This document shows, in pieces, positions 1 to 64,000 of a stretch of 64,000 bases of DNA. Under the pieces are notes generated by a model. It saw nothing but the letters and a program-made list of their open reading frames with translations. It was not told where the DNA came from and did no database searches. The translations under genes and the position numbers were made by a program. Each line of letters opens with the position of its first letter. Positions within the stretch are counted from its first letter, which is position 1. Source of the stretch: Bifidobacterium callitrichidarum (GTDB taxonomy: Bacteria; Actinomycetota; Actinomycetes; Actinomycetales; Bifidobacteriaceae). Location: positions 1 through 64,000 of the forward strand of contig NZ_QFFM01000012.1 of NCBI RefSeq assembly GCF_003129905.1, in the 5' to 3' direction.

Positions 1-294
1 GCGCGGAGCTGTGTATAAGCGCCAGTCCCGGATGCCGGTCATGTAGGTAATGAGGTTCGCGTAGTCGTCGACGGAGATGTTGCGCTGGTAGTTGTCGAAG
101 CGTTCGTAGAGTCGCAGTTCGATGGGGTCTTTGGATACCGATACCTGTGGTGGCCAGCATTTCTCGTGTTCGCACGGGTATCCGGCGATGCTGTAGTTTA
201 TGAGATCCTTGTACTCGCGCCGGACTACCCGGTAGTGTTTGGTGTTGACTAGTGGGTTGGATTGCGCTCGTGCGACGGTGTTTTCGTCGGTCAT
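1..294 (-). CDS. hypothetical protein, cut by the left edge
   Basis: The frame is open from ATG at 292-294 to the window edge, giving 98 codons without a stop. It starts MTDENTVARAQSN and contains a CEHEKC pair of cysteines. No family is recognised. A complete copy of the shared promoter pattern lies 52 nt upstream at 346-389, so this is the first gene of an operon running off the left end. Its total length is unknown. Confidence 0.75.
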   Translation of the reverse strand, partial: MTDENTVARAQSNPLVNTKHYRVVRREYKDLINYSIAGYPCEHEKCWPPQVSVSKDPIELRLYERFDNYQRNISVDDYANLITYMTGIRDWRLYTAPR

Positions 295-345
295 GTTCTT
301 TCTTTTCTTCGTTTTCCCCGGTTTGTTCTGGGGTTGTTCTGTTTT

Positions 346-389
346 GTGTGGACGGTTTTAGTATATGGCGTTGTTGTTTTGGACACGCC
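346..389 (-). promoter_or_regulatory. shared tripartite promoter, minus strand
   Basis: On the minus strand it reads GGCGTGTCC, 15 nt, TATACT, 6 nt, GTCCACAC. It is back to back with the plus-strand copy at 407-450 and reads into the gene at 1-294. Confidence 0.75.
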
Positions 390-406
390 GTGTTTTCTGT
401 TTTTTG

Positions 407-450
407 GGCATGTCGCCCGGAATATTTCTATATACTGTAATTGTCCACAC
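407..450 (+). promoter_or_regulatory. shared tripartite promoter, plus strand
   Basis: GGCATGTCG at 407-415, 15 nt, TATACT at 431-436, 6 nt, GTCCACAC at 443-450. The downstream start codon is only 19 nt further on, so the mRNA leader must be very short and would begin near GTCCACAC. Confidence 0.8.
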
Positions 451-469
451 GAAATGAAGGAGAGAGAAC

Positions 470-943
470 ATGAACACCCAACCAATCGACGACTTCCTCG
501 ACAACTGGAAAAACTGGTGCATCGAAAACATCCCCCTCCTCTACAAGGAGATGCGTGACAACATCAAACAGCAATACGCTCGCATGGACGACGGCGAAAT
601 AACCTACCGTGAATACGCTCGCATCAAAACCGGCATCGAACAACGATACGGAAGCACCATCAAAGACTGGGGCCCTATCAGTAAGCCGTCCAATCCTTAC
701 TACGACCGGTTCCTCGACTACCTCGACAAGGAAGCCGAAGCCAAGAAAACCAAGCTCATCGCCCGCTGCCACGACAAGATCGGCGGCGTCGACAGCATCG
801 ACTGGTTGGAAATCGGCCGAACCGGAGAACTCGAAGGCATCATCAACGGCCCCGAAGGCCGACTCCACCTGCACGCGGTACTCGCAGGCGGATACAACAT
901 CCAATGCCTGCACGTCCGATTCCTCACGAACAAAATCAGATAA
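470..943 (+). CDS. hypothetical protein, 157 aa
   Basis: ATG follows an AAGGAG-type site 10 nt upstream and the shared promoter at 407-450. The N-terminal half is charged and helical. The C-terminal part (about residues 115-152) contains AGGYNIQCLHVRFLT after a GxxGRLHLHAV strand, a compact pattern that resembles a conserved domain of phage and plasmid proteins, but I cannot name the family. It faces the tRNA array convergently; the last tRNA of the array ends 21 nt beyond its stop. Confidence 0.8.
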   Translation: MNTQPIDDFLDNWKNWCIENIPLLYKEMRDNIKQQYARMDDGEITYREYARIKTGIEQRYGSTIKDWGPISKPSNPYYDRFLDYLDKEAEAKKTKLIARCHDKIGGVDSIDWLEIGRTGELEGIINGPEGRLHLHAVLAGGYNIQCLHVRFLTNKIR

Positions 944-963
944 CAGTACAGTGACATCAATAG

Positions 964-1036
964 AGCCTTCTGCCGGCTACGATCCGGCGACCTGCCGCTT
1001 ACAAGGCGGCTGCTCTACCAACTGAGCTAAGAAGGC
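964..1036 (-). tRNA. tRNA-Thr(UGU)
   Basis: 73-nt cloverleaf with a 7-bp acceptor stem, anticodon loop CTTGTAA and T-loop TCGTAGC, slightly divergent. CCA is not encoded. It is the last gene of the minus-strand array. Confidence 0.88.
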
Positions 1037-1278
1037 AGGCGCGAAAAACACTGGCGCTGGAACCGTCCACAAAAATACAAGGAGGTATAAAACCCAACGG
1101 CATCCATCGATTCCAACCATCCGAGAGATCATGGAAAACGGGGCTGGTGACGTTGACGCCAGTGTTTTCGCATTCGTCGAATAATCCTCCCGTCTCGACG
1201 TGACGGTCAATAAAGACGGCACCCGGTTTGCACGGGGAACATTTGGTAGCTTGATGTTTCCGCGGATGCTGGAGGTAG

Positions 1279-1352
1279 TGCGCCAGGTGGGATTCGAACC
1301 CACAACACGCGGATTTTAAGTCCGCTGCCTCTGCCGGTTGGGCTACAAGCGC
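1279..1352 (-). tRNA. tRNA with Leu anticodon UAA, short variable arm
   Basis: 74 nt. Anticodon loop CTTAAAA gives UAA. The D-arm block TAGCCCAACCGG is shared with the tRNAs at 2978 and 3190. The variable region is only about 5 nt, whereas bacterial tRNA-Leu normally has a long arm. The acceptor stem has one mismatch. Confidence 0.82.
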
Positions 1353-1450
1353 AATTGCGACGGCAAGGAAAGAACGAGAGAAGAATCTGCCGCCGCAACT
1401 GGAACATGCCCCGGTTTTCGAAAAACTATCGATATTGGGAGCACGTTTCG

Positions 1451-1522
1451 AGCGGATGACGGGAGTCGAACCCGCGTCTTCTGCTTGGAAGGCAGAAGCA
1501 CTAACCGTTGTGCTACATCCGC
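1451..1522 (-). tRNA. tRNA-Gly(UCC)
   Basis: 72 nt, acceptor GCGGATG, anticodon loop CTTCCAA, T-arm GCGGG/TTCGACT/CCCGT. Close relative of the tRNA-Gly(CCC) at 4559. Confidence 0.92.
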
Positions 1523-1687
1523 GTTTGATACGACGCTGACAGGGTTATCTGGAGGAAAGTTGAGGGAAACCTCCTGGCCTGTCATCGTTCCCGCTGTCCG
1601 GTGAAAAGAACTCAGGATGCACGATCCCGAAGATGACCGGCATCCGTTTAAGAAGCCAAAACATTGGGTGGCGTTGACGTCGCATCG

Positions 1688-1820
1688 GGCGATAGGCGGG
1701 ATTCGAACCCGCGGCTTCAAGGATCGATTAACCGAATCCCTAGTAAAGAGAGTCAGATGTAATCACAAGCCAGTGAAACACTGTCGGATAAAGGGAACCT
1801 GAAGTCTGCCGAACTATCGC
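1688..1820 (-). pseudogene. degenerate tRNA-like element, Asn-like anticodon arm
   Basis: The 3' half has a perfect T-arm (GCGGG/TTCGAAT/CCCGC) and an acceptor 3' strand CTATCGC, whose exact complement GCGATAG occurs 119 nt upstream at 1814-1820. Between them is an arm GGATT/CGGTTAATC/GATCC with a 9-nt loop containing GTT. No normal D-arm can be drawn and about 60 extra bases are present. It could be a decayed tRNA-Asn or a tRNA with an insertion. Confidence 0.45.
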
Positions 1821-1884
1821 AATAGGAATCCAATCACAATACGGAGCTATCCCGGAAGTGTATTTGTCGATGATCGGATTCCAG

Positions 1885-1956
1885 TGGATACCATCGGATT
1901 CGAACCAATACCTCCAACCCCAGGGGTTGGCGTGCTGCCTATTACACCAGACATCC
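1885..1956 (-). tRNA. tRNA-Gln(CUG), unusual anticodon loop
   Basis: 72 nt with a good acceptor (GGATGTC/GGTATCC, two GU pairs) and a Gln-like D-arm. Anticodon stem CCAAC/GTTGG closes the 7-nt loop CCCTGGG, which has C instead of U at position 33. Read centrally, the anticodon is CUG; the identity is less sure than for the others. Confidence 0.72.
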
Positions 1957-2006
1957 CGCATGCCTCCCGGGGTGTGGCATGCGTTTTAACCAAGCCAATC
2001 GGCTGG

Positions 2007-2080
2007 TGCCCTGTACTGGGCTTGAACCAGTGACCAGCGAATTATGAGTTCGCGGCTCTAACCGACTGAGCTAACAGGGC
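2007..2080 (-). tRNA. tRNA(CAU), Ile2-like or elongator Met
   Basis: 74 nt, acceptor GCCCTGT/ACAGGGC, anticodon loop CTCATAA. The variable and T region GGTCACTGGTTCAAG resembles bacterial tRNA-Ile2, whose C34 is changed to lysidine by TilS. Initiator features are absent. Confidence 0.85.
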
Positions 2081-2259
2081 AAAGAAAAGGGCCTTGATTC
2101 GGCGCGAAAAACCAGATGCTCGTTCAAGGCCTAAAACGATTGGTGTGCGTGTGATCCGTGAAAATGGCAGTCAGACATTTGAAGCAAATCAGAGAGAGAG
2201 AATTCACATGTCCATAGAATCCATTCCGTCGCATTATGAGTGGGCGGAAGTTTCGCGCG

Positions 2260-2333
2260 TGCCCTTGGCGAGGTATGATCTCGCAACCTGACGATTAGAA
2301 GTCGCCTGCTCTATCCAATTGAGCTACAGGGGC
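2260..2333 (-). tRNA. tRNA-Arg(UCU), divergent T-loop
   Basis: 74 nt. Anticodon loop CTTCTAA, D-arm canonical. The T-stem GCGAG/CTCGC pairs perfectly but the T-loop is ATCATAC instead of TTCRANY, and the acceptor has one C-A mismatch. Possibly decaying. Confidence 0.72.
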
Positions 2334-2487
2334 GTGATGCCTTTTTGGCCGGACAGGGCATCATATCCGGATTCCAAATAGCCTGGACCGTATCGTGAAG
2401 GATTGTGCACCAATCCAGGCCTGCCATGTGAGTGCGAATCGTTTTGGAAACGCCGGCTACAGGTTCCGACGTCAAGGATTGGAATCG

Positions 2488-2559
2488 TTCCCCAGCCTGA
2501 ATTCGAATCAAGAATAACGGATCCAAAGTCCGGTGTGTTGCCAGTTACACTACTGGGGA
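2488..2559 (-). tRNA. tRNA-Gln(UUG)
   Basis: 72 nt, perfect acceptor TCCCCAG/CTGGGGA, anticodon loop CTTTGGA, Gln-type D-arm GTGTAACTGGCAACAC. Confidence 0.9.
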
Positions 2560-2703
2560 TTGGGTGCGAACGTACCGGACACTCATGCCTGCAGTACGCT
2601 CCACCTTGCCGGCTTTTTCTGGTTGCAACAGTTTTTTCGATTAATCATCGCCGGCATTTGAGACCAACAGGGAACCCGTAGGGTTCGATACCTGTTGGTG
2701 TCG

Positions 2704-2787
2704 CGGATGGCATGGGAGTCGAACCCATCATCGTGTTACCGAAACCTCTTTAGCAGAGAGGCGCTTTAACCGCTCAGCCTGCCATCC
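2704..2787 (-). tRNA. tRNA-Ser(GCU)
   Basis: 84 nt, class II with a long variable arm, discriminator G, anticodon loop CTGCTAA, T-arm ATGGG/TTCGACT/CCCAT. Confidence 0.93.
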
Positions 2788-2842
2788 AAAAATAGAGGAG
2801 ACGCGGCGAGAGAAGATCAAGAAAAAGAACCGCGTCTCCAAG

Positions 2843-2928
2843 CGGAATGCGAGGGATTCGAACCCACGGAACCTTAACGGTTCAGTCGCTTTCAAGGCGA
2901 CCGCCTTCGACCGCTCGGCCAGCATTCC
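2843..2928 (-). tRNA. tRNA-Ser(UGA)
   Basis: 86 nt, class II, discriminator G, anticodon loop CTTGAAA, long variable arm. Confidence 0.93.
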
Positions 2929-2977
2929 AATAAGGTGTCCGGCAACGGGTTCAAGAGTTTCGTTGCCGGACACCTAG

Positions 2978-3051
2978 TGCTCCTGAGTGGATTCGGACCA
3001 CCACTATCGACTTTTTGGGAGTCGCGCCTCTACCGGTTGGGCTACAAGAGC
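2978..3051 (-). tRNA. tRNA with Leu anticodon CAA, short variable arm
   Basis: 74 nt. Perfect anticodon stem CGACT/AGTCG closes loop CCCAAAA, giving CAA with C at position 33. The variable region is 5 nt. Shares the TAGCCCAACCGG D-arm with the tRNAs at 1279 and 3190. Confidence 0.75.
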
Positions 3052-3189
3052 AGGCGGGTTGAACGGATTTGGCTTGAGATGATTTTACGTTCAACCCGCG
3101 GATTTCCGCCTATTTTCGCGCGTGGTCTGCGGATGCCACCATGTTTGTGTTTGTGTTGCGCTTCAGTATGACAGGATTGTCGTACAGCG

Positions 3190-3263
3190 TGCTTCCGAAG
3201 GGATTCGAACCCTTACTGGACAGATCCTAAATCTGTTGCCTCTACCGGTTGGGCTACGAAAGC
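3190..3263 (-). tRNA. tRNA with Leu anticodon UAG, short variable arm
   Basis: 74 nt, anticodon loop TTTAGGA, T-arm AAGGG/TTCGAAT/CCCTT. Third member of the short-armed Leu-anticodon family. Confidence 0.82.
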
Positions 3264-3514
3264 GGTGGCTGGCATCCTCCCGCCGCCAGCCGAGGCGGGT
3301 ACTGAAGTCCAAGCGACGGAAAAGGACTTAACGTCGCCCGGTAGTTGAGGAATGGGTTTCCTTCCAGCTCCTTCGGAAGAAATAGGAGAAGAACCATAGG
3401 AGCCGGAAGAAAAGAATAGGAACGTCGGGGATGCTTGACACACAAATAGCCAGAGAGTCAAACACCGTCAAAGACGGTGTCAATCAGTCCAAGGAAAGGA
3501 TTCCCCGACGTTAG

Positions 3515-3597
3515 TGCCTCATACGGGAATCGAACCCGTAACCCGAAAAGGGACCCGCTTTTGAGGCGAGCGCGTTTACCTGTTTCGCCAACGAGGC
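3515..3597 (-). tRNA. tRNA-Leu(CAA), class II
   Basis: 83 nt, acceptor GCCTCGT/ATGAGGC, anticodon loop CTCAAAA, long variable arm. This is the only Leu tRNA here with the normal bacterial architecture. Confidence 0.92.
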
Positions 3598-3723
3598 AAA
3601 GTGTGAGGAAACCTCGGAAATAGCACCTTGTTTGCTAACACTAGCGTTGATTCTTGCCGCTTGTGGTTTAGGAAAGTTTCCTCACACGTTTTTTCGATGC
3701 AGTGATTCTTGGTTGCATCGTAG

Positions 3724-3798
3724 TATGCGCCGGTGGACTCGAACCATCATCCTCCGGTTTTGGAGACCGGGACTCTACCGAAATTGAGCTAGACGCAT
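3724..3798 (-). tRNA. tRNA-Trp(CCA)
   Basis: 75 nt, acceptor ATGCGTC/GGCGCAT, anticodon stem CCGGT/ACCGG with loop CTCCAAA. Confidence 0.92.
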
Positions 3799-3922
3799 GT
3801 TGTAGGGAAGTCGGGGTGCCCACCATCGCGCGCAGGACAACAGTGTGTTTGGTGTTTATTTGTTGTCGTGTTTGGATGTTGTTACACAGAGAGAGAAGAA
3901 AGGAGGTTTCCGGCTTCCCTAG

Positions 3923-3996
3923 TGCCTTCGCAGGGGGTCGAACCCTGAACCTTCGGTTCCGAGGACCGATGCTCTATCCGGTTGAGCTATGAAGGC
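3923..3996 (-). tRNA. tRNA-Arg(UCG)
   Basis: 74 nt, acceptor GCCTTCA, stem TCGGT/ACCGA with loop CCTCGGA; position 33 is C, as in the tRNAs at 1885 and 2978. Confidence 0.85.
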
Positions 3997-4190
3997 TTAA
4001 AGCGGGAGAGTGGACTGGCTTTTACCACTAACGTCGAGGACAAACGGGGCCTGTCGAGATCCCCTCTGGACGTGCCGCCTGTTCGGTCGCAAACCACCCT
4101 GCCGGGCCAGGCGCATCTTACCGCCCCGTTTCCGATGCGGTTGTTCGATCACTCCCATGAGCTGGTCCGTTGATCAGACGAATCAGCTTG

Positions 4191-4264
4191 TGCCCCCACC
4201 CGGATTCGGACCGGGGTCACGCGGATTAAAAGTCCGCTGTTATGGACCGCTTAACTATAGGGGC
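4191..4264 (-). tRNA. tRNA-Lys(UUU)
   Basis: 74 nt, acceptor GCCCCTA/TGGGGGC, anticodon stem GCGGA/TCCGC with loop CTTTTAA. Confidence 0.9.
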
Positions 4265-4558
4265 TTGAATGCGGTTTTGACAGCCCGTGGCGTACCCAGC
4301 CACGTCCGTGCACTATTGACCGGTTTCTCCGAGTCTTCGGACGGTCGGCTATAGCTAGTACTCCGATCATCCTCCGGCTGTTTGAATCCGGGTTTATACC
4401 ATCGCCAACGGTTTTCCTAACCTCCCCGTCACCCGTCGTCCTCCGATACCGCGGCCTAGGATTTGCGGTTCATTGGACGATTTCGGACGGGTTCTCGACT
4501 TTCCGTGTGGCTGTCAAAACCATGTCCCGTCGAACCAAAGGGTTCGATGAGGCATTCG

Positions 4559-4630
4559 TGCGGATGACGGGAGTCGAACCCGCTTTTCCTGCTTGGGAAG
4601 CATGCGTGCTGGCCGGTGCACTACATCCGC
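4559..4630 (-). tRNA. tRNA-Gly(CCC)
   Basis: 72 nt, same acceptor and T-arm as tRNA-Gly(UCC), anticodon loop TTCCCAA, one mismatch in the anticodon stem. Confidence 0.9.
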
Positions 4631-4712
4631 GTTTGCCGTACTTTGTTCGGCCCAGTGTACGGCTGCTGGGAAAGGAGACGCCCTGATTCAGCAGGAATTG
4701 GACGCTTCCGAG

Positions 4713-4786
4713 TCGGGATGGCGGGATTTGAACCCGCGGTCTCCTGCTCCCAAAGCAGGCGCCTTACCAAACTAGGCCACATCCCG
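4713..4786 (-). tRNA. tRNA-Pro(UGG)
   Basis: 74 nt, acceptor CGGGATG/CATCCCG typical of tRNA-Pro, anticodon loop TTTGGGA. Confidence 0.94.
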
Positions 4787-4810
4787 TTTCACACCATCAT
4801 GGGTGTGTGG

Positions 4811-4891
4811 TGGCGGGGGCAGGATTCGAACCTGCGAAGCCGAAGCGACCGGTTTACAGCCGGTTCCTTTTGACCGCTTGGGTACCCCGCC
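4811..4891 (-). tRNA. tRNA-Tyr(GUA)
   Basis: 81 nt, class II, acceptor GGCGGGG/CCCCGCC, anticodon loop CTGTAAA. Confidence 0.94.
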
Positions 4892-4993
4892 AGCGACAGG
4901 GGTTTGCGGCCAACCCTTGTCACGGACTTAAGCTCGGTGGATATAGTCCTTCGACGGAAAGGAAGCGAAAACGTCGGAGGGTTCAGCCGCAAA

Positions 4994-5368
4994 TGGTGGA
5001 GCTGTCGGGAATCGAACCCGAGTCTAAGCCCTATCCTCACCGTACGTTCTACATGCTTATCCGCGACTATACCTGCGGTTCCGCTTCGCTCGCGGCGACA
5101 CTGCGGAGGACCGTCGCCAACCTGGTTACGGTGTGGATGCTCTGGTTGGCGGATCGCATCCCACCGGTTCTATTCCTTTATATCCGAACGGTTCCTAGAA
5201 CAGCGGAACCGGTTTCGGACCATCCCCGGCCTGAAATCAGGCGGCGAGGACGAGACGAGAAGAAACGTTCTTGGCGTTTATTCCGTTGACGGGTTGATAA
5301 CGGTTGTCCCGTCGGCCTCCGGCATGCTGGTATCGGTTCGATATGCTTATCGAAAACCTGTCAGCCCC
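4994..5368 (-). ncRNA. ssrA: tmRNA (transfer-messenger RNA)
   Basis: About 375 nt. The 5' end GGGGCTG (5362-5368) pairs with CAGCTCC near the 3' end, followed by A and an encoded CCA (4994-4996), the only CCA encoded in the array. The T-arm is CTCGGGTTCGATTCCCGA. An internal frame ends NAKNVSSRLVLAA-stop with TGA at 5237-5239, matching the LAA ending of proteolysis tags, and is followed by hairpins. The exact resume codon cannot be fixed by eye, but AKNVSSRLVLAA is a natural reading. It rescues stalled ribosomes and tags the product for proteolysis. A chromosomal copy is presumably also present in the host. Confidence 0.9.
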
Positions 5369-5789
5369 AAAAAAGTCAGGACACGCGCGGAATCCTTTCC
5401 ACCGGCAGGGTTTGACTCCCGTAGGTTTCAAGGACGAGCGCACATCCTGATCTTGGCATGCCGACAGCCGGTCTGAATCGGAAAGCCGGGTGAAAGCTCT
5501 CACCTTCCACCCAATCCCCCGAGGTCGGCCGTCGACACTCAAAAAAATTTTGATGTCACTGTTCTGTTATCAAACCATCGCACCGCTTGGCATGGTGTAA
5601 CACCTTGGGTTTCCTATACCGGATGCCTGGTGACTGCTCCGGGATTCGCACCGGACACTCCACTCGTTTTGGATCAGCCTTGTTCAGTTATAGAGAGCAC
5701 CAGACGGAGGCGGAGAGAGAGGAAATTATGACCTCCGTCTGGCTGTCCAGCAAGGCGGGCACCACTTGTTTGCGGTTGTGTCTGCCTCG
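5369..5789. other. non-coding stretch between tmRNA and tRNA-like element
   Basis: No convincing gene. It continues the hairpin pattern: 5700-5710 and 5732-5742 form an 11-bp inverted repeat. A T-arm-like CCGGTGCGAATCCCGG segment at about 5637-5655, next to a TGG that could be a CCA, suggests another decayed tRNA, but acceptor and anticodon arms cannot be drawn. Confidence 0.5.
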
Positions 5790-5853
5790 TGTTGACGGTA
5801 GGAGTCGAACCTACTTTCTCCGCCAATCCCCTCGCGGCGGGGATCGCGTCAAC
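5790..5853 (-). other. D-arm-less tRNA-like element
   Basis: 64 nt. A perfect 7-bp acceptor stem (GTTGACG/CGTCAAC, discriminator A) and a perfect T-arm GTAGG/TTCGACT/CCTAC enclose a single stem ATCCCC/GGGGAT with a 7-nt loop GCCGCGA. Only two bases separate the acceptor from this stem, so there is no D-arm. It is the first element behind the promoter at 5912. It could be a deletion relic or a functional tRNA mimic; read as an anticodon the loop gives CGC with C33. Confidence 0.55.
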
Positions 5854-5911
5854 GGTTCGAGCTTTGTAAGCTCTGTTTTCTTGGGATGGCTTGCTTTCGC
5901 AACCCTTCCCC

Positions 5912-5931
5912 GTGTGGACAATGTCAGTATA
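5912..5931 (-). promoter_or_regulatory. shared promoter core, likely start of the tRNA array
   Basis: Minus-strand TATACT, 6 nt, GTCCACAC. The GGCGTGTCG box is missing at the expected distance, although the same word occurs in the other orientation at about 5960. It faces the tRNA-like element, tmRNA and all tRNAs. Confidence 0.65.
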
Positions 5932-5972
5932 TGACGTGTTTGCGGTTTTTCCAAAACACGGCGTGTCGCCTT

Positions 5973-6260
5973 TTAGAAAGCCAAAACCTGCAGCAAGCCC
6001 ATGACGCCCACGCCGGCGCAACCCAACGCCAGAACTATCGACGCATAGTAGAGGACCGTCCAGAACCAGTACTCGGTCTTGCTCTTACCCAACTCGCGCG
6101 TGTACTTGCAGCCACCGGACAGGATCGTCGCCGTATAGAACAACGCCGCACAGGAACCAAAACCAACGGCCATCATCACCAGATCACGCAAGACAAACCC
6201 TCCCAACGAATACTGCCAGCGGATAGGATAATGGTCCACGGAAAACAGAAGGCGCGGCAT
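5973..6260 (-). CDS. small membrane protein, 95 aa
   Basis: Contains two long hydrophobic segments around a central cysteine-containing stretch and ends VMGLLQVLAF. The ATG at 6258-6260 has a GGGGG block 8 nt upstream; a GTG at 6296 would add 12 residues but has no ribosome site. No family recognised. Last gene of the operon that begins upstream of 9249. Confidence 0.65.
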   Translation of the reverse strand: MPRLLFSVDHYPIRWQYSLGGFVLRDLVMMAVGFGSCAALFYTATILSGGCKYTRELGKSKTEYWFWTVLYYASIVLALGCAGVGVMGLLQVLAF

Positions 6261-6316
6261 CAACCAACCCCCTATGGAGGATGACGCCACGCCCACGTAT
6301 CAGCAGGATTCAGCAT

Positions 6317-6511
6317 TCAGCTGTTATTGGCGGCAAGAATCCCTTGGTTTTCCTCCTCAGTCCATTTCCTCCCGGCACGCTCCTGCATACCGAGAACCTC
6401 CTCGCGGGTCGTGACATGGCCTTTCGTCTTCTTCATCATCCGCACCGTGAAAACGGCCAGACCGTAAGCATCCTCTTTCGGATTCCAAAGTCCCTGCAAT
6501 TCCTTAGCCAT
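6317..6511 (-). CDS. small protein, family B copy 2, 64 aa
   Basis: Starts MAKELQGLWNPKEDAYGL and ends ILAANNS. It is clearly paralogous to the protein at 7157-7348: both share AFTVR, GHVTTREEVL and ILAANN. GGAGG lies upstream of the ATG. Together with the family A gene beside it, it forms one of two duplicated A-B units. Function unknown; the size and acidic character suggest a regulatory or antitoxin-like role, which is only a guess. Confidence 0.75.
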   Translation of the reverse strand: MAKELQGLWNPKEDAYGLAVFTVRMMKKTKGHVTTREEVLGMQERAGRKWTEEENQGILAANNS

Positions 6512-6530
6512 GATGTCTTATCCTCCACTA

Positions 6531-6752
6531 CTAGAACATGGATACTTGAGCGACTTCGCCCATGAGGGCTTCACGAACCGCCTTCACCTTGGCTTCCGGC
6601 GTCTCCTCCATGTCCGCAATCGTCCACAGACTATACCGGCGACCTTCCCTGCTTAGGGAACTGTTCGGGTCGCTGGTCGGGAACTGTTTCTCCAGCTCGT
6701 CGAGTTTCCTCTCGATCTCCTGTTCGAGGTCGATCGTCGTCTCGTTCTCCAT
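6531..6752 (-). CDS. small protein, family A copy 2, 73 aa
   Basis: The start MENETTIDLEQEIERKLDEL is chosen because AAGGAG lies 8 nt upstream; the frame is open to 6812 but lacks a site there. It shares the IERKLDELE helix, a SLSREGRR segment and the C-terminal SMF with the proteins at 6818 and 8841. Probably an all-helical small protein. Unknown function. Confidence 0.7.
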   Translation of the reverse strand: MENETTIDLEQEIERKLDELEKQFPTSDPNSSLSREGRRYSLWTIADMEETPEAKVKAVREALMGEVAQVSMF

Positions 6753-6817
6753 CTTTTCAACTCCTTGATTCGTTGGATTCTCCGTACTTTCGCCGTTTGC
6801 ATCGGCGGACATGCAGG

Positions 6818-7033
6818 TCAGAACATGCTCAGCTGCAGCAGACCATCGAGCGGAACATTACGAACAGCCTCCAGCTTGTCCTCCCGTGTCGGCTTCAGGC
6901 CGGCGAGTTCCTGCAGTGCTTTCCGCCGTGTCTCCCGGTCGAGATAGTCGCCGTCGCTGCTTCTCTGCAGTTCCAGTTCGTCCAGTTTCCGTTCTATCGC
7001 CTGCTCGACGGTCATATCCTTATCGGCCATCAT
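6818..7033 (-). CDS. small protein, family A copy 1, 71 aa
   Basis: About 71 residues, containing DMTVEQAIERKLDELELQ, DYLDRETRRKALQELAGL and ending LLQLSMF. A GAGG site favours the ATG at 7031-7033; a GTG at 7039 is possible. This is the free-standing counterpart of the nested gene at 8841-9053, to which it is nearly identical in its second half. Confidence 0.75.
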   Translation of the reverse strand: MMADKDMTVEQAIERKLDELELQRSSDGDYLDRETRRKALQELAGLKPTREDKLEAVRNVPLDGLLQLSMF

Positions 7034-7156
7034 CAACACCTCACTCTCGAAACAATCCTAGGAACATCGCAAGGATTCCGAAAGGCAAAGGGCTCGGAAA
7101 CCGGATGCCACACGGCATAATTCGATTTCCGAGCCCAATGACGGAATCCCGCCTAA

Positions 7157-7348
7157 TCAGATGTTGTTCGCGGCCAGAATATGCTCGATTTCAGCTTCGG
7201 TCCATTCGCGGCCGATATCCTGCTGCATTTCCAAGACTTCCTCACGGGTGGTCACATGCCCCTGCTTACGCAGAGTGCGTACAGTGAACGCTGCCAATCC
7301 GGCATCACCTGTCTTCGGATCGTACAGTCCTTCTAGTTTCGCTCCCAT
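7157..7348 (-). CDS. small protein, family B copy 1, 63 aa
   Basis: Paralogue of 6317-6511 with the same GHVTTREEVLEMQ core and ILAANNI end. The start at MGAKLEGLYDPK is preferred because GGAG lies 6 nt before it and because it matches the paralogue in length. It sits just downstream of the amidohydrolase gene in the same operon. Confidence 0.75.
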   Translation of the reverse strand: MGAKLEGLYDPKTGDAGLAAFTVRTLRKQGHVTTREEVLEMQQDIGREWTEAEIEHILAANNI

Positions 7349-7381
7349 TTTGAGCTCCATTCTTATTAAATACGGCGATAT

Positions 7382-8134
7382 CTATTTTATTGACGCTCGT
7401 ATACCCTGAGCCAAGATTCCGGTCAGGCGATCGGTCTTCTCTTCGTCCAGTTTCCCGTCATCCAGGTATTGGTCTTTCCTGATTTCAATCATCACGCAGG
7501 CCAGATGCGGACTGTCAATCCCGTTAGGCCGAACCGCGCCTTTGAACGTCTGGTTGAATCCGACCTCATATCCGGCGGATTCCAACACCTTCCGGAATAT
7601 TTCAGCCACATGTTCCCCGTAACGGTCCCCGTTATGGCCGATACAGATTCCCGGTCGAGCATCCTCCTTATGCAGCTCGTACGGCAGTGCCGTTTTCGAG
7701 TACGAATGCAGGTCCAGTAGAAGACCATACCCATATCGGTTCAACATGTATTGGGATTGCCGAACAAGCTCGTCATGATATGGCCAATACAGAGATTGCA
7801 GTCTGAATCGGCGTTCATTTCCCGATATAGGATGCTCGTACAGCGGGTTCATATCGGCGTCAACGTCATAGATGACTCCCATACCAACCTTGTTCATTTC
7901 CTCTCGCTCATCCGGGTATCTTTCGATATCACACCAGAGCCGACTCATATTCGACCTAATCAAAGTCGCATTACAGGAGTCCGATATTAACTGTCCCACT
8001 CGGTCAACATACAAATCCGCTATACGATGCACGCTCTCGCGCAAATCGTCTCTACCGGGAAACACCAATCCCGCATGAGGAACGCTAATCAGTAACGGAG
8101 CATCGTGCCCGTCAATCGAATAGTAATCAAACAA
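7382..8134 (-). CDS. N-formylglutamate amidohydrolase-like protein
   Basis: 250 aa. It carries the family hallmarks LISVPHAGLVFPG near the N-terminus, LDLHSYS near residue 144 and a conserved PHLACVMIEIRKDQY near residue 215. The histidine and acidic residues are those expected for a zinc-dependent amidohydrolase of the N-formylglutamate amidohydrolase (FGase) superfamily. Actual substrate unknown; on a mobile element a role in histidine degradation is doubtful, and cleavage of another formyl or acyl amide, perhaps of peptides or the wall, is possible. A strong hairpin at 8149-8191 separates it from the upstream gene. Confidence 0.8.
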   Translation of the reverse strand: MFDYYSIDGHDAPLLISVPHAGLVFPGRDDLRESVHRIADLYVDRVGQLISDSCNATLIRSNMSRLWCDIERYPDEREEMNKVGMGVIYDVDADMNPLYEHPISGNERRFRLQSLYWPYHDELVRQSQYMLNRYGYGLLLDLHSYSKTALPYELHKEDARPGICIGHNGDRYGEHVAEIFRKVLESAGYEVGFNQTFKGAVRPNGIDSPHLACVMIEIRKDQYLDDGKLDEEKTDRLTGILAQGIRASIK

Positions 8135-8148
8135 AATGATTCCTTAAA

Positions 8149-8191
8149 GGTTATGGGTGTCCGCCATTTTCAATGGTGAACACCCATAACC
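8149..8191 (-). terminator. hairpin between the 8218 and 7382 genes
   Basis: GGTTATGGGTGT and ACACCCATAACC form a 12-bp perfect stem. The T-run after it on the minus strand is short, so it may attenuate rather than terminate. Confidence 0.6.
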
Positions 8192-8217
8192 GGTTCTCAT
8201 GGAAAAGAGGATTGGAT

Positions 8218-9249
8218 TCACTTCATCGACTGGTGAAGTTTCTTATAATCCTCTCCTGCTTTCGAAGCTGCAGCCAATGCGGCCGGATATTCCATATATG
8301 TCACCTGCGGCGGGTTGTCGGTGATGGCCATGGTCATCACATCGGGTTCATGTAGATGTTCGTAATCCCAATCCGGATCGGCTTCTTTGGGATCAAATTT
8401 GACGCGCGCTATTGGACGGAATCCATGCTTACCGTACAAGTCAGGCAATCCGTTCCCGATGTCATAGCAATCCAAATGTGTTGCACCTTCGGATACGGCC
8501 GATTCGACCAGAGAATGCCCTGCACGTTGACCCTTATACGCGAAAACAGAAATCAGATTCGTCTTATCGTCTGATTCCGAGTTGTCGTTTTCGAGAGCGA
8601 ATCCGGCTTTACCGTTTGGCACAAGATAGAGGTCGTCGTTCATATAGTCTTCGACTTCATGAACGTATACCGCCTGAGCGAAACGATTATTGCGTTTCAA
8701 CTCATTTATGGCATCGCGGAACACTTCGGCGTTCCGCCGAGTATGGTCCAAACGGATAACCGGATAAGCGGGTTTGCCCTCGGGCAGTCGGCTTGTATCC
8801 GGGGGTGAAATCAGAACACCCGTTACTACCCGACCATTGTCTAGAACATGCTCAGCTGAAGAAGGCCGTCCAGCGGCACCTTCCGAATGGCCTCTATCTT
8901 CTCCTCCCGGGTTTTCTTCAGACCCGCAAGTTCCTGTAGGGCCTTGCGGCGGGTTTCCCGATCCAGATAGTCCCCGTTGCTGCTTCTCTGGCTCTCCAGT
9001 TCGTTCAACTTCTGTTCGATTACCTGATCGATTGTCATGTCCTTGTTCTCCATTTTCGGCTCCTTGCTGGTTGATGTTTTCATCAATTGCTGTGTGGACA
9101 GTTTCAGTATCCGCCAATTCGTCGTAATTGTCATATTCATCGGCGTGTTGCAGCATATCCTCGGAAGGCAGCTCCGAAGGAAGGTTCCTGTTCTCTTTCC
9201 TAAACTTGCCATCCGGTGTGCGCGCCTGTTCGGAAGCCCTATTAGCCAT
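8218..9249 (-). CDS. GNAT-like protein with an overprinted central segment
   Basis: 343 aa. The N-terminus MANRASEQARTPDGKF and the C-terminal 200 residues look like real protein; the latter has a GNAT-like pattern, KGQRAGHSLVESAVSEGA followed by LYGKHGFRPIARVKF. Residues about 66-136 are a low-complexity Gly/Glu/Ser/Pro stretch that is the out-of-frame reading of the small gene at 8841-9053. Either this is one protein whose linker is overprinted, or a small-gene duplicate landed in an acetyltransferase gene without breaking its frame. Confidence 0.65.
   Translation of the reverse strand: MANRASEQARTPDGKFRKENRNLPSELPSEDMLQHADEYDNYDELADTETVHTAIDENINQQGAENGEQGHDNRSGNRTEVERTGEPEKQQRGLSGSGNPPQGPTGTCGSEENPGGEDRGHSEGAAGRPSSAEHVLDNGRVVTGVLISPPDTSRLPEGKPAYPVIRLDHTRRNAEVFRDAINELKRNNRFAQAVYVHEVEDYMNDDLYLVPNGKAGFALENDNSESDDKTNLISVFAYKGQRAGHSLVESAVSEGATHLDCYDIGNGLPDLYGKHGFRPIARVKFDPKEADPDWDYEHLHEPDVMTMAITDNPPQVTYMEYPAALAAASKAGEDYKKLHQSMK
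8841..9053 (-). CDS. small protein, family A copy 3, nested inside another gene
   Basis: 70 aa, MENKDMTIDQVIEQKLNEL to LLQLSMF. It aligns end to end with the free-standing 6818-7033 protein, including DYLDRETRRKALQELAGLK. It has its own AAGGAG 6 nt before the ATG and a shared-promoter core 39-58 nt upstream (9092-9111). It lies wholly inside 8218-9249 in a different frame of the same strand. Confidence 0.72.
   Translation of the reverse strand: MENKDMTIDQVIEQKLNELESQRSSNGDYLDRETRRKALQELAGLKKTREEKIEAIRKVPLDGLLQLSMF
9092..9111 (-). promoter_or_regulatory. shared promoter core inside a coding region
   Basis: Minus-strand GATACT, 6 nt, GTCCACAC. It lies in the reading frame of the 343-aa protein, just upstream of the nested gene, as though promoter and small gene had been copied together. 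No GGCGTGTCG box. Confidence 0.55.
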
Positions 9250-9332
9250 GATGTTTCCCTCTCTAAAAACAGGGGATTGGTCAACTTATCCATCTAAATG
9301 GTTTCCACGCAGGCGATGTTGCGCATGAAAAA

Positions 9333-9364
9333 GCGGCCTCATCGGATTATTCCGACGAAGCCGC
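9333..9364 (-). terminator. Rho-independent terminator
   Basis: GCGGCTTCGTCGGA pairs with its near complement and is followed by TTTTT on the minus strand. It closes the operon that ends with the gene at 9379. Confidence 0.8.
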
Positions 9365-9378
9365 TCCAGACGTTCTGG

Positions 9379-9639
9379 TCAGCGGTTTTCCCCACCCGTG
9401 TCCAAGTGGGAGCCGATCTGGTTCTCCAATTGGGTTGCCGCGTTCTGCAGTATCAGGTTGCCTGGCACCGTCGCCAATAGGAAAGAGAGGATGGTCGCGA
9501 CGACCGCGGAGACGACTCGTTTGACGAGTTTCTTCACGATGGCGAACACGATGCCGGCGACAATAGCGCCGACGATGATGGTCAAACCGATTTGGCCGAT
9601 TGCCGGCAGTCCGGCGTACCAGGTCACGAAATCATTCAT
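9379..9639 (-). CDS. small membrane protein, 86 aa
   Basis: Two hydrophobic segments (about residues 14-35 and 40-62) flank a KKLVKRV basic turn; the C-terminus is polar. Last gene of the 12409-9379 operon, directly before a terminator. The pattern is that of small plasmid transfer membrane proteins, but no family is recognised. Confidence 0.7.
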   Translation of the reverse strand: MNDFVTWYAGLPAIGQIGLTIIVGAIVAGIVFAIVKKLVKRVVSAVVATILSFLLATVPGNLILQNAATQLENQIGSHLDTGGENR

Positions 9640-9654
9640 ATGGCTCCTCTGCTT

Positions 9655-10026
9655 TCAGAAAATCCTGCCTCGATGGACGGGCGGCAATTCCATGGTTCTC
9701 GCCTCATCCTGATTCACATCCTCCCCCTCCATATCGGGATGCTCCTCAATACGCCTGGTGATCCGCTGCAAACGTATACGACGGCGGACAGGCATCATCA
9801 GCATCGCCAACAATCCCGCGCCAACCCAGCACAGCGCGTATACGGGTTGTTCGCGTGGATTGTAATAGTAGATGAGTCCGGCAGGAATCAGCGACATGAG
9901 CAGCATGAACACGCTCATGATGCTCATGGTGAGTTTCTCACGCCGGAGTTCCTTTTCCCCGAGTTTGCGGAACTCGTTGGTTTCGCGGATGAACATGCTG
10001 ATTTTCGGTTTGCCGGTGTTCGTCAC
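9655..10026 (-). CDS. membrane protein, 123 aa
   Basis: GTG start overlapping the stop of the upstream gene (GTGA). A basic N-terminus precedes two transmembrane segments (about residues 33-54 and 62-78), followed by an Arg-rich helix MPVRRRIRLQRITRRIEE and an acidic tail. This layout is common among PrgI-like or accessory type IV secretion proteins, but homology is not demonstrated. Confidence 0.7.
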   Translation of the reverse strand: MTNTGKPKISMFIRETNEFRKLGEKELRREKLTMSIMSVFMLLMSLIPAGLIYYYNPREQPVYALCWVGAGLLAMLMMPVRRRIRLQRITRRIEEHPDMEGEDVNQDEARTMELPPVHRGRIF

Positions 10027-10517
10027 TGCTTGTTGTCTTCCTCCTCGGCCTTGGCTTGTGCCTCGGCAAGCCGGCGTTGGTATTCGGCTTCAGCTTTCTC
10101 CTGCATCTGCTTGTCCATGCGGCTGATGGTCTTGTCTTCGAGCACGTTGAACAAATCCTGGAACAGACGGTTCAGGTTCACGTCCGGATTGTCGATGCCC
10201 ATGTCGGCCAGTGCGCGGGCGAATGCGATACCCCAGTTGTCGCAATATTGCTGCAAGGTGGGTTCGGTGTCTTCGTAGGCGAGTTGGGCCGCATCCTCGT
10301 AGGCGTCTTCGAGGATTTTCTTATGGTCTTTGACTTGCCCGCCGTTGATGGTGAGGTTGATGGTGATGGGTCGTTTCGCGGCTTTGGTTTTGCATTCCTC
10401 TTCCAACGCGGTGTTGAGGTATCGCAGGTTGGTGTAGAAGCTTTCTCGGAATTGGCTGACTTCGTTTTCGAGTTGTTCGATGGTGGGATAGTTTTCTTCT
10501 CCCCATGGGTAGCTCAT
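10023..10517 (-). CDS. coiled-coil hypothetical protein, 164 aa
   Basis: Soluble, acidic and helical: an N-terminal heptad-like region, a central strand-rich RPITINLTINGGQVK and a C-terminal Ala/Glu-rich coil (MQEKAEAEYQRRLAEAQ). GGAG lies 6 nt before the ATG, and the ATG overlaps the upstream stop. No family recognised. Confidence 0.75.
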   Translation of the reverse strand: MSYPWGEENYPTIEQLENEVSQFRESFYTNLRYLNTALEEECKTKAAKRPITINLTINGGQVKDHKKILEDAYEDAAQLAYEDTEPTLQQYCDNWGIAFARALADMGIDNPDVNLNRLFQDLFNVLEDKTISRMDKQMQEKAEAEYQRRLAEAQAKAEEEDNKQ

Positions 10518-10816
10518 TGGATTCTCCTTATTAATCTGTCAATCGGGTTCAGACTGCAGACCCAGTCGTCGTATGGTTGCGCGAAGCATATGAGTGGTAT
10601 GGTCAAGCCTACGACCGCGTAGTGGATGCCGCCGTCGATGTTGTTGGCGGCGAAGCATGCGGGCAGGAGCATCAATGCGAGCATGCAGAGGCGTAGATTC
10701 CACCAGTCCGGTGTCTCCTGACCGTATTGGAGCGCCATGATTTTCTGACCGTAGTAGGCGTTGTAGGCGGCGAGGATGAGCGCCGGGATGAGGGTGATGA
10801 TTTGTTGGCTGCTCAC
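10514..10816 (-). CDS. membrane protein, 100 aa
   Basis: Three hydrophobic segments. I prefer the GTG start at 10816 because GGAGGAG lies 6 nt upstream; a TTG at 10831 would place that site inside the gene. Translationally coupled to the next gene by ATGA. Confidence 0.68.
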   Translation of the reverse strand: MSSQQIITLIPALILAAYNAYYGQKIMALQYGQETPDWWNLRLCMLALMLLPACFAANNIDGGIHYAVVGLTIPLICFAQPYDDWVCSLNPIDRLIRRIQ

Positions 10817-10888
10817 TTGATGCTCCTCCAAAGAGTGTGACTGGTATCAGTTTATCGGTCTTTTACCGACGGAAAGACGCGCACCAAA

Positions 10889-11380
10889 CTATTCGCACAT
10901 CAGCGAAAGCCTGTTCCCCTCGACCGTCACATCACGGTCCGCATCCTCAAGATGCACGATCACCGGCCGGTCATCCAACGCCTTCGACTTCACCATCGCC
11001 GCCTTCAACGCCTTCAAATCCGGCAGCAGCTTATCCAACTGTTCCGGATTTTCGGCACCAGCCAGCTCCTCAACCCATTTCGGATAAGCGTCCACGAGAA
11101 CCGCGGACAATACCGGTGCGAACGAAGCGTACAGCCGGTTCATCGCCGCATAGAAGGAGCTGACGGATAGGAGCATCGCACGGGATGATCCGTCGTACGG
11201 GTCGTTTGCGATCTCCTTGATGGCCGACATCAGCGTGATCTCCAATGTTTTGGAGAGACAGCCGGCGGCGTTCATGACGTCGTTTTTATCATCCCAGTCG
11301 ATGGTCGTGTTATCGACCTCGGGGCGCTGCTTGTAGTTTTCAGTGTTGTCGGCGGTGATACTGTCGTTGATCTGGATCAA
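10889..11380 (-). CDS. hypothetical protein, 163 aa
   Basis: Probable TTG start (MIQINDSITADN). Mostly helical, soluble, with a C-terminal strand pair (RPVIVHLEDADRDVTV). No recognisable family. It lies in the 12409-9379 operon. The gap to the next gene (10817-10888) contains a poor copy of the shared promoter pattern. Confidence 0.7.
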   Translation of the reverse strand: MIQINDSITADNTENYKQRPEVDNTTIDWDDKNDVMNAAGCLSKTLEITLMSAIKEIANDPYDGSSRAMLLSVSSFYAAMNRLYASFAPVLSAVLVDAYPKWVEELAGAENPEQLDKLLPDLKALKAAMVKSKALDDRPVIVHLEDADRDVTVEGNRLSLMCE

Positions 11381-11392
11381 TAAGCTGATACC

Positions 11393-11725
11393 TCACTTAG
11401 TTGCGGCTGGATTACGGAAATCCGGCGCAGCCTTCAGACTGTTCTCGCGCAGATAATTGCGTGCCTCACGAATCACCAGGCCACGCAGTTGGTCGTTGTC
11501 TCGGTCGAGGAACGCGGTGATCCCACCGTTCACGGCCACACCGTAGGTGGTGGGCAGGGCGAATCCGTTGCCTTGGTTCTCCAACTGGAATTGGATGCTT
11601 TCGACATCGATCTGTCGGGATTCGCGGCCGCCGGACGGTCGGATACGAATGTTTTCGACCTTGTCGAGGAAGACGCGGACGGTACGGGTTTCGAGGCGAC
11701 GAACCTGTTCGAAGCGTGTGGTCAT
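11393..11725 (-). CDS. hypothetical protein, 110 aa
   Basis: The start MTTRFEQVRRLETRTV is chosen because AAAGGA precedes it and because it overlaps the upstream stop; the open frame extends further but reads like a shadow. Small soluble protein with alternating strands, ending in a helix. Unknown function. Confidence 0.72.
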   Translation of the reverse strand: MTTRFEQVRRLETRTVRVFLDKVENIRIRPSGGRESRQIDVESIQFQLENQGNGFALPTTYGVAVNGGITAFLDRDNDQLRGLVIREARNYLRENSLKAAPDFRNPAATK

Positions 11726-11964
11726 TCTGTTGGTTGTTCCTTTCTTTTGAAGTAATGCCAGAAAATGCAGCCGACCATCCAGACGATGAAACCGGACAAG
11801 CCGATGATGAACGCCGGATGCCGGCTCAGATGCTGCAACAGGGTCCAGATCGGGCCGGCCAGTCCGTAGACGATGGCCGCCGTGAAGGTGAGGAATCCGA
11901 TGCCGGCGACCCAGCTGGATATACGTGACCCCCATGATGGTTTCTTCTGTTCCGGGTCAAACAT
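11722..11964 (-). CDS. small membrane protein, 80 aa
   Basis: Two clear transmembrane segments (about residues 14-38 and 50-71) with a Lys/Arg-rich C-terminus. GGAGG lies 9 nt before the ATG; ATGA overlap with the downstream gene. Confidence 0.75.
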   Translation of the reverse strand: MFDPEQKKPSWGSRISSWVAGIGFLTFTAAIVYGLAGPIWTLLQHLSRHPAFIIGLSGFIVWMVGCIFWHYFKRKEQPTE

Positions 11965-12409
11965 TGAGGTTGCCTCCGTTATAGGCGGCGGAACCCGCTG
12001 CGAGCGTCAGGAACACGTAGACGCAGTAGATGAAGAACAAGACCATGGCTACGACGACTCCGACCAGGGCGCCTTCACCGGCCATTCTGGCGTCGTCCGG
12101 CCGCTTGCTATGCCAGATGATCCATAGGATGAATCCGACGATGGGCAGGAAGAAGCCGAGGACGGCCCAGCCGAATGAGCCCGTGTCATCCGGGTTCTGA
12201 TAGAGCGGTTGCTCCATGTACGGCTGGACGATCGGCTGCTGCTGGTTTTGCCTGCTCTGTTGCGGATGATATGAGGGTGGCGTGTACTGCTGTTGTCCGT
12301 ACTGGTTGACGACCGGCGGTGCCGGAGGGTTCGCGTATTGGTGTGGCGGTGCCGGAGGTGCGGGTGGTGCTGGCGGTTGGAGTAGCGGGTTTGGTGTGGG
12401 TGTTGTCAT
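11957..12409 (-). CDS. Pro/Gln-rich membrane protein, 150 aa
   Basis: About 70 residues of low-complexity Pro/Gln/Tyr precede DDTGSFGWAVLGFFLPIVG and a second hydrophobic segment. The membrane part is shared with the protein at 40161-40517. Such tails followed by a two-helix domain occur in many actinobacterial small membrane proteins. First gene of its operon, behind the promoter at 12488. Confidence 0.78.
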   Translation of the reverse strand: MTTPTPNPLLQPPAPPAPPAPPHQYANPPAPPVVNQYGQQQYTPPSYHPQQSRQNQQQPIVQPYMEQPLYQNPDDTGSFGWAVLGFFLPIVGFILWIIWHSKRPDDARMAGEGALVGVVVAMVLFFIYCVYVFLTLAAGSAAYNGGNLNV

Positions 12410-12487
12410 GTGGTCTTTTCCGTTTTGTATGTTTGCCGGCTTTAGCGTATTGGTTTGGTGGCCGGTGTTTTTTGAGCTCTCTATATC

Positions 12488-12507
12488 GTGTGGACGGTAT
12501 CAGTCTA
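12488..12507 (-). promoter_or_regulatory. shared promoter core
   Basis: Minus-strand TAGACT, 6 nt, GTCCACAC, about 80 nt before the ATG of the 12409 gene. No GGCGTGTCG box at the standard distance; CGCCACGCC occurs further away. Confidence 0.6.
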
Positions 12508-12553
12508 TCACTCGTTGATTCGGGAAAGCAACCAACGCCACGCCGAACAAAAA

Positions 12554-12584
12554 CGGGCCCTCCGCCTGTTCGATAGAGAGCCCG
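12554..12584 (-). terminator. Rho-independent terminator
   Basis: CGGGCTCTC and its partner GAGGGCCCG give a 9-bp stem followed by TTTTT on the minus strand. It ends the 17429-12771 operon before the next promoter. Confidence 0.8.
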
Positions 12585-12770
12585 CCTGACAAGGAAGAAA
12601 GCCGATAAAACAACATCGGCGTTCCTCGGAAATCCCGCCGCAAACCCAGGAATCAATACCTCAGAGCCGACATTAATCCCAGTTGGACCGGCTGCAGCGG
12701 AACAACAACGATTCTAGCAACCAGCGGCAATCAGAGCGACCTTGGCGAAAAACCCGCCGCCGACGCGATG
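12585..12770. other. non-coding gap
   Basis: I see no gene here. A small hairpin (GCCGAT and ATCGGC at about 12601-12621) is the only structure. Confidence 0.5.
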
Positions 12771-13334
12771 TCAGTTTCTCGACCGGTAACAGAGTCTTCT
12801 CAACGGTTCCAAATCAGGTTTGCCTCCTTCACGCTCCACCCGGATGATATGGGCTGCGATCGGAATCATCTGCTCCAGATTGTCACCCATAACCTGCCGG
12901 TCCAAAACGGATTCCCAGAGATTGCCGGGCGTGACCCGTCGGAGCGCGTTATGGAACTGTTCCGCCGTACCGAACCGGTCCACATCATTCACACGCTGCA
13001 GCAGGTCAGGTTTCCGATAGGCGCGTCCACTCAACCGTTCATATTCGGCCGGCCGACCATCCAAGAGAAGAGCCAACGGGAGCGCGATCTTGCGCGGATC
13101 CTTGGCCTGCAATCCCAAGGATGTTGCTACCGCTTGGGCGCGTTCGAAATCCCAATCCGGTTTCCGCCATGAGCAGCCACCACCGGCGATATGGTATTCG
13201 CCATCGTAGATGGATTTCAGCGCATTGGCGGCACGTGACAGGGTTTTGTTGCCGGTTGCTCGATGCCATGCGGTGAGCCCGGAGCAGATCATGCTGTAAC
13301 AGCCGTTGAGTTCGGCTTCATCGTAGGAGGACAT
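12771..13334 (-). CDS. hypothetical protein, 187 aa
   Basis: The start MSSYDEAELNGCYSM is chosen because AAGGA precedes it; the open frame runs to 13514 but overlaps the upstream zinc-ribbon gene. Soluble, helical, with a WRKPDWDFERAQAVA segment. Last gene of the operon from 17429. Confidence 0.72.
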   Translation of the reverse strand: MSSYDEAELNGCYSMICSGLTAWHRATGNKTLSRAANALKSIYDGEYHIAGGGCSWRKPDWDFERAQAVATSLGLQAKDPRKIALPLALLLDGRPAEYERLSGRAYRKPDLLQRVNDVDRFGTAEQFHNALRRVTPGNLWESVLDRQVMGDNLEQMIPIAAHIIRVEREGGKPDLEPLRRLCYRSRN

Positions 13335-13359
13335 TGGTTTCCTTCCTTTTGGTTCTCCG

Positions 13360-14214
13360 CTAATTATGCGCGTCTGCGGACTGTTTGTACCATTCAATGG
13401 TCCGGTTGAGGTCGCCTGTTTCGAACGCTTGTCCGGCCCACTTCTTATATGGGAATGCGTTCCTTGTACGAGTCTTGCAATGCGGGCAGCCGACACGCCA
13501 CCATGTCTTCGCATGGGTCTGCGGATTGACCGCCTTCCGGTATTCGCCTCTCATCCCACACTTGGGGCAAAGCAACGTCGTATCGAACACGTCCACGGAT
13601 TTGCTGCCCATCCTATCAAGCGTCCGCTGCAGCGCCAACGTATCCACCAACTGCGGGTCAGCACCCAAACGTTTCACCTGTTCAGGAGACCATTCACGCA
13701 GCAAATCAACCAGGAGTTGCTCATCCCCATACTTCGTATACCCATATCGGGTCCCGTCCTGCGAATCGATGAAATCATTCTTATGCAGGAAATCACCGGC
13801 CAGGAACCGTTCCAACGCCTCCACTTCACTGTCGCTCGGATACAGGTTGCGGGCTATGCAACGACGGTTTGAACATTCGCAATAATAAGGATGGCACCAG
13901 AAGCCGCCGCGCTTCCCGTTCTTCTTCCGCACACCGGAAGCAATGTAAACATCCGAATCGAACGATTCCGCATGACCCGTCCTGCAGAGAGGACATGGAC
14001 GCTGCTCGCGTAGGATACGATTCTCCGCCTGCCACATGCTCCGTTCAGCGGACGCGACCGCCGCCGCAGCTTCCTTCTCTTTCCGAATCGGCTCGTAAAT
14101 CTGTTCGACAACCGCAACAGGCAACCCGGTTTGCCTGGAAACAGACTCCACAGTCGCACCGCTAGCGCGCAGGAGGTCTGCTGCTCGTTCTGCTCGACTG
14201 TGATATTGGGACAT
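13360..14214 (-). CDS. HTH and double zinc-ribbon protein, 284 aa
   Basis: N-terminal helix-turn-helix-like segment (about residues 8-42, RAADLLRASG and RQTGLPVAVVEQIY). Two zinc-ribbon knots follow: CPLC near residue 74 with later CEC and C residues, and CPKCG near residue 216 with CPHC near 243. The last 30 residues resemble restriction-alleviation or phage ribbon proteins. Probably binds nucleic acid; the role is inferred. Confidence 0.75.
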   Translation of the reverse strand: MSQYHSRAERAADLLRASGATVESVSRQTGLPVAVVEQIYEPIRKEKEAAAAVASAERSMWQAENRILREQRPCPLCRTGHAESFDSDVYIASGVRKKNGKRGGFWCHPYYCECSNRRCIARNLYPSDSEVEALERFLAGDFLHKNDFIDSQDGTRYGYTKYGDEQLLVDLLREWSPEQVKRLGADPQLVDTLALQRTLDRMGSKSVDVFDTTLLCPKCGMRGEYRKAVNPQTHAKTWWRVGCPHCKTRTRNAFPYKKWAGQAFETGDLNRTIEWYKQSADAHN

Positions 14215-14234
14215 GATGGGGTTTCTCCTTTGAT

Positions 14235-14639
14235 TTATCGGCGTGCGCTGGTTTTCGTCAGCATGCTGATGAACGATTCCAGACTGCCTTCATAGTCTTC
14301 TTCGATTGTCTGGCCGTCACGGGTTTTCGCGGTTACTCGTACTCGCGGTTCGCTAATCTGACTGTCCAACGGATACTCGTATTCGTGCCAGCTGATGATG
14401 CGGATTGGTTCGCCTTGCGGCCATGGTCCGCGTGCGATGATCCAGGCGAGTATGGCGTCGGCGAGCGCTGTTTCGAGGTTTTGGGTTTGTTGGTTGTTGT
14501 CTGGTTTGGGGTAGTAGAGGCCGAGGATGCTATGCCCAGTGAGTTTATCCATGAGGCGGTCGAATACGGCGAGCATGAGGAGTATGAGTAGTGCGGTGGC
14601 GATTGGGGTGATGGTATTGGAGTCGATCCAATGGTTCAT
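14235..14639 (-). CDS. single-pass membrane protein, 134 aa
   Basis: One N-terminal transmembrane segment (about residues 10-27) and a soluble domain with strands (RIISWHEYEYPLD and PRVRVTAKTRDGQTI). AAAGGA upstream of the ATG. No family recognised. Confidence 0.75.
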   Translation of the reverse strand: MNHWIDSNTITPIATALLILLMLAVFDRLMDKLTGHSILGLYYPKPDNNQQTQNLETALADAILAWIIARGPWPQGEPIRIISWHEYEYPLDSQISEPRVRVTAKTRDGQTIEEDYEGSLESFISMLTKTSARR

Positions 14640-14674
14640 GGGGTGGATCCTTTATTGGTGTTTTGTTTTGTTGT

Positions 14675-15145
14675 TTAGTGGTTTCTTGAGGATGGTTTCG
14701 TTGTTGTGAGTAGGTGGAGTAGTGCTATGGGGTATGGGTCGGGTTTTTGGAGGGATGAGCAGTCGTATTGGATGATCACGGGGATTTTGTTTCCTGTGGT
14801 TTTTCCTTGAATGATGCGGTGTTGTGTGAAGCCGTAGTTATCCCATGGGGCTATATCCACCCATTTGCTGTCGCCTATGTTCATGGTGGTTTTGGAGTAT
14901 GTGGTCCAGTTGTCTCGTCCGTTGCAGAATTCGGCCAGTTTTCTGTATTCGATGGGGCGTTGGTGTGCGAGTTGGATTTCGAGTTTGAGTCCTCTTTTGT
15001 CTGCTAGGCTCCAATCCTCGTATTTGGTGAGGAGGATTGCGTTTATCGTCCGGTTTGGACGCCATAGGAGCAGTCCCATGAATATGGTGGTGACGAGTGC
15101 GATGGTTGAGATCACTGCGATTAGTGCTGTTGCGATACGTTTCAT
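14675..15145 (-). CDS. membrane-anchored protein, 156 aa
   Basis: N-terminal signal anchor (residues about 5-30) after MKRI. The rest is extracytoplasmic and strand-rich. ATGA overlap with the upstream gene. Unknown function; probably part of the same envelope assembly as its neighbours. Confidence 0.75.
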   Translation of the reverse strand: MKRIATALIAVISTIALVTTIFMGLLLWRPNRTINAILLTKYEDWSLADKRGLKLEIQLAHQRPIEYRKLAEFCNGRDNWTTYSKTTMNIGDSKWVDIAPWDNYGFTQHRIIQGKTTGNKIPVIIQYDCSSLQKPDPYPIALLHLLTTTKPSSRNH

Positions 15146-15402
15146 TGGTCTGCTCTTTTGCTTTTATGCAGTTTCGCGTTGCGTCGATGGGTCGGTGTCA
15201 GGACGTGCGCGAGCCGGCGCGACGCGACGACGATTCCCGGCCAGGTTTTCCCGTTCTCGCGTTCCGGCAACAGTGTCCGCTTGCAGCAGACGCATTCCAA
15301 GGAGTATGCGGGTATCGGTGCGAGCGCCACGGTGAGGAGGCCGAGGATAATGACGGCGAACGTTGAGAGTATTCCAGCTAGGAAGCCGAGTTCGAAGCTC
15401 AT
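15142..15402 (-). CDS. small membrane protein with CxxC, 86 aa
   Basis: One N-terminal transmembrane segment (about residues 7-34), then CVCCKRTLLP and a strongly basic tail. The cysteine pair could bind metal or form a disulfide. Coupled to both neighbours by ATGA overlaps. Confidence 0.72.
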   Translation of the reverse strand: MSFELGFLAGILSTFAVIILGLLTVALAPIPAYSLECVCCKRTLLPERENGKTWPGIVVASRRLAHVLTPTHRRNAKLHKSKRADQ

Positions 15403-15749
15403 TCGTCGTTCCTCTCGTCGTCGTAGTCGTCCTTCAGTGGAAGCGATTCCGCCAGTCCGGTCTCATCGTCGGCCGATTTGCCTTCAACGGGCCAGACTTT
15501 GAATGCCCGGTATTCGTATGGGAACTCTCCGGTGAGGTAGCCGCCGTATCCTGCTTCACGGAATGCCTTTTCCTCGCGACGTGAGAGTTCTTCTGCGAAC
15601 CGGTCAGCCATCGTTTCATTGGCGAACCAGATGAGTGTTCCATCCGGTCGACGCAGTGGCTCCTCATCCCAGACCGGTTCCGAGTAGTCGCCGAAGCCGC
15701 CGTCCTGCCCGTAGCCGCCGAGAATGATCCAATACGGTTTCATCTCCAT
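15399..15749 (-). CDS. hypothetical protein, 116 aa
   Basis: The ATG at 15747-15749 has AAGGAG 8 nt upstream and overlaps the stop of the preceding gene; a GTG one codon earlier is possible. Gly-rich N-terminus (GGYGQDGGFGDYSEP) and acidic C-terminus. Soluble, unknown. Confidence 0.7.
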   Translation of the reverse strand: MEMKPYWIILGGYGQDGGFGDYSEPVWDEEPLRRPDGTLIWFANETMADRFAEELSRREEKAFREAGYGGYLTGEFPYEYRAFKVWPVEGKSADDETGLAESLPLKDDYDDERNDE

Positions 15750-16465
15750 CACTGATTCTCCTTGTTGAAGACGCGGTCGAAGAATTCAGCGCCGTCATCG
15801 GTTTGCAACTGTTGTTCGATGATCCGACCGGCACGCATATAGTCGACGGAGATCATGATGAACCGGTCGAGTCCGATACCAAGGATGATGCCGCGGACTA
15901 GCCAGACCCACCAGTCGCCGGCAGGTATCGCGAACGTGAGGCCGAACGCGATGCCCACGATGGTGAAGGTTATGACGACCTTTTTCAGTTGACGGACACT
16001 GTCTATCAGGGCGTTCTTCATGCGTTCGGCGTCATCGGACATGATTCTTCCTTCTGGTTTCAAATCGTTGGACATTGGAATCAGGGGCATGTTGCGTCGG
16101 ACCATGCTCTCGTTCACCGACAGTGGTTCTCCCAACCACCTCTCCCCACCGATATATGCGCTATGGCGGATGAGCCACCAATGATCCGTCGAATCGTGCA
16201 GGAAAACGGAGCCAATGGCGGACTGATACAGTCCCGGCTTGTAGATCATCAGCTCAGGTAGGCGGAGAATCGACCGAATATCACTTGACTGAATCCATGC
16301 TTTGGATCTTCTGTCCGGCGTGTATACGAGGACTTTTGATTCGCGCACCTGTCCGGCGTAGTCCAGCGCAGCCGAAGCCTCCCGGTCGCGCAATACAATC
16401 AGATCGTCCTTCTGCAGCATGTCCGGTCCGGTGAACCTGAGCATCACCATCTGTGGATAGGTCAC
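15749..16465 (-). CDS. PGLY-family protein with C-terminal membrane helices
   Basis: 238 aa, GTG start coupled to the upstream stop. Residues 8-130 form a domain shared with 31271-31903 and 32683-33096: TGPDMLQKDDLIVLRD, AWIQSSDIRSILRL and KPGLYQS. Residues about 160-205 contain two hydrophobic helices. An internal ATG at codon 142 has a perfect AAGGA site 7 nt upstream, so the membrane part may also be made separately. Confidence 0.72.
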   Translation of the reverse strand: MTYPQMVMLRFTGPDMLQKDDLIVLRDREASAALDYAGQVRESKVLVYTPDRRSKAWIQSSDIRSILRLPELMIYKPGLYQSAIGSVFLHDSTDHWWLIRHSAYIGGERWLGEPLSVNESMVRRNMPLIPMSNDLKPEGRIMSDDAERMKNALIDSVRQLKKVVITFTIVGIAFGLTFAIPAGDWWVWLVRGIILGIGLDRFIMISVDYMRAGRIIEQQLQTDDGAEFFDRVFNKENQ

Positions 16466-16809
16466 GAGCTCATGCCCATCCGTGCCTGGATTGTCCCATC
16501 TTCATCAATCGTCTCAGGTTTCCTGTGATCGCGGGTAATGAGCACGACCCAGCCGAACAAGGGGAACATTCTGAATTCACCGCTCGCGGTCAGGGCTTTG
16601 GCGAGTCGTTCCGCCTCCGGTCTGGCACTCGGCTGCTGTTTCTCCTCGTCCCAGCCGACCGACAGGACCACTTTCTTGAGCAGCCCGTGGTGGGCTTTCT
16701 TCCAAGCCCAGCTGACGAGCGCGCCCAGCAGGTTGTTCACACCCCACAGGATGAGTACGCCCAAGGCGATGGCGAACGGGGTGAGCACTCCCAGCCAATA
16801 GTCGTTCAA
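16462..16809 (-). CDS. membrane protein, 115 aa
   Basis: I choose the TTG start at 16809: AAGGAG lies 6 nt upstream and TTGA overlaps the preceding stop, as elsewhere in these operons. One transmembrane segment at residues about 6-30 and a soluble domain with a GEFRMFPLFGWVVLITRD strand pair. Confidence 0.68.
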   Translation of the reverse strand: MNDYWLGVLTPFAIALGVLILWGVNNLLGALVSWAWKKAHHGLLKKVVLSVGWDEEKQQPSARPEAERLAKALTASGEFRMFPLFGWVVLITRDHRKPETIDEDGTIQARMGMSS

Positions 16810-17429
16810 GCGAGGCTCCTTGCTTCGGCGGTCCGGTAGATCCATGCGGGGACGCCGAACTTCTTCATGCAGTTGCCTTCGACCCAGCAGCGGGCCAACG
16901 GGTTCGACTCCTCCGGATGGATTACAGTCTGATGCTCTTTCGAATATTCTTCGGACAGGTCGGAGCAGACCTTCCGGAATCCCGTCAAAGCGTCGTCCAG
17001 GCTCTGTTTGCCGGAATCCAGGCCAAGGCGCAGCGCATACCAGGATTGCACGTTGTCCAACAGTTCCTCGGGCAGTCCGGCCTCCAACCAGGACAGTGCG
17101 GCGGCGACGATGAACCCACGCCAGATGTGCGGGTCATCATTGTTGGCGACACGGAAGGATTGGATGGCGCGACGCATACGGTTGCCGCCATCCTGTTCGA
17201 GCATGCTCAGGCAGCGCACGTAATCCTGTTTGGCGATGGGATACCTGCGATCCTCGTGGCTGGTCAGATGCCAGCCTTTGCAGATGGGGCAATGGTAGGT
17301 GCGGCATTCACGTCGGCGTAGGGATGCTGAGCCTTTGCATTGGGCGAGCGCGAGTTTCGCGTCGAATGAGCTGGCGTACCTGTTCTTGCCGGTCTTGCAG
17401 TGGCCTTGGCGCTTGACGATTTTTTCCAT
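16806..17429 (-). CDS. zinc-finger protein, 207 aa
   Basis: The N-terminus carries C...C...CPICKGWHLTS (residues about 11-55), a zinc-binding pattern common in plasmid and phage proteins that convert tRNA-like basic tracts into DNA or RNA contacts. The rest is helical. First gene of the long operon behind the promoter at 17541. Function unknown. Confidence 0.75.
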   Translation of the reverse strand: MEKIVKRQGHCKTGKNRYASSFDAKLALAQCKGSASLRRRECRTYHCPICKGWHLTSHEDRRYPIAKQDYVRCLSMLEQDGGNRMRRAIQSFRVANNDDPHIWRGFIVAAALSWLEAGLPEELLDNVQSWYALRLGLDSGKQSLDDALTGFRKVCSDLSEEYSKEHQTVIHPEESNPLARCWVEGNCMKKFGVPAWIYRTAEARSLA

Positions 17430-17540
17430 GGTCAGCGCGCTTCCCGATGGCTGGTGGTGTGGTTGTGGTTATGCATGTGCGTGCTCCTTCTCCCTTGTTG
17501 TGGGGTTGCTCTGTGTTCGGGTTTGAAAACCCGACTTAAC

Positions 17541-17584
17541 GTGTGGACATTTTCAGAGTAGCACCATATTGGGTGAGACACGCG
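17541..17584 (-). promoter_or_regulatory. shared tripartite promoter
   Basis: Minus-strand CGCGTGTCT, 15 nt, TACTCT, 6 nt, GTCCACAC, 112 nt before the 17429 gene. Confidence 0.68.
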
Positions 17585-17632
17585 GAGAACAAAAACCGAA
17601 GAACCCCGGCCGCGAGCATCAGGCGTATCCGC

Positions 17633-18004
17633 TCACGGTCTCGCTCTTTTCGCGAATGGAGGCCGCATACTCCCCGAATCACGTTTCACGTCAAGGAGCA
17701 GCCACATGATTCCGCCGACGAAGACGGTCACGGCCGCAACCCAGACGACGGCGACAAGCCAAGGCCGGTCGGCAACGGCCGAGCCGACAGTCACCGCGAT
17801 GGACGAATCCCACTGATCAAGCGGATACCAGACGGCAAACAGGGCGGACAGGATGAGATGCGGCCAGCGAATCCGATGTTTGACGACCATGGTCAGGATG
17901 AGGCATACGGCGAGCGAAAGCGCCAGCCAATGCGACACCCATAGTGATGCTCCCGCGACGTCCCGCGCGATTCCACCGATAGTGGCCGGATCGGCGGCGC
18001 TCAT
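17633..18004 (-). CDS. membrane protein, 123 aa
   Basis: ATGA overlap with the gene at 18001. Three or four hydrophobic segments (for example LALSLAVCLILTMVV and WLVAVVWVAAVTVFVGGI). Last gene of the GC-rich operon that starts at 21675. Confidence 0.72.
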   Translation of the reverse strand: MSAADPATIGGIARDVAGASLWVSHWLALSLAVCLILTMVVKHRIRWPHLILSALFAVWYPLDQWDSSIAVTVGSAVADRPWLVAVVWVAAVTVFVGGIMWLLLDVKRDSGSMRPPFAKRARP

Positions 18005-18819
18005 GCGAGCCTCCCCCATTCGGCGGCCAGCGTCTCCGGATCCGAATAGGTGCGTCCCTCCCATTCGAGGCCCGTGACGTGCCCGTCCGTGTCGCGGACG
18101 ACGGTCGCGCCCGTCCGCGGGCCGTCCGCGCCGCGTTGCGCCTCGACGCGCATGAGGCGGCCGTCCGCGGCCTTCCGCGTCCAGATCGTCCAGTCGGGGA
18201 ACGGCAGCCCGTCGCGCATGATGCCGATGACATGCTCGGTTTCCGTCATGCGTTCGAAATCGCGTTTCGCGGCTTCGGTCGCATACCGGTAGACGTCGCC
18301 GCGGCGACGCAGCGCCGTCGGCTGCAGCGAGTCGACAAGCGTCCCGTCCCAGTCGTCGTGACGGATGACGACCGGGTGATCCGGGCTGAATCCGCCGGCC
18401 AGATGCCGGACGACCCATGTGGTCGGCAGGCGGTCCAGGTCGGGGAAGCCGTAGACCGTGTCCGTGCGTAGGCCGTCAGGGGACGTGGGCGGGTCGATGT
18501 CCTCCATGGCGACAGGGCCGAATATGGCGACCCTGACCTTCGGGTCCGGATCATCCTCGAACAGGCAGGAGAGCCGGTCGCGCAGGTAATCGTCTTCGGC
18601 AATGGCGCGCTTCGCCGTCAAGGGCATGGTGCGCGGGTCGTCGAGCAGGCCGGTCGCGTATCCGAAGCCGGCACCGGTCAGGGTCGGGACGTCCCGGACG
18701 TATTCGATATAGTCGCGCTCCTCCAACGGCCGGCACGCCGCGGCCGTGCCGACCGACCGACCGACGTCGAGCCGCAGGCGGAACAGCAGCAGATACGAGT
18801 CACGGGTCATGGACTTCAT
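18001..18819 (-). CDS. hypothetical protein, 272 aa, GRTYxDP C-terminal motif
   Basis: Soluble, GC-rich. Ends with WEGRTYSDPETLAAEWGRLA, a motif that returns at the ends of the proteins at 29980 and, more weakly, 50266. The start overlaps the ATP-grasp gene. No catalytic motif recognised. Confidence 0.75.
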   Translation of the reverse strand: MKSMTRDSYLLLFRLRLDVGRSVGTAAACRPLEERDYIEYVRDVPTLTGAGFGYATGLLDDPRTMPLTAKRAIAEDDYLRDRLSCLFEDDPDPKVRVAIFGPVAMEDIDPPTSPDGLRTDTVYGFPDLDRLPTTWVVRHLAGGFSPDHPVVIRHDDWDGTLVDSLQPTALRRRGDVYRYATEAAKRDFERMTETEHVIGIMRDGLPFPDWTIWTRKAADGRLMRVEAQRGADGPRTGATVVRDTDGHVTGLEWEGRTYSDPETLAAEWGRLA

Positions 18820-19889
18820 ATGTTCTCCTCCATGTCGGTTATGGGCCCGTCCACGAGCCTGGACAGCAGGCCGAAGGCGGGCGCGTCGTCGGGTATCGAG
18901 TACTCTTCGGGATGCCGGTTCACCGCGTCGAGCAGGATGTCCATGTCGAGGGCGTAGAGGCCGGCGTTCGTCTGGCTGTTGAGTTCGATGACGTGCGGCC
19001 GTCCGTCGTCTCCCACGTATAGGTCGATCACGTACGGGCCGGTCACGTCACTGGCGATGGTTTTGGCTACTTCGCGCGCGTATTCCGCGTACAGTTCGAC
19101 GATCGGCGGATGGGACTCGATGCTCCCGTCGTTGCGGATCTCCTCCATGCGCGGATCGAACCGCTCACCCCGGTTGTCGGCTGGCGTATACCGTTCGATG
19201 CAGCCGGCACCACACACGACCTCCCCGCCGATCACGTGGATGCGATACTCCCAGCGCATGCGCACCCGCTGTTGGACGAGGATCGCATCCGGCTCGCCCT
19301 CCCAGGAGAACGCGCCACCGTTCCACGTCCACAAGTCGAATGGGATACGGCGGGCCGGAGCGTCCGGTTCGAACGGATCCACATGCATGAACATGCCATC
19401 CGAATCAATGAACGCGGGAGGACAGTATTTCGGCTTCGCCGCGAACTTCACCACCACACCATCACCCGGATGCGCGACCAACATGGCCTTGACTGCCCCG
19501 TCCACGGATTCCTTGGAACAGGCGGCGAGCGCCACGTCGCGTCCCAGGTAGGGGCGTAGTGAGGTGAAGTCGGCGTATTGGTCGGCGTTGGATCGTTGGG
19601 CGAGTAGTTGGTCCAAGGTTGGATGGTATGGGATGGTTCCGTAGTGGGGCATGCGCATCATTTCGGGGTCGTTCTTGTAGGAGCGGCCTGTGATGCGGAC
19701 GGTGGGGTTGTCCAATAGGCGTGTGGATGCTTCCAGTCGGGCTGCCTGTTCCACCCATTTCTCCCGGTCGCCGCCGGCCGGGGTAGGTTCTCCCACGTAT
19801 TTGCGCCATACATCCGTGTAACGGTTGGGGATGCCGGTCATGTCGTCGGGCGCTTTGACAGGGATGACGTCGATGAGCCAATCGTTCAT
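18816..19889 (-). CDS. ATP-grasp family protein
   Basis: 357 aa; start MNDWLIDVIPVKAPD chosen because AGGAGG lies 8 nt upstream and it overlaps the preceding stop. Residues about 140-330 form an ATP-grasp fold: VVVKFAAKP, an ILVQQRVRMRWEYRIHVIGG strand pair and YVIDLYVGDDGRPHVIELNS, the Mg/ATP-binding end. Such enzymes join a carboxylate to an amine or thiol. The substrate is unknown; it resembles the DUF4343-type proteins of phages and plasmids. Confidence 0.78.
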   Translation of the reverse strand: MNDWLIDVIPVKAPDDMTGIPNRYTDVWRKYVGEPTPAGGDREKWVEQAARLEASTRLLDNPTVRITGRSYKNDPEMMRMPHYGTIPYHPTLDQLLAQRSNADQYADFTSLRPYLGRDVALAACSKESVDGAVKAMLVAHPGDGVVVKFAAKPKYCPPAFIDSDGMFMHVDPFEPDAPARRIPFDLWTWNGGAFSWEGEPDAILVQQRVRMRWEYRIHVIGGEVVCGAGCIERYTPADNRGERFDPRMEEIRNDGSIESHPPIVELYAEYAREVAKTIASDVTGPYVIDLYVGDDGRPHVIELNSQTNAGLYALDMDILLDAVNRHPEEYSIPDDAPAFGLLSRLVDGPITDMEENI

Positions 19890-20314
19890 GAGGTTTCCTC
19901 CTCTGGGATGGTTTCGGCGGGGTTGATTGTGGGGATTCGGTTGTGGCGGAGCCATGCGTCGGCCAGCCGGTTCAATAAATCGGTTTCGGTGGCGAAACCA
20001 TATCGAGTGCGGTCGAGTCGGCAGGCGAGCGCTATACCATCATTGTCCGCGAGACGGAACACTGGCCCGGTCGGGTCGATGATCAGCGCCCGGTCGTCGT
20101 CGGCAGCATACAGGTCGATCAGTCCAGCCGACTCCACGACCTGCAGGTCGTGACGGCATGCGAAGCGTTTCACCATGACCGTCAAACGGTAGTTTCGTTG
20201 GAAGCGTGCCTCCATGCGCGTCGTGTCGTCGTCGGTGAACCGGTAGGCGAGGGTGATGCGACGGGCCTTGCGTAAACCGTCCATGTCGTGTGTGGCTTCG
20301 GTTGGTTCGCTCAT
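19886..20314 (-). CDS. hypothetical protein, 142 aa
   Basis: Start MSEPTEATHDMDGLRK with AAGGAG 5 nt upstream; the longer frame reads like a shadow. Soluble, Asp/Arg-rich, alternating strands and helices. Coupled to the phosphoesterase and ATP-grasp genes by ATGA overlaps. Confidence 0.73.
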   Translation of the reverse strand: MSEPTEATHDMDGLRKARRITLAYRFTDDDTTRMEARFQRNYRLTVMVKRFACRHDLQVVESAGLIDLYAADDDRALIIDPTGPVFRLADNDGIALACRLDRTRYGFATETDLLNRLADAWLRHNRIPTINPAETIPEEETS

Positions 20315-20991
20315 GCGTGCTCCTTGTCGGAGTATCGTTCCGCCTCTTTCGGATCGAACAATGGGGCCAGCTCCTCCAATGCGACGGGGCGACGCCAAGC
20401 GTCCCAACCGATGTGGATTTGCGTGTATCCGCCGGGTCGGCCGTCGAAGTCGAATACATGCCGGTTATGCGTGTGCCCGTGCAAAAGGGTTTCGTGCGGG
20501 TTGCCGGTCCACACTGGCGCATCCTTGGCGAGTTTGAGACTGGTGGCGTTCGTCGCCTGCTCGGGGATCACACTGCCATCCATGAGATGCCGCCATTGGA
20601 AATGGCTGAGAATCAACTGACGCCCATCGTCAAGATAGATGCGCCCCTGACAGGCGATCTCCCCAAACAACGGGTACAGCTCCGTGAAAATGGCCCCGTT
20701 GGAGCGGGTCTCGTGGTTGCCGAGGATGAGATGCCGACGCTTCACCGGCACATTCAACCGCGCCAGATTCTCCACGGCGATATCCATACTGCGACGTGAA
20801 CCCGAGCTCACGTCACCGAGGATATACAACTCATCCGCCTTACCCGCATGCGCGTTGATCACATCCAACACGCGCCGGTCATGCGCGGCGGACAACGCCC
20901 AATCCTCACGATCAGGCTCCACATGTCCCGCACGGATGCCGGCGACGAACGGATGCCCGAAATGCAAGTCCGAAGTGAAATAGACAGTCAT
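20311..20991 (-). CDS. metallophosphoesterase
   Basis: 226 aa; start MTVYFTSDLHFGHPF chosen for its AAGGAGG site. Calcineurin-type motifs are all present: DLHFGH, GDVSS, GNHE, HF and GHTH. It hydrolyses a phosphomono- or diester with a two-metal centre. Related to, but distinct from, the enzyme at 47680. Confidence 0.85.
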   Translation of the reverse strand: MTVYFTSDLHFGHPFVAGIRAGHVEPDREDWALSAAHDRRVLDVINAHAGKADELYILGDVSSGSRRSMDIAVENLARLNVPVKRRHLILGNHETRSNGAIFTELYPLFGEIACQGRIYLDDGRQLILSHFQWRHLMDGSVIPEQATNATSLKLAKDAPVWTGNPHETLLHGHTHNRHVFDFDGRPGGYTQIHIGWDAWRRPVALEELAPLFDPKEAERYSDKEHA

Positions 20992-21380
20992 GCCACAACC
21001 TCCTTCATGGCTTCGCACGCCTCACGGGCCAGTTTCAACGTTTCCCGGTACACGTCCTCGAACGTGCGCTGCTCGATGCGCGGCTCGGGCAGACCATGCT
21101 CAAGACAGAACAGGCGGATGTCATCATCCATGTCATGCCCGTCCAAGGTGATCACCGAATCATGCAAATGCATCATGTCGAAGCCGATCCAGCCGTCCTC
21201 ATCGGGGCCGTAGGTGATGCCGCCGTGCACGCGGGTCGGGATCTCCCAATCCTCCATGTCACGCCACGGATGTTCCTCCGGAAGGTTCACGTATCCGTTC
21301 CATGCGAAGAAATCCGGGTGTGCGGCGATACGCCACATGATGTCCTCGTACAGGCCCTCGCGGACCGCATTCGTCAGCAT
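20988..21380 (-). CDS. hypothetical protein, 130 aa
   Basis: Start MLTNAVREGLYEDIMW with a GGGAG site. Acidic, with aromatic-rich N-terminal half and a helical end (TFEDVYRETLKLAREAC). No family recognised. Confidence 0.72.
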   Translation of the reverse strand: MLTNAVREGLYEDIMWRIAAHPDFFAWNGYVNLPEEHPWRDMEDWEIPTRVHGGITYGPDEDGWIGFDMMHLHDSVITLDGHDMDDDIRLFCLEHGLPEPRIEQRTFEDVYRETLKLAREACEAMKEVVA

Positions 21381-21393
21381 GGCACTCCCCTTC

Positions 21394-21675
21394 TCACATG
21401 TTCGCGACCGTGATGACGGCGGCCGGATCGTAGTCGTCCATGCCGGCGCCGATGACCGGGAACATGGCGACGAACGACCCCTTGCGCTCGTAGAGTGTTT
21501 CGAAGGCGTGCGCGACCATTGCCGCGTCCGCATGTCGCACCGCGTGAACTACGCGATGGTCGGGGCATGTGGTCGTCTGCGCCTTCTCGTCGAAACGGTA
21601 CAGGCGCTTCCCGTTGGCCGCGTCGACTGCGTCCACGAAGCCGTCGCCCACGAAAATGTTGATGGTGTTGCTCAT
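21394..21675 (-). CDS. hypothetical protein, 93 aa
   Basis: First gene of the operon, 63 nt behind the promoter at 21738. Contains CPDHRVVHAVRHADAAMV. Soluble, unknown. Confidence 0.72.
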   Translation of the reverse strand: MSNTINIFVGDGFVDAVDAANGKRLYRFDEKAQTTTCPDHRVVHAVRHADAAMVAHAFETLYERKGSFVAMFPVIGAGMDDYDPAAVITVANM

Positions 21676-21737
21676 GGTTGTTCTCCTCTCCTGTTGACGA
21701 TGTTTTTTCGTCTGTTTTGTTTTGCTCTATCTATTTT

Positions 21738-21781
21738 GTGTGGACGTTTACAGTATATATGTTTTGGAAGAACGACACGCC
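21738..21781 (-). promoter_or_regulatory. shared tripartite promoter, perfect copy
   Basis: Minus-strand GGCGTGTCG, 15 nt, TATACT, 6 nt, GTCCACAC, with no deviation from the consensus. Confidence 0.85.
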
Positions 21782-21908
21782 GCAAAACAAAAACCACGCC
21801 AAACTGAAAACCGCGACACGCCGAAGCGCCGGAACCACCGACTTGTCCGGTTGTACCAATCAGAGGTTCGGAAGAGCCGAACCCAAACAGAAAGGAACCG
21901 CCGTCAAC

Positions 21909-23226
21909 TTACCTCGCCCTTACGGACGAGGCTTGTCCCTGTCCAGCAGTAGTCATGGTCGACTCCCCTTTGGGGTGTCTCCTGCCTTTGGTACCTCGAT
22001 TGGAGGCTGACGGAACATCATGGGATCGTTGACTGGACCCCTCCATGTCCGGCTTGCCGGATATGGATTCCAACACGGTCATGTAACCGCGTTGGCGTAT
22101 GTTCATGGCGGCTATCCTGTCGTCGTTGGATTGGTAGCCGCAGTTCGCGCAAACGTATTCGTGCCGGGTTTTCTTTCGGTTGGCTTTCCTGACCTGCCCG
22201 CAGATGGGGCATGCCTGGCTGGTGTAGGCGGGGTCGATCAGTACGACCGTATGCCCGTTGAGCCGGGCCTTGTATTCGATCAGCTGGCGCAACTGGTGGA
22301 ACGCCCAGGACACTTGCACGTAGCGGCGGCTTTTCCGGACCCGTTCCGTGGTTTCGCGGATGCCCGTGAGGTCTTCGAGCACGATGAGCGTCGGCTGCTT
22401 GCATTGGTTGACGAGTGCCTTGGCGACCTGATGGTTCAGGTCACGCATCCAACGGTTTTCTCGATGGCCGATTGCGTTGAGCCGTTTCCTCGCGCTGCGG
22501 GTGCCGCGTTTCTGCAGACTGGTTCGGAGCGCCTGGTATTGCGCGCGTTTCTGTATCACCTCCTTCCCGTTGAAGAATCGGGTGACACCGTAACTGTCAT
22601 AGCTTACGGCGAGGAATCGCATGCCCAGGTCGACGCCCATGATGTTCCTGGGTGTCTGCTGGTCGGGGATGGTGAGCGTGATGGGCAGGAACAGGAGCCA
22701 TTTGCCGTTGCGGGGGGATGAGCCGCGCGGTCCCGTAGACGCCTTTCCTCCGGTTCTCGGGGATGTGCGTCCAGTCGACGGGCAGTTTGATCCGTCCTTG
22801 GAGCGTGTTCAGGCTCAACCGGCCGTCCTTGAGGAGCGAATAGTCGCGGTTCCATACGAGGTCGTAGCCGGCGGACGTGTATCTGGGGGCGTGTCTGGTG
22901 TTCCAGGGGCTTCCCTGGTTTTCCCGGATGGTCCGGTAGTTGCTGATCACGCGGATGATGGCCGACTGGGCCATCTGCGCGCCCAACCCGTACCTGCTGC
23001 GGTTCTCCCGGTAGGTGAGCTGGTTCAGTTCCTTCTGTTTGAGCGTCCTGTGCTTGCGTGCGGTCCGGCTGACCAGGTCGCAGGCGTGCAGGTATGCCTC
23101 GCAGGTGCGGGTGAGGAGGCTGGCTTGTTCAGGGGATGGTTGGAGGAGGAGCGTGTAGGTGAGCGTGATCTCGGCCAACGGTCTCCTCCTTCCATTCCAC
23201 GAAGAATCTTCAATTACCATTATCAT
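21909..23226 (-). pseudogene. tnpB: TnpB (OrfB) transposon gene, frameshifted
   Basis: Two frames make one TnpB: the N-terminal part (23226 to about 22715) with a conserved RYTSAGYDLVWN region, then MGVDLGMRFLAVSYDS, IVLEDLTG, zinc ribbon CPICGQ...CANCG and DDRIAAMNI. The RuvC residues D, E and D are all kept. The shift is at a run of six Cs on the minus strand (22712-22717); one C fewer joins the frames. TnpB is an RNA-guided nuclease of IS200/IS605- and IS607-type elements. No tnpA is present. Confidence 0.85.
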
Positions 23227-23282
23227 TATATCATGTTATTGAAAGAAAGGGGATGCGCTCCTCCCCGCCCTCACGGATGAGG
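21916..23282 (-). mobile_element. TnpB-only insertion element
   Basis: Near-identical 16-nt words GCCCTTACGGACGAGG (21916-21931) and GCCCTCACGGATGAGG (23267-23282) lie in the same orientation at the two ends and each sits in a small hairpin, as expected for IS605/IS607-group ends. The exact ends cannot be fixed without an empty site. A guide RNA would be encoded over the 3' end of tnpB, near 21910. Confidence 0.7.
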
Positions 23283-23303
23283 TCTCCGCGCTAACAAAAA
23301 AGG

Positions 23304-23612
23304 ATGAACGGCATCAACAACATCAAGCTCGACTACAACATCGCGGACATGTACGCCCTCATCGCCAAGCAGCACGACCTCGTCGTCGCCAACCAGCTCT
23401 TCAACCAGCTCATCGAGGAAGGCGAATCCCCGCTCAACGTTATCTTCTGCGCATCCCTCGGCCTCTACGATTACTTCGAGGAAGGCTTTGACCTGTGGGA
23501 TGATATCTTCAACCGTCTTGAAAACCGCTTCGAGTACCATCGCGACGACTGCGTGCTGGCCGCCGTGTTCCTCGAACTGGTCGTCATCGACGCACACCAG
23601 TCCGGGGACTGA
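23304..23612 (+). CDS. hypothetical acidic protein, 102 aa
   Basis: MNGINNIKLDYNIADMYAL start; helical and acidic. It begins 22 nt after the end repeat of the TnpB element, so its original promoter may have been displaced. The ribosome site AAAAAAGG is very close to the ATG. Convergent with the gene at 23698 across a long inverted repeat. Confidence 0.65.
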   Translation: MNGINNIKLDYNIADMYALIAKQHDLVVANQLFNQLIEEGESPLNVIFCASLGLYDYFEEGFDLWDDIFNRLENRFEYHRDDCVLAAVFLELVVIDAHQSGD

Positions 23613-23621
23613 TCATTATTT

Positions 23622-23675
23622 AATCAACATGTTGTTCATTTAGTCAACAAACGTTAAATGAACAACATGTTGATT
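23622..23675. terminator. 21-bp perfect inverted repeat between convergent genes
   Basis: Arms 23622-23642 and 23655-23675 are perfect complements with a 12-nt loop; each arm contains the palindrome CAACATGTTG. It serves both convergent genes as a likely bidirectional terminator. The AT-rich arms stand out in GC-rich surroundings. Confidence 0.7.
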
Positions 23676-23697
23676 GTTTAGGCTTCCGAATCGACCG

Positions 23698-24027
23698 CTA
23701 ATCGATTACCGCGCCATCCACGGCCGACCTGACAACTATATGAACGTTTAAGCCAACGGCCCTCGCATAATCAAACAAAGTGTCGGCTATATCTGTGACG
23801 CCTTCCTCGATGTCCTGCACCTCGCCGGGGGTGACGGCCATGCGTTTGGCGACGGCTTCAATCGTGTACTGTTCCGGCTTGCCGGTGGCTTCCGCATTAT
23901 GCTTCCGGCAGGCGGACAGTTTCCTGATCAGCTCGACTTCCTCCCCGACCAAGGCGGTACCCGCGTCCAGCTCGTCGAAGCCGGCCTCAGTGAAATCCAT
24001 TTCCATGAAATGCTCCAGATCCCGCAC
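23698..24027 (-). CDS. XRE-type HTH protein, 109 aa
   Basis: GTG start 2 nt after the MazG-like gene. Residues about 55-100 form a helix-turn-helix (YTIEAVAKRMAVTPGEVQ then TDIADTLFDYARAVG), as in Xre antitoxin-like regulators. Likely regulates its own operon; inferred. Confidence 0.72.
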   Translation of the reverse strand: MRDLEHFMEMDFTEAGFDELDAGTALVGEEVELIRKLSACRKHNAEATGKPEQYTIEAVAKRMAVTPGEVQDIEEGVTDIADTLFDYARAVGLNVHIVVRSAVDGAVID

Positions 24028-24029
24028 TT

Positions 24030-24389
24030 TTACATGCGTCCTCTCGCCCGGTTCCTCTCAAGGCACGCCTGCATCGCGTCCGTGATCTCCTCGTCGGTGA
24101 TGTCGTAGGCGACGGCGAGGTTGGCGAGGGTCTGGAGCACGTCCGCGTATTCGGACAGCATCGCCTCCCGTCGCGCCGGCCTGTCCGTGTCCGACGATTT
24201 CAGCCAGTCCTTCGACGCCTCGGTGAGTTCGGCGGCCTCCTCCAGGGTCTTGACGGCCAGCCACTTGTCGCGTTCGAGACGCCCGAAGCTCGCGACCGGC
24301 GGGAACGTGACGGCCCGTCCGGTGCGGACGACGGGCGACGGGGCGCCGCCGGTCGGCTTCCAGGGTTTCATCGGCGTGGGTTCGGTCAT
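24030..24389 (-). CDS. MazG-like NTP pyrophosphohydrolase
   Basis: 119 aa. Start MTEPTPMKPWKPTGG with AAGGAG upstream. The core LERDKWLAVKTLEEAAELTE and RREAMLSEYADVLQTLANL carries the E..E and E..D metal-binding pattern of all-alpha NTP pyrophosphatases. It hydrolyses a (d)NTP to NMP; the substrate is unknown. Confidence 0.78.
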   Translation of the reverse strand: MTEPTPMKPWKPTGGAPSPVVRTGRAVTFPPVASFGRLERDKWLAVKTLEEAAELTEASKDWLKSSDTDRPARREAMLSEYADVLQTLANLAVAYDITDEEITDAMQACLERNRARGRM

Positions 24390-24504
24390 GATCGGTTCGG
24401 CTCCTTCCGGGCTCGGATGCTGTCCGTCGTCAAGCGTAGTCGTGTCGGACGGCGGCCGGATGCGCGGAGGTATGCGTCGGGAACGCCACGACGGTGGCCG
24501 TCCG

Positions 24505-25176
24505 ATGAAAACGCCGCGCCACCCTCCGTTCACCTCGAAGCAGCAGAATGAAGACGTGAGAACGGAAACGGATTGGATGCGGGGCGACGAACGGCTCGCC
24601 CGCAGGGTGTGGCTGCGCCGCCGCGGCCATTGGATCCTGTTCACCTTGGCGGCGGTGTCGGTCTCCATGGGCGTGGCCGGCCTGATCCTCGCGCCGCTCG
24701 ACGACTGGATGAAACGGTCCACCCACGGCGATCCGCCGTTCGACGTGGGCATGGTCGTGGTCGTCCTCGTACCGACCGCCGCCGTCCTGTACGCGGCATC
24801 CTACCTGCTTTGGCGGCTTCGCGGCCGTCCGGAGCATCTGCTCGCCGCTTCCACCAAGGGGTGGCCGGTCCGTCCGGTCGCGTTCCCGGACTCGAAAGAC
24901 GATGACGGCGATTCGGTCAGGGCCGACATCGAATACATCCTGTTCACCCAGGATGCGGACCGGACGTTCGCCGTGCCGCTGCGGGCGGGCTCCGGCACGC
25001 GCACCGGCGTCGTCACGGTGCGCGACGGGCGCATCCGGCTCGACGAAGTGCGCGACGTGCCCGCCCGCCGGCTGCGGCCAGCCGACGGGCGGAACGTATG
25101 GCTGGAGGACGGACTGGAATACGACGACGACTCGGACGCGCTACTCGTCATAGGGAGGACTCAGCCGGTTTCGTGA
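24505..25176 (+). CDS. membrane protein, about 223 aa
   Basis: Two transmembrane segments (GHWILFTLAAVSVSMGVAG and VGMVVVVLVPTAAVLYAASY) and a C-terminal soluble domain ending LLVIGRTQPVS. The start is uncertain: ATG at 24505 or GTG at 24556. The open frame extends to 24121 but overlaps the MazG-like gene and reads like a shadow there. Ends 16 nt into the convergent GNAT gene. Confidence 0.65.
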   Translation: MKTPRHPPFTSKQQNEDVRTETDWMRGDERLARRVWLRRRGHWILFTLAAVSVSMGVAGLILAPLDDWMKRSTHGDPPFDVGMVVVVLVPTAAVLYAASYLLWRLRGRPEHLLAASTKGWPVRPVAFPDSKDDDGDSVRADIEYILFTQDADRTFAVPLRAGSGTRTGVVTVRDGRIRLDEVRDVPARRLRPADGRNVWLEDGLEYDDDSDALLVIGRTQPVS

Positions 25177-25745
25177 AGAACGGCGGAATCCCAGACAGGG
25201 GAATTCGTCGGAAGAAAATACTCAAGATAGCGTCCTTCGATTCTGCGGCCATCACCCGGCTCAGCGAATCCGAAACGTTCAAATAATCTTCGTGATTCCG
25301 TATTCCGGTAATCGATGAGGGCGCTGGTTTCTCTGCTGAACCCTTTGATTTTTGCGTTTTCAGAGATGAACTTGAGAGCGTGGGCCAATAGCTTACCGCC
25401 AATCCCATGTTCGCGTTCATCTAGACGTCTGGCGATGTATGCGATGTAATAACCGCCATCCCCGTGAGATAGCTCCACCCAACAGATACCAAGAATGCGG
25501 TAATAATCACATTCCTCATCGCTTTCCACGTAGAGGATAACTTGATGATTGGACGGGTCATACCAGACGGGTGACGTGATGAGGAAATCTTCCACCTCCG
25601 ACTGCCAGCGGTAAGCCCAATACCCGAATCGCGATTCGGCGGCATCTGGAACTGGATTAGCGAAATGCTCAGCGCATCTGAAATCGCCGAACACATCGGA
25701 AAAACGGGAATCTCCGATATCAGTCCATTCTCTGATGGGATTCAT
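25161..25745 (-). CDS. GNAT-family N-acetyltransferase
   Basis: 194 aa. Motif A-like RRLDEREHGIGGKLLAHAL and the late IDYRNTESRRLFERFGF are typical of GNAT proteins. The preceding 62-aa gene overlaps it by 26 nt, the arrangement of GNAT toxin-antitoxin pairs, but the upstream protein is not a known antitoxin type. Confidence 0.8.
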   Translation of the reverse strand: MNPIREWTDIGDSRFSDVFGDFRCAEHFANPVPDAAESRFGYWAYRWQSEVEDFLITSPVWYDPSNHQVILYVESDEECDYYRILGICWVELSHGDGGYYIAYIARRLDEREHGIGGKLLAHALKFISENAKIKGFSRETSALIDYRNTESRRLFERFGFAEPGDGRRIEGRYLEYFLPTNSPVWDSAVLHETG

Positions 25746-25908
25746 CCACGGACCGCCGAATCGAAGCCAACGAAGGCATGGTGTCGAGACGACGTTCGGC
25801 CCTGGCCCTGCGAGCCATACGGCTCATATCGACGATGGTGGGGATTCCGTTTTCACGGAAGTAGCGAGCCTGCTCCTCTTTGGTCATACTCGCGAGCACG
25901 GAATTCAT
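25720..25908 (-). CDS. small protein paired with the GNAT gene, 62 aa
   Basis: MNSVLASMTKEEQARYF, then GIPTIVDMSRMARRARAE; basic and helical. Overlaps the acetyltransferase gene and ends in SIRRSVDESHQRMD. Could be an antitoxin-like partner; not recognised. Confidence 0.65.
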   Translation of the reverse strand: MNSVLASMTKEEQARYFRENGIPTIVDMSRMARRARAERRLDTMPSLASIRRSVDESHQRMD

Positions 25909-25989
25909 AATCCGACACCTCCTTCCAATGAATTCGATTATCAGTCTTTCATGCTAATTCTATATCGGCGATATCACATCGCGGATGAC

Positions 25990-26439
25990 TTAATCGGCAA
26001 CATTCACGTTCTCCCCCAGCAGTCCGCCAATCGTCGCGTCGACGTCATCGAACGCCGTGCGGATCCGATGCCATGCGGCGGTGCGGCGGGCGCGTTCGTC
26101 CGCATCCGCGCATTCGAGTCCGCCTATGGTGGAGGTCAGTTCGGCGGCGAGCCGCGTGGCGCGTGTCCTAGCGTCCACGAGGTGTTCGCGCACCACAGCC
26201 TCACTCCGGACGGCACCCTCGTAGTCGTTGACCGACAGGCGGACGACCGACTCGACCTCGGGCCGCAGGGTCACGTGCCCGTTGTCCGCATCCTCGAAGA
26301 CCGGAATCGAATCGACGGTCAGCAAATCACCGTACGCGCGCAACAGGCCGGTCAGACGCCGGCCCGAAATAGTGACGCGCACCGGCTGACAGACGAGCCG
26401 GTCGAATGACATCGAATCCCACCAATTAGCCTCGGACAT
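25990..26439 (-). CDS. hypothetical protein, 149 aa
   Basis: Start MSEANWWDSMSFDRLVCQ with AAAGGA upstream. N-terminal strands (PVRVTISGRRLTGLL and SIPVFEDADNGHVTL) look like a small beta-barrel, followed by a long helical region. Divergent from the gene at 26544. Confidence 0.72.
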   Translation of the reverse strand: MSEANWWDSMSFDRLVCQPVRVTISGRRLTGLLRAYGDLLTVDSIPVFEDADNGHVTLRPEVESVVRLSVNDYEGAVRSEAVVREHLVDARTRATRLAAELTSTIGGLECADADERARRTAAWHRIRTAFDDVDATIGGLLGENVNVAD

Positions 26440-26543
26440 GACGCGAATCCTTTCCGACAGGGGATCAGGATAATGGTCCGGATATGCGTCCCGGATCACG
26501 GGACCGGGTAAACGCATACGGCCGACAACGGGAGGGGAAGATC

Positions 26544-26903
26544 ATGGAAGACTACCGACTGAAGACGTCATTCACGGTGCCCGCGGTTGATGATGCCGGG
26601 TTCGCGGCGCTCGCGGGCGGATTCCAGCGCCGGCTCACGGCGGCCGACGGCATCACCGACGCGACCGTGCTGGCCGACATCGCCGGCCATCGGCTTCACG
26701 TGGGTTTCGACGTCAAGGCCAAATCGTTCAGGGACGCCAACTACCGGTGCGCGCGTCTTATCCTCGAAACGCTCGCATCCTCCGACGGGATGGTGGGGGT
26801 CATCGACTTCGATTCGCTGCCGGATCGCAAGGCGGTCGAGGAGGCGGGTCGGCCGTACATGACGCACGTGGTACGGCAGTTGACCCAGGTCCGGCGGGGC
26901 TGA
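26544..26903 (+). CDS. hypothetical protein, 119 aa
   Basis: Start MEDYRLKTSFTVPAVDD with GGAGGGG upstream. Alpha/beta pattern with RLHVGFDVKAKSFRDA. One of few plus-strand genes in the block. Unknown. Confidence 0.72.
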   Translation: MEDYRLKTSFTVPAVDDAGFAALAGGFQRRLTAADGITDATVLADIAGHRLHVGFDVKAKSFRDANYRCARLILETLASSDGMVGVIDFDSLPDRKAVEEAGRPYMTHVVRQLTQVRRG

Positions 26904-27188
26904 TCCTCAATGAGGACGCATATGATGGTTCGTGCCGGGCCGGTGTGGTGATCTTCAGGGTTTCCGTCTTCGGAGTCCCCGGTACCCGTGGAAGGAAGAT
27001 CTAGCCTCCCGATTGGGCGAAACCGCTGGAACATGCGGGAATCGTGCTGCCGTGTCCGCGACATGCGGCACGGGTCGGCCCGGACATGGCCCTGCCTCCG
27101 ATAAGGGGTGGGGCCATTCATTCTCGTAGAATGACGGCGTTTCCCTACCGGAACTTCCATGATTAGCCGCGAATGGTATACTGTCGAA

Positions 27189-27312
27189 CGACAGTACCCC
27201 TCCAAGGATAGCCTTCATCCTATTGATGAAGTGAATCTCCTAAAATGCGAGACGGTCATTTGACGGAAGGCCACATGCCAGTCCACGAAGGATTCGGCAT
27301 GCGGCCTTTCCC
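27189..27312 (+). ncRNA. candidate structured small RNA 1
   Basis: TATACT at 27177-27182 precedes CTGTCGAACGACAG. The candidate ends at AAGGCCACATGCC (27267-27279) and GGCATGCGGCCTT (27296-27308), 12 of 13 pairs, followed by TCCCCCTTC, a weak terminator tail. Purely structural evidence. Confidence 0.35.
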
Positions 27313-27405
27313 CCTTCTGCTTTGGACATCCGACGATTTCGTGTATAGCGTCGAATAATCCCTTCGCGTTCCGACCGACGTGAAGTGCGATGGTATGCTA
27401 AGTAA

Positions 27406-27519
27406 TCAGCACGTAGGGAAGCGCCGGTGCGCTGGCGCGGCTCGCCTCCGACGGGACCGGACTCCGGTTCCATCGGACAGGACGGCGGTGGAATCCGATT
27501 TCACCGCCGTTTCTCGTTT
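27406..27519 (+). ncRNA. candidate structured small RNA 2
   Basis: TATGCT at 27394-27399 could be its -10. Hairpins GCGCC/GGCGC (27421-27438) and ACCGG/CCGGT follow, and ACGGCGGTG (27482-27490) with CACCGCCGT (27502-27510) plus TTCTCGTTT makes a good terminator. No coding frame with a ribosome site. Confidence 0.42.
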
Positions 27520-27577
27520 CCGTACCATTCCGTTCCTGCACTGTAGGCCGCCAGGAACATCATGAACATCTCCCCCG

Positions 27578-27760
27578 TCATGCTTCGGCGAGACGCCGGA
27601 TGGTTTCCGGATCGTCCTTCTCATCGAAGATACATGGGTCGATTTCAACCCAGTTACAAGCCATGTGTTCGTCGATGGAACGCTGGATTTTCTCACGGCT
27701 TCTTCCGCTTCGACCGGATTGCCTACCGGAGGATTCCGGTTCAATCCCGTTCTCGACCAT
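27578..27760 (-). CDS. hypothetical small protein, 60 aa
   Basis: GGAAGGA lies 6 nt before ATG. N-terminus is Ser/Arg-rich; the second half SIDEHMACNWVEIDPCIFDE is more protein-like. Unknown. Confidence 0.55.
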   Translation of the reverse strand: MVENGIEPESSGRQSGRSGRSREKIQRSIDEHMACNWVEIDPCIFDEKDDPETIRRLAEA

Positions 27761-28216
27761 GGGATTCCTTCCGATCCAATAGAGGAAGGGACGACCACCG
27801 GAGTATCCGATCGCCGTCCCTTCCCGAGATGAGCCAGAGCGGCGTGTTCGCCGCCTTTCAGCCTGCGCCCATTCTATGCATCAATCCACGCCTCGAATCA
27901 TCAGCCCGACTGCCCCCTCTAGTGACGGAATGATTTGGCCGGGGAAGACCGGCGTCCTTGGATCACCGGCTCCCCGCCGAGGCCCTTATGACGACTCCCG
28001 CGAAGCCAATCCACACCCATCCGAAAACGGATACGTCACCCACGCCCCCGATCCGGACCGTTCCCGATCCGCACCGCAATGTTTTATCGTCCCCGTGGTG
28101 GGACACATTCGCATGTTCTCTGGTTTTGCAACCATCACGCCATTCATGCTTGGCGACGGGATCCGTTTTAACGTGAGGAGGCCGACACGACGGGATATGT
28201 CACCCCGTAAGATCAA
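27761..28216. other. non-coding stretch with hairpins
   Basis: GGAAGGGACG (about 27784-27793) with CGTCCCTTCC (about 27815-27824) forms a 10-bp stem upstream of the 27760 gene. GCGGCG/CGCCGC (about 27841-27856) follows. Open frames here look like shadows. Confidence 0.45.
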
Positions 28217-28354
28217 TCATACCGGGCGTCGCCTGGATTGGATTAGCTCCTCACGGAGCCTGACCGCAAGACGGGAAAGCCGCTCATCCCGCTTCACCCG
28301 ACGCTCGTACTCCTCACGCATCCAGGTCTTTTCCTCACTCGTGGGTTCGGCCAT
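28217..28354 (-). CDS. very small charged protein, 45 aa
   Basis: ATG at 28352-28354 with GGAGACTTCG upstream; stop TGA at 28217-28219. Sequence starts MAEPTSEEKTWMREEYE and ends IQSRRRPV: a single highly charged helix. It directly follows the AAA ATPase gene (18 nt) and could be its partner. Confidence 0.6.
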   Translation of the reverse strand: MAEPTSEEKTWMREEYERRVKRDERLSRLAVRLREELIQSRRRPV

Positions 28355-28371
28355 CGAAGTCTCCTTTCGCG

Positions 28372-29814
28372 TCACAATAGAGCTTGTCGAAGCGCAGCCA
28401 TCCTATCGTCATCCGGCGGCTCCGACATCCTCTCTAAATCACGGATATGCCCCAGCATGGCCGGATTACTAGCTACGCGCAGAGCCGCGCCGATGCGTTC
28501 GTCGGATGATTCCCCTACCATGCGGTTCTTCCGGTCGAGGGTGGTCAGATACCGGTTGCGGGCATTCCCGGAGCCGGCGTGACGGAAGGGCTCAAATCCA
28601 TCGGAGGGATCGCCGGTGGCCAGAGTGATGGTGTTCGCCGGTCGCGGCAGGACCTCCAGCGCTCGCAGATTGTGCGCGGCGAACACGAGCTGTCCCCGTA
28701 TTCCTGAAGCCATCTGCCTGATCAGTTCCCCGAAGAGAACTTCGTGGATTCCCTCGTCGATACCATCGATGGCGACAAGGGCGTCCGGATCGTTGTAGGC
28801 GCGAATGCAGTACGAGAGCATTCGGATAATGCGAATGACACCTTCGGATTCAAGGCGGAGAGGGAACGACGCGCCTCCCCTGGAGGCCATGACCTCCACG
28901 CGGGTTCGCCTGTTGCCCGCATCGTCCGACGATGCCGGGGATTCCCGCAGCGACAGTCTCAGATTCGGTATCAGGGTCGGGAGGATCATGTTGTATGTTC
29001 CGATGGTCTCCCGGAATTGGCCGAGCGGGGCGTCGGCCAGAAGATTCGTCCGCAGCAGGTCGAGTGAAGTGAAGTCGTCCTCTCCCTTGCCGGGAATTTC
29101 CGTCGCGTCTCCCCTCCATGCAAGGCACACGTGAATGTCGTTATGGGCATGGTCTGCCAGAATCCTTACCGCTTCGGAAACCGGCGCGAACTTCGTCCTG
29201 ATGTATTCACGGGAACGCGCCGACAGTCCGTCCGCATGAAGCCCGACCTCGACCAGATGCCCCAGCATGGTCGTCCCGTCGGCCTTGTTGCGGGATATGG
29301 CCGCGTATGGGGCGAACAGGAACGACGCGCCTTCGAATCGTTCGGCTCGCTCGAAGAGATTCATGTCACCCCGGACCCCATCCAGGGACAGGAGGGAGCG
29401 CCAGACGTAGGCCGGTTGCAACGAGACACCGTCGGACCCCACGGTGCGGCCGATGATCGTACGACCCATCCTCAGCGTCTCGCCGACCACATGGGCGCGG
29501 CCATCCCCGCCCGCCACCAATATCACCGAATATTCGACGCAGGAGGTTTTCCCCACCCCTTCGACGCGGTATGTCGCGGTCAGGGTCGCCGAACGGGTGT
29601 CGTTGTTCACCACTTCCGCACTGCCCTCGGGAAGCCGTTCGCCCCTCATAAGCCGGCGAAGGATGTCCATTGCTTCGATGACGCAGGTCTTTCCCGATCC
29701 GTTCGGACCATACAGTCCCATGATCGACCCGCCGGATTCGAGATCATGGAAGTCGATGACGCCATGGACGACATTCCTCACGCCGTCCAGTTCCAGTCGG
29801 ATCATCCTTATCAT
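28372..29814 (-). CDS. AAA ATPase of the OLD/RloA-like group
   Basis: 480 aa. Walker A GLYGPNGSGKT near residue 34, a late signature-like RLESEGVIRIIRML and Walker B ALVAIDGIDEGIHEVLF near residue 355, then FAAHN. The long insert between Walker A and B is typical of SMC/ABC-like defence ATPases. Partner genes such as a nuclease are not seen; only the 45-aa gene follows it. A role in defence is possible but unproven. Confidence 0.78.
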   Translation of the reverse strand: MIRMIRLELDGVRNVVHGVIDFHDLESGGSIMGLYGPNGSGKTCVIEAMDILRRLMRGERLPEGSAEVVNNDTRSATLTATYRVEGVGKTSCVEYSVILVAGGDGRAHVVGETLRMGRTIIGRTVGSDGVSLQPAYVWRSLLSLDGVRGDMNLFERAERFEGASFLFAPYAAISRNKADGTTMLGHLVEVGLHADGLSARSREYIRTKFAPVSEAVRILADHAHNDIHVCLAWRGDATEIPGKGEDDFTSLDLLRTNLLADAPLGQFRETIGTYNMILPTLIPNLRLSLRESPASSDDAGNRRTRVEVMASRGGASFPLRLESEGVIRIIRMLSYCIRAYNDPDALVAIDGIDEGIHEVLFGELIRQMASGIRGQLVFAAHNLRALEVLPRPANTITLATGDPSDGFEPFRHAGSGNARNRYLTTLDRKNRMVGESSDERIGAALRVASNPAMLGHIRDLERMSEPPDDDRMAALRQALL

Positions 29815-29848
29815 TCCGGTTTTCTCCCACTTGGCGAAAAAGAGAATC

Positions 29849-29878
29849 GGGGGCGACGCCTTTCAGGACACCGCCCCC
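29849..29878 (-). terminator. Rho-independent terminator
   Basis: GGGGGCG and CGCCCCC enclose a 16-nt loop; TTCTCTTTTTC follows on the minus strand. Ends the operon at 29980. Confidence 0.7.
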
Positions 29879-29979
29879 AATCGGGGAAGACCACCCCGGA
29901 GAAAACCGGGGCAACCTTGATGCAATCCATTGTAATCGAACCCCCTACGCCGGCCGAACGACGGATCCGGGTGCCGCCT

Positions 29980-30792
29980 TCACGCCGCATCCCTCCCGTA
30001 TCGTGCCGCCCAGTCGGCGGCCAGTCCGTCCGGGTCCGGCCATGTCCGGCCCGCCGCCGTCGCGGCCAGACCGCCCTCGTCCCATGCGAGATTGGCGGAC
30101 GCCTCGTCGAACCGTTCCGTCGGCCCGCCGTCCGCGCCGATGCGGCCGGGCGTGAGCCGGCCCGCGAAGTAGGCGACCGTCAGATCCGGGTCGAGACGGC
30201 GCAGCCCGTCCTCCAGGCGGCCGACCCACGCCTCCTCGACGTCCAGCGCCACGCGGTCGAGCATGTCGTCCAGGAGTCCGGCCAGCCCGTCGTCGTCGGC
30301 GGTCGCCGTATGTCGCCCGTCCGTGACGATGATCGGCGCGGACGCATCCGGGACGATGAGGCGCAGCGGGGTGATGCCCGGCATGTTCCAGATGAGGCAC
30401 CCCTCGGTCCCGTACGCCCATTGCGGGGCGTCCGCCCCGAACCGGCGGGCCAGACGGTATCCGAGCACGTCCTCGGCCCGGTGGATCCGGACCCGTCGGC
30501 GCGCGGAGTCGACCAGGGTGCGGACGGCGGATGCCAGCCATTCGGCCAGCCCGTCGTCCGCCATACGACCCGCCTCGCAGACGGCCTCCCATTCGCCGTC
30601 GATCCACGCGGACGATCGCAGGAAGACGGCGGCCATGTCCCCCGCCGCATTGACGGAGCCTTCCAGGAGAATGCTGTCGGATACGCACATGGACGTCCGC
30701 CCGTCCCGCGCCGCGGGCGCGGACCCGTCCGGCATGGCCTGGACGAACGCCGCGGCGATGATGTCGGTGATGGGTGTCCGGGTTCCGGTCAT
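29980..30792 (-). CDS. hypothetical protein, 270 aa, GRTWxDP C-terminal motif
   Basis: Start MTGTRTPITDIIAAAF with AAAGGA upstream; the open frame extends to 31098 but overlaps the membrane-protein gene. Very GC-rich. Ends AAGRTWPDPDGLAADWAARY, the same motif as at the end of the 18001 protein. Unknown. Confidence 0.72.
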   Translation of the reverse strand: MTGTRTPITDIIAAAFVQAMPDGSAPAARDGRTSMCVSDSILLEGSVNAAGDMAAVFLRSSAWIDGEWEAVCEAGRMADDGLAEWLASAVRTLVDSARRRVRIHRAEDVLGYRLARRFGADAPQWAYGTEGCLIWNMPGITPLRLIVPDASAPIIVTDGRHTATADDDGLAGLLDDMLDRVALDVEEAWVGRLEDGLRRLDPDLTVAYFAGRLTPGRIGADGGPTERFDEASANLAWDEGGLAATAAGRTWPDPDGLAADWAARYGRDAA

Positions 30793-31274
30793 AAGGTGAT
30801 TCCTTTCGTGGTGGAAATACAAATGAACGTGCACCATGCCGCCTGGGGGATTGTCGGCCAGTACAGCAGGCAGGTCCCCTCGTACCTGAACAGCCGCAGC
30901 CGCACCGGATTCTCCGGCGGCAGCCATATGCCCCGGCATACGCCGATGTTCGCCAACGACAGCACGGCGGCCAGCATGAGTTCGGGGAGCATAAACAGCC
31001 CCATCAGGGAAACGGCCCGCAGATCGCCGAACCCGACGGCGAACACGGCGGCGAACAGCAGGTGGACGAGAAGCCAGAGCAGGAAGGCGGCGGGCCATAC
31101 CCTGCGACCCGCCTCGTCAGATTCGACGGCCTCGTAGCCGAACCCCAGCCATTTCGCGCATCCCCTTCCATCGGCCATGAAGCGCAACCTGGCAGGCAGG
31201 GTGCATGCCTCCATGACCAGGATGGCCGCCCAGGCGAAGGCCATCAGCAGGCGAACCGTCATATCCACTGTCAT
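30789..31274 (-). CDS. membrane protein, 161 aa
   Basis: Start MTVDMTVRLLMAFAWAA, ATGA overlap with the upstream stop. About four transmembrane segments. Belongs to the chain 33096-29980. Confidence 0.7.
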   Translation of the reverse strand: MTVDMTVRLLMAFAWAAILVMEACTLPARLRFMADGRGCAKWLGFGYEAVESDEAGRRVWPAAFLLWLLVHLLFAAVFAVGFGDLRAVSLMGLFMLPELMLAAVLSLANIGVCRGIWLPPENPVRLRLFRYEGTCLLYWPTIPQAAWCTFICISTTKGITL

Positions 31275-31903
31275 GATTCCCCCAGTCGGATACGTGACAG
31301 TGGTCCCAGGGCGCGCAGCCGGGCCGCGCCGATCGCGGCGCCGGGATCCGGCCAGCGGCCGTCCCCCTCGCCCGCCGCGTCGAAGATCCGCCGCCATCGG
31401 CCCGACCCGTCCCGCAGCAGGATACCCCCGTCGCGGGTGCGGTACAGACCCGGTTCGCCGGGCGTCAGACGCAGGTCGCGGACGATGGCGGCGATATTTC
31501 GGCGCGGCACCCACACGGGGTCGGGCCCCGAACCCATGCGGACGCGCACGCGGCGGCCGTCCGCCCTCCCGGCGTACGGGAACAGGCCGGGCACGCCCCT
31601 CAGTTCGACGCGGTCGCCCGCCAGGGGCGCGGCGTCCGCGCCGAGACGCATGGGATCGACCCGCGTCAGGCCGCGTGCGGCGGGCAGCGGCTCCACCGGA
31701 TGATGCGGGGAGGCGGCGTCGAACACCGAGACCGGCGGGTCGAGCCGGTCGGACACGACGGACACGACGACCGTCGAAGCCGTCCCGTCGCCCGTCATGG
31801 CGAGCGTGCCTTCGACGAGCCGATCGAACACGTCGAGCAGGACGGGCGTGCCCTCCAGTTCGATCGGGGTCAGGCCCGTCCAGAACGGTTGCGTATCGGT
31901 CAT
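31271..31903 (-). CDS. PGLY-family protein, 210 aa
   Basis: AAAGGAGGG before ATG. Residues about 70-200 match the family domain: VWVPRRNIAAIVRDLRL, EPGLYRTRDGG, LLRDGSGRWRRIFD and LGPLSRI. Extremely GC-rich. Unknown function. Confidence 0.7.
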   Translation of the reverse strand: MTDTQPFWTGLTPIELEGTPVLLDVFDRLVEGTLAMTGDGTASTVVVSVVSDRLDPPVSVFDAASPHHPVEPLPAARGLTRVDPMRLGADAAPLAGDRVELRGVPGLFPYAGRADGRRVRVRMGSGPDPVWVPRRNIAAIVRDLRLTPGEPGLYRTRDGGILLRDGSGRWRRIFDAAGEGDGRWPDPGAAIGAARLRALGPLSRIRLGES

Positions 31904-32079
31904 CAACCCTCCTTTCCGCGGGAGTCGGCCGGATCATCGTGATGCGGCAGCGGGTCGCGGATGCGGAACGGGTTGGCGAACGGGCTCGTCCGGCCCAGCA
32001 GCCGGAACACCGCGTTGACGGTCAGCGCGAACACGGCGGCGAACAGGACACCCAGGACGAACGCGAGAAGCGAATCCAT
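31903..32079 (-). CDS. small membrane protein, 58 aa
   Basis: MDSLLAFVLGVLFAAVFAL is one transmembrane helix; polar tail. GGAGG 8 nt before the ATG. Overlaps both neighbours. Confidence 0.7.
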   Translation of the reverse strand: MDSLLAFVLGVLFAAVFALTVNAVFRLLGRTSPFANPFRIRDPLPHHDDPADSRGKEG

Positions 32080-32597
32080 CAGGTCTCCTCCCCGTCGTGT
32101 TCGTCGAGGGCCTTCATGAAGTCCTCCTCCGCACACGGCCTCCATACGGCCTCGTCCACCGGGTCGCCTACGGGCGTGGGCCCGACGCCGACGGACGCCC
32201 ATGCGGCCGCGCCACGAGCGAACGATCCGGTCCAGCGGACGATTTCCCCGTCAAACGTGTATGATGTCGTCCCCGCCGGCAGGCCTGGTATTGACGGCAT
32301 CTGATATGCGAGCGCGTCGAGCATCCTGCGTCCGGTCGCGTTCCTCACGAACGGGTAGCTGCGGAGGCGGCTGTCCGGTTTCGTCCATTGGCCGGGCAGG
32401 CGGGACGTGTCGCCGGTCACGGCGAACGTCTCCATGTCGCCAGTGAACGGGTTGCGGCCGATGCGGGCGCGCACGCCGTATTTGGTCTCGAATTCTTTCA
32501 CTGCGTCCCTGAACGCCTGTAGCCGGTCCACTGCGTCATGGATGGCGGCGACCGTCGCTGGATCGGTCGTGGTCCAGTAGGTTCGGTTTTCGGTCAT
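32079..32597 (-). CDS. hypothetical protein, 172 aa
   Basis: Starts MTENRTYWTTTDPATVAA; contains FETKYGVRARIGRNPFTGD, a compact conserved-looking block. Soluble. Coupled by overlaps. Family not recognised. Confidence 0.72.
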   Translation of the reverse strand: MTENRTYWTTTDPATVAAIHDAVDRLQAFRDAVKEFETKYGVRARIGRNPFTGDMETFAVTGDTSRLPGQWTKPDSRLRSYPFVRNATGRRMLDALAYQMPSIPGLPAGTTSYTFDGEIVRWTGSFARGAAAWASVGVGPTPVGDPVDEAVWRPCAEEDFMKALDEHDGEET

Positions 32598-32686
32598 GAT
32601 TCCTCCGATTCGGTTCCGATGGCCGGTGCCGCGCCCGTCTCCGGGGCGAACGGGATGATGTGATGCAGGCCCGCCCCGTGCATCAT
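32594..32686 (-). CDS. possible 30-aa coupling peptide
   Basis: Begins ATGATG overlapping the upstream stop and ends TGA overlapping the next start, so it bridges 32683 and 32597 exactly. Sequence MMHGAGLHHIIPFAPE then an acidic tail. It may simply couple translation. Confidence 0.35.
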   Translation of the reverse strand: MMHGAGLHHIIPFAPETGAAPAIGTESEES

Positions 32687-33096
32687 TCGTCCCACACGTC
32701 GATGCGGGTCAGAGGCGCTGCCCTGCGCACGCATTCCACGGGCACGACACGGGGGCGGGTGCCCCAGCACAGGTCGTCCTCGATGAGAAGCGAGGCATAC
32801 GTCAGCCGGTGCCAGGCGCCCTCCCTGTCGAGCATGAACACGGTGTGCTTCGCGCCGCGATAAAGTCCCGGCCGATCAGGCAGCGGGGCCGGGGCGCGCA
32901 GAATCGCCTCGATGTTCCTGTCGTCGATCCACGCGGGCTTCGGGCCGGTGCCCAGGCGTACGGCCACGCCGCGCCCGTTCGTCCGCCCGTCGTATGGCAG
33001 CGGCGGGTCGAAGCCGCGGACGACCACCAGATCGCCCTTGCGCATCATGGCCGGACCCGTGTAGTCCAGCCGCTCCATGTCGTCGCATTCGTTCAT
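32683..33096 (-). CDS. PGLY-family protein, 137 aa
   Basis: Start MNECDDMERLDYTGP with GGGAAGGGAAG upstream. Minimal version of the family: YTGPAMMRKGDLVVVRG, AWIDDRNIEAILRA, RPGLYRGAKH, FMLDREGAWHRL and APLTRIDVWDE, end to end. Shares this with 15749 and 31271. Confidence 0.73.
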   Translation of the reverse strand: MNECDDMERLDYTGPAMMRKGDLVVVRGFDPPLPYDGRTNGRGVAVRLGTGPKPAWIDDRNIEAILRAPAPLPDRPGLYRGAKHTVFMLDREGAWHRLTYASLLIEDDLCWGTRPRVVPVECVRRAAPLTRIDVWDE

Positions 33097-33211
33097 TTCT
33101 TCCCTTCCCTTCGAGGAATCCGATGACCCTGACGCAATCCCCACCCATGCCGCCGCCGGAGCGGACGGCCTCGCATGCGATCACGGCGTCAACGCCATCC
33201 GCAAACCGTTT

Positions 33212-33487
33212 TCAGTCGCCGATTTCGGCGAGGTCGATGTCGCGCTGTTCGGCGCGCATGTCGTTCTCGTCGAGGATGAGACCGTCGTCCGAGGCGGAGA
33301 TGTCGCCGGCCAAATCGTCGGCGCCTTCGGCGTATCCGTCGCGATAGCCGCGCTTGTATTCCGCGATGTCGAGTTCGACGCCCTCGTAGAGCATGTCGTC
33401 TACATGGAGGTTCCAGTTGTCCTCGGCCAGACCGAGGAGACCATCCTTGTAGCCGTCGAAGTGGCCGGCTTCGTAATCGTCGTTCAT
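33212..33487 (-). CDS. acidic protein with GYxDG repeats, 91 aa
   Basis: GGAGAG before ATG. Contains GHFDGYKDGLLG and YKRGYRDGYAEGADD, a spaced DGYxxG repeat that forms helical hairpins in other small proteins. Ends in acidic residues. Unknown. Confidence 0.7.
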   Translation of the reverse strand: MNDDYEAGHFDGYKDGLLGLAEDNWNLHVDDMLYEGVELDIAEYKRGYRDGYAEGADDLAGDISASDDGLILDENDMRAEQRDIDLAEIGD

Positions 33488-33568
33488 TTTTCTCTCCGTT
33501 TTCCTTCCGTCCATATCCGTTCCGTCCGTCCCATGCGTCCCGGATCGCGGGACGTGTCGGCCGGATGG

Positions 33569-34471
33569 ATGATGCGGTCTTCTAGTCTGGTGGTCGTGGA
33601 GAGAACGAGGGTATTCAGGGTTACGGTCAGTTGGCTGGACGAAGAACCGGGTGCCGGATGGTTTGACGACATGGAGGCGTCCTCTGACAGGATTTTCGTG
33701 CCATTGCCCAATCTGCTTGAAGTGGCGCAGGACGGCGGAAGCATCGATTATCCCGACATCACGTCCTCCCTCGGCTTCAAGGTGAGAATCCTGCCTGACG
33801 ACGACGGCAATGCATACGAATTGTCCGGAGAGAATCCCGGAATCCGTCTGACCATCGTTGACGACGACCACGATCTCGGAGACGACCCGCATATCAGCGA
33901 AATCGATCACGGAACCGCATTGCACCGGATGGATGCCGAAAACGCGGCGAAAGTGACCGTCCAGTGGCGGGAGGAAGGCGCCTTCGCAGCCACCTCCTAC
34001 GCTGACGTGCTGACCATCGACTCCGCCGCCTACATGGCGGCGAAACCTTTGATGGCCAGAATCGCCACCCGAATCATGGCCGAGGCCTCCTGGCACGAGC
34101 AGGACGTCACAACCCTGGATAATCTTCACTCCCGGCTTCGGAGATTCCGTTCCGCCGTGTCCGATCGGGAGATGAACGCCCCGGAATGCGGACCGAAGGT
34201 CGCCGTATGGAACGCGATGATGGGACGGCTTGAACTGGCCCTCGCCCAGGCCAAGGACAGAGCAGGCGCCATCCGCGAAGAGAGCGAGAGGAAACTCCAG
34301 CTTCTCCTGCTGCTCTTCGTGGTGATTTCGTCCGGCGGGACGATTTTCGAATGGGTGGATAGGATACCGTTCGCCTGCGTGAGGACGACCATTTCCGTTC
34401 TGGTCGTACTGGCATTGATAGCCGCCGGTCTGATAGGCTCCAGGTGGATAAACAAGGGTGCTCACGCCTGA
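33569..34471 (+). CDS. hypothetical protein with two C-terminal membrane helices
   Basis: About 300 aa; ATG at 33569 or 33572, or GTG at 33596. Soluble acidic domain, a helical stretch (ESERKLQLLLLLFVVISSGG) and a second transmembrane segment near the end. Divergent from the 33487 gene and convergent with 34462. Frame upstream of 33569 is a shadow. Confidence 0.65.
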   Translation: MMRSSSLVVVERTRVFRVTVSWLDEEPGAGWFDDMEASSDRIFVPLPNLLEVAQDGGSIDYPDITSSLGFKVRILPDDDGNAYELSGENPGIRLTIVDDDHDLGDDPHISEIDHGTALHRMDAENAAKVTVQWREEGAFAATSYADVLTIDSAAYMAAKPLMARIATRIMAEASWHEQDVTTLDNLHSRLRRFRSAVSDREMNAPECGPKVAVWNAMMGRLELALAQAKDRAGAIREESERKLQLLLLLFVVISSGGTIFEWVDRIPFACVRTTISVLVVLALIAAGLIGSRWINKGAHA

Positions 34472-34899
34472 CCCCCCGCCAGCAAAAAGGCACTCCAGCC
34501 GACGGAGACCACAAGACACCACACGGAGCCGCCTGCATGGCACAAGGCGAACCGGAGCCTTCGAATACGGAATTTTCCTCGTATCCCGCATTGTTCGGCC
34601 GCGGCCGAATCCAGGAAGACGTACAGCATCAGCGAGAACAGCAGAGTCTTCTCGGTTGATGTCAGATACGCATTCGAATAGGCAAGGCTCGCCACCGCCA
34701 TCAGGATGGAATCGGCCGCAATCAGCAGGGCCTGCGACCAGATGAACCGTCGCCGCCATCCCTTCGGTGGAATCAGCCCCCAGTCGCCTCCGGCGAATCC
34801 GGCGACGGCAGGTTTCGACCCGCGCCATGCGTACGCGAATCCGACCACGACCCAAGTGGCGGACAATAGGGCGGGCGCGAAGACAATCAGTCCGTTCAT
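34462..34899 (-). CDS. membrane protein, 145 aa
   Basis: Four hydrophobic segments with a CGIRGKFRIRRLRF loop. Start overlaps the gene at 34896. Ends 10 nt inside the convergent plus-strand gene. Confidence 0.7.
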   Translation of the reverse strand: MNGLIVFAPALLSATWVVVGFAYAWRGSKPAVAGFAGGDWGLIPPKGWRRRFIWSQALLIAADSILMAVASLAYSNAYLTSTEKTLLFSLMLYVFLDSAAAEQCGIRGKFRIRRLRFALCHAGGSVWCLVVSVGWSAFLLAGGQA

Positions 34900-35078
34900 G
34901 ACGTCTCCATCCCGTCCTTCGTTCGCGACTCCCCGATCGCATCGGCGAACGACTCGAACCGGATGTTCGGGTCGGTGCGCGGTTCGCGGTATTCGTTGTC
35001 GGGCAGGGTTTGCAGTACGCGGATGATCCGTTCGTCCGGTTCCGACGTTCGCGGAATCCTGCGGTCGTGTGCGGTCAT
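34896..35078 (-). CDS. small protein, 60 aa
   Basis: GGAGG before ATG, start overlapping the upstream stop. Charged: MTAHDRRIPRTSEPDER start. Unknown. Confidence 0.65.
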   Translation of the reverse strand: MTAHDRRIPRTSEPDERIIRVLQTLPDNEYREPRTDPNIRFESFADAIGESRTKDGMETS

Positions 35079-35278
35079 TTCGCCTCCAGGGTTTCGAGGA
35101 TGCGGTGCAGGTCTTCGAGTTCGCGTCGGGAGAGGCGGATGCGTCGTGTTCCGCCGGCGGTGATGACCCATGCGTGGTTCGGATTGCCGGTCGGCAGCCA
35201 GTGGACGCCGACGTCGTTCAGGTCGGCGCCGCAGACCATGCCGGCGCGCTCGTCGATGACGGGATTCCCGTCGGTCAT
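35075..35278 (-). CDS. small protein, 67 aa
   Basis: Strand-rich N-terminus (VGVHWLPTGNPNHAWVITA) and a helical end (SRRELEDLHRILETLEAK). Coupled by ATGA on both sides. Confidence 0.7.
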   Translation of the reverse strand: MTDGNPVIDERAGMVCGADLNDVGVHWLPTGNPNHAWVITAGGTRRIRLSRRELEDLHRILETLEAK

Positions 35279-35772
35279 TTATCCTCCGGTTTCATCAGCG
35301 TTCCGTCCGGTCCGGCGAGACCCACCATGGTTCCGTCGATGACGAGCGTGCCGTGTACGAGGCGGTCGCCCTTCAGCCAGGTGACGGCGGTCCCGTCGTC
35401 GGGTAGTTCGTAGTCCGGGCAGTCGTCCGCGCATCGAAGATGATCGACGCCGAACGTCCGTTCCGTGCGTTCCGTGAACGTGGCGGACGATTCGCGGATC
35501 ATGTCGGCGTCGAATCGGGTTCTGACGCCCTGCACCATGACCAAAGCGCCGGTCAGCATGGCAAGCAGGCCGATGACGACGCCGGCCCGTGCCATGACCT
35601 TCCGCGCCTTCGGATCATCCAGTTCCTTCATGGCCGCGAAGTCGCCGTCCGCCATCAGCCAGCCAAATACCACTATCGCCAGACCGAAGACGATCCACAG
35701 GAACGCGGCGAAGTTCGCGTCCTCCACAGAGGGTCCGAGTGATTCGAGCCACTGCGAGTAGTCGGCCATCAT
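35275..35772 (-). CDS. membrane protein with extracytoplasmic domain, 165 aa
   Basis: Two transmembrane segments (residues about 22-40 and 62-82). The C-terminal part has CADDC and short strands. Coupled by ATGA. Confidence 0.72.
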   Translation of the reverse strand: MMADYSQWLESLGPSVEDANFAAFLWIVFGLAIVVFGWLMADGDFAAMKELDDPKARKVMARAGVVIGLLAMLTGALVMVQGVRTRFDADMIRESSATFTERTERTFGVDHLRCADDCPDYELPDDGTAVTWLKGDRLVHGTLVIDGTMVGLAGPDGTLMKPEDK

Positions 35773-35969
35773 GATTTCTTCCCCACGGGCCCGTACGAGA
35801 CCACGCCGTGCGCGGGCCGTCCGTCGAAGTCACGGACGAACATGACAGCGTACCCGTCCGTAAGAGAGACGGCCAGTCCGCCGCCCGCCGTGTTCCGGGC
35901 CGGACCGGTGAGGACCGCGCCGCTCTCGTATTCGATCCTGATCGGGGTGCCGTCCTTGATGTCCGTCAT
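35769..35969 (-). CDS. small beta-rich protein, 66 aa
   Basis: Starts MTDIKDGTPIRIEYESGAVL and contains TGPARNTAGGG; this matches the N-terminus of the 46800 protein (IRATFETGAVITGP). Probably a small beta-barrel. Unknown. Confidence 0.7.
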   Translation of the reverse strand: MTDIKDGTPIRIEYESGAVLTGPARNTAGGGLAVSLTDGYAVMFVRDFDGRPAHGVVSYGPVGKKS

Positions 35970-36247
35970 GATTCGTCCTTTCCATCCGTTTCGGCGAGTT
36001 CGCTTACGAAATCCCCGAAATCCCGGTCAACCACGTAATCCCCCAGGTCGCCGCCGGCCGTCCGGTAGGTGATGGTCGTCTCCGGCCATTCCGGGCCGCA
36101 TGTGTCGCAGGCGGCTTCAAGGAAACCATGCGACCCCCAGAAGACGACGGCGACCGGCCGATCCGGATCATCCGGCGCGGGGTCGAGTTCTCGCAGCAGC
36201 CATGCGAGCATGGCGCGTTCCAGATCATGTTTGAATTCGTCGCTCAT
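35966..36247 (-). CDS. hypothetical protein, 93 aa
   Basis: GGAG before ATG; start MSDEFKHDLERAMLAWLL. Contains CDTCGPEW. Longer open frame not supported. Confidence 0.7.
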   Translation of the reverse strand: MSDEFKHDLERAMLAWLLRELDPAPDDPDRPVAVVFWGSHGFLEAACDTCGPEWPETTITYRTAGGDLGDYVVDRDFGDFVSELAETDGKDES

Positions 36248-36299
36248 ACGTCCTCTTTCTCCTCCGATGCGATGTGGGGTGTTCATGCGTTCCCGCCGC

Positions 36300-36560
36300 T
36301 CAGTCCCCGTCGAGCCAGGCGTACCGGCTCGCCCTGTAGCGGAGAGCCCAATCGCGTTCTTTTCGTTCGACAAGCAGGCGTCCCAGACCGGTCAGTCCGG
36401 TCGCGTACACGTGCCGTTCGATCGGACGCCATTTTCGTTTCCTCGGGAGGAATCGCCAGAGGACGCATTCGATGCGTTCGTCCGCTCCGAACACGTTGTA
36501 GTGATAGGTGCGGGAGAACGCGAACCCGACCGATTCATGCATGTCAGCCGCGTCAGTCAC
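36300..36560 (-). CDS. hypothetical basic protein, 86 aa
   Basis: Arg-rich (RFLPRKRKWRPIERHVY). ATGA overlap with the 36557 gene. Unknown. Confidence 0.68.
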   Translation of the reverse strand: MTDAADMHESVGFAFSRTYHYNVFGADERIECVLWRFLPRKRKWRPIERHVYATGLTGLGRLLVERKERDWALRYRASRYAWLDGD

Positions 36561-36736
36561 GATGTTTCTCCGGCCTGCTCTGTTATACGGTGGTCGTGTG
36601 CGTCAAGCCAACGGTGGAATGCCCGGCGGGCGTCGAGTAGGCTCGGGTTTGCGGTCAATGAGTATTCCTCTTCGACTCCGCGTACGAAGTATTCTTCGAT
36701 TTCCTTATCGTCGGGTATCCATTCTTTATGGTTCAT
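36557..36736 (-). CDS. small acidic protein, 59 aa
   Basis: Start MNHKEWIPDDKEIEEYF with GGAG upstream. First gene of the operon, 37 nt behind the promoter-like core at 36773. Confidence 0.7.
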   Translation of the reverse strand: MNHKEWIPDDKEIEEYFVRGVEEEYSLTANPSLLDARRAFHRWLDAHDHRITEQAGETS

Positions 36737-36772
36737 TGGCGCTTCTCCAGTGGCTTGCAAAACTCTGCTTTC

Positions 36773-36792
36773 GTGTAGACACTGACAATGTA
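36773..36792 (-). promoter_or_regulatory. degenerate shared promoter core
   Basis: Minus-strand TACATT, 6 nt, GTCTACAC. The weakest clear copy; it is the only one near the GC-rich block. Confidence 0.5.
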
Positions 36793-36831
36793 TCTCGTAA
36801 TGAGTTGCGATAACCACGCACGTAAAATGGC

Positions 36832-37533
36832 CTACGCCTTTTTCTTTTTCCTTTTCACTTTTGGCTGCACTCCGGTCAGATGCTCGCGCACCAGTCCAGT
36901 TGTATCGACGATAACGAGGCGGTCAAGCAGGCTCATGTCCTTGCGGATAGCGCGCCGCAGGACGACGGCCACGTTTAGGACGGCGCGGGAATCATGTTCC
37001 AAACCGGATAGGTCTACTGTGAACCGTTCCATGTGATGTCGTTCCAAAGCAACCCGGACCGCGTGGGCCAGATCATTCGATGCGATTCTCGTGCCAAGCT
37101 TTTCCGCGATGCCTTTAGCGTTTAACGGGAGGAACGCCGGGTAGAGTGCCGCACGCTCCAAGAGTTGCAGTCGTTCCGCCATGGCGTATCGTTCCAAGGA
37201 TGGAGCGAAACCGACTCGCGGCAGGTCGCACCATTCGTTGGAGGTGCCGTTCGGCAGATACAGTTTCTCCAGGAAGTTCATGCTCAGATCGTCCAATCCG
37301 ACGGCGCCGATGGTGCAAGTTGGATGTTCGCGAATGACCTGGCGTAGCTTGCGGGCGGTTCTGTCGCCGATCTTGTTCGGAGCGGGAACCACGAGGATTC
37401 GGTCTTCGAGTTCAATCATGAGCGCGGACATGCCGTTGACCAGCATTATCGGCTTAGTAAATATGGACGGTTCCACGGTTTTCCGGCGACTCAAGTCGAA
37501 ACCTCCATCGTCAACTCGCCTAGTTCTGCTCAT
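36832..37533 (-). CDS. hypothetical protein, 233 aa
   Basis: Contains RILVVPAPNKIGDRTARKLR and ends in a Lys-rich tail (VQPKVKRKKKKA). Helix/strand pattern of a soluble nucleic-acid-related protein; no family recognised. Overlaps the zinc-ribbon gene. Confidence 0.75.
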   Translation of the reverse strand: MSRTRRVDDGGFDLSRRKTVEPSIFTKPIMLVNGMSALMIELEDRILVVPAPNKIGDRTARKLRQVIREHPTCTIGAVGLDDLSMNFLEKLYLPNGTSNEWCDLPRVGFAPSLERYAMAERLQLLERAALYPAFLPLNAKGIAEKLGTRIASNDLAHAVRVALERHHMERFTVDLSGLEHDSRAVLNVAVVLRRAIRKDMSLLDRLVIVDTTGLVREHLTGVQPKVKRKKKKA

Positions 37534-37781
37534 TCCCTGTTCTTCCTATCCTTGATGATTTCCGCGCAGATACGACACAAGCCGTTCTCATCCAAGGTCG
37601 CGGCCTCACCGCAGTTGCGGCACAACCCGTATCCGGGAGTCAGACGACTCCCGTAACGGTCGAATACATAGTCGGCCATGCGGCGAGGGTTGATGATGGC
37701 GATGCTGCCGTTGCTGGCGAAGTAGGTGCTTAAAGCCTCCCGCAGTTCTTCCCTGCTGAAGGTTTTCCGTTGCTCAGACAT
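37530..37781 (-). CDS. zinc-ribbon protein, 83 aa
   Basis: Start MSEQRKTFSREELREAL with AAGAGGA upstream. C-terminal CRNCGEAATLDENGLCRIC is a zinc ribbon. Unknown partner. Confidence 0.72.
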   Translation of the reverse strand: MSEQRKTFSREELREALSTYFASNGSIAIINPRRMADYVFDRYGSRLTPGYGLCRNCGEAATLDENGLCRICAEIIKDRKNRE

Positions 37782-38355
37782 ATTCCTCTTCCTCATTCAG
37801 GATGAAGGGAACCTCACTCCACGAGTCGAACGCGACGGTTCCCTTGATGTCCTTGCAATACTCGTGGTTCGGATGCAGGATCAGCGCATCATACGTGTTG
37901 AAAACGGTTTCCAACACGTCGGGCTTGTCGTCGATGAGCACGTTGAAGCGAATGTCGGTTTTGTCGCCGAAGTGCAGACCGTCGTAGGGGATGTTGTTGG
38001 CTTTCAGCCAACGGGCGGTGGTGCCGCGCGTATCGTCTTTGCGACTGGTGGAGATGATGATGCGCCAACCGGTTTCGTGCAGGGTTTGGATGGCTTCGAC
38101 GGCACCCTCGTAGGGTTGTTCGTTGTAGTAGAGACCGTCTCCGACTGCGCGCTTGTGCCACCAGAGGAAGCTTTTCAGGTCTCCGGTGAACGGCCAGCCT
38201 GCGGTTTTGCTGAAGTCGTAGGCGATGGGGTTGGGGCACGGGTAGTCGTTGGCGTCGCGTCCGCATTGGCGGATGAACATGCGGAGTGCGTCGGTGTAGT
38301 CGGCGATGGTGTTGTCGATGTCGATGCAGACGACGGGCTGGTTGTTAATGGTCAT
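37774..38355 (-). CDS. 5'(3')-deoxyribonucleotidase-like HAD protein
   Basis: 193 aa. CIDIDNTIADYTDAL gives the HAD motif I; IIISTSRKDD is motif II and VLIDDKPDVL motif III. The cap with PYEGAVEAIQTLHETG matches deoxyribonucleotidases of the NT5C type. It removes phosphate from dNMPs, consistent with the nearby thymidylate synthase and MazG-like protein in dNTP control. Confidence 0.85.
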   Translation of the reverse strand: MTINNQPVVCIDIDNTIADYTDALRMFIRQCGRDANDYPCPNPIAYDFSKTAGWPFTGDLKSFLWWHKRAVGDGLYYNEQPYEGAVEAIQTLHETGWRIIISTSRKDDTRGTTARWLKANNIPYDGLHFGDKTDIRFNVLIDDKPDVLETVFNTYDALILHPNHEYCKDIKGTVAFDSWSEVPFILNEEEEYV

Positions 38356-38384
38356 GTTGGTTTCTCTCTGTTTAACCTCTGTTT

Positions 38385-38428
38385 GTGTGGACAGTTACAG
38401 TATATCCCACTAGAGGTTGCGACATGCC
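38385..38428 (-). promoter_or_regulatory. shared tripartite promoter
   Basis: Minus-strand GGCATGTCG, 15 nt, TATACT, 6 nt, GTCCACAC. Drives the nucleotidase operon. Confidence 0.82.
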
Positions 38429-38446
38429 GAAACCAACAAAAACAGG

Positions 38447-38692
38447 TCAGGAACGCCCCAACTCCTCCAACCGATCCGCCAACCCATCAAGCCACTCATC
38501 GACCTCATCCGTCGCATAACCCGAATAACGGCACGGCAGATTCAGATGACGCACCTCGTCAGCGGTCAGGCCGGACACATCGTCAGGATGATGGACGGTC
38601 ATCTCCGCGAGACGCACCAGCAGGTCCACCGCATACGGTTCATAACAAGCCGACTGCTGCACCAGCTTGAACTCAGGCGCATCAATCGACAT
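38447..38692 (-). CDS. hypothetical protein, 81 aa
   Basis: Start MSIDAPEFKLVQQSA, overlapping the upstream stop. Helical, ends LDGLADRLEELGRS. Unknown. Confidence 0.68.
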   Translation of the reverse strand: MSIDAPEFKLVQQSACYEPYAVDLLVRLAEMTVHHPDDVSGLTADEVRHLNLPCRYSGYATDEVDEWLDGLADRLEELGRS

Positions 38693-39029
38693 AATCCAAC
38701 CCCGTCCAATCACGCAACATGTCACCCAGACTAGTACCCTTCAACAGGACGACGAACGGTTCGCCGCCATCAGTGGACAAGGTGATCAGCGAGCAGGCGC
38801 ACCGGTCGGGCTGTTGATCCGTCGGATCGGTGATATCCTCCCAGGCGATCAACTGGCAATCATCCAAACTGATACTCGACGGGTCGATAGGCGAATAATC
38901 ATAATAGCCGCCCGCGTCGTCCACATAATTGCGGACCAGGACGGGATCGCCGTTGCTGAAATGCGAGGCGAGCTGCTCCCTGATGTGGGCGAGGATCAGG
39001 TCTTTGAAGATGGCTTCGTTGTCGGTCAA
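38682..39029 (-). CDS. hypothetical protein, 115 aa
   Basis: TTG start at 39029, with GGAGG 7 nt upstream and TTGA overlapping the preceding stop. Acidic, with YYDYSPIDPSSIS. A longer frame exists but overlaps its neighbour. Confidence 0.7.
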   Translation of the reverse strand: MTDNEAIFKDLILAHIREQLASHFSNGDPVLVRNYVDDAGGYYDYSPIDPSSISLDDCQLIAWEDITDPTDQQPDRCACSLITLSTDGGEPFVVLLKGTSLGDMLRDWTGLDYVD

Positions 39030-39400
39030 ACTGTTACCTCCAGTCCGGTGGTTTCGCCGATGAAATCGGCGAGACTCCAATTGTTGATATATAGGGAAAT
39101 CTTGTTCGGATGATCCGCGTCGATGGCGTACTTGGTGGGATGCAGGGTTTCGAGTTCGATCCGCATGCCGATGATCCGTTGCGGGAAGTCGCCGGTCTCG
39201 TCGTAGCCCATGTAGCTTCCGACGCTAGTGAGTTCGGCGCCATCCAGCATGACCGCGTCCTTTTTGGAGAGTTCGTCGCAGACCACCGTGTCAACTTGCT
39301 GGTGTGCGTAACTGATTTGCAGTTTTCCGGCGCTCCATTTCTTATGGAGCAGGTGCATCAGCTTGAGTGTGAGAAGGTCTCGAAAATCAGGCTTGTTCAT
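39026..39400 (-). CDS. hypothetical protein, 124 aa
   Basis: Start MNKPDFRDLLTLKLMH with GAGG upstream. C-terminal strand and helix: NKISLYINNWSLADFIGE. Paralogy with the 38682 protein is possible because both end in a similar sequence (LGDML and LADFI). Confidence 0.72.
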   Translation of the reverse strand: MNKPDFRDLLTLKLMHLLHKKWSAGKLQISYAHQQVDTVVCDELSKKDAVMLDGAELTSVGSYMGYDETGDFPQRIIGMRIELETLHPTKYAIDADHPNKISLYINNWSLADFIGETTGLEVTV

Positions 39401-39608
39401 GGTGTCCTCGTTTCCAAATGGTTTCGCTGGTTTCGACGTCGATGACTTTGGCGTCGCTGTCCGTGAGGTCGATGTTCTGGCTGAGCCGGTATTCGTCGGC
39501 GTGGTCGAGGAGCTCGTGGAGCGCGTCTTCTTCGGTGGCGTCTTCACCGAGTTCCACGGTGAACTCTCCGACGTAGGTCTCGTAATACTTGATTTTGAAG
39601 CGCTTCAT
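39387..39608 (-). CDS. small acidic protein, 73 aa
   Basis: Start MKRFKIKYYETYVGEF; contains EDATEEDALHELLDHADEY, ending in a strand. GAG upstream; a TTG at 39620 is an alternative. Confidence 0.7.
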   Translation of the reverse strand: MKRFKIKYYETYVGEFTVELGEDATEEDALHELLDHADEYRLSQNIDLTDSDAKVIDVETSETIWKRGHHEQA

Positions 39609-39627
39609 ATTTGTCGACAATCTCGGT

Positions 39628-40008
39628 TCAGCGGTCGATGGAGACGGACTCGCGGTCGATCTTCAGATCATCGAGCGCACGATCGAGCGCGTAGTCGAGA
39701 TTGTCCTCGTCGTTGGCGGTTTCGCCGCTGTAGTAGGCCCATCGGCAGGCCAGTTTCTCGGGGTCTTCGATCTTACTCACGTCGATGTCGAATCCTTGGA
39801 GCATGGTTTTGTCAATCATGACGGTCGGATACTGGTTGTCGGATTCCGCGTACGTCCAGGCGTCGGGCTCTTCGACGGCGTTTTCAATGGTTTCGGGATG
39901 ATAGGTGTCAAGGAATTCAAGGAACAGTCGGATGGCCTGGTCTTCGTCGTCGTTGACCATGTAGTGGTCGAGCGCGTCTTGCAGGTAAGCCTTGTATGCC
40001 TTGTTCAT
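39628..40008 (-). CDS. acidic protein, 126 aa
   Basis: GGAGAGAG before ATG. All-helical: MNKAYKAYLQDALDHY then acidic helices. First gene behind the promoter at 40066. Confidence 0.74.
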   Translation of the reverse strand: MNKAYKAYLQDALDHYMVNDDEDQAIRLFLEFLDTYHPETIENAVEEPDAWTYAESDNQYPTVMIDKTMLQGFDIDVSKIEDPEKLACRWAYYSGETANDEDNLDYALDRALDDLKIDRESVSIDR

Positions 40009-40065
40009 GTTGGTCTCTCTCCGTTGTTTGGCTCTGTTTTGTGGGGTTGTTTCCAACCCTTTCTC

Positions 40066-40109
40066 GTGTGGATGTATTCAGTATATCTCATTAGGGAGAA
40101 CGACACGCC
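40066..40109 (-). promoter_or_regulatory. shared tripartite promoter
   Basis: Minus-strand GGCGTGTCG, 15 nt, TATACT, 6 nt, ATCCACAC. One deviation from the consensus. Confidence 0.82.
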
Positions 40110-40122
40110 AAAAACAAGAAAA

Positions 40123-40142
40123 CCCGGCCGCAAACGGTCGGG
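40123..40142 (-). terminator. Rho-independent terminator
   Basis: CCCGACCG and CGGCCGGG with a TTTG loop, then TTTTCTTG on the minus strand. Ends the 40161 gene just before the next promoter. Confidence 0.72.
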
Positions 40143-40160
40143 CCAAGGGCAAAACAAAAC

Positions 40161-40517
40161 TCAGTAGGAACTCGCGGCGGACGCGGCGATCAGCATGATC
40201 ACGAAAATCAAGGCATAGAAGACAATAGCGACGATGACCGAGACAAGAGCACCCATACCGGCTTTCTTGGCGCTCAACGGCTTCTCGGTCTTCCAAACGA
40301 GATAAAGAATCAAGCCGACCAATGGGACGAAGAAACCGAGCACGGCCCAGCCGAACGAACCGGTGTCGGCCGGGTTCGTGGCCGGGTATTGCGGTTGGTA
40401 TCCGGCGGCGGGTTGCGGCACGGGCGGTGCCTGCTGATACTGCGGCTGTTGGTATTGGTTGGGTTGTTGGTATTGCGGTGGCTGCTGCGGGTTTGGATTT
40501 TGGTATGGCGACGACAT
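40161..40517 (-). CDS. Gln/Pro-rich membrane protein, 118 aa
   Basis: Low-complexity PQ/YQ tail (residues 1-48) followed by DTGSFGWAVLGFFVPLVGLI and a second transmembrane segment, paralogous to 11957-12409. GGAAGG precedes ATG. It stands alone, with its own upstream region and terminator. Confidence 0.8.
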   Translation of the reverse strand: MSSPYQNPNPQQPPQYQQPNQYQQPQYQQAPPVPQPAAGYQPQYPATNPADTGSFGWAVLGFFVPLVGLILYLVWKTEKPLSAKKAGMGALVSVIVAIVFYALIFVIMLIAASAASSY

Positions 40518-40638
40518 ATGTGGAACCTTCCTGTTGTTTTGTTGAAGCGGTTCCAGCTTATAGGTTGCGGAAGGCGCATTGTTCGCAGCTGTTTTCGAGG
40601 GTTTGTGCGAGCTGTGGTTTGGCTTGTTTTTGCGGCTC

Positions 40639-40682
40639 GGCGTGTCTTAATTCCCGGTGTTCTATACTGTAATTGTCCACAC
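40639..40682 (+). promoter_or_regulatory. shared tripartite promoter, plus strand
   Basis: GGCGTGTCT at 40639-40647, 15 nt, TATACT at 40663-40668, 6 nt, GTCCACAC at 40675-40682. 41 nt upstream of the 40724 gene. Confidence 0.82.
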
Positions 40683-40723
40683 AAAAAGGGTTGAAACAAA
40701 CCCACAAGACAGAGAGAGACAAC

Positions 40724-41308
40724 ATGCAGAACGCCACCTACATCGGCAATATCGACGACATCAGCACCCAGGAAGTACTCGAAACCGCAAAGAACGAAAC
40801 CGGAAACCTCGATCAACCCATGACCGCACAGCGCGTCATAGCCCTCGCCGCCCTCGGCTTCGCGTATCTCAAAACCAACGACGCCCATAGGTTCATGGAA
40901 TATTTGTCCGCAAACGATGAATATCAGGAAAAGTATCAGGGTTACATTGGCAATATCGTCGGACTCCCCGCAACCGATGTCCTCGACGCCATGCATTCCA
41001 GCGGTATCGCCATTGTCCCCGAATGCGAGATGGACGATTTCAGCTGCGGCTCGGAGGCTTACACGCAGGACCTCGTGTGGGATAACGACGGCGTCTCAAT
41101 CGACTTTTCCCAAATGCTGAACGATCCGACCGAAGAGGATAGCCGCCCGGATGAGAACCGAATCCCGTTCGCGCGCGCCGGCGTCGGCCTGATGGGCCTT
41201 GACAGGGTGCCGGACCTTGCCAATCGTGTCACCGCGTCTGACGTTTCTCAGGCGGTTGATGAGTTCCGGGATGAGTACAACGGTTCGTATATCGCGTTCA
41301 AGCTTTGA
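40724..41308 (+). CDS. hypothetical protein, 194 aa
   Basis: Start MQNATYIGNIDDIST. Acidic and soluble with a CEMDDFSCGSE segment. GAGAGAG site upstream. No recognised family. Confidence 0.78.
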   Translation: MQNATYIGNIDDISTQEVLETAKNETGNLDQPMTAQRVIALAALGFAYLKTNDAHRFMEYLSANDEYQEKYQGYIGNIVGLPATDVLDAMHSSGIAIVPECEMDDFSCGSEAYTQDLVWDNDGVSIDFSQMLNDPTEEDSRPDENRIPFARAGVGLMGLDRVPDLANRVTASDVSQAVDEFRDEYNGSYIAFKL

Positions 41309-41385
41309 TTGACTGGCCGCCGTCAGCCTGTATCGGCGGCCCTTGCCGTTGAAAACAAAAGAAAATGGCGGTTTTTCAACGTTTC

Positions 41386-41429
41386 GGCGTGTCGAAAATC
41401 CCTATGTTATATACTGTAATTGTCCACAC
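41386..41429 (+). promoter_or_regulatory. shared tripartite promoter, plus strand, perfect copy
   Basis: GGCGTGTCG at 41386-41394, 15 nt, TATACT at 41410-41415, 6 nt, GTCCACAC at 41422-41429. Drives the 41459 gene. Confidence 0.85.
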
Positions 41430-41458
41430 AGAGAGCAGGTTTTTGAAAGGAGAAAACC

Positions 41459-41701
41459 ATGGACACCTTCGAAATCATCAGCCACGAGGACAACACCACA
41501 CGCAAGGTCATCGGATACGAAACCCTCGAAAAGGCCCTCCTCGACATGTTCGAACCCGACTCCTACCAAGGTGAAAACGACGAGACCGGTGAGACCTACA
41601 CTACGCGCGACATCGTCCACAAGCTCGTCCTGAAGCTTGCAGACGGTCAGGAAACCGACGATCTGGAAGCCGCGCTGGACTTGGAAATCAAGCGGCTCTA
41701 A
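41459..41701 (+). CDS. small acidic protein, 80 aa
   Basis: AAAGGAG before ATG. MDTFEIISHEDNTTRKV start; helical end. Followed by a hairpin at 41712. Confidence 0.77.
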   Translation: MDTFEIISHEDNTTRKVIGYETLEKALLDMFEPDSYQGENDETGETYTTRDIVHKLVLKLADGQETDDLEAALDLEIKRL

Positions 41702-41711
41702 CCGATATCGC

Positions 41712-41737
41712 GGGTTGGAAGCAACAGCTTCCAACCC
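41712..41737 (+). terminator. hairpin after the 41459 gene
   Basis: GGGTTGGAAGC pairs with GCTTCCAACCC. No T-run follows. Confidence 0.6.
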
Positions 41738-41760
41738 CTACTCCATCTACGACAAAAGCG

Positions 41761-41806
41761 AAGCGCGACCAATCATCATCTGATTGAGATAGGATACGTC
41801 GCGCTT
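41761..41806. repeat. nested inverted repeat
   Basis: AAGCGCGAC (41761-41769) and GTCGCGCTT (41798-41806) enclose CAATCA/TGATTG (41770-41775/41781-41786). It lies between the 41459 gene and an orphan promoter core and may be a terminator or small-RNA element. Confidence 0.45.
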
Positions 41807-41933
41807 TAAACTCGGTTGACTTGTGCGCATATTGCTTAAATAGCTGAGCCCATTCTCCGATAGACCACGCACGTCAAGATGTACTGCTTATGACCGTAGC
41901 CCTTTTATCGATATGTTTATGCAACCACTATTG

Positions 41934-41953
41934 TGTAGACATATTCAGTATGT
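41934..41953 (-). promoter_or_regulatory. orphan shared promoter core
   Basis: Minus-strand CATACT, 6 nt, GTCTACAC. No annotated minus-strand gene lies downstream; only a 27-codon frame (41747-41830) without a ribosome site and the inverted repeat at 41761. Confidence 0.5.
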
Positions 41954-42652
41954 AAGATTTTATCGAGTAGAAAGTGGTCTTCCATCTTTAATGAGATCGC
42001 ATTTCCTTTCTAGGAATCTAAGTTCACGCCGGTATTGCTGTTCCATGATGGAATGGACGTAATTTTCCATGTAATCATAGTCAGGCTCACCTTCATCGTT
42101 CATAGGAAGCATGACCTGTAAACGCTCGGCCCGCTTGGTGCCAAGTTTGCGACTGTAACTGAAGCAAGCACTCTGCATCGAAATAGCAACAGTGACAAAC
42201 ATGCCTACGAACTCGTTGTTGTCTGCTTCCTTCAGATGTAGTTTCCGGCAATCATTGCCCATGAGAGACGGGTAGGGATGATAAAAAGCCTTGCCGACAG
42301 CACCGTTACGATTAAGGGCGATGTATCCGCTATCAATCTTGTCGTTCATGTTATTCACGAAATATCCGATACCGTTATTCGCGCTCCCTGATGTGATGTA
42401 AGGAGTTCGACCGGCTTCTCGTTCCTGCGCATAGATGTCTCGCCCTGAAGAAATCCGGCCAATGGATGCCAGAGGGAACGGCATCCAAACCTTCTCATCA
42501 AGCGGAATAACCGGCTCAGTTACTCTCTCTATTTCCTCAAGTCGGCGTGCCAGGAATTCACGGCATCGCTCGACCTGCACGGCCTCGCGTTCACGGATGT
42601 AGTCCTCCATGAACTGCCAGTCCGGCTCACCGGCATCGTCGATTGGAAGCAT

Positions 42653-42660
42653 AACTTTAG
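42653..42660. repeat. 8-bp target duplication, left copy
   Basis: TAACTTTA, repeated at 42785-42792 on the other side of the element. Confidence 0.85.
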
Positions 42661-42784
42661 GCTCTGTTAAACCAAGATTGACATGAATCCATGTCTGGCT
42701 ACCCCTCAGTCGGCTTCGCCGACAGCTCCCCTGACAAGGGGAGCCGAGAATAAGGGCCATGTCAATCTTGGTTTAACAGAGCCT
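42661..42784. mobile_element. 124-bp MITE with 26-bp perfect terminal inverted repeats
   Basis: Ends 42661-42686 and 42759-42784 are perfect inverted complements (GGCTCTGTTAAACC... outward). The centre carries hairpins CGGCTTCGCCG and GCTCCCCTGACAAGGGGAGC. The 8-bp duplication and the GGCTCTGTTAAA end fit a non-autonomous relative of the ISL3 family. No transposase inside. Confidence 0.88.
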
Positions 42785-43181
42785 AACTTTAAGAGCCCTT
42801 AGACGTTTACTGCTGATGGAATGACCATGACCGAATGGGGCTCGCTGCTCCGACATCGCTGCGGCGACGAATTGCATTACTTGACGAGACAGAGGATTAC
42901 GTGGACTTAGCGCCGTTACATGTGTATCGAGAGCAAAACTCATAGGCTGATAGTAGGCAAGCCCCGCACCGCCGTCACCGTCGTTGTTCAGAGTTACAAC
43001 ATGACCATTGTGCAATCGCTCACGAGAAACGTCGACAAATGCCTTAACTCCGTTCCCTGTGTTACGCGCAGAAATAAGCGGCACGTCACCAGAACCAAGT
43101 GACGCCATATTTTTCTCGGTACCGCGCTCCGGCTTGAACAAGTCTACGATTCTGAAATCAGCCCACTCCCTATCGTCTAGA

Positions 43182-45098
43182 CTAAGCATTCTCACCTTCC
43201 TCGAATAGATATCCGCGTCCGTGGCTAACCATGTCGAGTTGGAACGTCAGGTAGTCGGCGATTGCTTTTTCGAAATCGGCGTCTGTTGGGATTTCGTCGT
43301 TGAAGTAGTAGAAGCTGTGGAGCCATTCGTCGTCTGGTTTGACGGTGGATTTCACGCAGAACTTCGATGGTGCTTCCACTGTGTTATTCCAAACGTCGAG
43401 CAGGTGTGCGCGCTTGTCTTTTGCGGAGTCTCCTTCAACGAGACCTACATGTGCGCGGACTTCGTAACCGTCGTTGCGGAAGTCGATGAACTTGGCCACA
43501 TGGCTCGGATCGTGTGGTTCTCCTGCGGTGAATACTGCGATGACGGGATTGGTTCCGACACCGTAGAACGTGTCCGGATTGCAGGTGATGACGCCTTCAA
43601 GCGTATGCTTCCGCATGATTGATTCCTTGAATCGGGCCTCATCCTTCGTTTTCCCGGTCATGGAGGATTGCGGGACGATGACGGCTACACGTGCTCCCTC
43701 GACGCAGGAGTCCAGGAGATGTTCCACGAACGAAATCTCATACTGTTCCGGGTCGGCTTTCGAACCTTGACTGTATGGCGGGTTCATCAATCCGACGGTG
43801 GCGCCCTTGAGCTGCACTTGTGCGGGGTTTTCCTTGAGGAAGTCGCAGCAGGCAAGATTGCTGTTGCCGTCACGTCGGAGGATCATGTTCGCGCAGGCTA
43901 CGGCGAACATGTTCGACTGGAGTTCGAACCCGTGGAGCTGCTTTTTCTTGATGTTTCGACGCTGGTTCTCGGTTTTTGCGTTCGCTAGCATGCGGTGCAT
44001 CGCTGATAGGAGATACCCTCCGGTGCCACATGTTGGGTCCAGCACGATATCGTCCGGTGTGACGTTGACGAGATCGCACATGAGGTCACAGATGTGTCTT
44101 GGCGTGAGGACGATGCCGAGGGATTGTCCGTCGCCTCCTGAGTAGCTCATGAATTCGCCGTAGAATCGTCCGATGAAATCTTCGGACGTTTTCTGGTATT
44201 TGATGCTGCGGAACACCTTGTCGTACAGGAACTCCGTATACGCTTTCAACGGCGTCTTTTTCAGGGTCTCATTGATTTCGTTGAGACGGAAGCTTGTTTG
44301 GAGGATAGAGAATTCGGAAAGAAGCTTGTCCTTTTTTGCGTCCGGGCCAACATTGGAGCGTGTCAGACGGGCTCTGACGGCATTCATCAGCTTATCGCCG
44401 TCTCGCGCGTCTTTGGTCTGATCGCCGGTCAATGAGTCGATGGAGAAATTGCCGTATTCGATTTCATCGAGTGCGAGCAGAATACCTGCGACGACCAGCG
44501 GCTTGTCCTGATCCTTGATGGTGCCGTAAGTGCGTAACGCCTCATGCAGTTCGGCGGCATCCTTGAGGATTTCTGCCGTCGTCTTTTCAACATCGGTCGC
44601 TTCTTCGAGCACATATCGCGTGTAGTACTCGAATATATTGTCCGGTGAGAACGAAACGAACGATTCCAGGTCAGGAAGCTGCTTGTATCCTTCGCGGTCA
44701 TCAACATACAGCGGAGTGATCCGGTGATGTTTTTCGTCACCGGAAACCCCTAGTGCGAAGACCTTTTTGAACGAACTGTTTACGGCAATGTGCTTGGCGT
44801 AGAAGTATGCGCCGTTGACGGCATAATCGGTGACGGCTTTCACGGACATGTCGAGCACATCATTGTCGTCAAGGCGTATCTGCTTATCCAGATCGGCCTT
44901 GTCTTCTATGACCAGCACGAACTGACCTATAACCGCCACATACTCCGGATAACCGGCTTTTCCGGTTCCTCTTTTCGAGGCTGTCTTCAATGCTTCATCG
45001 ATTTCCTTGACGTTGCTGCCTTGCGCGTCGTATTTTATGCCGCACTCGTCCAGTTGCTTAGCAACCCATAAGTCCGTTCGTACTTCCTTTTTCGCCAT
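43182..45098 (-). CDS. BcgI-like nuclease-methyltransferase subunit
   Basis: 638 aa. The N-terminal 150 residues have a PD-(D/E)XK-type GYPEYVAVIGQFVLVIEDKAD. The centre is an N6-adenine methylase: DPTCGTGGYLLSAMHRM (SAM binding) and NPPYSQ (catalysis) follow an HsdM-like helical region. A nuclease plus methylase in one chain with a separate specificity subunit is the BcgI (type IIB) arrangement. Start MAKKEVRTDLWVAKQL has AAAGG upstream and overlaps the ligase stop (TAATG). Confidence 0.85.
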   Translation of the reverse strand: MAKKEVRTDLWVAKQLDECGIKYDAQGSNVKEIDEALKTASKRGTGKAGYPEYVAVIGQFVLVIEDKADLDKQIRLDDNDVLDMSVKAVTDYAVNGAYFYAKHIAVNSSFKKVFALGVSGDEKHHRITPLYVDDREGYKQLPDLESFVSFSPDNIFEYYTRYVLEEATDVEKTTAEILKDAAELHEALRTYGTIKDQDKPLVVAGILLALDEIEYGNFSIDSLTGDQTKDARDGDKLMNAVRARLTRSNVGPDAKKDKLLSEFSILQTSFRLNEINETLKKTPLKAYTEFLYDKVFRSIKYQKTSEDFIGRFYGEFMSYSGGDGQSLGIVLTPRHICDLMCDLVNVTPDDIVLDPTCGTGGYLLSAMHRMLANAKTENQRRNIKKKQLHGFELQSNMFAVACANMILRRDGNSNLACCDFLKENPAQVQLKGATVGLMNPPYSQGSKADPEQYEISFVEHLLDSCVEGARVAVIVPQSSMTGKTKDEARFKESIMRKHTLEGVITCNPDTFYGVGTNPVIAVFTAGEPHDPSHVAKFIDFRNDGYEVRAHVGLVEGDSAKDKRAHLLDVWNNTVEAPSKFCVKSTVKPDDEWLHSFYYFNDEIPTDADFEKAIADYLTFQLDMVSHGRGYLFEEGENA

Positions 45099-46543
45099 TA
45101 AGCACCTTTCTTTTCGTTGGAAACCTGTTCTGCTGAATCGAGCGCGTCCAGGATCAGCCCGACTTTCGTCATATCCACGTCCCTGCTGAATCCTTGCGGC
45201 TGCCATGTCAGGTCGATTCCGTGCCTGTTCGCGTAGTCGAGTACTTTGCGAGCATCACCCTGAACCGGCTTACCTCGTAGGAGAGCACGTTGCAGCATGG
45301 GGCGTAGGGACTTGATACGCCGGTACCGGTTGGACTTCACCTTCACCATCCACCCGTCGTTGAAGTAGAGGACCACGCCTTCGCGTTCGCTGTTAAACGC
45401 TTGGTCGATGGCATGCTCCAGTTCCTCGCGAGAGTTGCAGACGTAGGCGGACGGTCGATGGAATCCACCGATTTCAGCGAACCGCTCCTGTACCTGCTGG
45501 TCTGCGATCTGGAATTTCTCCTGATTACGGACCAAGTGGATGAAGCAAAGTTCCGGCTCATCGTAATGGATGATGTGCCGGTCTGAATCCGGGACGATGG
45601 CTTCGAACAATGCGGTGACATTGTTGTCGTGGAGGATGTTCCACAAGCCTTCTCGCACAGCCGGTTCCTTCGGGAAAAAGTGTTCCACCAGCTTTGAATA
45701 GTCGGTTGCGCCGCTCTTCGAAAAGAAACGGAACTCCCCCGGCTTATCGGCTGCACCGACCAGGCCGAGAAAACCGTTCTCCTTGGATTCAACCCGCACC
45801 GGATACGCATTGTGATTCAGCACGTTCTCGCGGCTGGTTTCCCCCTTCTCGTCAACGGCGAAGAACTTCTCGAAACCACGCATAATCACACGCCCAGTGT
45901 GGTCGAGGAACAGGCCGCGCGCGTTCAACGTTCGATGCGTCCAACGTCCACCGGCGAAAGCGTCGCGCGTGAAGTTACAAGCGAACAGGTCGGTTTCACC
46001 GGCGACGGCGTTGACTCGCACGTCCGGATCGGCTTGCATGCGTTCCAACAGGTTGCCGTTCGGGTTCGGCAGACTAACCGGCTGGAACATGTTGGCATGG
46101 CAACGCTCGTACTGGCTGCGAATATATTCGGGGTCAACGTAGGCACCGCCGGTGCGCTGCGCGTTGCGTTCCAACAGGGTTTCCAACGGTTGGTCGAAAT
46201 CCTTGGTTTCCCAAACCGCATGATGCTTCACGGCAAGCAGGGCGAGTTCGGATGCGAACTCCGGTTGCGCGTGCTGCGCGTCCGCGATCACGTTCCATCC
46301 GGCGTCGAGCAGGTCGGCGATGGTGTGGCGGGAGGTTTTCACTACGAGTTGGGTGAATTCCTTGCGCCGCTTGGACGCGAGGATTCGATCCCGGTTCTCC
46401 CATGTGCCGGCGAACATGAGCCGCAGGTCGTCCAGTGAGACGATGGTCCACGGGTGGCCGGTTGACTGGGCGGCGACATACTGTTTCGCCCACGTGGTTT
46501 TACCACTTCCCGGTAGTCCTCTGAGGATAATGAGCTTGACCAT
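45098..46543 (-). CDS. polynucleotide kinase - RNA ligase (Rnl1-type) fusion
   Basis: 481 aa. Residues 1-150: P-loop kinase, LIILRGLPGSGKTTWAKQY, VSLDDLR and IADAQH, like the 5'-kinase of phage T4 Pnkp. Residues about 190-460: T4 RnlA-like ligase, with MRGFEKFF and motif I ESKENGFLG, where the lysine would take AMP. It could phosphorylate and reseal cut RNA, such as tRNA halves. No phosphatase domain is obvious. A longer upstream frame (to 46624) is a shadow. Confidence 0.85.
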   Translation of the reverse strand: MVKLIILRGLPGSGKTTWAKQYVAAQSTGHPWTIVSLDDLRLMFAGTWENRDRILASKRRKEFTQLVVKTSRHTIADLLDAGWNVIADAQHAQPEFASELALLAVKHHAVWETKDFDQPLETLLERNAQRTGGAYVDPEYIRSQYERCHANMFQPVSLPNPNGNLLERMQADPDVRVNAVAGETDLFACNFTRDAFAGGRWTHRTLNARGLFLDHTGRVIMRGFEKFFAVDEKGETSRENVLNHNAYPVRVESKENGFLGLVGAADKPGEFRFFSKSGATDYSKLVEHFFPKEPAVREGLWNILHDNNVTALFEAIVPDSDRHIIHYDEPELCFIHLVRNQEKFQIADQQVQERFAEIGGFHRPSAYVCNSREELEHAIDQAFNSEREGVVLYFNDGWMVKVKSNRYRRIKSLRPMLQRALLRGKPVQGDARKVLDYANRHGIDLTWQPQGFSRDVDMTKVGLILDALDSAEQVSNEKKGA

Positions 46544-46545
46544 TA

Positions 46546-46803
46546 TTAGTAGACTTTCTTCAGGACGTGATTCCAGTCGCAGGAAATCGACTGGAATGTG
46601 GTGTCGGCGTCTACGACGAGGCATTTAATTCGGCTACCATCATCCAACCGGTAATACCGGGTGATGGCGTCTTCGGTTCGCGGCGAATCCAATGTTCCAT
46701 CGGACTGGAAATAGTGTTCTGTAAAGGCGAAGAGTCCGACGAGGAGCGTCAGGGCCAGAATCGAGATTCCGACCATGACGCTCCTCAGAGTCCAATCCTT
46801 CAT
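46546..46803 (-). CDS. membrane-anchored protein, 85 aa
   Basis: N-terminal transmembrane segment (residues about 8-28), then a small extracytoplasmic domain RYYRLDDGSRIKCLVVDAD with two cysteines. Coupled to 46800 by ATGA. Confidence 0.75.
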   Translation of the reverse strand: MKDWTLRSVMVGISILALTLLVGLFAFTEHYFQSDGTLDSPRTEDAITRYYRLDDGSRIKCLVVDADTTFQSISCDWNHVLKKVY

Positions 46804-47246
46804 CGAAGGTTCCTTCGGGTTGCGGAGTCGATGGCTTCGCGGTCGATGGTGAAGGTGCTGTCGACCGAGTCGCAGGTGACGATGAACTTGTTGTGTCGCT
46901 TGCCGACCTTGACGACCGTGTACCGGTTGCCGTCGAACGTGGTGACGGTGTCGCCGGTCTGGATGTCGTCGAGGTTCTGAATCAAGTCGATGTCGGAGTC
47001 TGCGAACGGGATGATCGGTTCGATCGGCTGGGTTTCCTCACTGTTTGGCTCGTCTACGAGTTCCAGTTTGACGACGGTTGCGATCGGCTTGTTGTGGGTG
47101 ATGACGGGCTGAATCCAACCGCGTCGCGTATCGCTGTATCGGATGCCGACGAATTCGAAGCCGACGATGGTGGGGCCGGTGATGACTGCGCCGGTTTCGA
47201 AGGTTGCGCGGATGGTGCTGCCGAATGCCTGTTCAGGGGTAATCAT
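46800..47246 (-). CDS. beta-rich protein, 148 aa
   Basis: The N-terminal IRATFETGAVITGP is shared with the small protein at 35769; the C-terminal GDTVTTFDGNRYTVVKVGK is an SH3-like strand series. First gene of the operon behind 47295. Confidence 0.75.
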   Translation of the reverse strand: MITPEQAFGSTIRATFETGAVITGPTIVGFEFVGIRYSDTRRGWIQPVITHNKPIATVVKLELVDEPNSEETQPIEPIIPFADSDIDLIQNLDDIQTGDTVTTFDGNRYTVVKVGKRHNKFIVTCDSVDSTFTIDREAIDSATRRNLR

Positions 47247-47294
47247 GTTGATGCTTCTCTTTTGCTCTGTTTTGGGTTGTTACCAACCCTTTTT

Positions 47295-47338
47295 GTGTGG
47301 ACGGTTACAGTATATATCATTGGCGGAAACAACACGCC
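47295..47338 (-). promoter_or_regulatory. shared tripartite promoter
   Basis: Minus-strand GGCGTGTTG, 15 nt, TATACT, 6 nt, GTCCACAC. Confidence 0.82.
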
Positions 47339-47371
47339 GAAAACCGCAAAGCAAAGCACCAGACGCAAGAA

Positions 47372-47671
47372 CTACAAGAACCGCTTCCGCGACTCCAGCC
47401 CGCGTTCAAACTCGTAACGGATAGGAGCCAGAACGCCGGACGCCTCCAGCAGACAACCGAACAGACAGAAACGAAGAAAGACTTCCCTATCGGTTCGGGA
47501 CAACGGCGGATCATCATACTGGGCGCGACTATTCGTCCAGCACCCGTGCAGATGCCAGTCTGGACAGTAGAACCAGCGGCCGCACGTGCACATGGTTTTG
47601 CCGGTTCCGATCGGATCATCGATACCGGTGCCACGGTGGAGGATGTACGTCGAGAGTTCAGTCGAAGACAT
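47372..47671 (-). CDS. Cys/His-rich protein, 99 aa
   Basis: AAGGAG before ATG. CTCGRWFYCPDWHLHGCW near residue 30 suggests a metal site. Second half hydrophobic then basic. Follows the phosphoesterase gene. Confidence 0.72.
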   Translation of the reverse strand: MSSTELSTYILHRGTGIDDPIGTGKTMCTCGRWFYCPDWHLHGCWTNSRAQYDDPPLSRTDREVFLRFCLFGCLLEASGVLAPIRYEFERGLESRKRFL

Positions 47672-47679
47672 AGGACTCC

Positions 47680-48384
47680 TTACAGAACGTTCTTGGCGGT
47701 AAACCAGTCCACAACCTGCTGCTTCGAAACCGGTTGCAGATTCCAAGCATCCAAACCGACATTCACCTGCAAATCATCCGGCCCGTCAGGAGTCAACTGG
47801 TGCGTATGTCCATACAGTAAAGGCGTATCGACATCATACGGTGCGCGGGATAGAGCATCATTCGAGAACCGCTCATCCCCCGGCCAACCGAAACTCAACG
47901 TCTCCCGATACGGAAAATGACTCAGGTTCACAACACCGATACCGCTGATAGTCGTAGCATCATTCGCCGTCACGGACAGGAACCTGTCCCGCACCTTCGA
48001 ATCGTTCTTCCACCAGCCGTCATGGTTGCCGAGCACTACGCGAATATTCTGACAGTTGAGCGCGTTCACACATTCGGCCAAGTGGTCGATGCTTGTACGG
48101 AATCCCAGATCACCAAGAATCCAAAGCACATCATCCGCCTGCACGCTGCTGTTGAGATTGTTGATGATCGCCTCATCATGTGCGTCGGTATCGGCGGCCT
48201 TACCGTAGGATAGGCGGCGATCATCCTGAACCGTCTGTTCAACCCACTCATGTGCCGCCTGTAAACCCTGCGATTCGAGCAGCTCGCAGTAGTGTTGACG
48301 GCCGGGGTCGAATTTCGTATAACCGCGTAAAGCGGAGACAAGCGGATGCCCGAAATGAGTATCTGTTGTAAACCATGTCGTCAT
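47680..48384 (-). CDS. metallophosphoesterase
   Basis: 234 aa. TTDTHFGHPL, ILGDLGF, LGNHDGWW and YGHTHQL give a complete calcineurin-type two-metal site. Paralogue of 20311 with an insertion of about 30 residues after the first motif. AGGAG before ATG. Confidence 0.87.
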   Translation of the reverse strand: MTTWFTTDTHFGHPLVSALRGYTKFDPGRQHYCELLESQGLQAAHEWVEQTVQDDRRLSYGKAADTDAHDEAIINNLNSSVQADDVLWILGDLGFRTSIDHLAECVNALNCQNIRVVLGNHDGWWKNDSKVRDRFLSVTANDATTISGIGVVNLSHFPYRETLSFGWPGDERFSNDALSRAPYDVDTPLLYGHTHQLTPDGPDDLQVNVGLDAWNLQPVSKQQVVDWFTAKNVL

Positions 48385-48402
48385 GTGTCTTCTCCTGAGT
48401 AT

Positions 48403-49326
48403 CTAGTTTTTCGCCGCAGTCCGAATGGCTTCGGTTAGTTGTGTATAAGCAGTCCGCAGCTCCTCGTATCGGGCGTTGAGAACCGTGTTCTTCATGCGAA
48501 GCTTGTCCAATTCGGTTTCCTGGAATCCATATCCCTTGTTCTTTAACCGGACAACATAGTTCCTTTGATCGGTTAAGTCCCGGTTAAGTTTCGAGTTAAT
48601 GGCTTCCAATTCGGCTATACGTTCAGTCATCGCTGTTGCATCATTGAAGGCGACGATGCTTTTCGTGGCGTTCACGATCATCTCCGGCAGTTCGCAAACC
48701 TGCTCCTGCTCCAACAGTTGGAACCAGCTGCGCATCATAAACGCGGTCAACGGTGGAACGTCTTCACGCGGTACGATTATCGGCTGCTTGCTTTCCAATG
48801 TTTTCGTTGTAAAAGCGCAGTCAAACATCCATTGGGCCATGGTCGTATAACTGAGCGGAAACCATTCCTTATACCGTAAGGTGTATTTCTTCTCTACCTT
48901 GCGACCGCTAGGCGTCAGGAACACATGAGCCTTGCGATAGGTCGGATATACCGCCCTCAGATGGTCGTAATATTTGTCCAACTGGTCGGCGGAGAGTTTG
49001 GCGAACACCTTATTCTCGATGCAGATAACAGCCTTGTTGCCCATGTCTACGATAAGCAGGTCAATGTCCGCTTTCTCCCGGTATACCTTGATATCCATGC
49101 TGGGTTTCAGACCGGGGAGGCAGAATGCGTACAGTTTCTTCAGCAGGCCGCGTCTTAACCCGTGGTTGTTGTGCGGGTTCAGGAGATATGCGAGATAGTT
49201 GGAATGTTTGATTTCCTGATGTCCCATGCCGATGATTGAGAACACATTGTCCTCGTGGTTGATGATGGGTTTGCTGGAATGCTGGGCCTGGTTTTTCAGT
49301 TGTCGGCGGGTCACGACTTCGGACAT
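48403..49326 (-). CDS. PD-(D/E)XK nuclease-like protein
   Basis: 307 aa. HSNYLAYLLNPHNNHGL, IDLLIVDMG and VICIENKVFAKLSADQL carry the D and ExK residues of the PD-(D/E)XK superfamily (PF14281-like). The last 80 residues are coiled-coil. Likely a defence or DNA-processing nuclease; the operon also holds a phosphoesterase and a Cys-rich protein. Confidence 0.82.
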   Translation of the reverse strand: MSEVVTRRQLKNQAQHSSKPIINHEDNVFSIIGMGHQEIKHSNYLAYLLNPHNNHGLRRGLLKKLYAFCLPGLKPSMDIKVYREKADIDLLIVDMGNKAVICIENKVFAKLSADQLDKYYDHLRAVYPTYRKAHVFLTPSGRKVEKKYTLRYKEWFPLSYTTMAQWMFDCAFTTKTLESKQPIIVPREDVPPLTAFMMRSWFQLLEQEQVCELPEMIVNATKSIVAFNDATAMTERIAELEAINSKLNRDLTDQRNYVVRLKNKGYGFQETELDKLRMKNTVLNARYEELRTAYTQLTEAIRTAAKN

Positions 49327-49357
49327 GTATACTTCTTCTCCGTTTTACAGTATTAAC

Positions 49358-49401
49358 GTGTGGACATTTTCAGTATACGTGTATTGAAGTTAAGACGCGC
49401 C
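49358..49401 (-). promoter_or_regulatory. shared tripartite promoter
   Basis: Minus-strand GGCGCGTCT, 15 nt, TATACT, 6 nt, GTCCACAC. Confidence 0.78.
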
Positions 49402-49408
49402 GACAACA

Positions 49409-50269
49409 TTACAGGGAAAACGACTCCGCCAACGCTCCCACAGCCAACGAAACAATCCGACTCTGCGTCTTGCACTGCTCATAGGCTCGTGTCAGTCCGC
49501 ACATCACGGCATAGGTGGCAGCCGGCTCGGCGCTGCTGAACATCACTGTCTGACCGTACTCCTTCTCCGCTTGCGAAATGAGACGTTGCATGGTTTTCTG
49601 CGGCCATTGTCCGATACCCAAGGCAATCGGGAATACTCGGTTGATGAGCTTCAGCGCATAGTCGTTCTTTTCATGGGCCGGTATGTTGCTGACTTGTTTG
49701 AAAATCAGGCTCCAATTGTCCGTCATGGATTGGGCTAGAACCTTAACGGATGACTTGCTGATATTGGCAAGATTCTTGTCGCTGTCGGACCTTGAGTCGC
49801 AAGTCTTGGCGGCGTTCCCGGAAATCTTGCTCCATATGGTCGAATCCGGTTCCTGATATTCCTGATTCAGGTTTTCGCATATGGTCTTCACGATGGCCAG
49901 GAATTTTTCCCGCCTTAGGTGTCCGGAACTAATCTCATAGGAGACCCATATGATGTCCGGATTATTCGGACATCGCGTTATCTTCGACGCAATGGAGTCG
50001 GAACCGTTGTCCTTGTCTTTCCTACCGGTGAAGACGCTGATGAGTCGAATGCCTTTGGCTTTCGCCAGACGACGCTTCTTCTTATCCTTGTCCTCACTCT
50101 TTTGATGGACGAACCAGGAGCCGATTTCGATTGCTACATGTCGTTCAGGAAACCATAGGTCGAGTTCCTTCCCGTTAAGCTGCTTGTGATCGCATTGGAT
50201 GATCTGCTCGTCGGGCAGTAGCCAGCGGAAATACTCATAGAACGCGGCTTCCTCCAGTGAGACCGTCAT
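49409..50269 (-). CDS. probable endonuclease, 286 aa
   Basis: Start MTVSLEEAAFYEYFRW with AAGGGA upstream, overlapping the 50266 gene. KELDLWFPERHVAIEIGSWF then KKRRLAKAKGIRLISVF is the pattern of Vsr/DUF559-like PD-(D/E)XK and homing-type nucleases. The C-terminal half is helical and unknown. Confidence 0.72.
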   Translation of the reverse strand: MTVSLEEAAFYEYFRWLLPDEQIIQCDHKQLNGKELDLWFPERHVAIEIGSWFVHQKSEDKDKKKRRLAKAKGIRLISVFTGRKDKDNGSDSIASKITRCPNNPDIIWVSYEISSGHLRREKFLAIVKTICENLNQEYQEPDSTIWSKISGNAAKTCDSRSDSDKNLANISKSSVKVLAQSMTDNWSLIFKQVSNIPAHEKNDYALKLINRVFPIALGIGQWPQKTMQRLISQAEKEYGQTVMFSSAEPAATYAVMCGLTRAYEQCKTQSRIVSLAVGALAESFSL

Positions 50270-50568
50270 AACCCGAATCCCTTCGACCGGGCATGAATCC
50301 ACCATGCGTCAGCTAGAGCGGCTGGTGTGGTGAAGTACCAGCCTTTCCAGATGATGCCGAGGATTTCACCGTCCGGCGTTGTGTCGGTTTCGGCGTCTGA
50401 GCCGAAGATTCTGGTGGGTTTCCCGTTGTCGAGATGGTTCAGCCAGAGGTCGTGTCCGTTGTGTTGGATGGACCAGTCTTTGCCGAATATCATTCCGGTT
50501 CGTTTGGCCCATTCTTCGATTGTCAACGTGGGCGGTACGCCTCTGCCACGTAATCCCAAATAGGTCAT
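50266..50568 (-). CDS. small protein, 100 aa
   Basis: Ends with IIWKGWYFTTPAALADAWWI, a relative of the GRTYxDPxxLAxxW ending at 18001 and 29980. Soluble, Trp-rich. Unknown. Confidence 0.72.
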   Translation of the reverse strand: MTYLGLRGRGVPPTLTIEEWAKRTGMIFGKDWSIQHNGHDLWLNHLDNGKPTRIFGSDAETDTTPDGEILGIIWKGWYFTTPAALADAWWIHARSKGFGL

Positions 50569-50572
50569 GCGA

Positions 50573-51661
50573 TTACAGCCCGTACTTCGTCAGATACTTG
50601 TTATTGATGATCTTGAAGCACCGGTTATCGCCAAGCATGGCGGCGAGCTTCGGACTGATCTGCTGGTCGGTGCGAACGTGCCAGACGATACCCTCATCCA
50701 ACAGGTTCGGCGTAACGTTCCCGCGTAGACCGTCGACTTTGCGGATCATGTCGTCCATGCTGCCGGTCAACGCCCATTCGGTTTCATCCAACTGTGGGGC
50801 AGCCCAGGCGAGCAGGCCGGGGTTCCAATCCTCTCGGTCGATTTTGTGGTGATTCTTCCAGACGGCGAAAACGAACGGCTGGAGTTTCGCCAGTTTTAGA
50901 CGGTTTGACTGGATGCCTGGACCGCACATTTCGAACTGGCAGACCATGCCGGGTTCCAGCATGGTGTCCAATCCGGCTCTTAATGCGACCTGCATGTTGG
51001 TGCTGTCCGCCGCCAACTCCCAGTTACGCGAGTAGACGTGCAGATTATTGTCGCCATCCTTGTAGAGGGTGGTGCTGGTACCATCGACCTTCACAGTCGG
51101 CACAGCCTTCAGAGACTTGAGTTCTTCCCACCCGGCGTTGGCGGGTTTGCCGGAAACCGTATTCCAAATCTCATCCTGCACTGCGGCGATCGACTGGACT
51201 CGTGGAGCGTCGGACTTGTCGCAGGGCGCGTTGAATCGGCCGATCTGATTGCCGCCGACCGGAATCGGCTCCTCGTATTTGACTACGCCCGTCTGCATGG
51301 TGATATCAGTGCCGACCGGCGTATCCGAGGCGATGCCCAGCTCGTTCAAGCTCATGATGAGCCCTTGTGAGTAGACGCCGCGGAGTTTCATGGTGCGCAA
51401 CACGTGTCCACGGACTTCCTTACCGCCTTCGATAAGCATGGTTTTCTGACCACGCGACTGGAATGGGGCATAGACTGGGTTGATTTCAGGTAGGAGGCTG
51501 TCAGTTTCGAAGTAAGCGACCTTATCCCCCGGCTTGAGGTGCATGTCCTTGTTGACGACGATCTTCCAGCCGAGAACACGGGCGACTTCGATTCGGTCGG
51601 CTCCTTCGATGGGGTCGATGCCGATAATTTGCTGGACGCTGACGAGTTTTCTGCTGCTCAT
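50573..51661 (-). CDS. RNA ligase, DRB0094/Rnl5-like
   Basis: 362 aa. N-terminal OB-type region (residues 1-120, ARVLGWKIVVNK and GDKVAYFETDSLLP), then motif I PTVKVDGTSTTLY with the AMP-accepting lysine, motif III-like YSRNWEL and GIVWHVR. This is the architecture of the Deinococcus-type ligases that seal 3'-OH/5'-P nicks. It shares no obvious similarity with the ligase at 45098. Confidence 0.87.
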   Translation of the reverse strand: MSSRKLVSVQQIIGIDPIEGADRIEVARVLGWKIVVNKDMHLKPGDKVAYFETDSLLPEINPVYAPFQSRGQKTMLIEGGKEVRGHVLRTMKLRGVYSQGLIMSLNELGIASDTPVGTDITMQTGVVKYEEPIPVGGNQIGRFNAPCDKSDAPRVQSIAAVQDEIWNTVSGKPANAGWEELKSLKAVPTVKVDGTSTTLYKDGDNNLHVYSRNWELAADSTNMQVALRAGLDTMLEPGMVCQFEMCGPGIQSNRLKLAKLQPFVFAVWKNHHKIDREDWNPGLLAWAAPQLDETEWALTGSMDDMIRKVDGLRGNVTPNLLDEGIVWHVRTDQQISPKLAAMLGDNRCFKIINNKYLTKYGL

Positions 51662-51681
51662 GTTGTTTTCCTTACGATATT

Positions 51682-51701
51682 ATGCAAACGTTTTCAGAGT
51701 G
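51682..51701 (-). promoter_or_regulatory. very degenerate shared promoter core
   Basis: Minus-strand CACTCT, 6 nt, GTTTGCAT in front of the ligase gene. Only the -10-like part and spacing match. Confidence 0.3.
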
Positions 51702-51758
51702 TGACCGTTTTCGGCAAGGTAATTCCGTGGACAGAACGGTCTTAAACAGGACTGCCGG

Positions 51759-52157
51759 TCACATGTCCTTCGAGGTGCGTTCGTCTTCCAGTTTCCGCAG
51801 CAGGTCCAGCTGTCGGTCGGCCAGCAGTCGCAGGAACTCCTTCAGGGATTCCTCTTCCGAATAGGATTCCGCCTCATCGGCTGTCATGAACTCGGTCTCA
51901 ACGGTTGCATTAATCTTCTCGACGGGATGGACTTCTGGAAAATCACCGGAGTAATACTCGTTCTCCTGCATTTCCGTATTACCGCGATACCACGTGATTC
52001 GATAATACTTGCCATCGTCGTCCATCTTGACGACGCCTTCCATCCTGGTCTGCCATCGGCTCTCGCCCACGGGTTTGCTTCTGACGATCTTGCCGGTGTC
52101 TTCGTAGACCGCGGATTCGAGTTCCTCATCGGTAAAATGTCTGGCGTTGTCGGTCAA
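51759..52157 (-). CDS. acidic protein, 132 aa
   Basis: TTG start with AGGAG 8 nt upstream. Strand-rich N-terminal half (RWQTRMEGVVKMDDDGKYYR), helical end. 32 nt behind the promoter at 52189. Unknown. Confidence 0.72.
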   Translation of the reverse strand: MTDNARHFTDEELESAVYEDTGKIVRSKPVGESRWQTRMEGVVKMDDDGKYYRITWYRGNTEMQENEYYSGDFPEVHPVEKINATVETEFMTADEAESYSEEESLKEFLRLLADRQLDLLRKLEDERTSKDM

Positions 52158-52188
52158 TGTCTTTCTCCTGCTGTTTTAACTTCTTAAC

Positions 52189-52232
52189 GTGTGGACGTTT
52201 ACAGTATATGACAACAGGCGGAAAGACTCGCC
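52189..52232 (-). promoter_or_regulatory. shared tripartite promoter
   Basis: Minus-strand GGCGAGTCT, 15 nt, TATACT, 6 nt, GTCCACAC. Confidence 0.78.
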
Positions 52233-52248
52233 CGAAACCAACCAAACA

Positions 52249-53124
52249 TCAAACAGCAACCAGCGCCTTAATCGAAGGATGATGCCGGTATCCCATGATG
52301 GTGAAGTCGTCGTAGTCGTAGTCGAACAGCGAATCGGCCTTGCGGATCTCGATCTGCGGGTACGGGTACGGCTCACGTGAGAGCTGTTCGAGCACCTGGT
52401 CGATGTGGTTGTCGTACACGTGGCAGTCGCCGCCGGTCCACACGAACTCTCCGGGCTCCAGACCGGCCTGCTGGGCCATCATCAGCGTGAGCAGCGAATA
52501 GGACGCGATGTTGAACGGCACGCCGAGGAACATGTCGCACGAACGCTGGTACAGCTGGCAGGAGAGCCGGCCGTCCGCCACGTAGAACTGGAACAGCGCA
52601 TGGCAGGGCGGCAGGGCCATCTGCTCCACTTCGGCCGGATTCCATGCGGAGACCACCATGCGGCGGGAATCCGGGTGGTTTTTGATGAGATCCATCACAT
52701 TGGCGATCTGGTCGATGGTGCGGTTCGGGTCCTCCGGCGTGGGGGCCGGCCAAGAACGCCACTGGGCTCCGTACACGGGGCCCAAGTCTCCCTGGTCATT
52801 CAGCTGCCATTCATCCCAGATATGGACTCCGCGCTCTTGGAGCCAGCGCACGTTCGTGGAACCCTGTAGGAACCATAGCAGCTCATAGGCGACGCCTTTG
52901 AAGAACACGGTTTTCGTGGTCAGCAATGGGAAGTACTGCGAGAGATCGAATCGCATCTGCTGGCCGAACAGGCTGATGGTGCCGGTGCCGGTGCGGTCGG
53001 ACTTCAGGGTGCCTTCGGTCAGGATCTTGCGCACCAGGTCCTCGTACGGCATCGGGATAACCGTTTCGGGGCGCGCGGGGATACGGGTACGAATGTCTGC
53101 GAGCTGTTCTTCGGTCAAAGCCAT
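52249..53124 (-). CDS. thyA: thymidylate synthase
   Basis: 291 aa, full length. [30 protein letters not shown], the catalytic cysteine in [30 protein letters not shown] and the C-terminal IKALVAV are all in place. It makes dTMP from dUMP with methylene-tetrahydrofolate. Strong resemblance to bifidobacterial ThyA. Its 5' side has no shared promoter. Adjacent nucleotide enzymes: the dNMP phosphatase at 37774 and the MazG-like protein. Confidence 0.96.
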
Positions 53125-53142
53125 ATTCTCTCGTGCCTTTCT

Positions 53143-53574
53143 TTAATCTTGAGTTTCTGCTGTCAGATCGGCTACAACAACCCCGAGTTTCCGCGGCTTA
53201 TGATTGGCGATATACGCCCACTTCGGATCGAACACAAGATGCATTATCTCCGGATAATCAACATCGGTCAGATGCTTCGCATCGTACCGGCAACGGTCCC
53301 CCATGTGTTCTCGCGCTTGGTTTCCTATCTGCGCATACCACAGATTCATACGACGCTCGAAATTATTCAACTTCTGCTGGCTATCGCCGCGCTTGAGAGG
53401 ATTACAGGGCGGAGAATCGACAACCAGTCCTTGGTTGGTTATGAGAGGCCCGCTATCCAGCGGGATGATCGCGATTTCGCGTTCCTCATCGAACTTAGGA
53501 CGATATGGTTCGCGGCCGCTACCCGTTGTCTTATCTGCGGACGACTTATCTTGATTTCGCTGGTTTCTACGCAC
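53143..53574 (-). CDS. hypothetical protein, 143 aa
   Basis: GTG start with GAGGAG upstream. Basic N-terminus, WYAQIGNQAREHMGDRC centre. Last gene of the 55648 operon. Unknown. Confidence 0.72.
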   Translation of the reverse strand: MRRNQRNQDKSSADKTTGSGREPYRPKFDEEREIAIIPLDSGPLITNQGLVVDSPPCNPLKRGDSQQKLNNFERRMNLWYAQIGNQAREHMGDRCRYDAKHLTDVDYPEIMHLVFDPKWAYIANHKPRKLGVVVADLTAETQD

Positions 53575-53578
53575 TCAC

Positions 53579-54088
53579 TCACTCCTCTTGCCGTGTTTTT
53601 ACTTCAGGCACATCCTCTGACGGAGGCTCGTCCGGCGCTTCGAAAGCCTCGTAACCGAGAGTGATAAGCGCATCCTCCAAATCCAAGGACTCCTCTACAA
53701 GAGGCCGCATTGAATCAGCATCGTGCAGTCGCCCGTTCTGCCAAACAACGCAACCGACACCCTCGTAAGGCGGTGTGAGGTCCGCGAACCGGAACGCGCC
53801 GATCGTATATGTTTCCGCCCGACCGGGTCCACGCTGATGCAGGATAACCTCCATATGCGGGTCGATTGCGGTTTCGAACAAGCCAATCCAACGGGAGCCG
53901 ACATGCAGGGAGGGAAGTCCAGTACGAGGTTCGACAGACACTGTGAATTCCTCGGCGTCGAGTCCGTGGCATAAGGCGCCTTGGTCTCCGACTCTTGGCG
54001 AGTCCGGCCCCCAACCGTCGTCGGTTCGGTCCGCGTAATGGAAGTGATTGAGGTAGGCGTGTTGGAATCGTTCGTCTTCAGCGTTCAT
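53579..54088 (-). CDS. hypothetical protein, 169 aa
   Basis: AAGGAG before ATG. Contains AEEFTVSVEPRTGLPSLHVG and a hydrophobic centre; acidic C-terminus. Coupled to the ATPase gene by ATGA. Possible partner. Confidence 0.73.
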   Translation of the reverse strand: MNAEDERFQHAYLNHFHYADRTDDGWGPDSPRVGDQGALCHGLDAEEFTVSVEPRTGLPSLHVGSRWIGLFETAIDPHMEVILHQRGPGRAETYTIGAFRFADLTPPYEGVGCVVWQNGRLHDADSMRPLVEESLDLEDALITLGYEAFEAPDEPPSEDVPEVKTRQEE

Positions 54089-54747
54089 CGATTCTCCTTC
54101 GCGGCCATGCGTTCGACGCGACGGTATTTCGCATCCGAATCATGTTCAATCCACTTCCGCCACGTCGGATAGTCGGACAGGTTTACGGTCTTCAACGTGC
54201 GGGCGGCAAGCACAGTCGCATCATGCCGGTTCGCCCAGTCGACTGGTTCGAACGTGTTCGAGGAGACAATCGCATATGTGGGCGAGTCCTTTCGCTCCTT
54301 GACCAGCCAGTCACAGGAGTCAAGGAACACACTAATCTCGTGAGCGTCCAGCCCGGAGTCGAGCGCATCCACGGCAAGCAGGAACGGCCCGTCGCCCGCT
54401 TCAGACAAAGGTCGGGATAAGGCGCGGGATTCCATGCCGAGAATATACGCAATCTGCTGGCCTTCAGAAGACAGTTTCGCCCCGAACGCCCGATTGAACG
54501 AGTCAACATTACCGCTCCATGCGGCGCGGCCGATCAGATCGTTCGCGGTCGTGGCACGCGCATCAATCGCATGAGTAACCCACCCCATGTCCTGAGCTGT
54601 TTCCTGGAGCCGATTCAGCAGCGTCGTTTTGCCGGCACCGTTCGCTCCAATGAGAATCGTCACGCCCGGCTCCAATGAAATCGTGGCGTGCGGGTAGAGC
54701 GGCAGCTGCTCGTGGTTCGGGTTCGTCCCGATACGAAAGTCCGTCAC
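54085..54747 (-). CDS. ABC/AAA-type ATPase, 220 aa
   Basis: GTG start with AAGGAG 6 nt upstream and GTGA overlapping the preceding stop. Walker A LIGANGAGKTTLLNRL near residue 30 and Walker B FLLAVDALDSGLDAHE near 128; no transmembrane region. Small, RecF/SMC-like head without long coils. Function unknown. Confidence 0.8.
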   Translation of the reverse strand: MTDFRIGTNPNHEQLPLYPHATISLEPGVTILIGANGAGKTTLLNRLQETAQDMGWVTHAIDARATTANDLIGRAAWSGNVDSFNRAFGAKLSSEGQQIAYILGMESRALSRPLSEAGDGPFLLAVDALDSGLDAHEISVFLDSCDWLVKERKDSPTYAIVSSNTFEPVDWANRHDATVLAARTLKTVNLSDYPTWRKWIEHDSDAKYRRVERMAAKENR

Positions 54748-55334
54748 GTTCGCTCCTTCAAAGGTTGCAGGGTTGTCGTCCACGCCGTTTCATGGGCTGC
54801 GATGATGGAACGCAGCTCGTCAGCTAATTGGTCTCCATTAACCAGCCCATCCAAGCTTGGAACGTTCTTGTATGGTTTGTCGTTGATAAGAATGACGGCC
54901 GTACCGTCTGACGCGGGGATGACGGATATCCAATTGAAGCCATGTTCGATACGGCCTAATCCATCAGGCCCGTTCGTTCGCTCCCAATCACTGTTATCCG
55001 CAGCCCAAGCAAGGGTTGAATCTGCTATCTCCGCGTTAGTGCGTTGTACGGCTGAAATCACAATGCGCTTGGATTCGGTTTCCAACCATGCTGCGACAAT
55101 ACCCGGGTCAGGGTTCGAGCAGGCGACTGGGGTTGAAAGAGCGTCCCAACCGAGCGAAGTCGGCCCTGATGAGTCGAGCACAGGCAGGCCGTTGATGAGA
55201 CGAAAACGCACTCGGCAGATGTTGTATGGTGCGAATCCTCTGGCGATGTTCTCATGATGGTCGACGAACTTGAACAAGCCCGTGCTTTTCAGAACCATTG
55301 CGGCGTCCGCCGTCGTGAAGCTGCTATACTCCAT
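54744..55334 (-). CDS. hypothetical protein, 196 aa
   Basis: Start MEYSSFTTADAAMVLK with AGGAG upstream. Mixed alpha/beta; contains ERTNGPDGLGRIEHG. Coupled to the ATPase. Unknown. Confidence 0.73.
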   Translation of the reverse strand: MEYSSFTTADAAMVLKSTGLFKFVDHHENIARGFAPYNICRVRFRLINGLPVLDSSGPTSLGWDALSTPVACSNPDPGIVAAWLETESKRIVISAVQRTNAEIADSTLAWAADNSDWERTNGPDGLGRIEHGFNWISVIPASDGTAVILINDKPYKNVPSLDGLVNGDQLADELRSIIAAHETAWTTTLQPLKERT

Positions 55335-55348
55335 GTTTTCGGCTCCTG

Positions 55349-55648
55349 TTAGGCGATGTTCCAAGTGATGTCCTTTGCCTCATCGTTGGTCTTATGTCCA
55401 CGGAATCGCAGCGCATGCCCGGCGCAGGATTCGCAGAGGTTGAGTTTCTGGATGCGTACGATGGTGCGGGTCTGCTGGGTGTGGTGTTCCTCGTCATAGT
55501 GGTTTTCGTCGATGAGAATCGGGTAGTCGAGCTCCCAGTATTGGGGGTTGCCTGCATTGTTTCCGCAGATGCTGCACTTGTGCGGGTTCTTTTTGACGAT
55601 TGCGAGTCGCTCTTCGAGGGTGAGGTTGTCGTATGCGGTGTTGTTCAT
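55349..55648 (-). CDS. zinc-finger protein, 99 aa
   Basis: Start MNNTAYDNLTLEERLA with GGAGAG upstream. CSICGNNAGN and CESCAGHALRF form a probable zinc site with ELDYPILIDENHYDE between, reminiscent of HNH-like folds but with no clear HNH triad. First gene behind 55681. Confidence 0.74.
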   Translation of the reverse strand: MNNTAYDNLTLEERLAIVKKNPHKCSICGNNAGNPQYWELDYPILIDENHYDEEHHTQQTRTIVRIQKLNLCESCAGHALRFRGHKTNDEAKDITWNIA

Positions 55649-55680
55649 TTTTTCTCTCCGTTTTTGTTTTACTCTATTTT

Positions 55681-55724
55681 GTGTGGACAATTACAGTATA
55701 CAGTGAAGAGAGAAACAACACGCC
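55681..55724 (-). promoter_or_regulatory. shared tripartite promoter
   Basis: Minus-strand GGCGTGTTG, 15 nt, TATACT, 6 nt, GTCCACAC. Confidence 0.82.
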
Positions 55725-55732
55725 GGAAACAA

Positions 55733-56383
55733 CTAAGCCACAGCATCCTTCGCAACAAACAACGGAGCCTGACTCCATGAAGTATCGGTACCCTTCCGAC
55801 TCTTCTTACCGGTGGGCTTCCGCTGAGTCATGCCAACAACCTCATCATCCGAGACGCTTTCCATCAAACGCCTAGCGGCTTCGAGACGCAGATACCATTC
55901 CTGGAACTCATCGAAACGGACGGAGGAATCCTTATCCTCTACTGCAGCAAGAGCCGGTTCGGCTGTGGGTTCAGCTGCCGTCTGGCTACCTGCGACGATA
56001 ACAATCAAATGAGTCGAATACATGAGCGCAATCGGCGGAATCGCCATAACCATAGGACCAGCCCAAGCAGGCAACAGGCCGCCATCCTGAATCCAAGCAT
56101 GCAGCGCGTTACCGAGAATACTCAGCAGGCCGGCGACAATGAAACCAGCCCACGGATACCACCTGTAATGGATGCCATTGCGTTCGAAGCCCCAAACAGC
56201 CCAAGTTGAAAGCAAGATAGTTCCGTCGATGCAAATCGGTCCACCCCACGCCAACCACGGCGACGCACCGCACTCGACGAATAGGCTTTGCAGGGCGTCG
56301 AAGCTGAGCAGGAATGCGATCAGGCCGATGAGTGTTCCCGCGAGGAAACCGGGCCAGAGGCGGATTTTGGTTTTGTCTTTCAT
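55733..56383 (-). CDS. DUF2637/SpdB-like membrane protein
   Basis: 216 aa. Four transmembrane segments: FLAGTLIGLIAFLLSFDALQ, the conserved WLAWGGPICIDGTILLS, AGFIVAGLLSILGNALHA and VMAIPPIALMYSTHLIV, then a soluble tail. This is the signature of DUF2637 proteins of actinobacterial conjugative plasmids (SpdB). Supports a plasmid rather than a phage origin. Confidence 0.83.
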   Translation of the reverse strand: MKDKTKIRLWPGFLAGTLIGLIAFLLSFDALQSLFVECGASPWLAWGGPICIDGTILLSTWAVWGFERNGIHYRWYPWAGFIVAGLLSILGNALHAWIQDGGLLPAWAGPMVMAIPPIALMYSTHLIVIVAGSQTAAEPTAEPALAAVEDKDSSVRFDEFQEWYLRLEAARRLMESVSDDEVVGMTQRKPTGKKSRKGTDTSWSQAPLFVAKDAVA

Positions 56384-56486
56384 GATTCTTTTGCCCTTTG
56401 GTTGTTTAGGATAGCGACATTTATCTGAGTCCGACGAAGTGGGGCGGACTCAGATTTTCGCGCAATCTCACTGCTGATTATTCGAG

Positions 56487-57791
56487 TTACTTCATGGCTT
56501 TCCACGCCACGCCTTCTCCACGCCATCCGCGAGAAGTCACCGTTCTGTATTCGGTTTCGCTGGTTGTGTAAAGGTGTTCGCCGTTGCGCGGATTATAGGC
56601 ACGCCAGACGTTTACAGAGCCAGCCCCAGACGTATACCAGCCGACGCCTTCTCCACGCCAACCACGCTTCCAAGTCAGTACCTGGTATTCGCGTTGGCTG
56701 GCGGTCCAGTGGTGATTGCCGGTTCGCGGATCATAAGCACGGTAAACCGGGGTTCCGGTTTTCGACTGAGTAAAGCTGACGCCCTCATATCGCCAGCCGG
56801 AATTGATTAACGATACGGTTTCCGTATCGCTGGCCGTGTAATGGTGCAGGCCGTGGTTTGGATTGTAGAGTCGGTGGACTGGTTGGCTGTTTGGGTCCTG
56901 CTGACTATCGTCGGCTGGACCCATGTTTTCCGCTTTGCTGATGATTGTGTTCTGGGTGTTAACCCAGTTCGTCAAGTCTGCGCGGAACGCGGTGGCAGTC
57001 ATTGTCCTGCCGAGATTCAGGTTTGCACCGTTGCTGTTGGAACGAACCTGAAGCTGGTTATGCATGTTGAGCGCCATGACGTAAGGATATTGTCGGCCGA
57101 GATGACTGATGGCTGTCCCGGCGTACTGTATTGTCGAATCGGACATGGTCACGTAATGACCGGTCTGCGTTTCCTGTTCCTGTCCGGCTACACCGTAGTA
57201 GACGGTCGGCCAGCCCTTGGCAACCTCGTAAGCGTCATGACGTATCGATTGGAGTCTTGCGTCTTTTGTCGCATGCTGTTCAAATCGGACCTTTTCTTTA
57301 TCCCACCAACGGTAAACGACGTTATCGGTGATATCCCACGCCCAACCGAGGTTTTCCGCGGAATTGTACTGTTTCGAATGCTTGATGTGATTGGCGCTCC
57401 AGTCGGCATCAACGATGCTGATGGCCGTGATTGTGTCGGACATTTGCAGTGGCGGCAGGCCTTCGGTTGCGCGCTTCGCGTTGGCTTCGTCGAGGATGTT
57501 GATGCTTCGCAGAAGCAGGCTGATGTTGGTTGCACTGTTCTGACTGCCGGCTTGTACCGAGTCGAGGTATTTGGTTGAGCTGCGATCGGTGAGGACTTTC
57601 ACCGCCGCCACGGCTCCCTTGTCCCGGAAGTAGGCGATGGCACCTTGGTTGAGTTTCGCTCGTGCGGTTTCGGCTTGTTTTTGTGCGGCTAGGATTTCGA
57701 TGGATGTTGCGGCTTGCGCGACTGGGGTCAGTGTGAGCGCAAGTGCGGCCAGGATGATCGCCGCGGTGAGTTTGGTTGCGTTTTTGGGCAT
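56487..57791 (-). CDS. secreted CAP-domain and DUF5648-repeat protein
   Basis: 434 aa. Signal peptide LAALALTLTPVAQA, cleavage near residue 28. Residues about 85-240: CAP/SCP-like fold (RSINILDEANAKRATEG, NSAENLGW). C-terminal third: three DUF5648-like repeats, VHRLYNPNHGLHHYTAS, VYRAYDPRTGNHHWTAS and VWRAYNPRNGEHLYTTS. Probably acts at the cell wall or surface. GGAG before ATG. Confidence 0.85.
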   Translation of the reverse strand: MPKNATKLTAAIILAALALTLTPVAQAATSIEILAAQKQAETARAKLNQGAIAYFRDKGAVAAVKVLTDRSSTKYLDSVQAGSQNSATNISLLLRSINILDEANAKRATEGLPPLQMSDTITAISIVDADWSANHIKHSKQYNSAENLGWAWDITDNVVYRWWDKEKVRFEQHATKDARLQSIRHDAYEVAKGWPTVYYGVAGQEQETQTGHYVTMSDSTIQYAGTAISHLGRQYPYVMALNMHNQLQVRSNSNGANLNLGRTMTATAFRADLTNWVNTQNTIISKAENMGPADDSQQDPNSQPVHRLYNPNHGLHHYTASDTETVSLINSGWRYEGVSFTQSKTGTPVYRAYDPRTGNHHWTASQREYQVLTWKRGWRGEGVGWYTSGAGSVNVWRAYNPRNGEHLYTTSETEYRTVTSRGWRGEGVAWKAMK

Positions 57792-57813
57792 GGTTGCTCC
57801 GAATACTTTTAAC

Positions 57814-57833
57814 GTGTGGACGTTATCAGTATA
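57814..57833 (-). promoter_or_regulatory. shared promoter core
   Basis: Minus-strand TATACT, 6 nt, GTCCACAC, 23 nt before the 57791 start. Box GGCGTGTCG not recognisable. Confidence 0.72.
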
Positions 57834-57890
57834 TCTTTAATGCGTTAATAGGGGCGCCCTCCTGATTTAGGAAGGCGCCCCGAACTTGAA

Positions 57891-58115
57891 TCAGGCGAAC
57901 CGGACGTCGTGGGCGCTATCGGCCACCCACATGTAGTCATGCTTGATTTCCGGCGCATAGCGCATGGAAGCGGTGCCGGTCACGACGTTCTTGCTGTTGA
58001 GGTACTTGCGGACAATCGCTTCGGGCAGCTTCTCGGTGAGCATGTACATGGTTCCCGGCTTGTCGCCGCGGTTCATGCTGGTGGCTTGGAAGAATGCGGG
58101 GATGGTGATAGTCAT
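57891..58115 (-). CDS. hypothetical protein, 74 aa
   Basis: AAGGAG before ATG (MTITIPAFFQATSMN). Single gene behind the promoter at 58166. Soluble. Confidence 0.75.
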   Translation of the reverse strand: MTITIPAFFQATSMNRGDKPGTMYMLTEKLPEAIVRKYLNSKNVVTGTASMRYAPEIKHDYMWVADSAHDVRFA

Positions 58116-58165
58116 TGTTCTTCTCCTTTTGTTTTGTGGAACCGGTTTGGTTCCCGCTCTATTCT

Positions 58166-58209
58166 GTGTGGACATATTCAGTATAACAACATATGCGAGA
58201 AGACACGCC
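58166..58209 (-). promoter_or_regulatory. shared tripartite promoter
   Basis: Minus-strand GGCGTGTCT, 15 nt, TATACT, 6 nt, GTCCACAC. Confidence 0.82.
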
Positions 58210-58221
58210 GACAAACAAAAA

Positions 58222-58245
58222 CGGCGGACGCAAAAGCATCCGCCG
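58222..58245 (-). terminator. Rho-independent terminator
   Basis: CGGCGGATGC and GCGTCCGCCG form 10 bp, then TTTTTGTTTG on the minus strand. Ends the NlpC/P60 gene. Confidence 0.85.
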
Positions 58246-58268
58246 CACAACACCCAGATCAGAAAACG

Positions 58269-58970
58269 CTACTGCAACACCCGATAAAACGCCATACCCG
58301 GAAACACAGCAGTCACCTTCGTCCCATCAACCGGATTCATGGCATGAATCATCATCCCATTCCCGATATAAATACCAGCATGCCCCGGCCCGACCATCAG
58401 ATCACCCGGCATCGGATTCGAAACCAACGTACCCATCGACGGTTGAGCATACGAGGAATGCGGCATATTAATCCCGAAATGCGTATACACGTACTGGGTG
58501 AAACCACTGCAATCCCAGCCCGCAGGCGTATTCCCACCAGCCACATACGGGTAGCCTTGGAATTGGAGGGCGAACTTCACCAGACTCTCCGCATCCTTCG
58601 ACGCAGGCATTTCAATCGGCTTCGCCGCCAGCTCGGCCTGCTGTTGCGCTTGCGCCGCCGCCTGAGCCTCCGCCTGCTGTTTGGCCACCGCTGCAGCCTG
58701 CTGTTCTGCCGGGGACTGGGTTTCCGGCACGTTCAACGTTTCGATTCCACCCCAATCGCCGGTCACGTCGGTGGTCGTCGCTTCGGCGGTCAACCGGCGT
58801 ATGGCGATGTTCTGTTTGGGGAACTTGCGTGCCGATGATACGGTGGCCGCCGTTTCAGTGGTCGTGTCGGCGGCGTATACGTTCGGCGTGACCATGACCG
58901 AACCTAAGAGGATGATCGATATGCCGGCTGAAATGCCTGCGATCAGGTTCTTGCGATTCTCCAACTCCAA
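58269..58970 (-). CDS. secreted NlpC/P60 endopeptidase
   Basis: 233 aa, TTG start. N-terminal signal anchor, Gln/Ala-rich linker (residues 90-115), NlpC/P60 domain with WDCSGFTQYVYTHFGI (catalytic Cys), GPGHAGIYIGNG and MIHAMNP (His). Cleaves peptidoglycan stem peptides. On a conjugative element it would open the wall for the transfer apparatus. Confidence 0.9.
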   Translation of the reverse strand: MELENRKNLIAGISAGISIILLGSVMVTPNVYAADTTTETAATVSSARKFPKQNIAIRRLTAEATTTDVTGDWGGIETLNVPETQSPAEQQAAAVAKQQAEAQAAAQAQQQAELAAKPIEMPASKDAESLVKFALQFQGYPYVAGGNTPAGWDCSGFTQYVYTHFGINMPHSSYAQPSMGTLVSNPMPGDLMVGPGHAGIYIGNGMMIHAMNPVDGTKVTAVFPGMAFYRVLQ

Positions 58971-59004
58971 CAGAACTCACTTCTCTACAGAAATCAAGGA
59001 AACA

Positions 59005-59031
59005 GCCGCCAGACGGTAATGGTCTGACGGC
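59005..59031 (-). terminator. hairpin terminator
   Basis: GCCGTCAGAC and GTCTGGCGGC, 9 of 10 pairs, then TGTTTCCTTG. Separates the phosphatase and NlpC/P60 genes. Confidence 0.55.
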
Positions 59032-59080
59032 ATTATTCGACAACCAGAAAAAATGATAACGGTTCCCAACAAGAAAACCA

Positions 59081-59842
59081 TCAGCCCAACAGTGGAACCT
59101 TGCGATACTTGCCCTTGTTCGACTTGAACAGGAGCGTACCGTCACCGATATTCCGTCCATCCTGCGTCGTGGAGAACGTGTCGCAGAACCAGAACCCGTT
59201 CGACTCAGTCACAGTCTCAACCGGGGAGTGGCCGACGATCTGAATGAAATTATGGTCACCATCCCGCAACAGTTCCGTCAGATCAGCCCATACGGGTGAC
59301 GGCGTCTTCGACGTGCCGCCACGCGCCGCACCGATCTCCATATACAGGTTCGCCAATGAAGCGGAATGCTCCATCTGCTTGTTCAACCATGCGGCGATAT
59401 TCAACGGCGACTGGTTCCGCAGATCATGTTTGATCTCCCACATGTCCGTCACACCAGCATGAGTGGCCAGCAGACTCCCGTCCGACCATGCGACTCGGAA
59501 CGGGATGTGTTGCATGAGTTCGTTCACGCGACGGTGTGCGCCCGGCCTGAATCCGGGGGCGATGTTGCGGACACGGTCGAATGCTTGGGAACCGTTGTTC
59601 AACATGTAGGGGATGTCATGGTTTCCAAGCAAGGGGATCAGGTCCCTACGGCGTCCTTCGGAGCGGCTCCAGTCAGCGAATGTTTTGAACCAGGCGCTCA
59701 TCATATTGTTCGATAGACCCCAGTCGTCGCAGACGTCCCCCAGTAGGACGATCCGGTCGGCGTTCTCCCGGTCGGCTACCCGTGAAATCAGTGGTAACAG
59801 GTCGGGTTTGCCGTGGAGGTCTCCTACGAATAAGGTGCTCAC
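59081..59842 (-). CDS. PPP-family metallophosphatase
   Basis: 253 aa, GTG start coupled to the upstream stop. VGDLHGKPD, LLGDVCDDWG, LGNHDIPY, ATHAGVT and VGHSP form the full PPP signature, like lambda phosphatase and bacterial PrpA/B. It removes phosphate from Ser/Thr or nucleotides; target unknown. Confidence 0.88.
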   Translation of the reverse strand: MSTLFVGDLHGKPDLLPLISRVADRENADRIVLLGDVCDDWGLSNNMMSAWFKTFADWSRSEGRRRDLIPLLGNHDIPYMLNNGSQAFDRVRNIAPGFRPGAHRRVNELMQHIPFRVAWSDGSLLATHAGVTDMWEIKHDLRNQSPLNIAAWLNKQMEHSASLANLYMEIGAARGGTSKTPSPVWADLTELLRDGDHNFIQIVGHSPVETVTESNGFWFCDTFSTTQDGRNIGDGTLLFKSNKGKYRKVPLLG

Positions 59843-60243
59843 CAGTTACTGTTTCCTTCCTTATCATTGAAATCCGTACCCATATATTCGCGCGAGGTGA
59901 CACGGTTCACTGATCGTGCTCCGTCCACTGTACGGTCGATCAACCGTTTCGCGTTGAACACGTGGCGAATGTTCTTGATCTCCAAGTGACCGCCTGTGGA
60001 CTGGTCGAATCCTTCCACGATGATCGTGCCCAATCCGAAGATACGCTGCAATAGTCCGCGTGTGACGGTCAGGTCGGTGATGCGGAAGAGTTTGACCGTA
60101 TCGTATTTCTGGCGGAGGAAACCGCTTTTGACAATCAGACTGTCGTCGGTCAGCGTATACGTGGTGAACGTGAACGGGGTACCGCACCAGTTGCGCTTCC
60201 GTTCACTCCACATGACCTCTTCCGGGTCGATGCTCGCGTTCAC
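59839..60243 (-). CDS. bPH2/DUF304-like PH-domain protein
   Basis: 134 aa, GTG start (AGGAG upstream). YTLTDDSLIVKSGFLRQKYD, LFRITDLTVTRGLLQRIFG and GTIIVEGFDQST match the bacterial PH domain (DUF304, YdbS/YdbT-like). Membrane-associated through its upstream partner. Confidence 0.78.
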   Translation of the reverse strand: MNASIDPEEVMWSERKRNWCGTPFTFTTYTLTDDSLIVKSGFLRQKYDTVKLFRITDLTVTRGLLQRIFGLGTIIVEGFDQSTGGHLEIKNIRHVFNAKRLIDRTVDGARSVNRVTSREYMGTDFNDKEGNSNW

Positions 60244-60944
60244 TTCACTGTCTCCTGTCCTGCGGACGGGATCACCAGATCATTACTGGTGGCCATCAGC
60301 GTGATACGACCGTCAGTGATCAGCAGGTTCGCAGCCTTGATCTCCGGATTACCGGGCACGGAATACCAGATGATGTAACGGCCCAACGTGTGGATGAGTT
60401 TGACCGGTTCGGTCACATCCGTGTCCTGAATGACCTTCAACACGTGGAACCCGTATCCGTCTTCGATGGACCGCACCAGGGTGGTGACGGGCGTCCAGTC
60501 GAACACGCAGATACGCCAGCCGATCAAACCGATGACGGACAGGCCGAGGATGATGGCCAACGCGAACTGGTTGCAGACGAGACTCACGACGGTCAGCAAT
60601 ACGAGACCGGCCGCACCGAGAATGGTCGGTAGGGCGACGAGGCTCATCTCCTTGAACGTGGCCGGTTCCAACGGTTTCGGACCATACGGGTCGTCAACCA
60701 ACGTCGGATTCTTCACCGGCTCCGGCTTAACCTCCTCGGTCTTCTCCGCAACCGGAAGCTCCGGCTTCTTCGCCTGACGCGGCTTGCGCTTGCGCACGCC
60801 GGACGGCTGGAAGCTTTGCGGCGTCGGCTTCTTCCCCGTAGCCTTCATGGCGACGGTCTCCGTCTCATCCGGATTCTGATTCTCTCCGGGGGTGCGCACG
60901 CTGTCGTCCAGTTCCTTCTCCAAATGCTGGATGCTGCTGTTCAT
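60240..60944 (-). CDS. membrane protein with Lys/Pro-rich tail, 234 aa
   Basis: Residues 1-95 are Lys/Pro/Glu-rich and disordered; transmembrane segments at about 105-127 and 130-147; then a PH-like C-terminal region (YIIWYSVPGNPEIKAANLL). Possible partner of the 59839 PH protein, coupled by GTGA. Confidence 0.77.
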   Translation of the reverse strand: MNSSIQHLEKELDDSVRTPGENQNPDETETVAMKATGKKPTPQSFQPSGVRKRKPRQAKKPELPVAEKTEEVKPEPVKNPTLVDDPYGPKPLEPATFKEMSLVALPTILGAAGLVLLTVVSLVCNQFALAIILGLSVIGLIGWRICVFDWTPVTTLVRSIEDGYGFHVLKVIQDTDVTEPVKLIHTLGRYIIWYSVPGNPEIKAANLLITDGRITLMATSNDLVIPSAGQETVK

Positions 60945-61333
60945 CGTTTCCTATTCTCCATTGCGTCGAGCACGGCTTGAAGCTGCTCGACCTTCACTTT
61001 CAACATGACGTTTTCGAGTTTCATTTTCTGGACTTGCTTCTTCAAATCCTGATATGTGGGGCGGCTGCTTTTGGTTTTCACCCTGCGAACCGTCTTGCGG
61101 GTCAATCCTTCGGTCCACCGGCTCATGCATCGTTCGATGCGTTTACGGCCGATGAGCGCCGGATCCAATCCTTTGCTACGGAAGATTTCCTGCGGGGTTT
61201 CACCGTTCTGCCATCGTTGGACGGCTTCGGCGCGGAATTCAGGCGAGTAGCTGATTCGACCGTTGATGATGTCGTCTACTACATCGAGTCTGAGGAGTTG
61301 TTTGACGTCTGAATCCGTTAATGGTTTGCTCAA
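60941..61333 (-). CDS. HTH and coiled-coil protein, 130 aa
   Basis: TTG start with AAGGA upstream. YSPEFRAEAVQRWQNGETPQ with RSKGLDPALIG is an IS3 OrfA/Hin-type helix-turn-helix; residues 95-128 are coiled coil. Probably an exapted transposase-type HTH; ATGA coupling shows it belongs to this operon. Confidence 0.75.
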   Translation of the reverse strand: MSKPLTDSDVKQLLRLDVVDDIINGRISYSPEFRAEAVQRWQNGETPQEIFRSKGLDPALIGRKRIERCMSRWTEGLTRKTVRRVKTKSSRPTYQDLKKQVQKMKLENVMLKVKVEQLQAVLDAMENRKR

Positions 61334-61401
61334 TGGTCATGTCCTTCTGCATTGGCAGACTCGTTTCCGGCTTGCTGGACTCTCCGTTTATCATTGTTCG
61401 G

Positions 61402-61746
61402 TTATTCTCCGTCTCGGATTCGCCTGTATTCGCTGTTCATGCTGGCGATGCGGCATCGTAGGCATTGCGTGTCGATCGGCGGGTTTTTGATGAGGTTGTG
61501 GGGCCTGTTGTCTCCGAGCATGGTTTGTCCGCAGGCGGTGTGGAGGAAGGTGCCTTTGAGGTCTACGGCTTCGAGGATGTGGTAGAGCTTGTCTGGCTGG
61601 TTTGCGGGTATGCCCCACATGCCTGGGATGGAGTCTTCTGGTCGGGCTGGGTCTTTTGCTTGTTGCCAGTCTTGGTGGTTGATGGTTTGTAGGGTGATGA
61701 TGGGGTCGGTGACGGCTGTGTCGTCTATGTTTTGGGGTGTTGGCAA
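61402..61746 (-). CDS. hypothetical protein with CxxC, 114 aa
   Basis: TTG start with AGGAG 8 nt upstream. Ends with TQCLRCRIASMNSEYRRIRD; an earlier TACGQT could complete a zinc site. First gene behind 61780. Unknown. Confidence 0.73.
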   Translation of the reverse strand: MPTPQNIDDTAVTDPIITLQTINHQDWQQAKDPARPEDSIPGMWGIPANQPDKLYHILEAVDLKGTFLHTACGQTMLGDNRPHNLIKNPPIDTQCLRCRIASMNSEYRRIRDGE

Positions 61747-61779
61747 GTTCTTTTCTCCTGGTTTTACCCTGTTCTTATC

Positions 61780-61799
61780 GTGTGGACAGAATCAGTATA
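61780..61799 (-). promoter_or_regulatory. shared promoter core
   Basis: Minus-strand TATACT, 6 nt, GTCCACAC. No clear GGCGTGTCG box. Confidence 0.72.
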
Positions 61800-61851
61800 T
61801 AACCTTTTAGGGGAAAAATAAACCGCGAACACCCCCTACGGCATGTTTCGG

Positions 61852-62655
61852 TTAACGAATCACCCTCAACGTGATCAGACGGGCAGGCCAACCATGCGCA
61901 CGACCAGCATCTCGAATCAGACCAACCGCACGCTGCGTGATCGCATTCTGCACGCCGAAATACCCCGCATCGGGAAACACGGTGAACGCGCAACCAGCCT
62001 CCAACGCTTCCACGCCACCCTCGGGTTCACCCGACTTCGGATAGAACCGGTTCACCATATCCAAATACGCTTTCTGACTGGAGAAGAACCGGACCGTCAA
62101 CGTCGCATCCAAACCATCAATCATCGACGGCGGGGCAGGCGCACCCGAACCATTCTCAGTCAAATCACCCAACTGTTTCACCAATTCGCACACATCATGC
62201 CACTCCCCCGGTTTCACCACGGCACGATACGCGGTACGCTCCACATACTCATCCAAACCATCCAACCACTTCCACGCCTCATGGCTCGGCGCATACGGTT
62301 GATCCGGATCCTCCCAACGCCGCACCGTACTCAGACTGACGCCAAGTGAGTCGGCGGCCCACTGTTGGGCGACACCACACCGGTTCCGCAGGAACATGAA
62401 CTCACTGCCGGTGCGGTTGATGAGACGCTTGGTTTCCTGTGCTGTCAATGTGGTCATAGCGAAATCCAATAGTGTCCTGTATTCCCTGTCGTTCAGTTCC
62501 GCGAATGTCAATGCGGCCACGATGTCACGCAGTTGGAGACGTTGGAGGCGGGCGAAACTTGCGTCGGGTCGAATTTCCGGGTCTGTGCTGGTGACGAATC
62601 GTTGGATGTTTCTGATGTCCGAGACTATTTGCGCGCTTTGGTCTGGTCTTTGCAT
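61852..62655 (-). CDS. XRE-type transcriptional regulator, 267 aa
   Basis: Start MQRPDQSAQIVSDIRN with AAGGAG 5 nt upstream. HTH at residues about 85-120 (RNRCGVAQQWAADSLGVSLS then STVRRWED). A long C-terminal domain of unknown type (residues 150-260) may sense a ligand or partner. Divergent from 62781. Confidence 0.78.
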   Translation of the reverse strand: MQRPDQSAQIVSDIRNIQRFVTSTDPEIRPDASFARLQRLQLRDIVAALTFAELNDREYRTLLDFAMTTLTAQETKRLINRTGSEFMFLRNRCGVAQQWAADSLGVSLSTVRRWEDPDQPYAPSHEAWKWLDGLDEYVERTAYRAVVKPGEWHDVCELVKQLGDLTENGSGAPAPPSMIDGLDATLTVRFFSSQKAYLDMVNRFYPKSGEPEGGVEALEAGCAFTVFPDAGYFGVQNAITQRAVGLIRDAGRAHGWPARLITLRVIR

Positions 62656-62780
62656 GTTCACTCCTTGAAGCTACTTCGCCAGTCATGACTTATCGGCAAT
62701 CATTATATGAACACATTATGCTCACATTGTGTTGTACCTTATATTACAGGTAATCCGAACAAGGAAAGCAGGGACGGGAA
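62656..62780. promoter_or_regulatory. divergent control region
   Basis: AT-rich. AACACA (about 62709) and TGTGTT (about 62728) form an inverted repeat that could bind the XRE regulator; TTATATTACAGG follows as a -10-like region for 62781. Confidence 0.45.
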
Positions 62781-63326
62781 ATGCCGATAGAACAACAGCT
62801 CAGACCCATATGGAAGAGATGGAATGGGGTCATACCCATTTGGGAAGCGGAGCAGGCAGGCGTCGACCGCGAAACCCTCCTCACTTGGGCGCAAAACAAT
62901 CCCGACACCGATATCGTCACCACCGAAGCGATAGCCTGGTATCCTGACTATCCGGAAACGGAATCCATCAATTGGGAAATCATCCCCCACGTGTTTTCCC
63001 TCGCCAGCGCGGGACCCGGCGCATACCTGTGGGGTCCATCAGTCCTGGAATTCGCGGAACTAGGCACCTGGGGAAGCGGCATAACATTCATCGCCACACC
63101 CAGAGAACAACCCGAGAACACAGGCATCCACTGGACCGTCACCGATAAGAAAGCCGACAGCAGCATTTTAGGTTTTCTCTCCCAGAACATCAGAGACGCC
63201 ATACTGTCCTCAATGAGATTCTTGGACGGCGACAAATACGTTGAGGCGCTAGAAGATGCAAACAGTCGGGGCATTATCACGGACGTTGAACGCTTGCGTC
63301 TTGAGAAAGCCAAATACAGGCAATGA
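62781..63326 (+). CDS. AbiEi-like antitoxin-family protein, 181 aa
   Basis: N-terminal winged-helix-like region (GVIPIWEAEQAGVDRETLLT) and the AbiEi-type SLASAGPGAYLWGPSVLEF, GTWGSGITFIATP. AbiEi proteins usually repress their operon and neutralise the nucleotidyltransferase AbiEii; no such partner is seen here. The match is by eye. Confidence 0.6.
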   Translation: MPIEQQLRPIWKRWNGVIPIWEAEQAGVDRETLLTWAQNNPDTDIVTTEAIAWYPDYPETESINWEIIPHVFSLASAGPGAYLWGPSVLEFAELGTWGSGITFIATPREQPENTGIHWTVTDKKADSSILGFLSQNIRDAILSSMRFLDGDKYVEALEDANSRGIITDVERLRLEKAKYRQ

Positions 63327-63391
63327 GTAAATCACCTCTCAGATTGAAAAACCGGCTCCGGACAAGGGAAACGAAACGACATCGCCCACAT

Positions 63392-63429
63392 GTTGCAGGT
63401 TCCGCCTCCTTCTTGACAAAACCTGCAAC
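63392..63429. terminator. bidirectional hairpin
   Basis: GTTGCAGGTT and AACCTGCAAC, 10 bp, between convergent genes 62781 and 63435. Confidence 0.65.
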
Positions 63430-63434
63430 ACATA

Positions 63435-63977
63435 TCAACCTTCGAACGGGTTCTCATCCAACGCATCCAAAATCCGCTGGCGTTGTTTAATCTTGTAATT
63501 TCTGTTTTCGGCTTCATCTTCAAGTATTTGCCGAAGCTTGTAATTCGTTCGAGACTGCGGATTCCTTGCTACGGCCGCTGTGATTTCTGATCGTTTCGCC
63601 CATGCTTGTTTACGTCTCTTGATTAGAGCTACCAGCATTTTCGGATGAACATTCGGATTGACAGCGAGCCTACAGTCATCCTCAGAGGAATACGAATCAG
63701 GCAATAGTGCATAGCAGCGGTTAATAAACTCCTGGTCATCCGATAATTCTCGAGTGTATCTTCGAGCCTCTGCCACCTGTCGTCTGCAGTCATCGTCGAG
63801 CGTAGGGTTTTCCTCTAACTTGGTAATGACCTGTGCTTGATATTTGGACTCTATCGATAGAAGTGCCTTGACCCGATCGCTATTCAAATCCGCTCTATCG
63901 GCCAATTCCACGTTTTCGTCGGATCTCACGATAGCTGCAAAAGCACCGTCACTTAATGGTTTCTCCTGCCGTGCCAT
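63435..63977 (-). CDS. hypothetical protein, 180 aa
   Basis: MARQEKPLSDGAFAAIVRSD start; helical and charged throughout; the part LAVNPNVHPKMLVALIKRR and NPQSRTNYKLRQILEDE could be leucine-rich-variant or HEAT-like repeats (short NP-containing units). Unknown. Near the window edge, upstream context not visible. Confidence 0.75.
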   Translation of the reverse strand: MARQEKPLSDGAFAAIVRSDENVELADRADLNSDRVKALLSIESKYQAQVITKLEENPTLDDDCRRQVAEARRYTRELSDDQEFINRCYALLPDSYSSEDDCRLAVNPNVHPKMLVALIKRRKQAWAKRSEITAAVARNPQSRTNYKLRQILEDEAENRNYKIKQRQRILDALDENPFEG

Positions 63978-64000
63978 ATCACATAGCAGCTGCTTTTCCT

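Follow-up and report, generated by a model that had tools for sequence, protein, structure and literature searches.

What becomes of a two-subunit restriction system when a short transposable element lands inside its specificity gene, and where does such an element come from? Both questions are raised by a locus in the window, the 64,000-nucleotide stretch of Bifidobacterium callitrichidarum DNA analyzed here. Sequence comparison identifies the replicon as a Bifidobacterium megaplasmid resembling pMP7017 and not the chromosome, because an RNA ligase of the window is 67–69% identical to those of five Bifidobacterium megaplasmids, including NZ_KM406416, its tRNA genes match the same plasmid group, and 18 tRNA genes stand in tandem with a tmRNA at 963–5368, an arrangement also reported for pMP7017 (PMC10832533). 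NZ_KM406416 is a B. breve record of 190,178 bp, and its equation with pMP7017 rests on species, size and gene content.

The interrupted locus encodes what sequence and profile comparisons support as a BcgI-like (Type IIB) restriction-modification system, the identity that the initial annotation had proposed. Its restriction-modification (RM) subunit, a 638-residue fusion of an N-terminal PD-(D/E)XK nuclease and a gamma-type N6-adenine methyltransferase, is indeed intact (43182–45098, minus strand) and keeps both a PExK-type nuclease motif (P51, E65, K67) and the NPPY motif (439–442). These residues, together with D354-P355 and G358-T359, are invariant in 16 homologues. The protein matches the PADLOC Type IIG model over its full length (E=7e-168), with profile matches to PDLC03602, across nearly all of its 637 positions, and to PDLC03591. 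It shares 44% identity over 98% of the sequence with the enzymes of the Staphylococcus aureus phage phi42 type, one relative being annotated bcgIA/bcgIB, and 80% identity with two Bifidobacterium relatives. Its structure model aligns with the RM subunit of BsaXI and with BpuSI over ~650 columns. The specificity (S) gene follows directly downstream, its ATG overlapping the RM stop, and is laid out as two TRDs and two conserved helices (CR1 and CR2). Upstream, the stop of an RNA ligase/kinase gene (45098–46624, minus strand) overlaps the RM start, and the two genes probably form one operon. A further PD-(D/E)XK nuclease (PDDEXK_4) at 48403–49326 matches the PADLOC candidate defence family PDC-S26.

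Homologous systems vary in several ways. Tandem TRD-CR modules lie downstream of RM at loci L205, L206, L208, L209 and L212, as if specificity cassettes accumulate, and specificity or RM genes are broken in other Bifidobacterium copies of the BcgI-like system (L113:300–1500, L116 and L115/L122): the S frames shift in genome G017, RM is split by a stop in G032, and RM lies in two pieces on separate contigs in G026.

In the window, the S gene is interrupted by a 124-bp element at 42660–42783 that begins and ends in perfect 26-bp inverted repeats, GGCTCTGTTAAACCAAGATTGACATG at 42660–42685 on the plus strand and its perfect complement at 42758–42783 on the minus strand. On inspection of the sequence, the element is flanked by direct repeats of TAACTTTA at 42652–42659 and 42784–42791, identical at 8/8 positions, a match expected by chance at ~2e-5 for the composition of the window and ~1e-4 for AT-rich sites. 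The element is short, is devoid of a transposase and has terminal inverted repeats, a target duplication and many copies, all as in a MITE. Once it is deleted together with one copy of the duplication (132 bp), ...LRALKV runs on into MLPIDD... in a single open frame. The initial description of a 124-bp MITE with a perfect 8-bp duplication, splitting the gene at LRALKV/MLPIDD, thus holds to the base. Both parts of S hit the same Type II specificity model, two Methylase_S hits flank the MITE, and alignment places the insertion exactly at the TRD1|CR1 boundary. Homologous S genes run continuously across this point, both in L203 and in L114, which is one of the two 80%-identical relatives and has an uninterrupted S gene of 361 codons. 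Among the phages, plasmids and viral contigs searched, uninterrupted homologues were the sole counterparts, with no empty site in an identical plasmid.

Could the join itself be an assembly artefact at a repeat that occurs ~57 times? The host genome is a draft of 72 contigs, several of which end at copies of the MITE. A false join would, however, produce neither identical 8-bp flanks nor S halves that lie in frame, and short reads are usually longer than the element. Since a repeat misjoin yields no matching duplication or restored frame, we consider an artefact extremely improbable.

The MITE belongs to a large family in this host. The initial annotation had suggested counting its copies there; in the 3.12-Mb genome the 26-bp repeat was found 56 times in forward and 57 times in reverse orientation (≤2 mismatches; reversed control 0), or about 57 repeat pairs, these totals being search tallies. 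Related independent copies, in the host and in other genomes, are also flanked by 8-bp duplications rich in AT (77%). Two others in the host are identical to the window copy and the remaining 27 of the 30 compared are 89–98% identical, so that the window copy is young. When insertions with recognizable duplications (≤2 mismatches) were considered, only 2 of the 43 interrupted a frame with >150 codons on each side, namely the window copy and L010; most lay at gene ends or past them. The repeat was absent from the viral contigs searched, and plasmid matches, in Deinococcus, covered only the inner part of the MITE. A related MITE family in genome G052 (loci L153–L160) has two unlike ends, GGCTCTGTTAAACCAGAATTGACATG and GGCTCTGTTAAACCAACTTTGACATA-like, one of which is an end sequence common to the IS1595 transposons described below.

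The origin of the element had initially been sought in an ISL3-type parent, and this attribution was not borne out. ISL3 elements share with the MITE a GGCTCT repeat start and 8-bp AT-rich duplications, but their ends differ, reading GGCTCTTCGGGTG... or similar in one relative as against the GGCTCTGTTAAACC type of the MITE. The best ISL3 hit in the host is a fragment at 21.1 bits, below the cut-off, and the ISL3 transposases of relatives all have ends unlike those of the MITE, so that an ISL3 parent was rejected. An IS256/IS1249 parent was likewise rejected, as two such transposases are present in the host but the inverted repeats around them are different. The MITE is best filed, from its ends, as a derivative of the IS1595 family. 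Contig C23 of the host encodes an IS1595-family transposase (NF033547, 130.8 bits against a cut-off of 75) within an intact transposon of 4507 bp, whose ends, GGCTCTGTTAAACCAGAATTGACGTG and GGCTCTGTTAAACCAGAATTGACATA, match the MITE repeat at 23/26 and 22/26 positions and which is flanked by a perfect 8-bp duplication, AAAATAAT. In seven more genomes of Bifidobacterium, IS1595 transposases likewise have a repeat of this type ahead of them. The shared ends point to mobilization of the MITE by the host IS1595 transposase, which we infer from them.

Besides its transposase, the host transposon carries a Type IIG restriction-methyltransferase of 1029 residues (610 bits) and a RelB-like protein. 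It lies near the 3′ end of an MmeI-like (Type IIL) gene (L233:197–5990, contig C23), the C-terminus of which resumes beyond the element. Another six elements that retain both ends were detected in genomes G070, G068, G031, G010, G060 and G004; five of the six have exact 8-bp duplications, and in G070 the duplicate of TCATTTTT is offset by one base. With the host element at L233:1252–5758, the complete set comprises L234:8415–11730, L235:1636–5563, L236:1988–5908, L238:2196–6411, L239:2256–5737 and L240:1754–5679. Each of the seven carries a gene for a DNA methyltransferase or for Type II restriction: an N6_N4_Mtase in G070, N6_Mtase/Eco57I proteins of 845/847 residues in G068 and G004, an N6_Mtase with a specificity domain in G031 (1040 residues) and G010 (932 residues), and an N6_N4_Mtase with an unknown protein of 319 residues in G060. 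These transposons resemble other IS1595 insertion sequences and transposons in matching the transposase model and in having inverted repeats that start with GG, 8-bp duplications and passengers between the ends; they differ from the family at large in this constant cargo (7/7) and in sharing their ends with a MITE family that numbers about 57 copies. Beyond the genus, no such transposon was found in 394 other actinomycete-class genomes (E≤1e-15). Passenger genes are a general feature of some IS families (PMC7986276), and movement of an IS-linked restriction system has been reported (PMC3031569). The literature searched held no published account of an RM-carrying IS1595 lineage, which is not proof of novelty. 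The lineage appears specialized in moving restriction-modification genes in bifidobacteria and bears on the gain and loss of barriers to DNA uptake in these gut bacteria; in our view it is the most interesting by-product of this analysis.

One might go further and propose that a lineage always equipped with methyltransferase or Type II restriction cargo uses its elements and MITEs to disable competing restriction systems or to change their specificity; in the host strain the full element sits in the MmeI-like gene, and the MITE splits the BcgI-like S gene, on this reading perhaps into a new palindromic specificity. We regard this as doubtful. That the element and the MITE each struck a restriction gene in this strain amounts to two cases among about 57 insertions, which gives no evidence of targeting.

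What does the split gene still encode? Its 5′ part, TRD1 deprived of the CR1 helix, occupies 42773–43189 on the minus strand, from an ATG at 43189–43187 to a TAA at 42775–42773 that is made by the MITE; its last three residues are MITE-coded and fall at the TRD1 boundary. At an ATG within the MITE, 12 nt past this stop, a second frame opens and runs to the natural end of the gene (41960–42760, minus strand). It spans 266 codons and consists of a 36-residue leader derived from the MITE followed by CR1-TRD2-CR2, with the specificity-derived part beginning at the ATG at 42652–42650. The frame is kept into CR1-TRD2-CR2 because MITE and duplication together measure 132 bp. The equivalent frame is closed in most 123-bp copies of the MITE, and so its being open here reflects chance and not selection. 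In the predicted structure of the 266-residue product, the CR helices are modelled with confidence at 48–77 and 228–258, the leader is disordered, and the fold is that of S subunits from Type I systems and from BsaXI.

The reading that we prefer is that the native specificity is lost and the system is probably inactive. On this reading a MITE derived from the host's own RM-carrying IS1595-family transposon jumped into the S gene, making the 8-bp duplication, and cut it exactly between TRD1 and the CR1 helix so that TRD1 was orphaned. Assembly of the RM subunit into the native (RM)2S complex would then be prevented, and native cleavage and native methylation would both have gone. BcgI-like enzymes need both subunits for each of these activities (PMC3874165). 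The insertion would have been tolerated because the simultaneous loss of cleavage and methylation is harmless to the cell. Loss of the native specificity is nearly certain and loss of all activity likely: TRD1 is without CR1, and the first start codon open to the second half is enclosed in a strong predicted mRNA hairpin (−86.6 kcal/mol, z −8.9). Set against this are the completeness of CR1-TRD2-CR2, its confidently modelled helices and a start codon only 12 nt past the stop. The initial annotation had held that the element blocks both cleavage and methylation; for the native activities we retain this, while a full block overstates the case, as the MITE provides a start codon for the still open CR1-TRD2-CR2 frame and such halves can act in BsaXI and Type I systems.

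The principal alternative is accordingly that translation re-initiates on the second frame and two copies of the CR1-TRD2-CR2 product pair through their helices, with RM acting at a new palindromic bipartite site built of two TRD2 half-sites. Half-S proteins have precedents in the Tn5 insertion in EcoDXXI hsdS, in deletion constructs and in the natural NgoAV system, and halves of the Type I EcoDXXI S subunit give palindromic specificities (PMC3874165). In BsaXI the very same fragment has been expressed and purified and nicks DNA with the RM subunit (PMC9159934), which makes some residual activity conceivable here. That activity, however, was limited to partial nicking, whereas the new palindromic specificity with good activity belonged to the TRD1-CR1 form (PMC9159934). 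Moreover, the ATG of the second frame is buried in the hairpin, inspection found no Shine-Dalgarno-like sequence upstream of it, and the frame is open by chance. We therefore judge remodelling of this kind to be rather unlikely, although it is the strongest of the competing readings. A different outcome, assembly of the TRD1 fragment, CR1-TRD2-CR2 and RM into a complex of native specificity, has a parallel in EcoDXXI, whose N- and C-terminal S halves regain wild-type activity when expressed apart in the same cell (PMC3874165). Here, however, the TRD1 half is devoid of CR1 and so of the helix that keeps the two halves joined, and a BsaXI variant from which the whole of CR1 was deleted was poorly expressed (PMC9159934); such complementation is highly unlikely.

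A BcgI-type S gene elsewhere in the host that could act in trans was considered and set aside as unlikely, as the other S-domain genes lie in two clusters that are probably of Type I. These clusters, at C5:85714–92530 and C65:1455–5610, hold four and three specificity domains in opposed orientations and are probably invertible Type I specificity loci.

If the system is silent, might it be switched on again? Loss of the 132 bp would restore the frame exactly, and precise excision restoring the S gene, as initially proposed, is possible in principle on the evidence of the sequence. Short direct repeats on either side of a strong hairpin favour deletion by slippage, which makes a rare event of this kind possible; the process is established for the precise excision of Tn5/Tn10-type elements. 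A relative on contig IMGVR_UViG_2907546677 (L203), whose RM is 82% and TRD2 region 67% identical to those of the window, has an S gene (9900–11150) in which CR1 ends in a GA tract of 21 nt that currently breaks the frame; the corresponding site of the window (42523–42530, minus strand) reads (AG)4. Slippage of this tract could plausibly switch the frame in L203, whose Type IIB specificity gene is thus likely to be phase-variable, and the specificity gene emerges as a recurrent point of change. A reversible switch in the window, with regular precise excision between the 8-bp repeats and a mixed population, is another matter. The host assembly holds no empty copy of the split locus, excision of IS-type elements is normally rare and unprogrammed, and the MITE copies found all resemble ordinary insertions, with no sign of a programmed switch. 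We give this reading slightly less credence even than complementation between the halves, and retain silencing of the native system as the best explanation.

Insertion of a MITE into a restriction gene is an already known kind of event. The present case documents a route by which a restriction barrier borne on a megaplasmid is lost or re-targeted through a transposable element of the host, and it offers a natural Type IIB counterpart of split S subunits hitherto made in vitro. Like the BcgI/Sau42I-type Type IIB systems (Type IIG multimeric), the locus has a fusion of ~638 residues followed by a two-TRD S gene with an overlapping start; it differs from them in that the S gene is interrupted by a MITE and lies on a Bifidobacterium megaplasmid. 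BsaXI, also of Type IIB, shares the TRD1-CR1-TRD2-CR2 layout, and the split leaves precisely the CR1-TRD2-CR2 form studied there in vitro, although the BsaXI variants were engineered while this split is natural. The BsaXI RM subunit is also longer (a chain of about 915 residues) and matches the RM of the window by fold and not by sequence search. In the Type I systems EcoDXXI hsdS::Tn5 and NgoAV, a break by transposon or frameshift likewise leaves half-S proteins; these keep the N-terminal half with a helix, whereas the S gene of the window, in a Type IIB system, keeps the C-terminal half with both helices.
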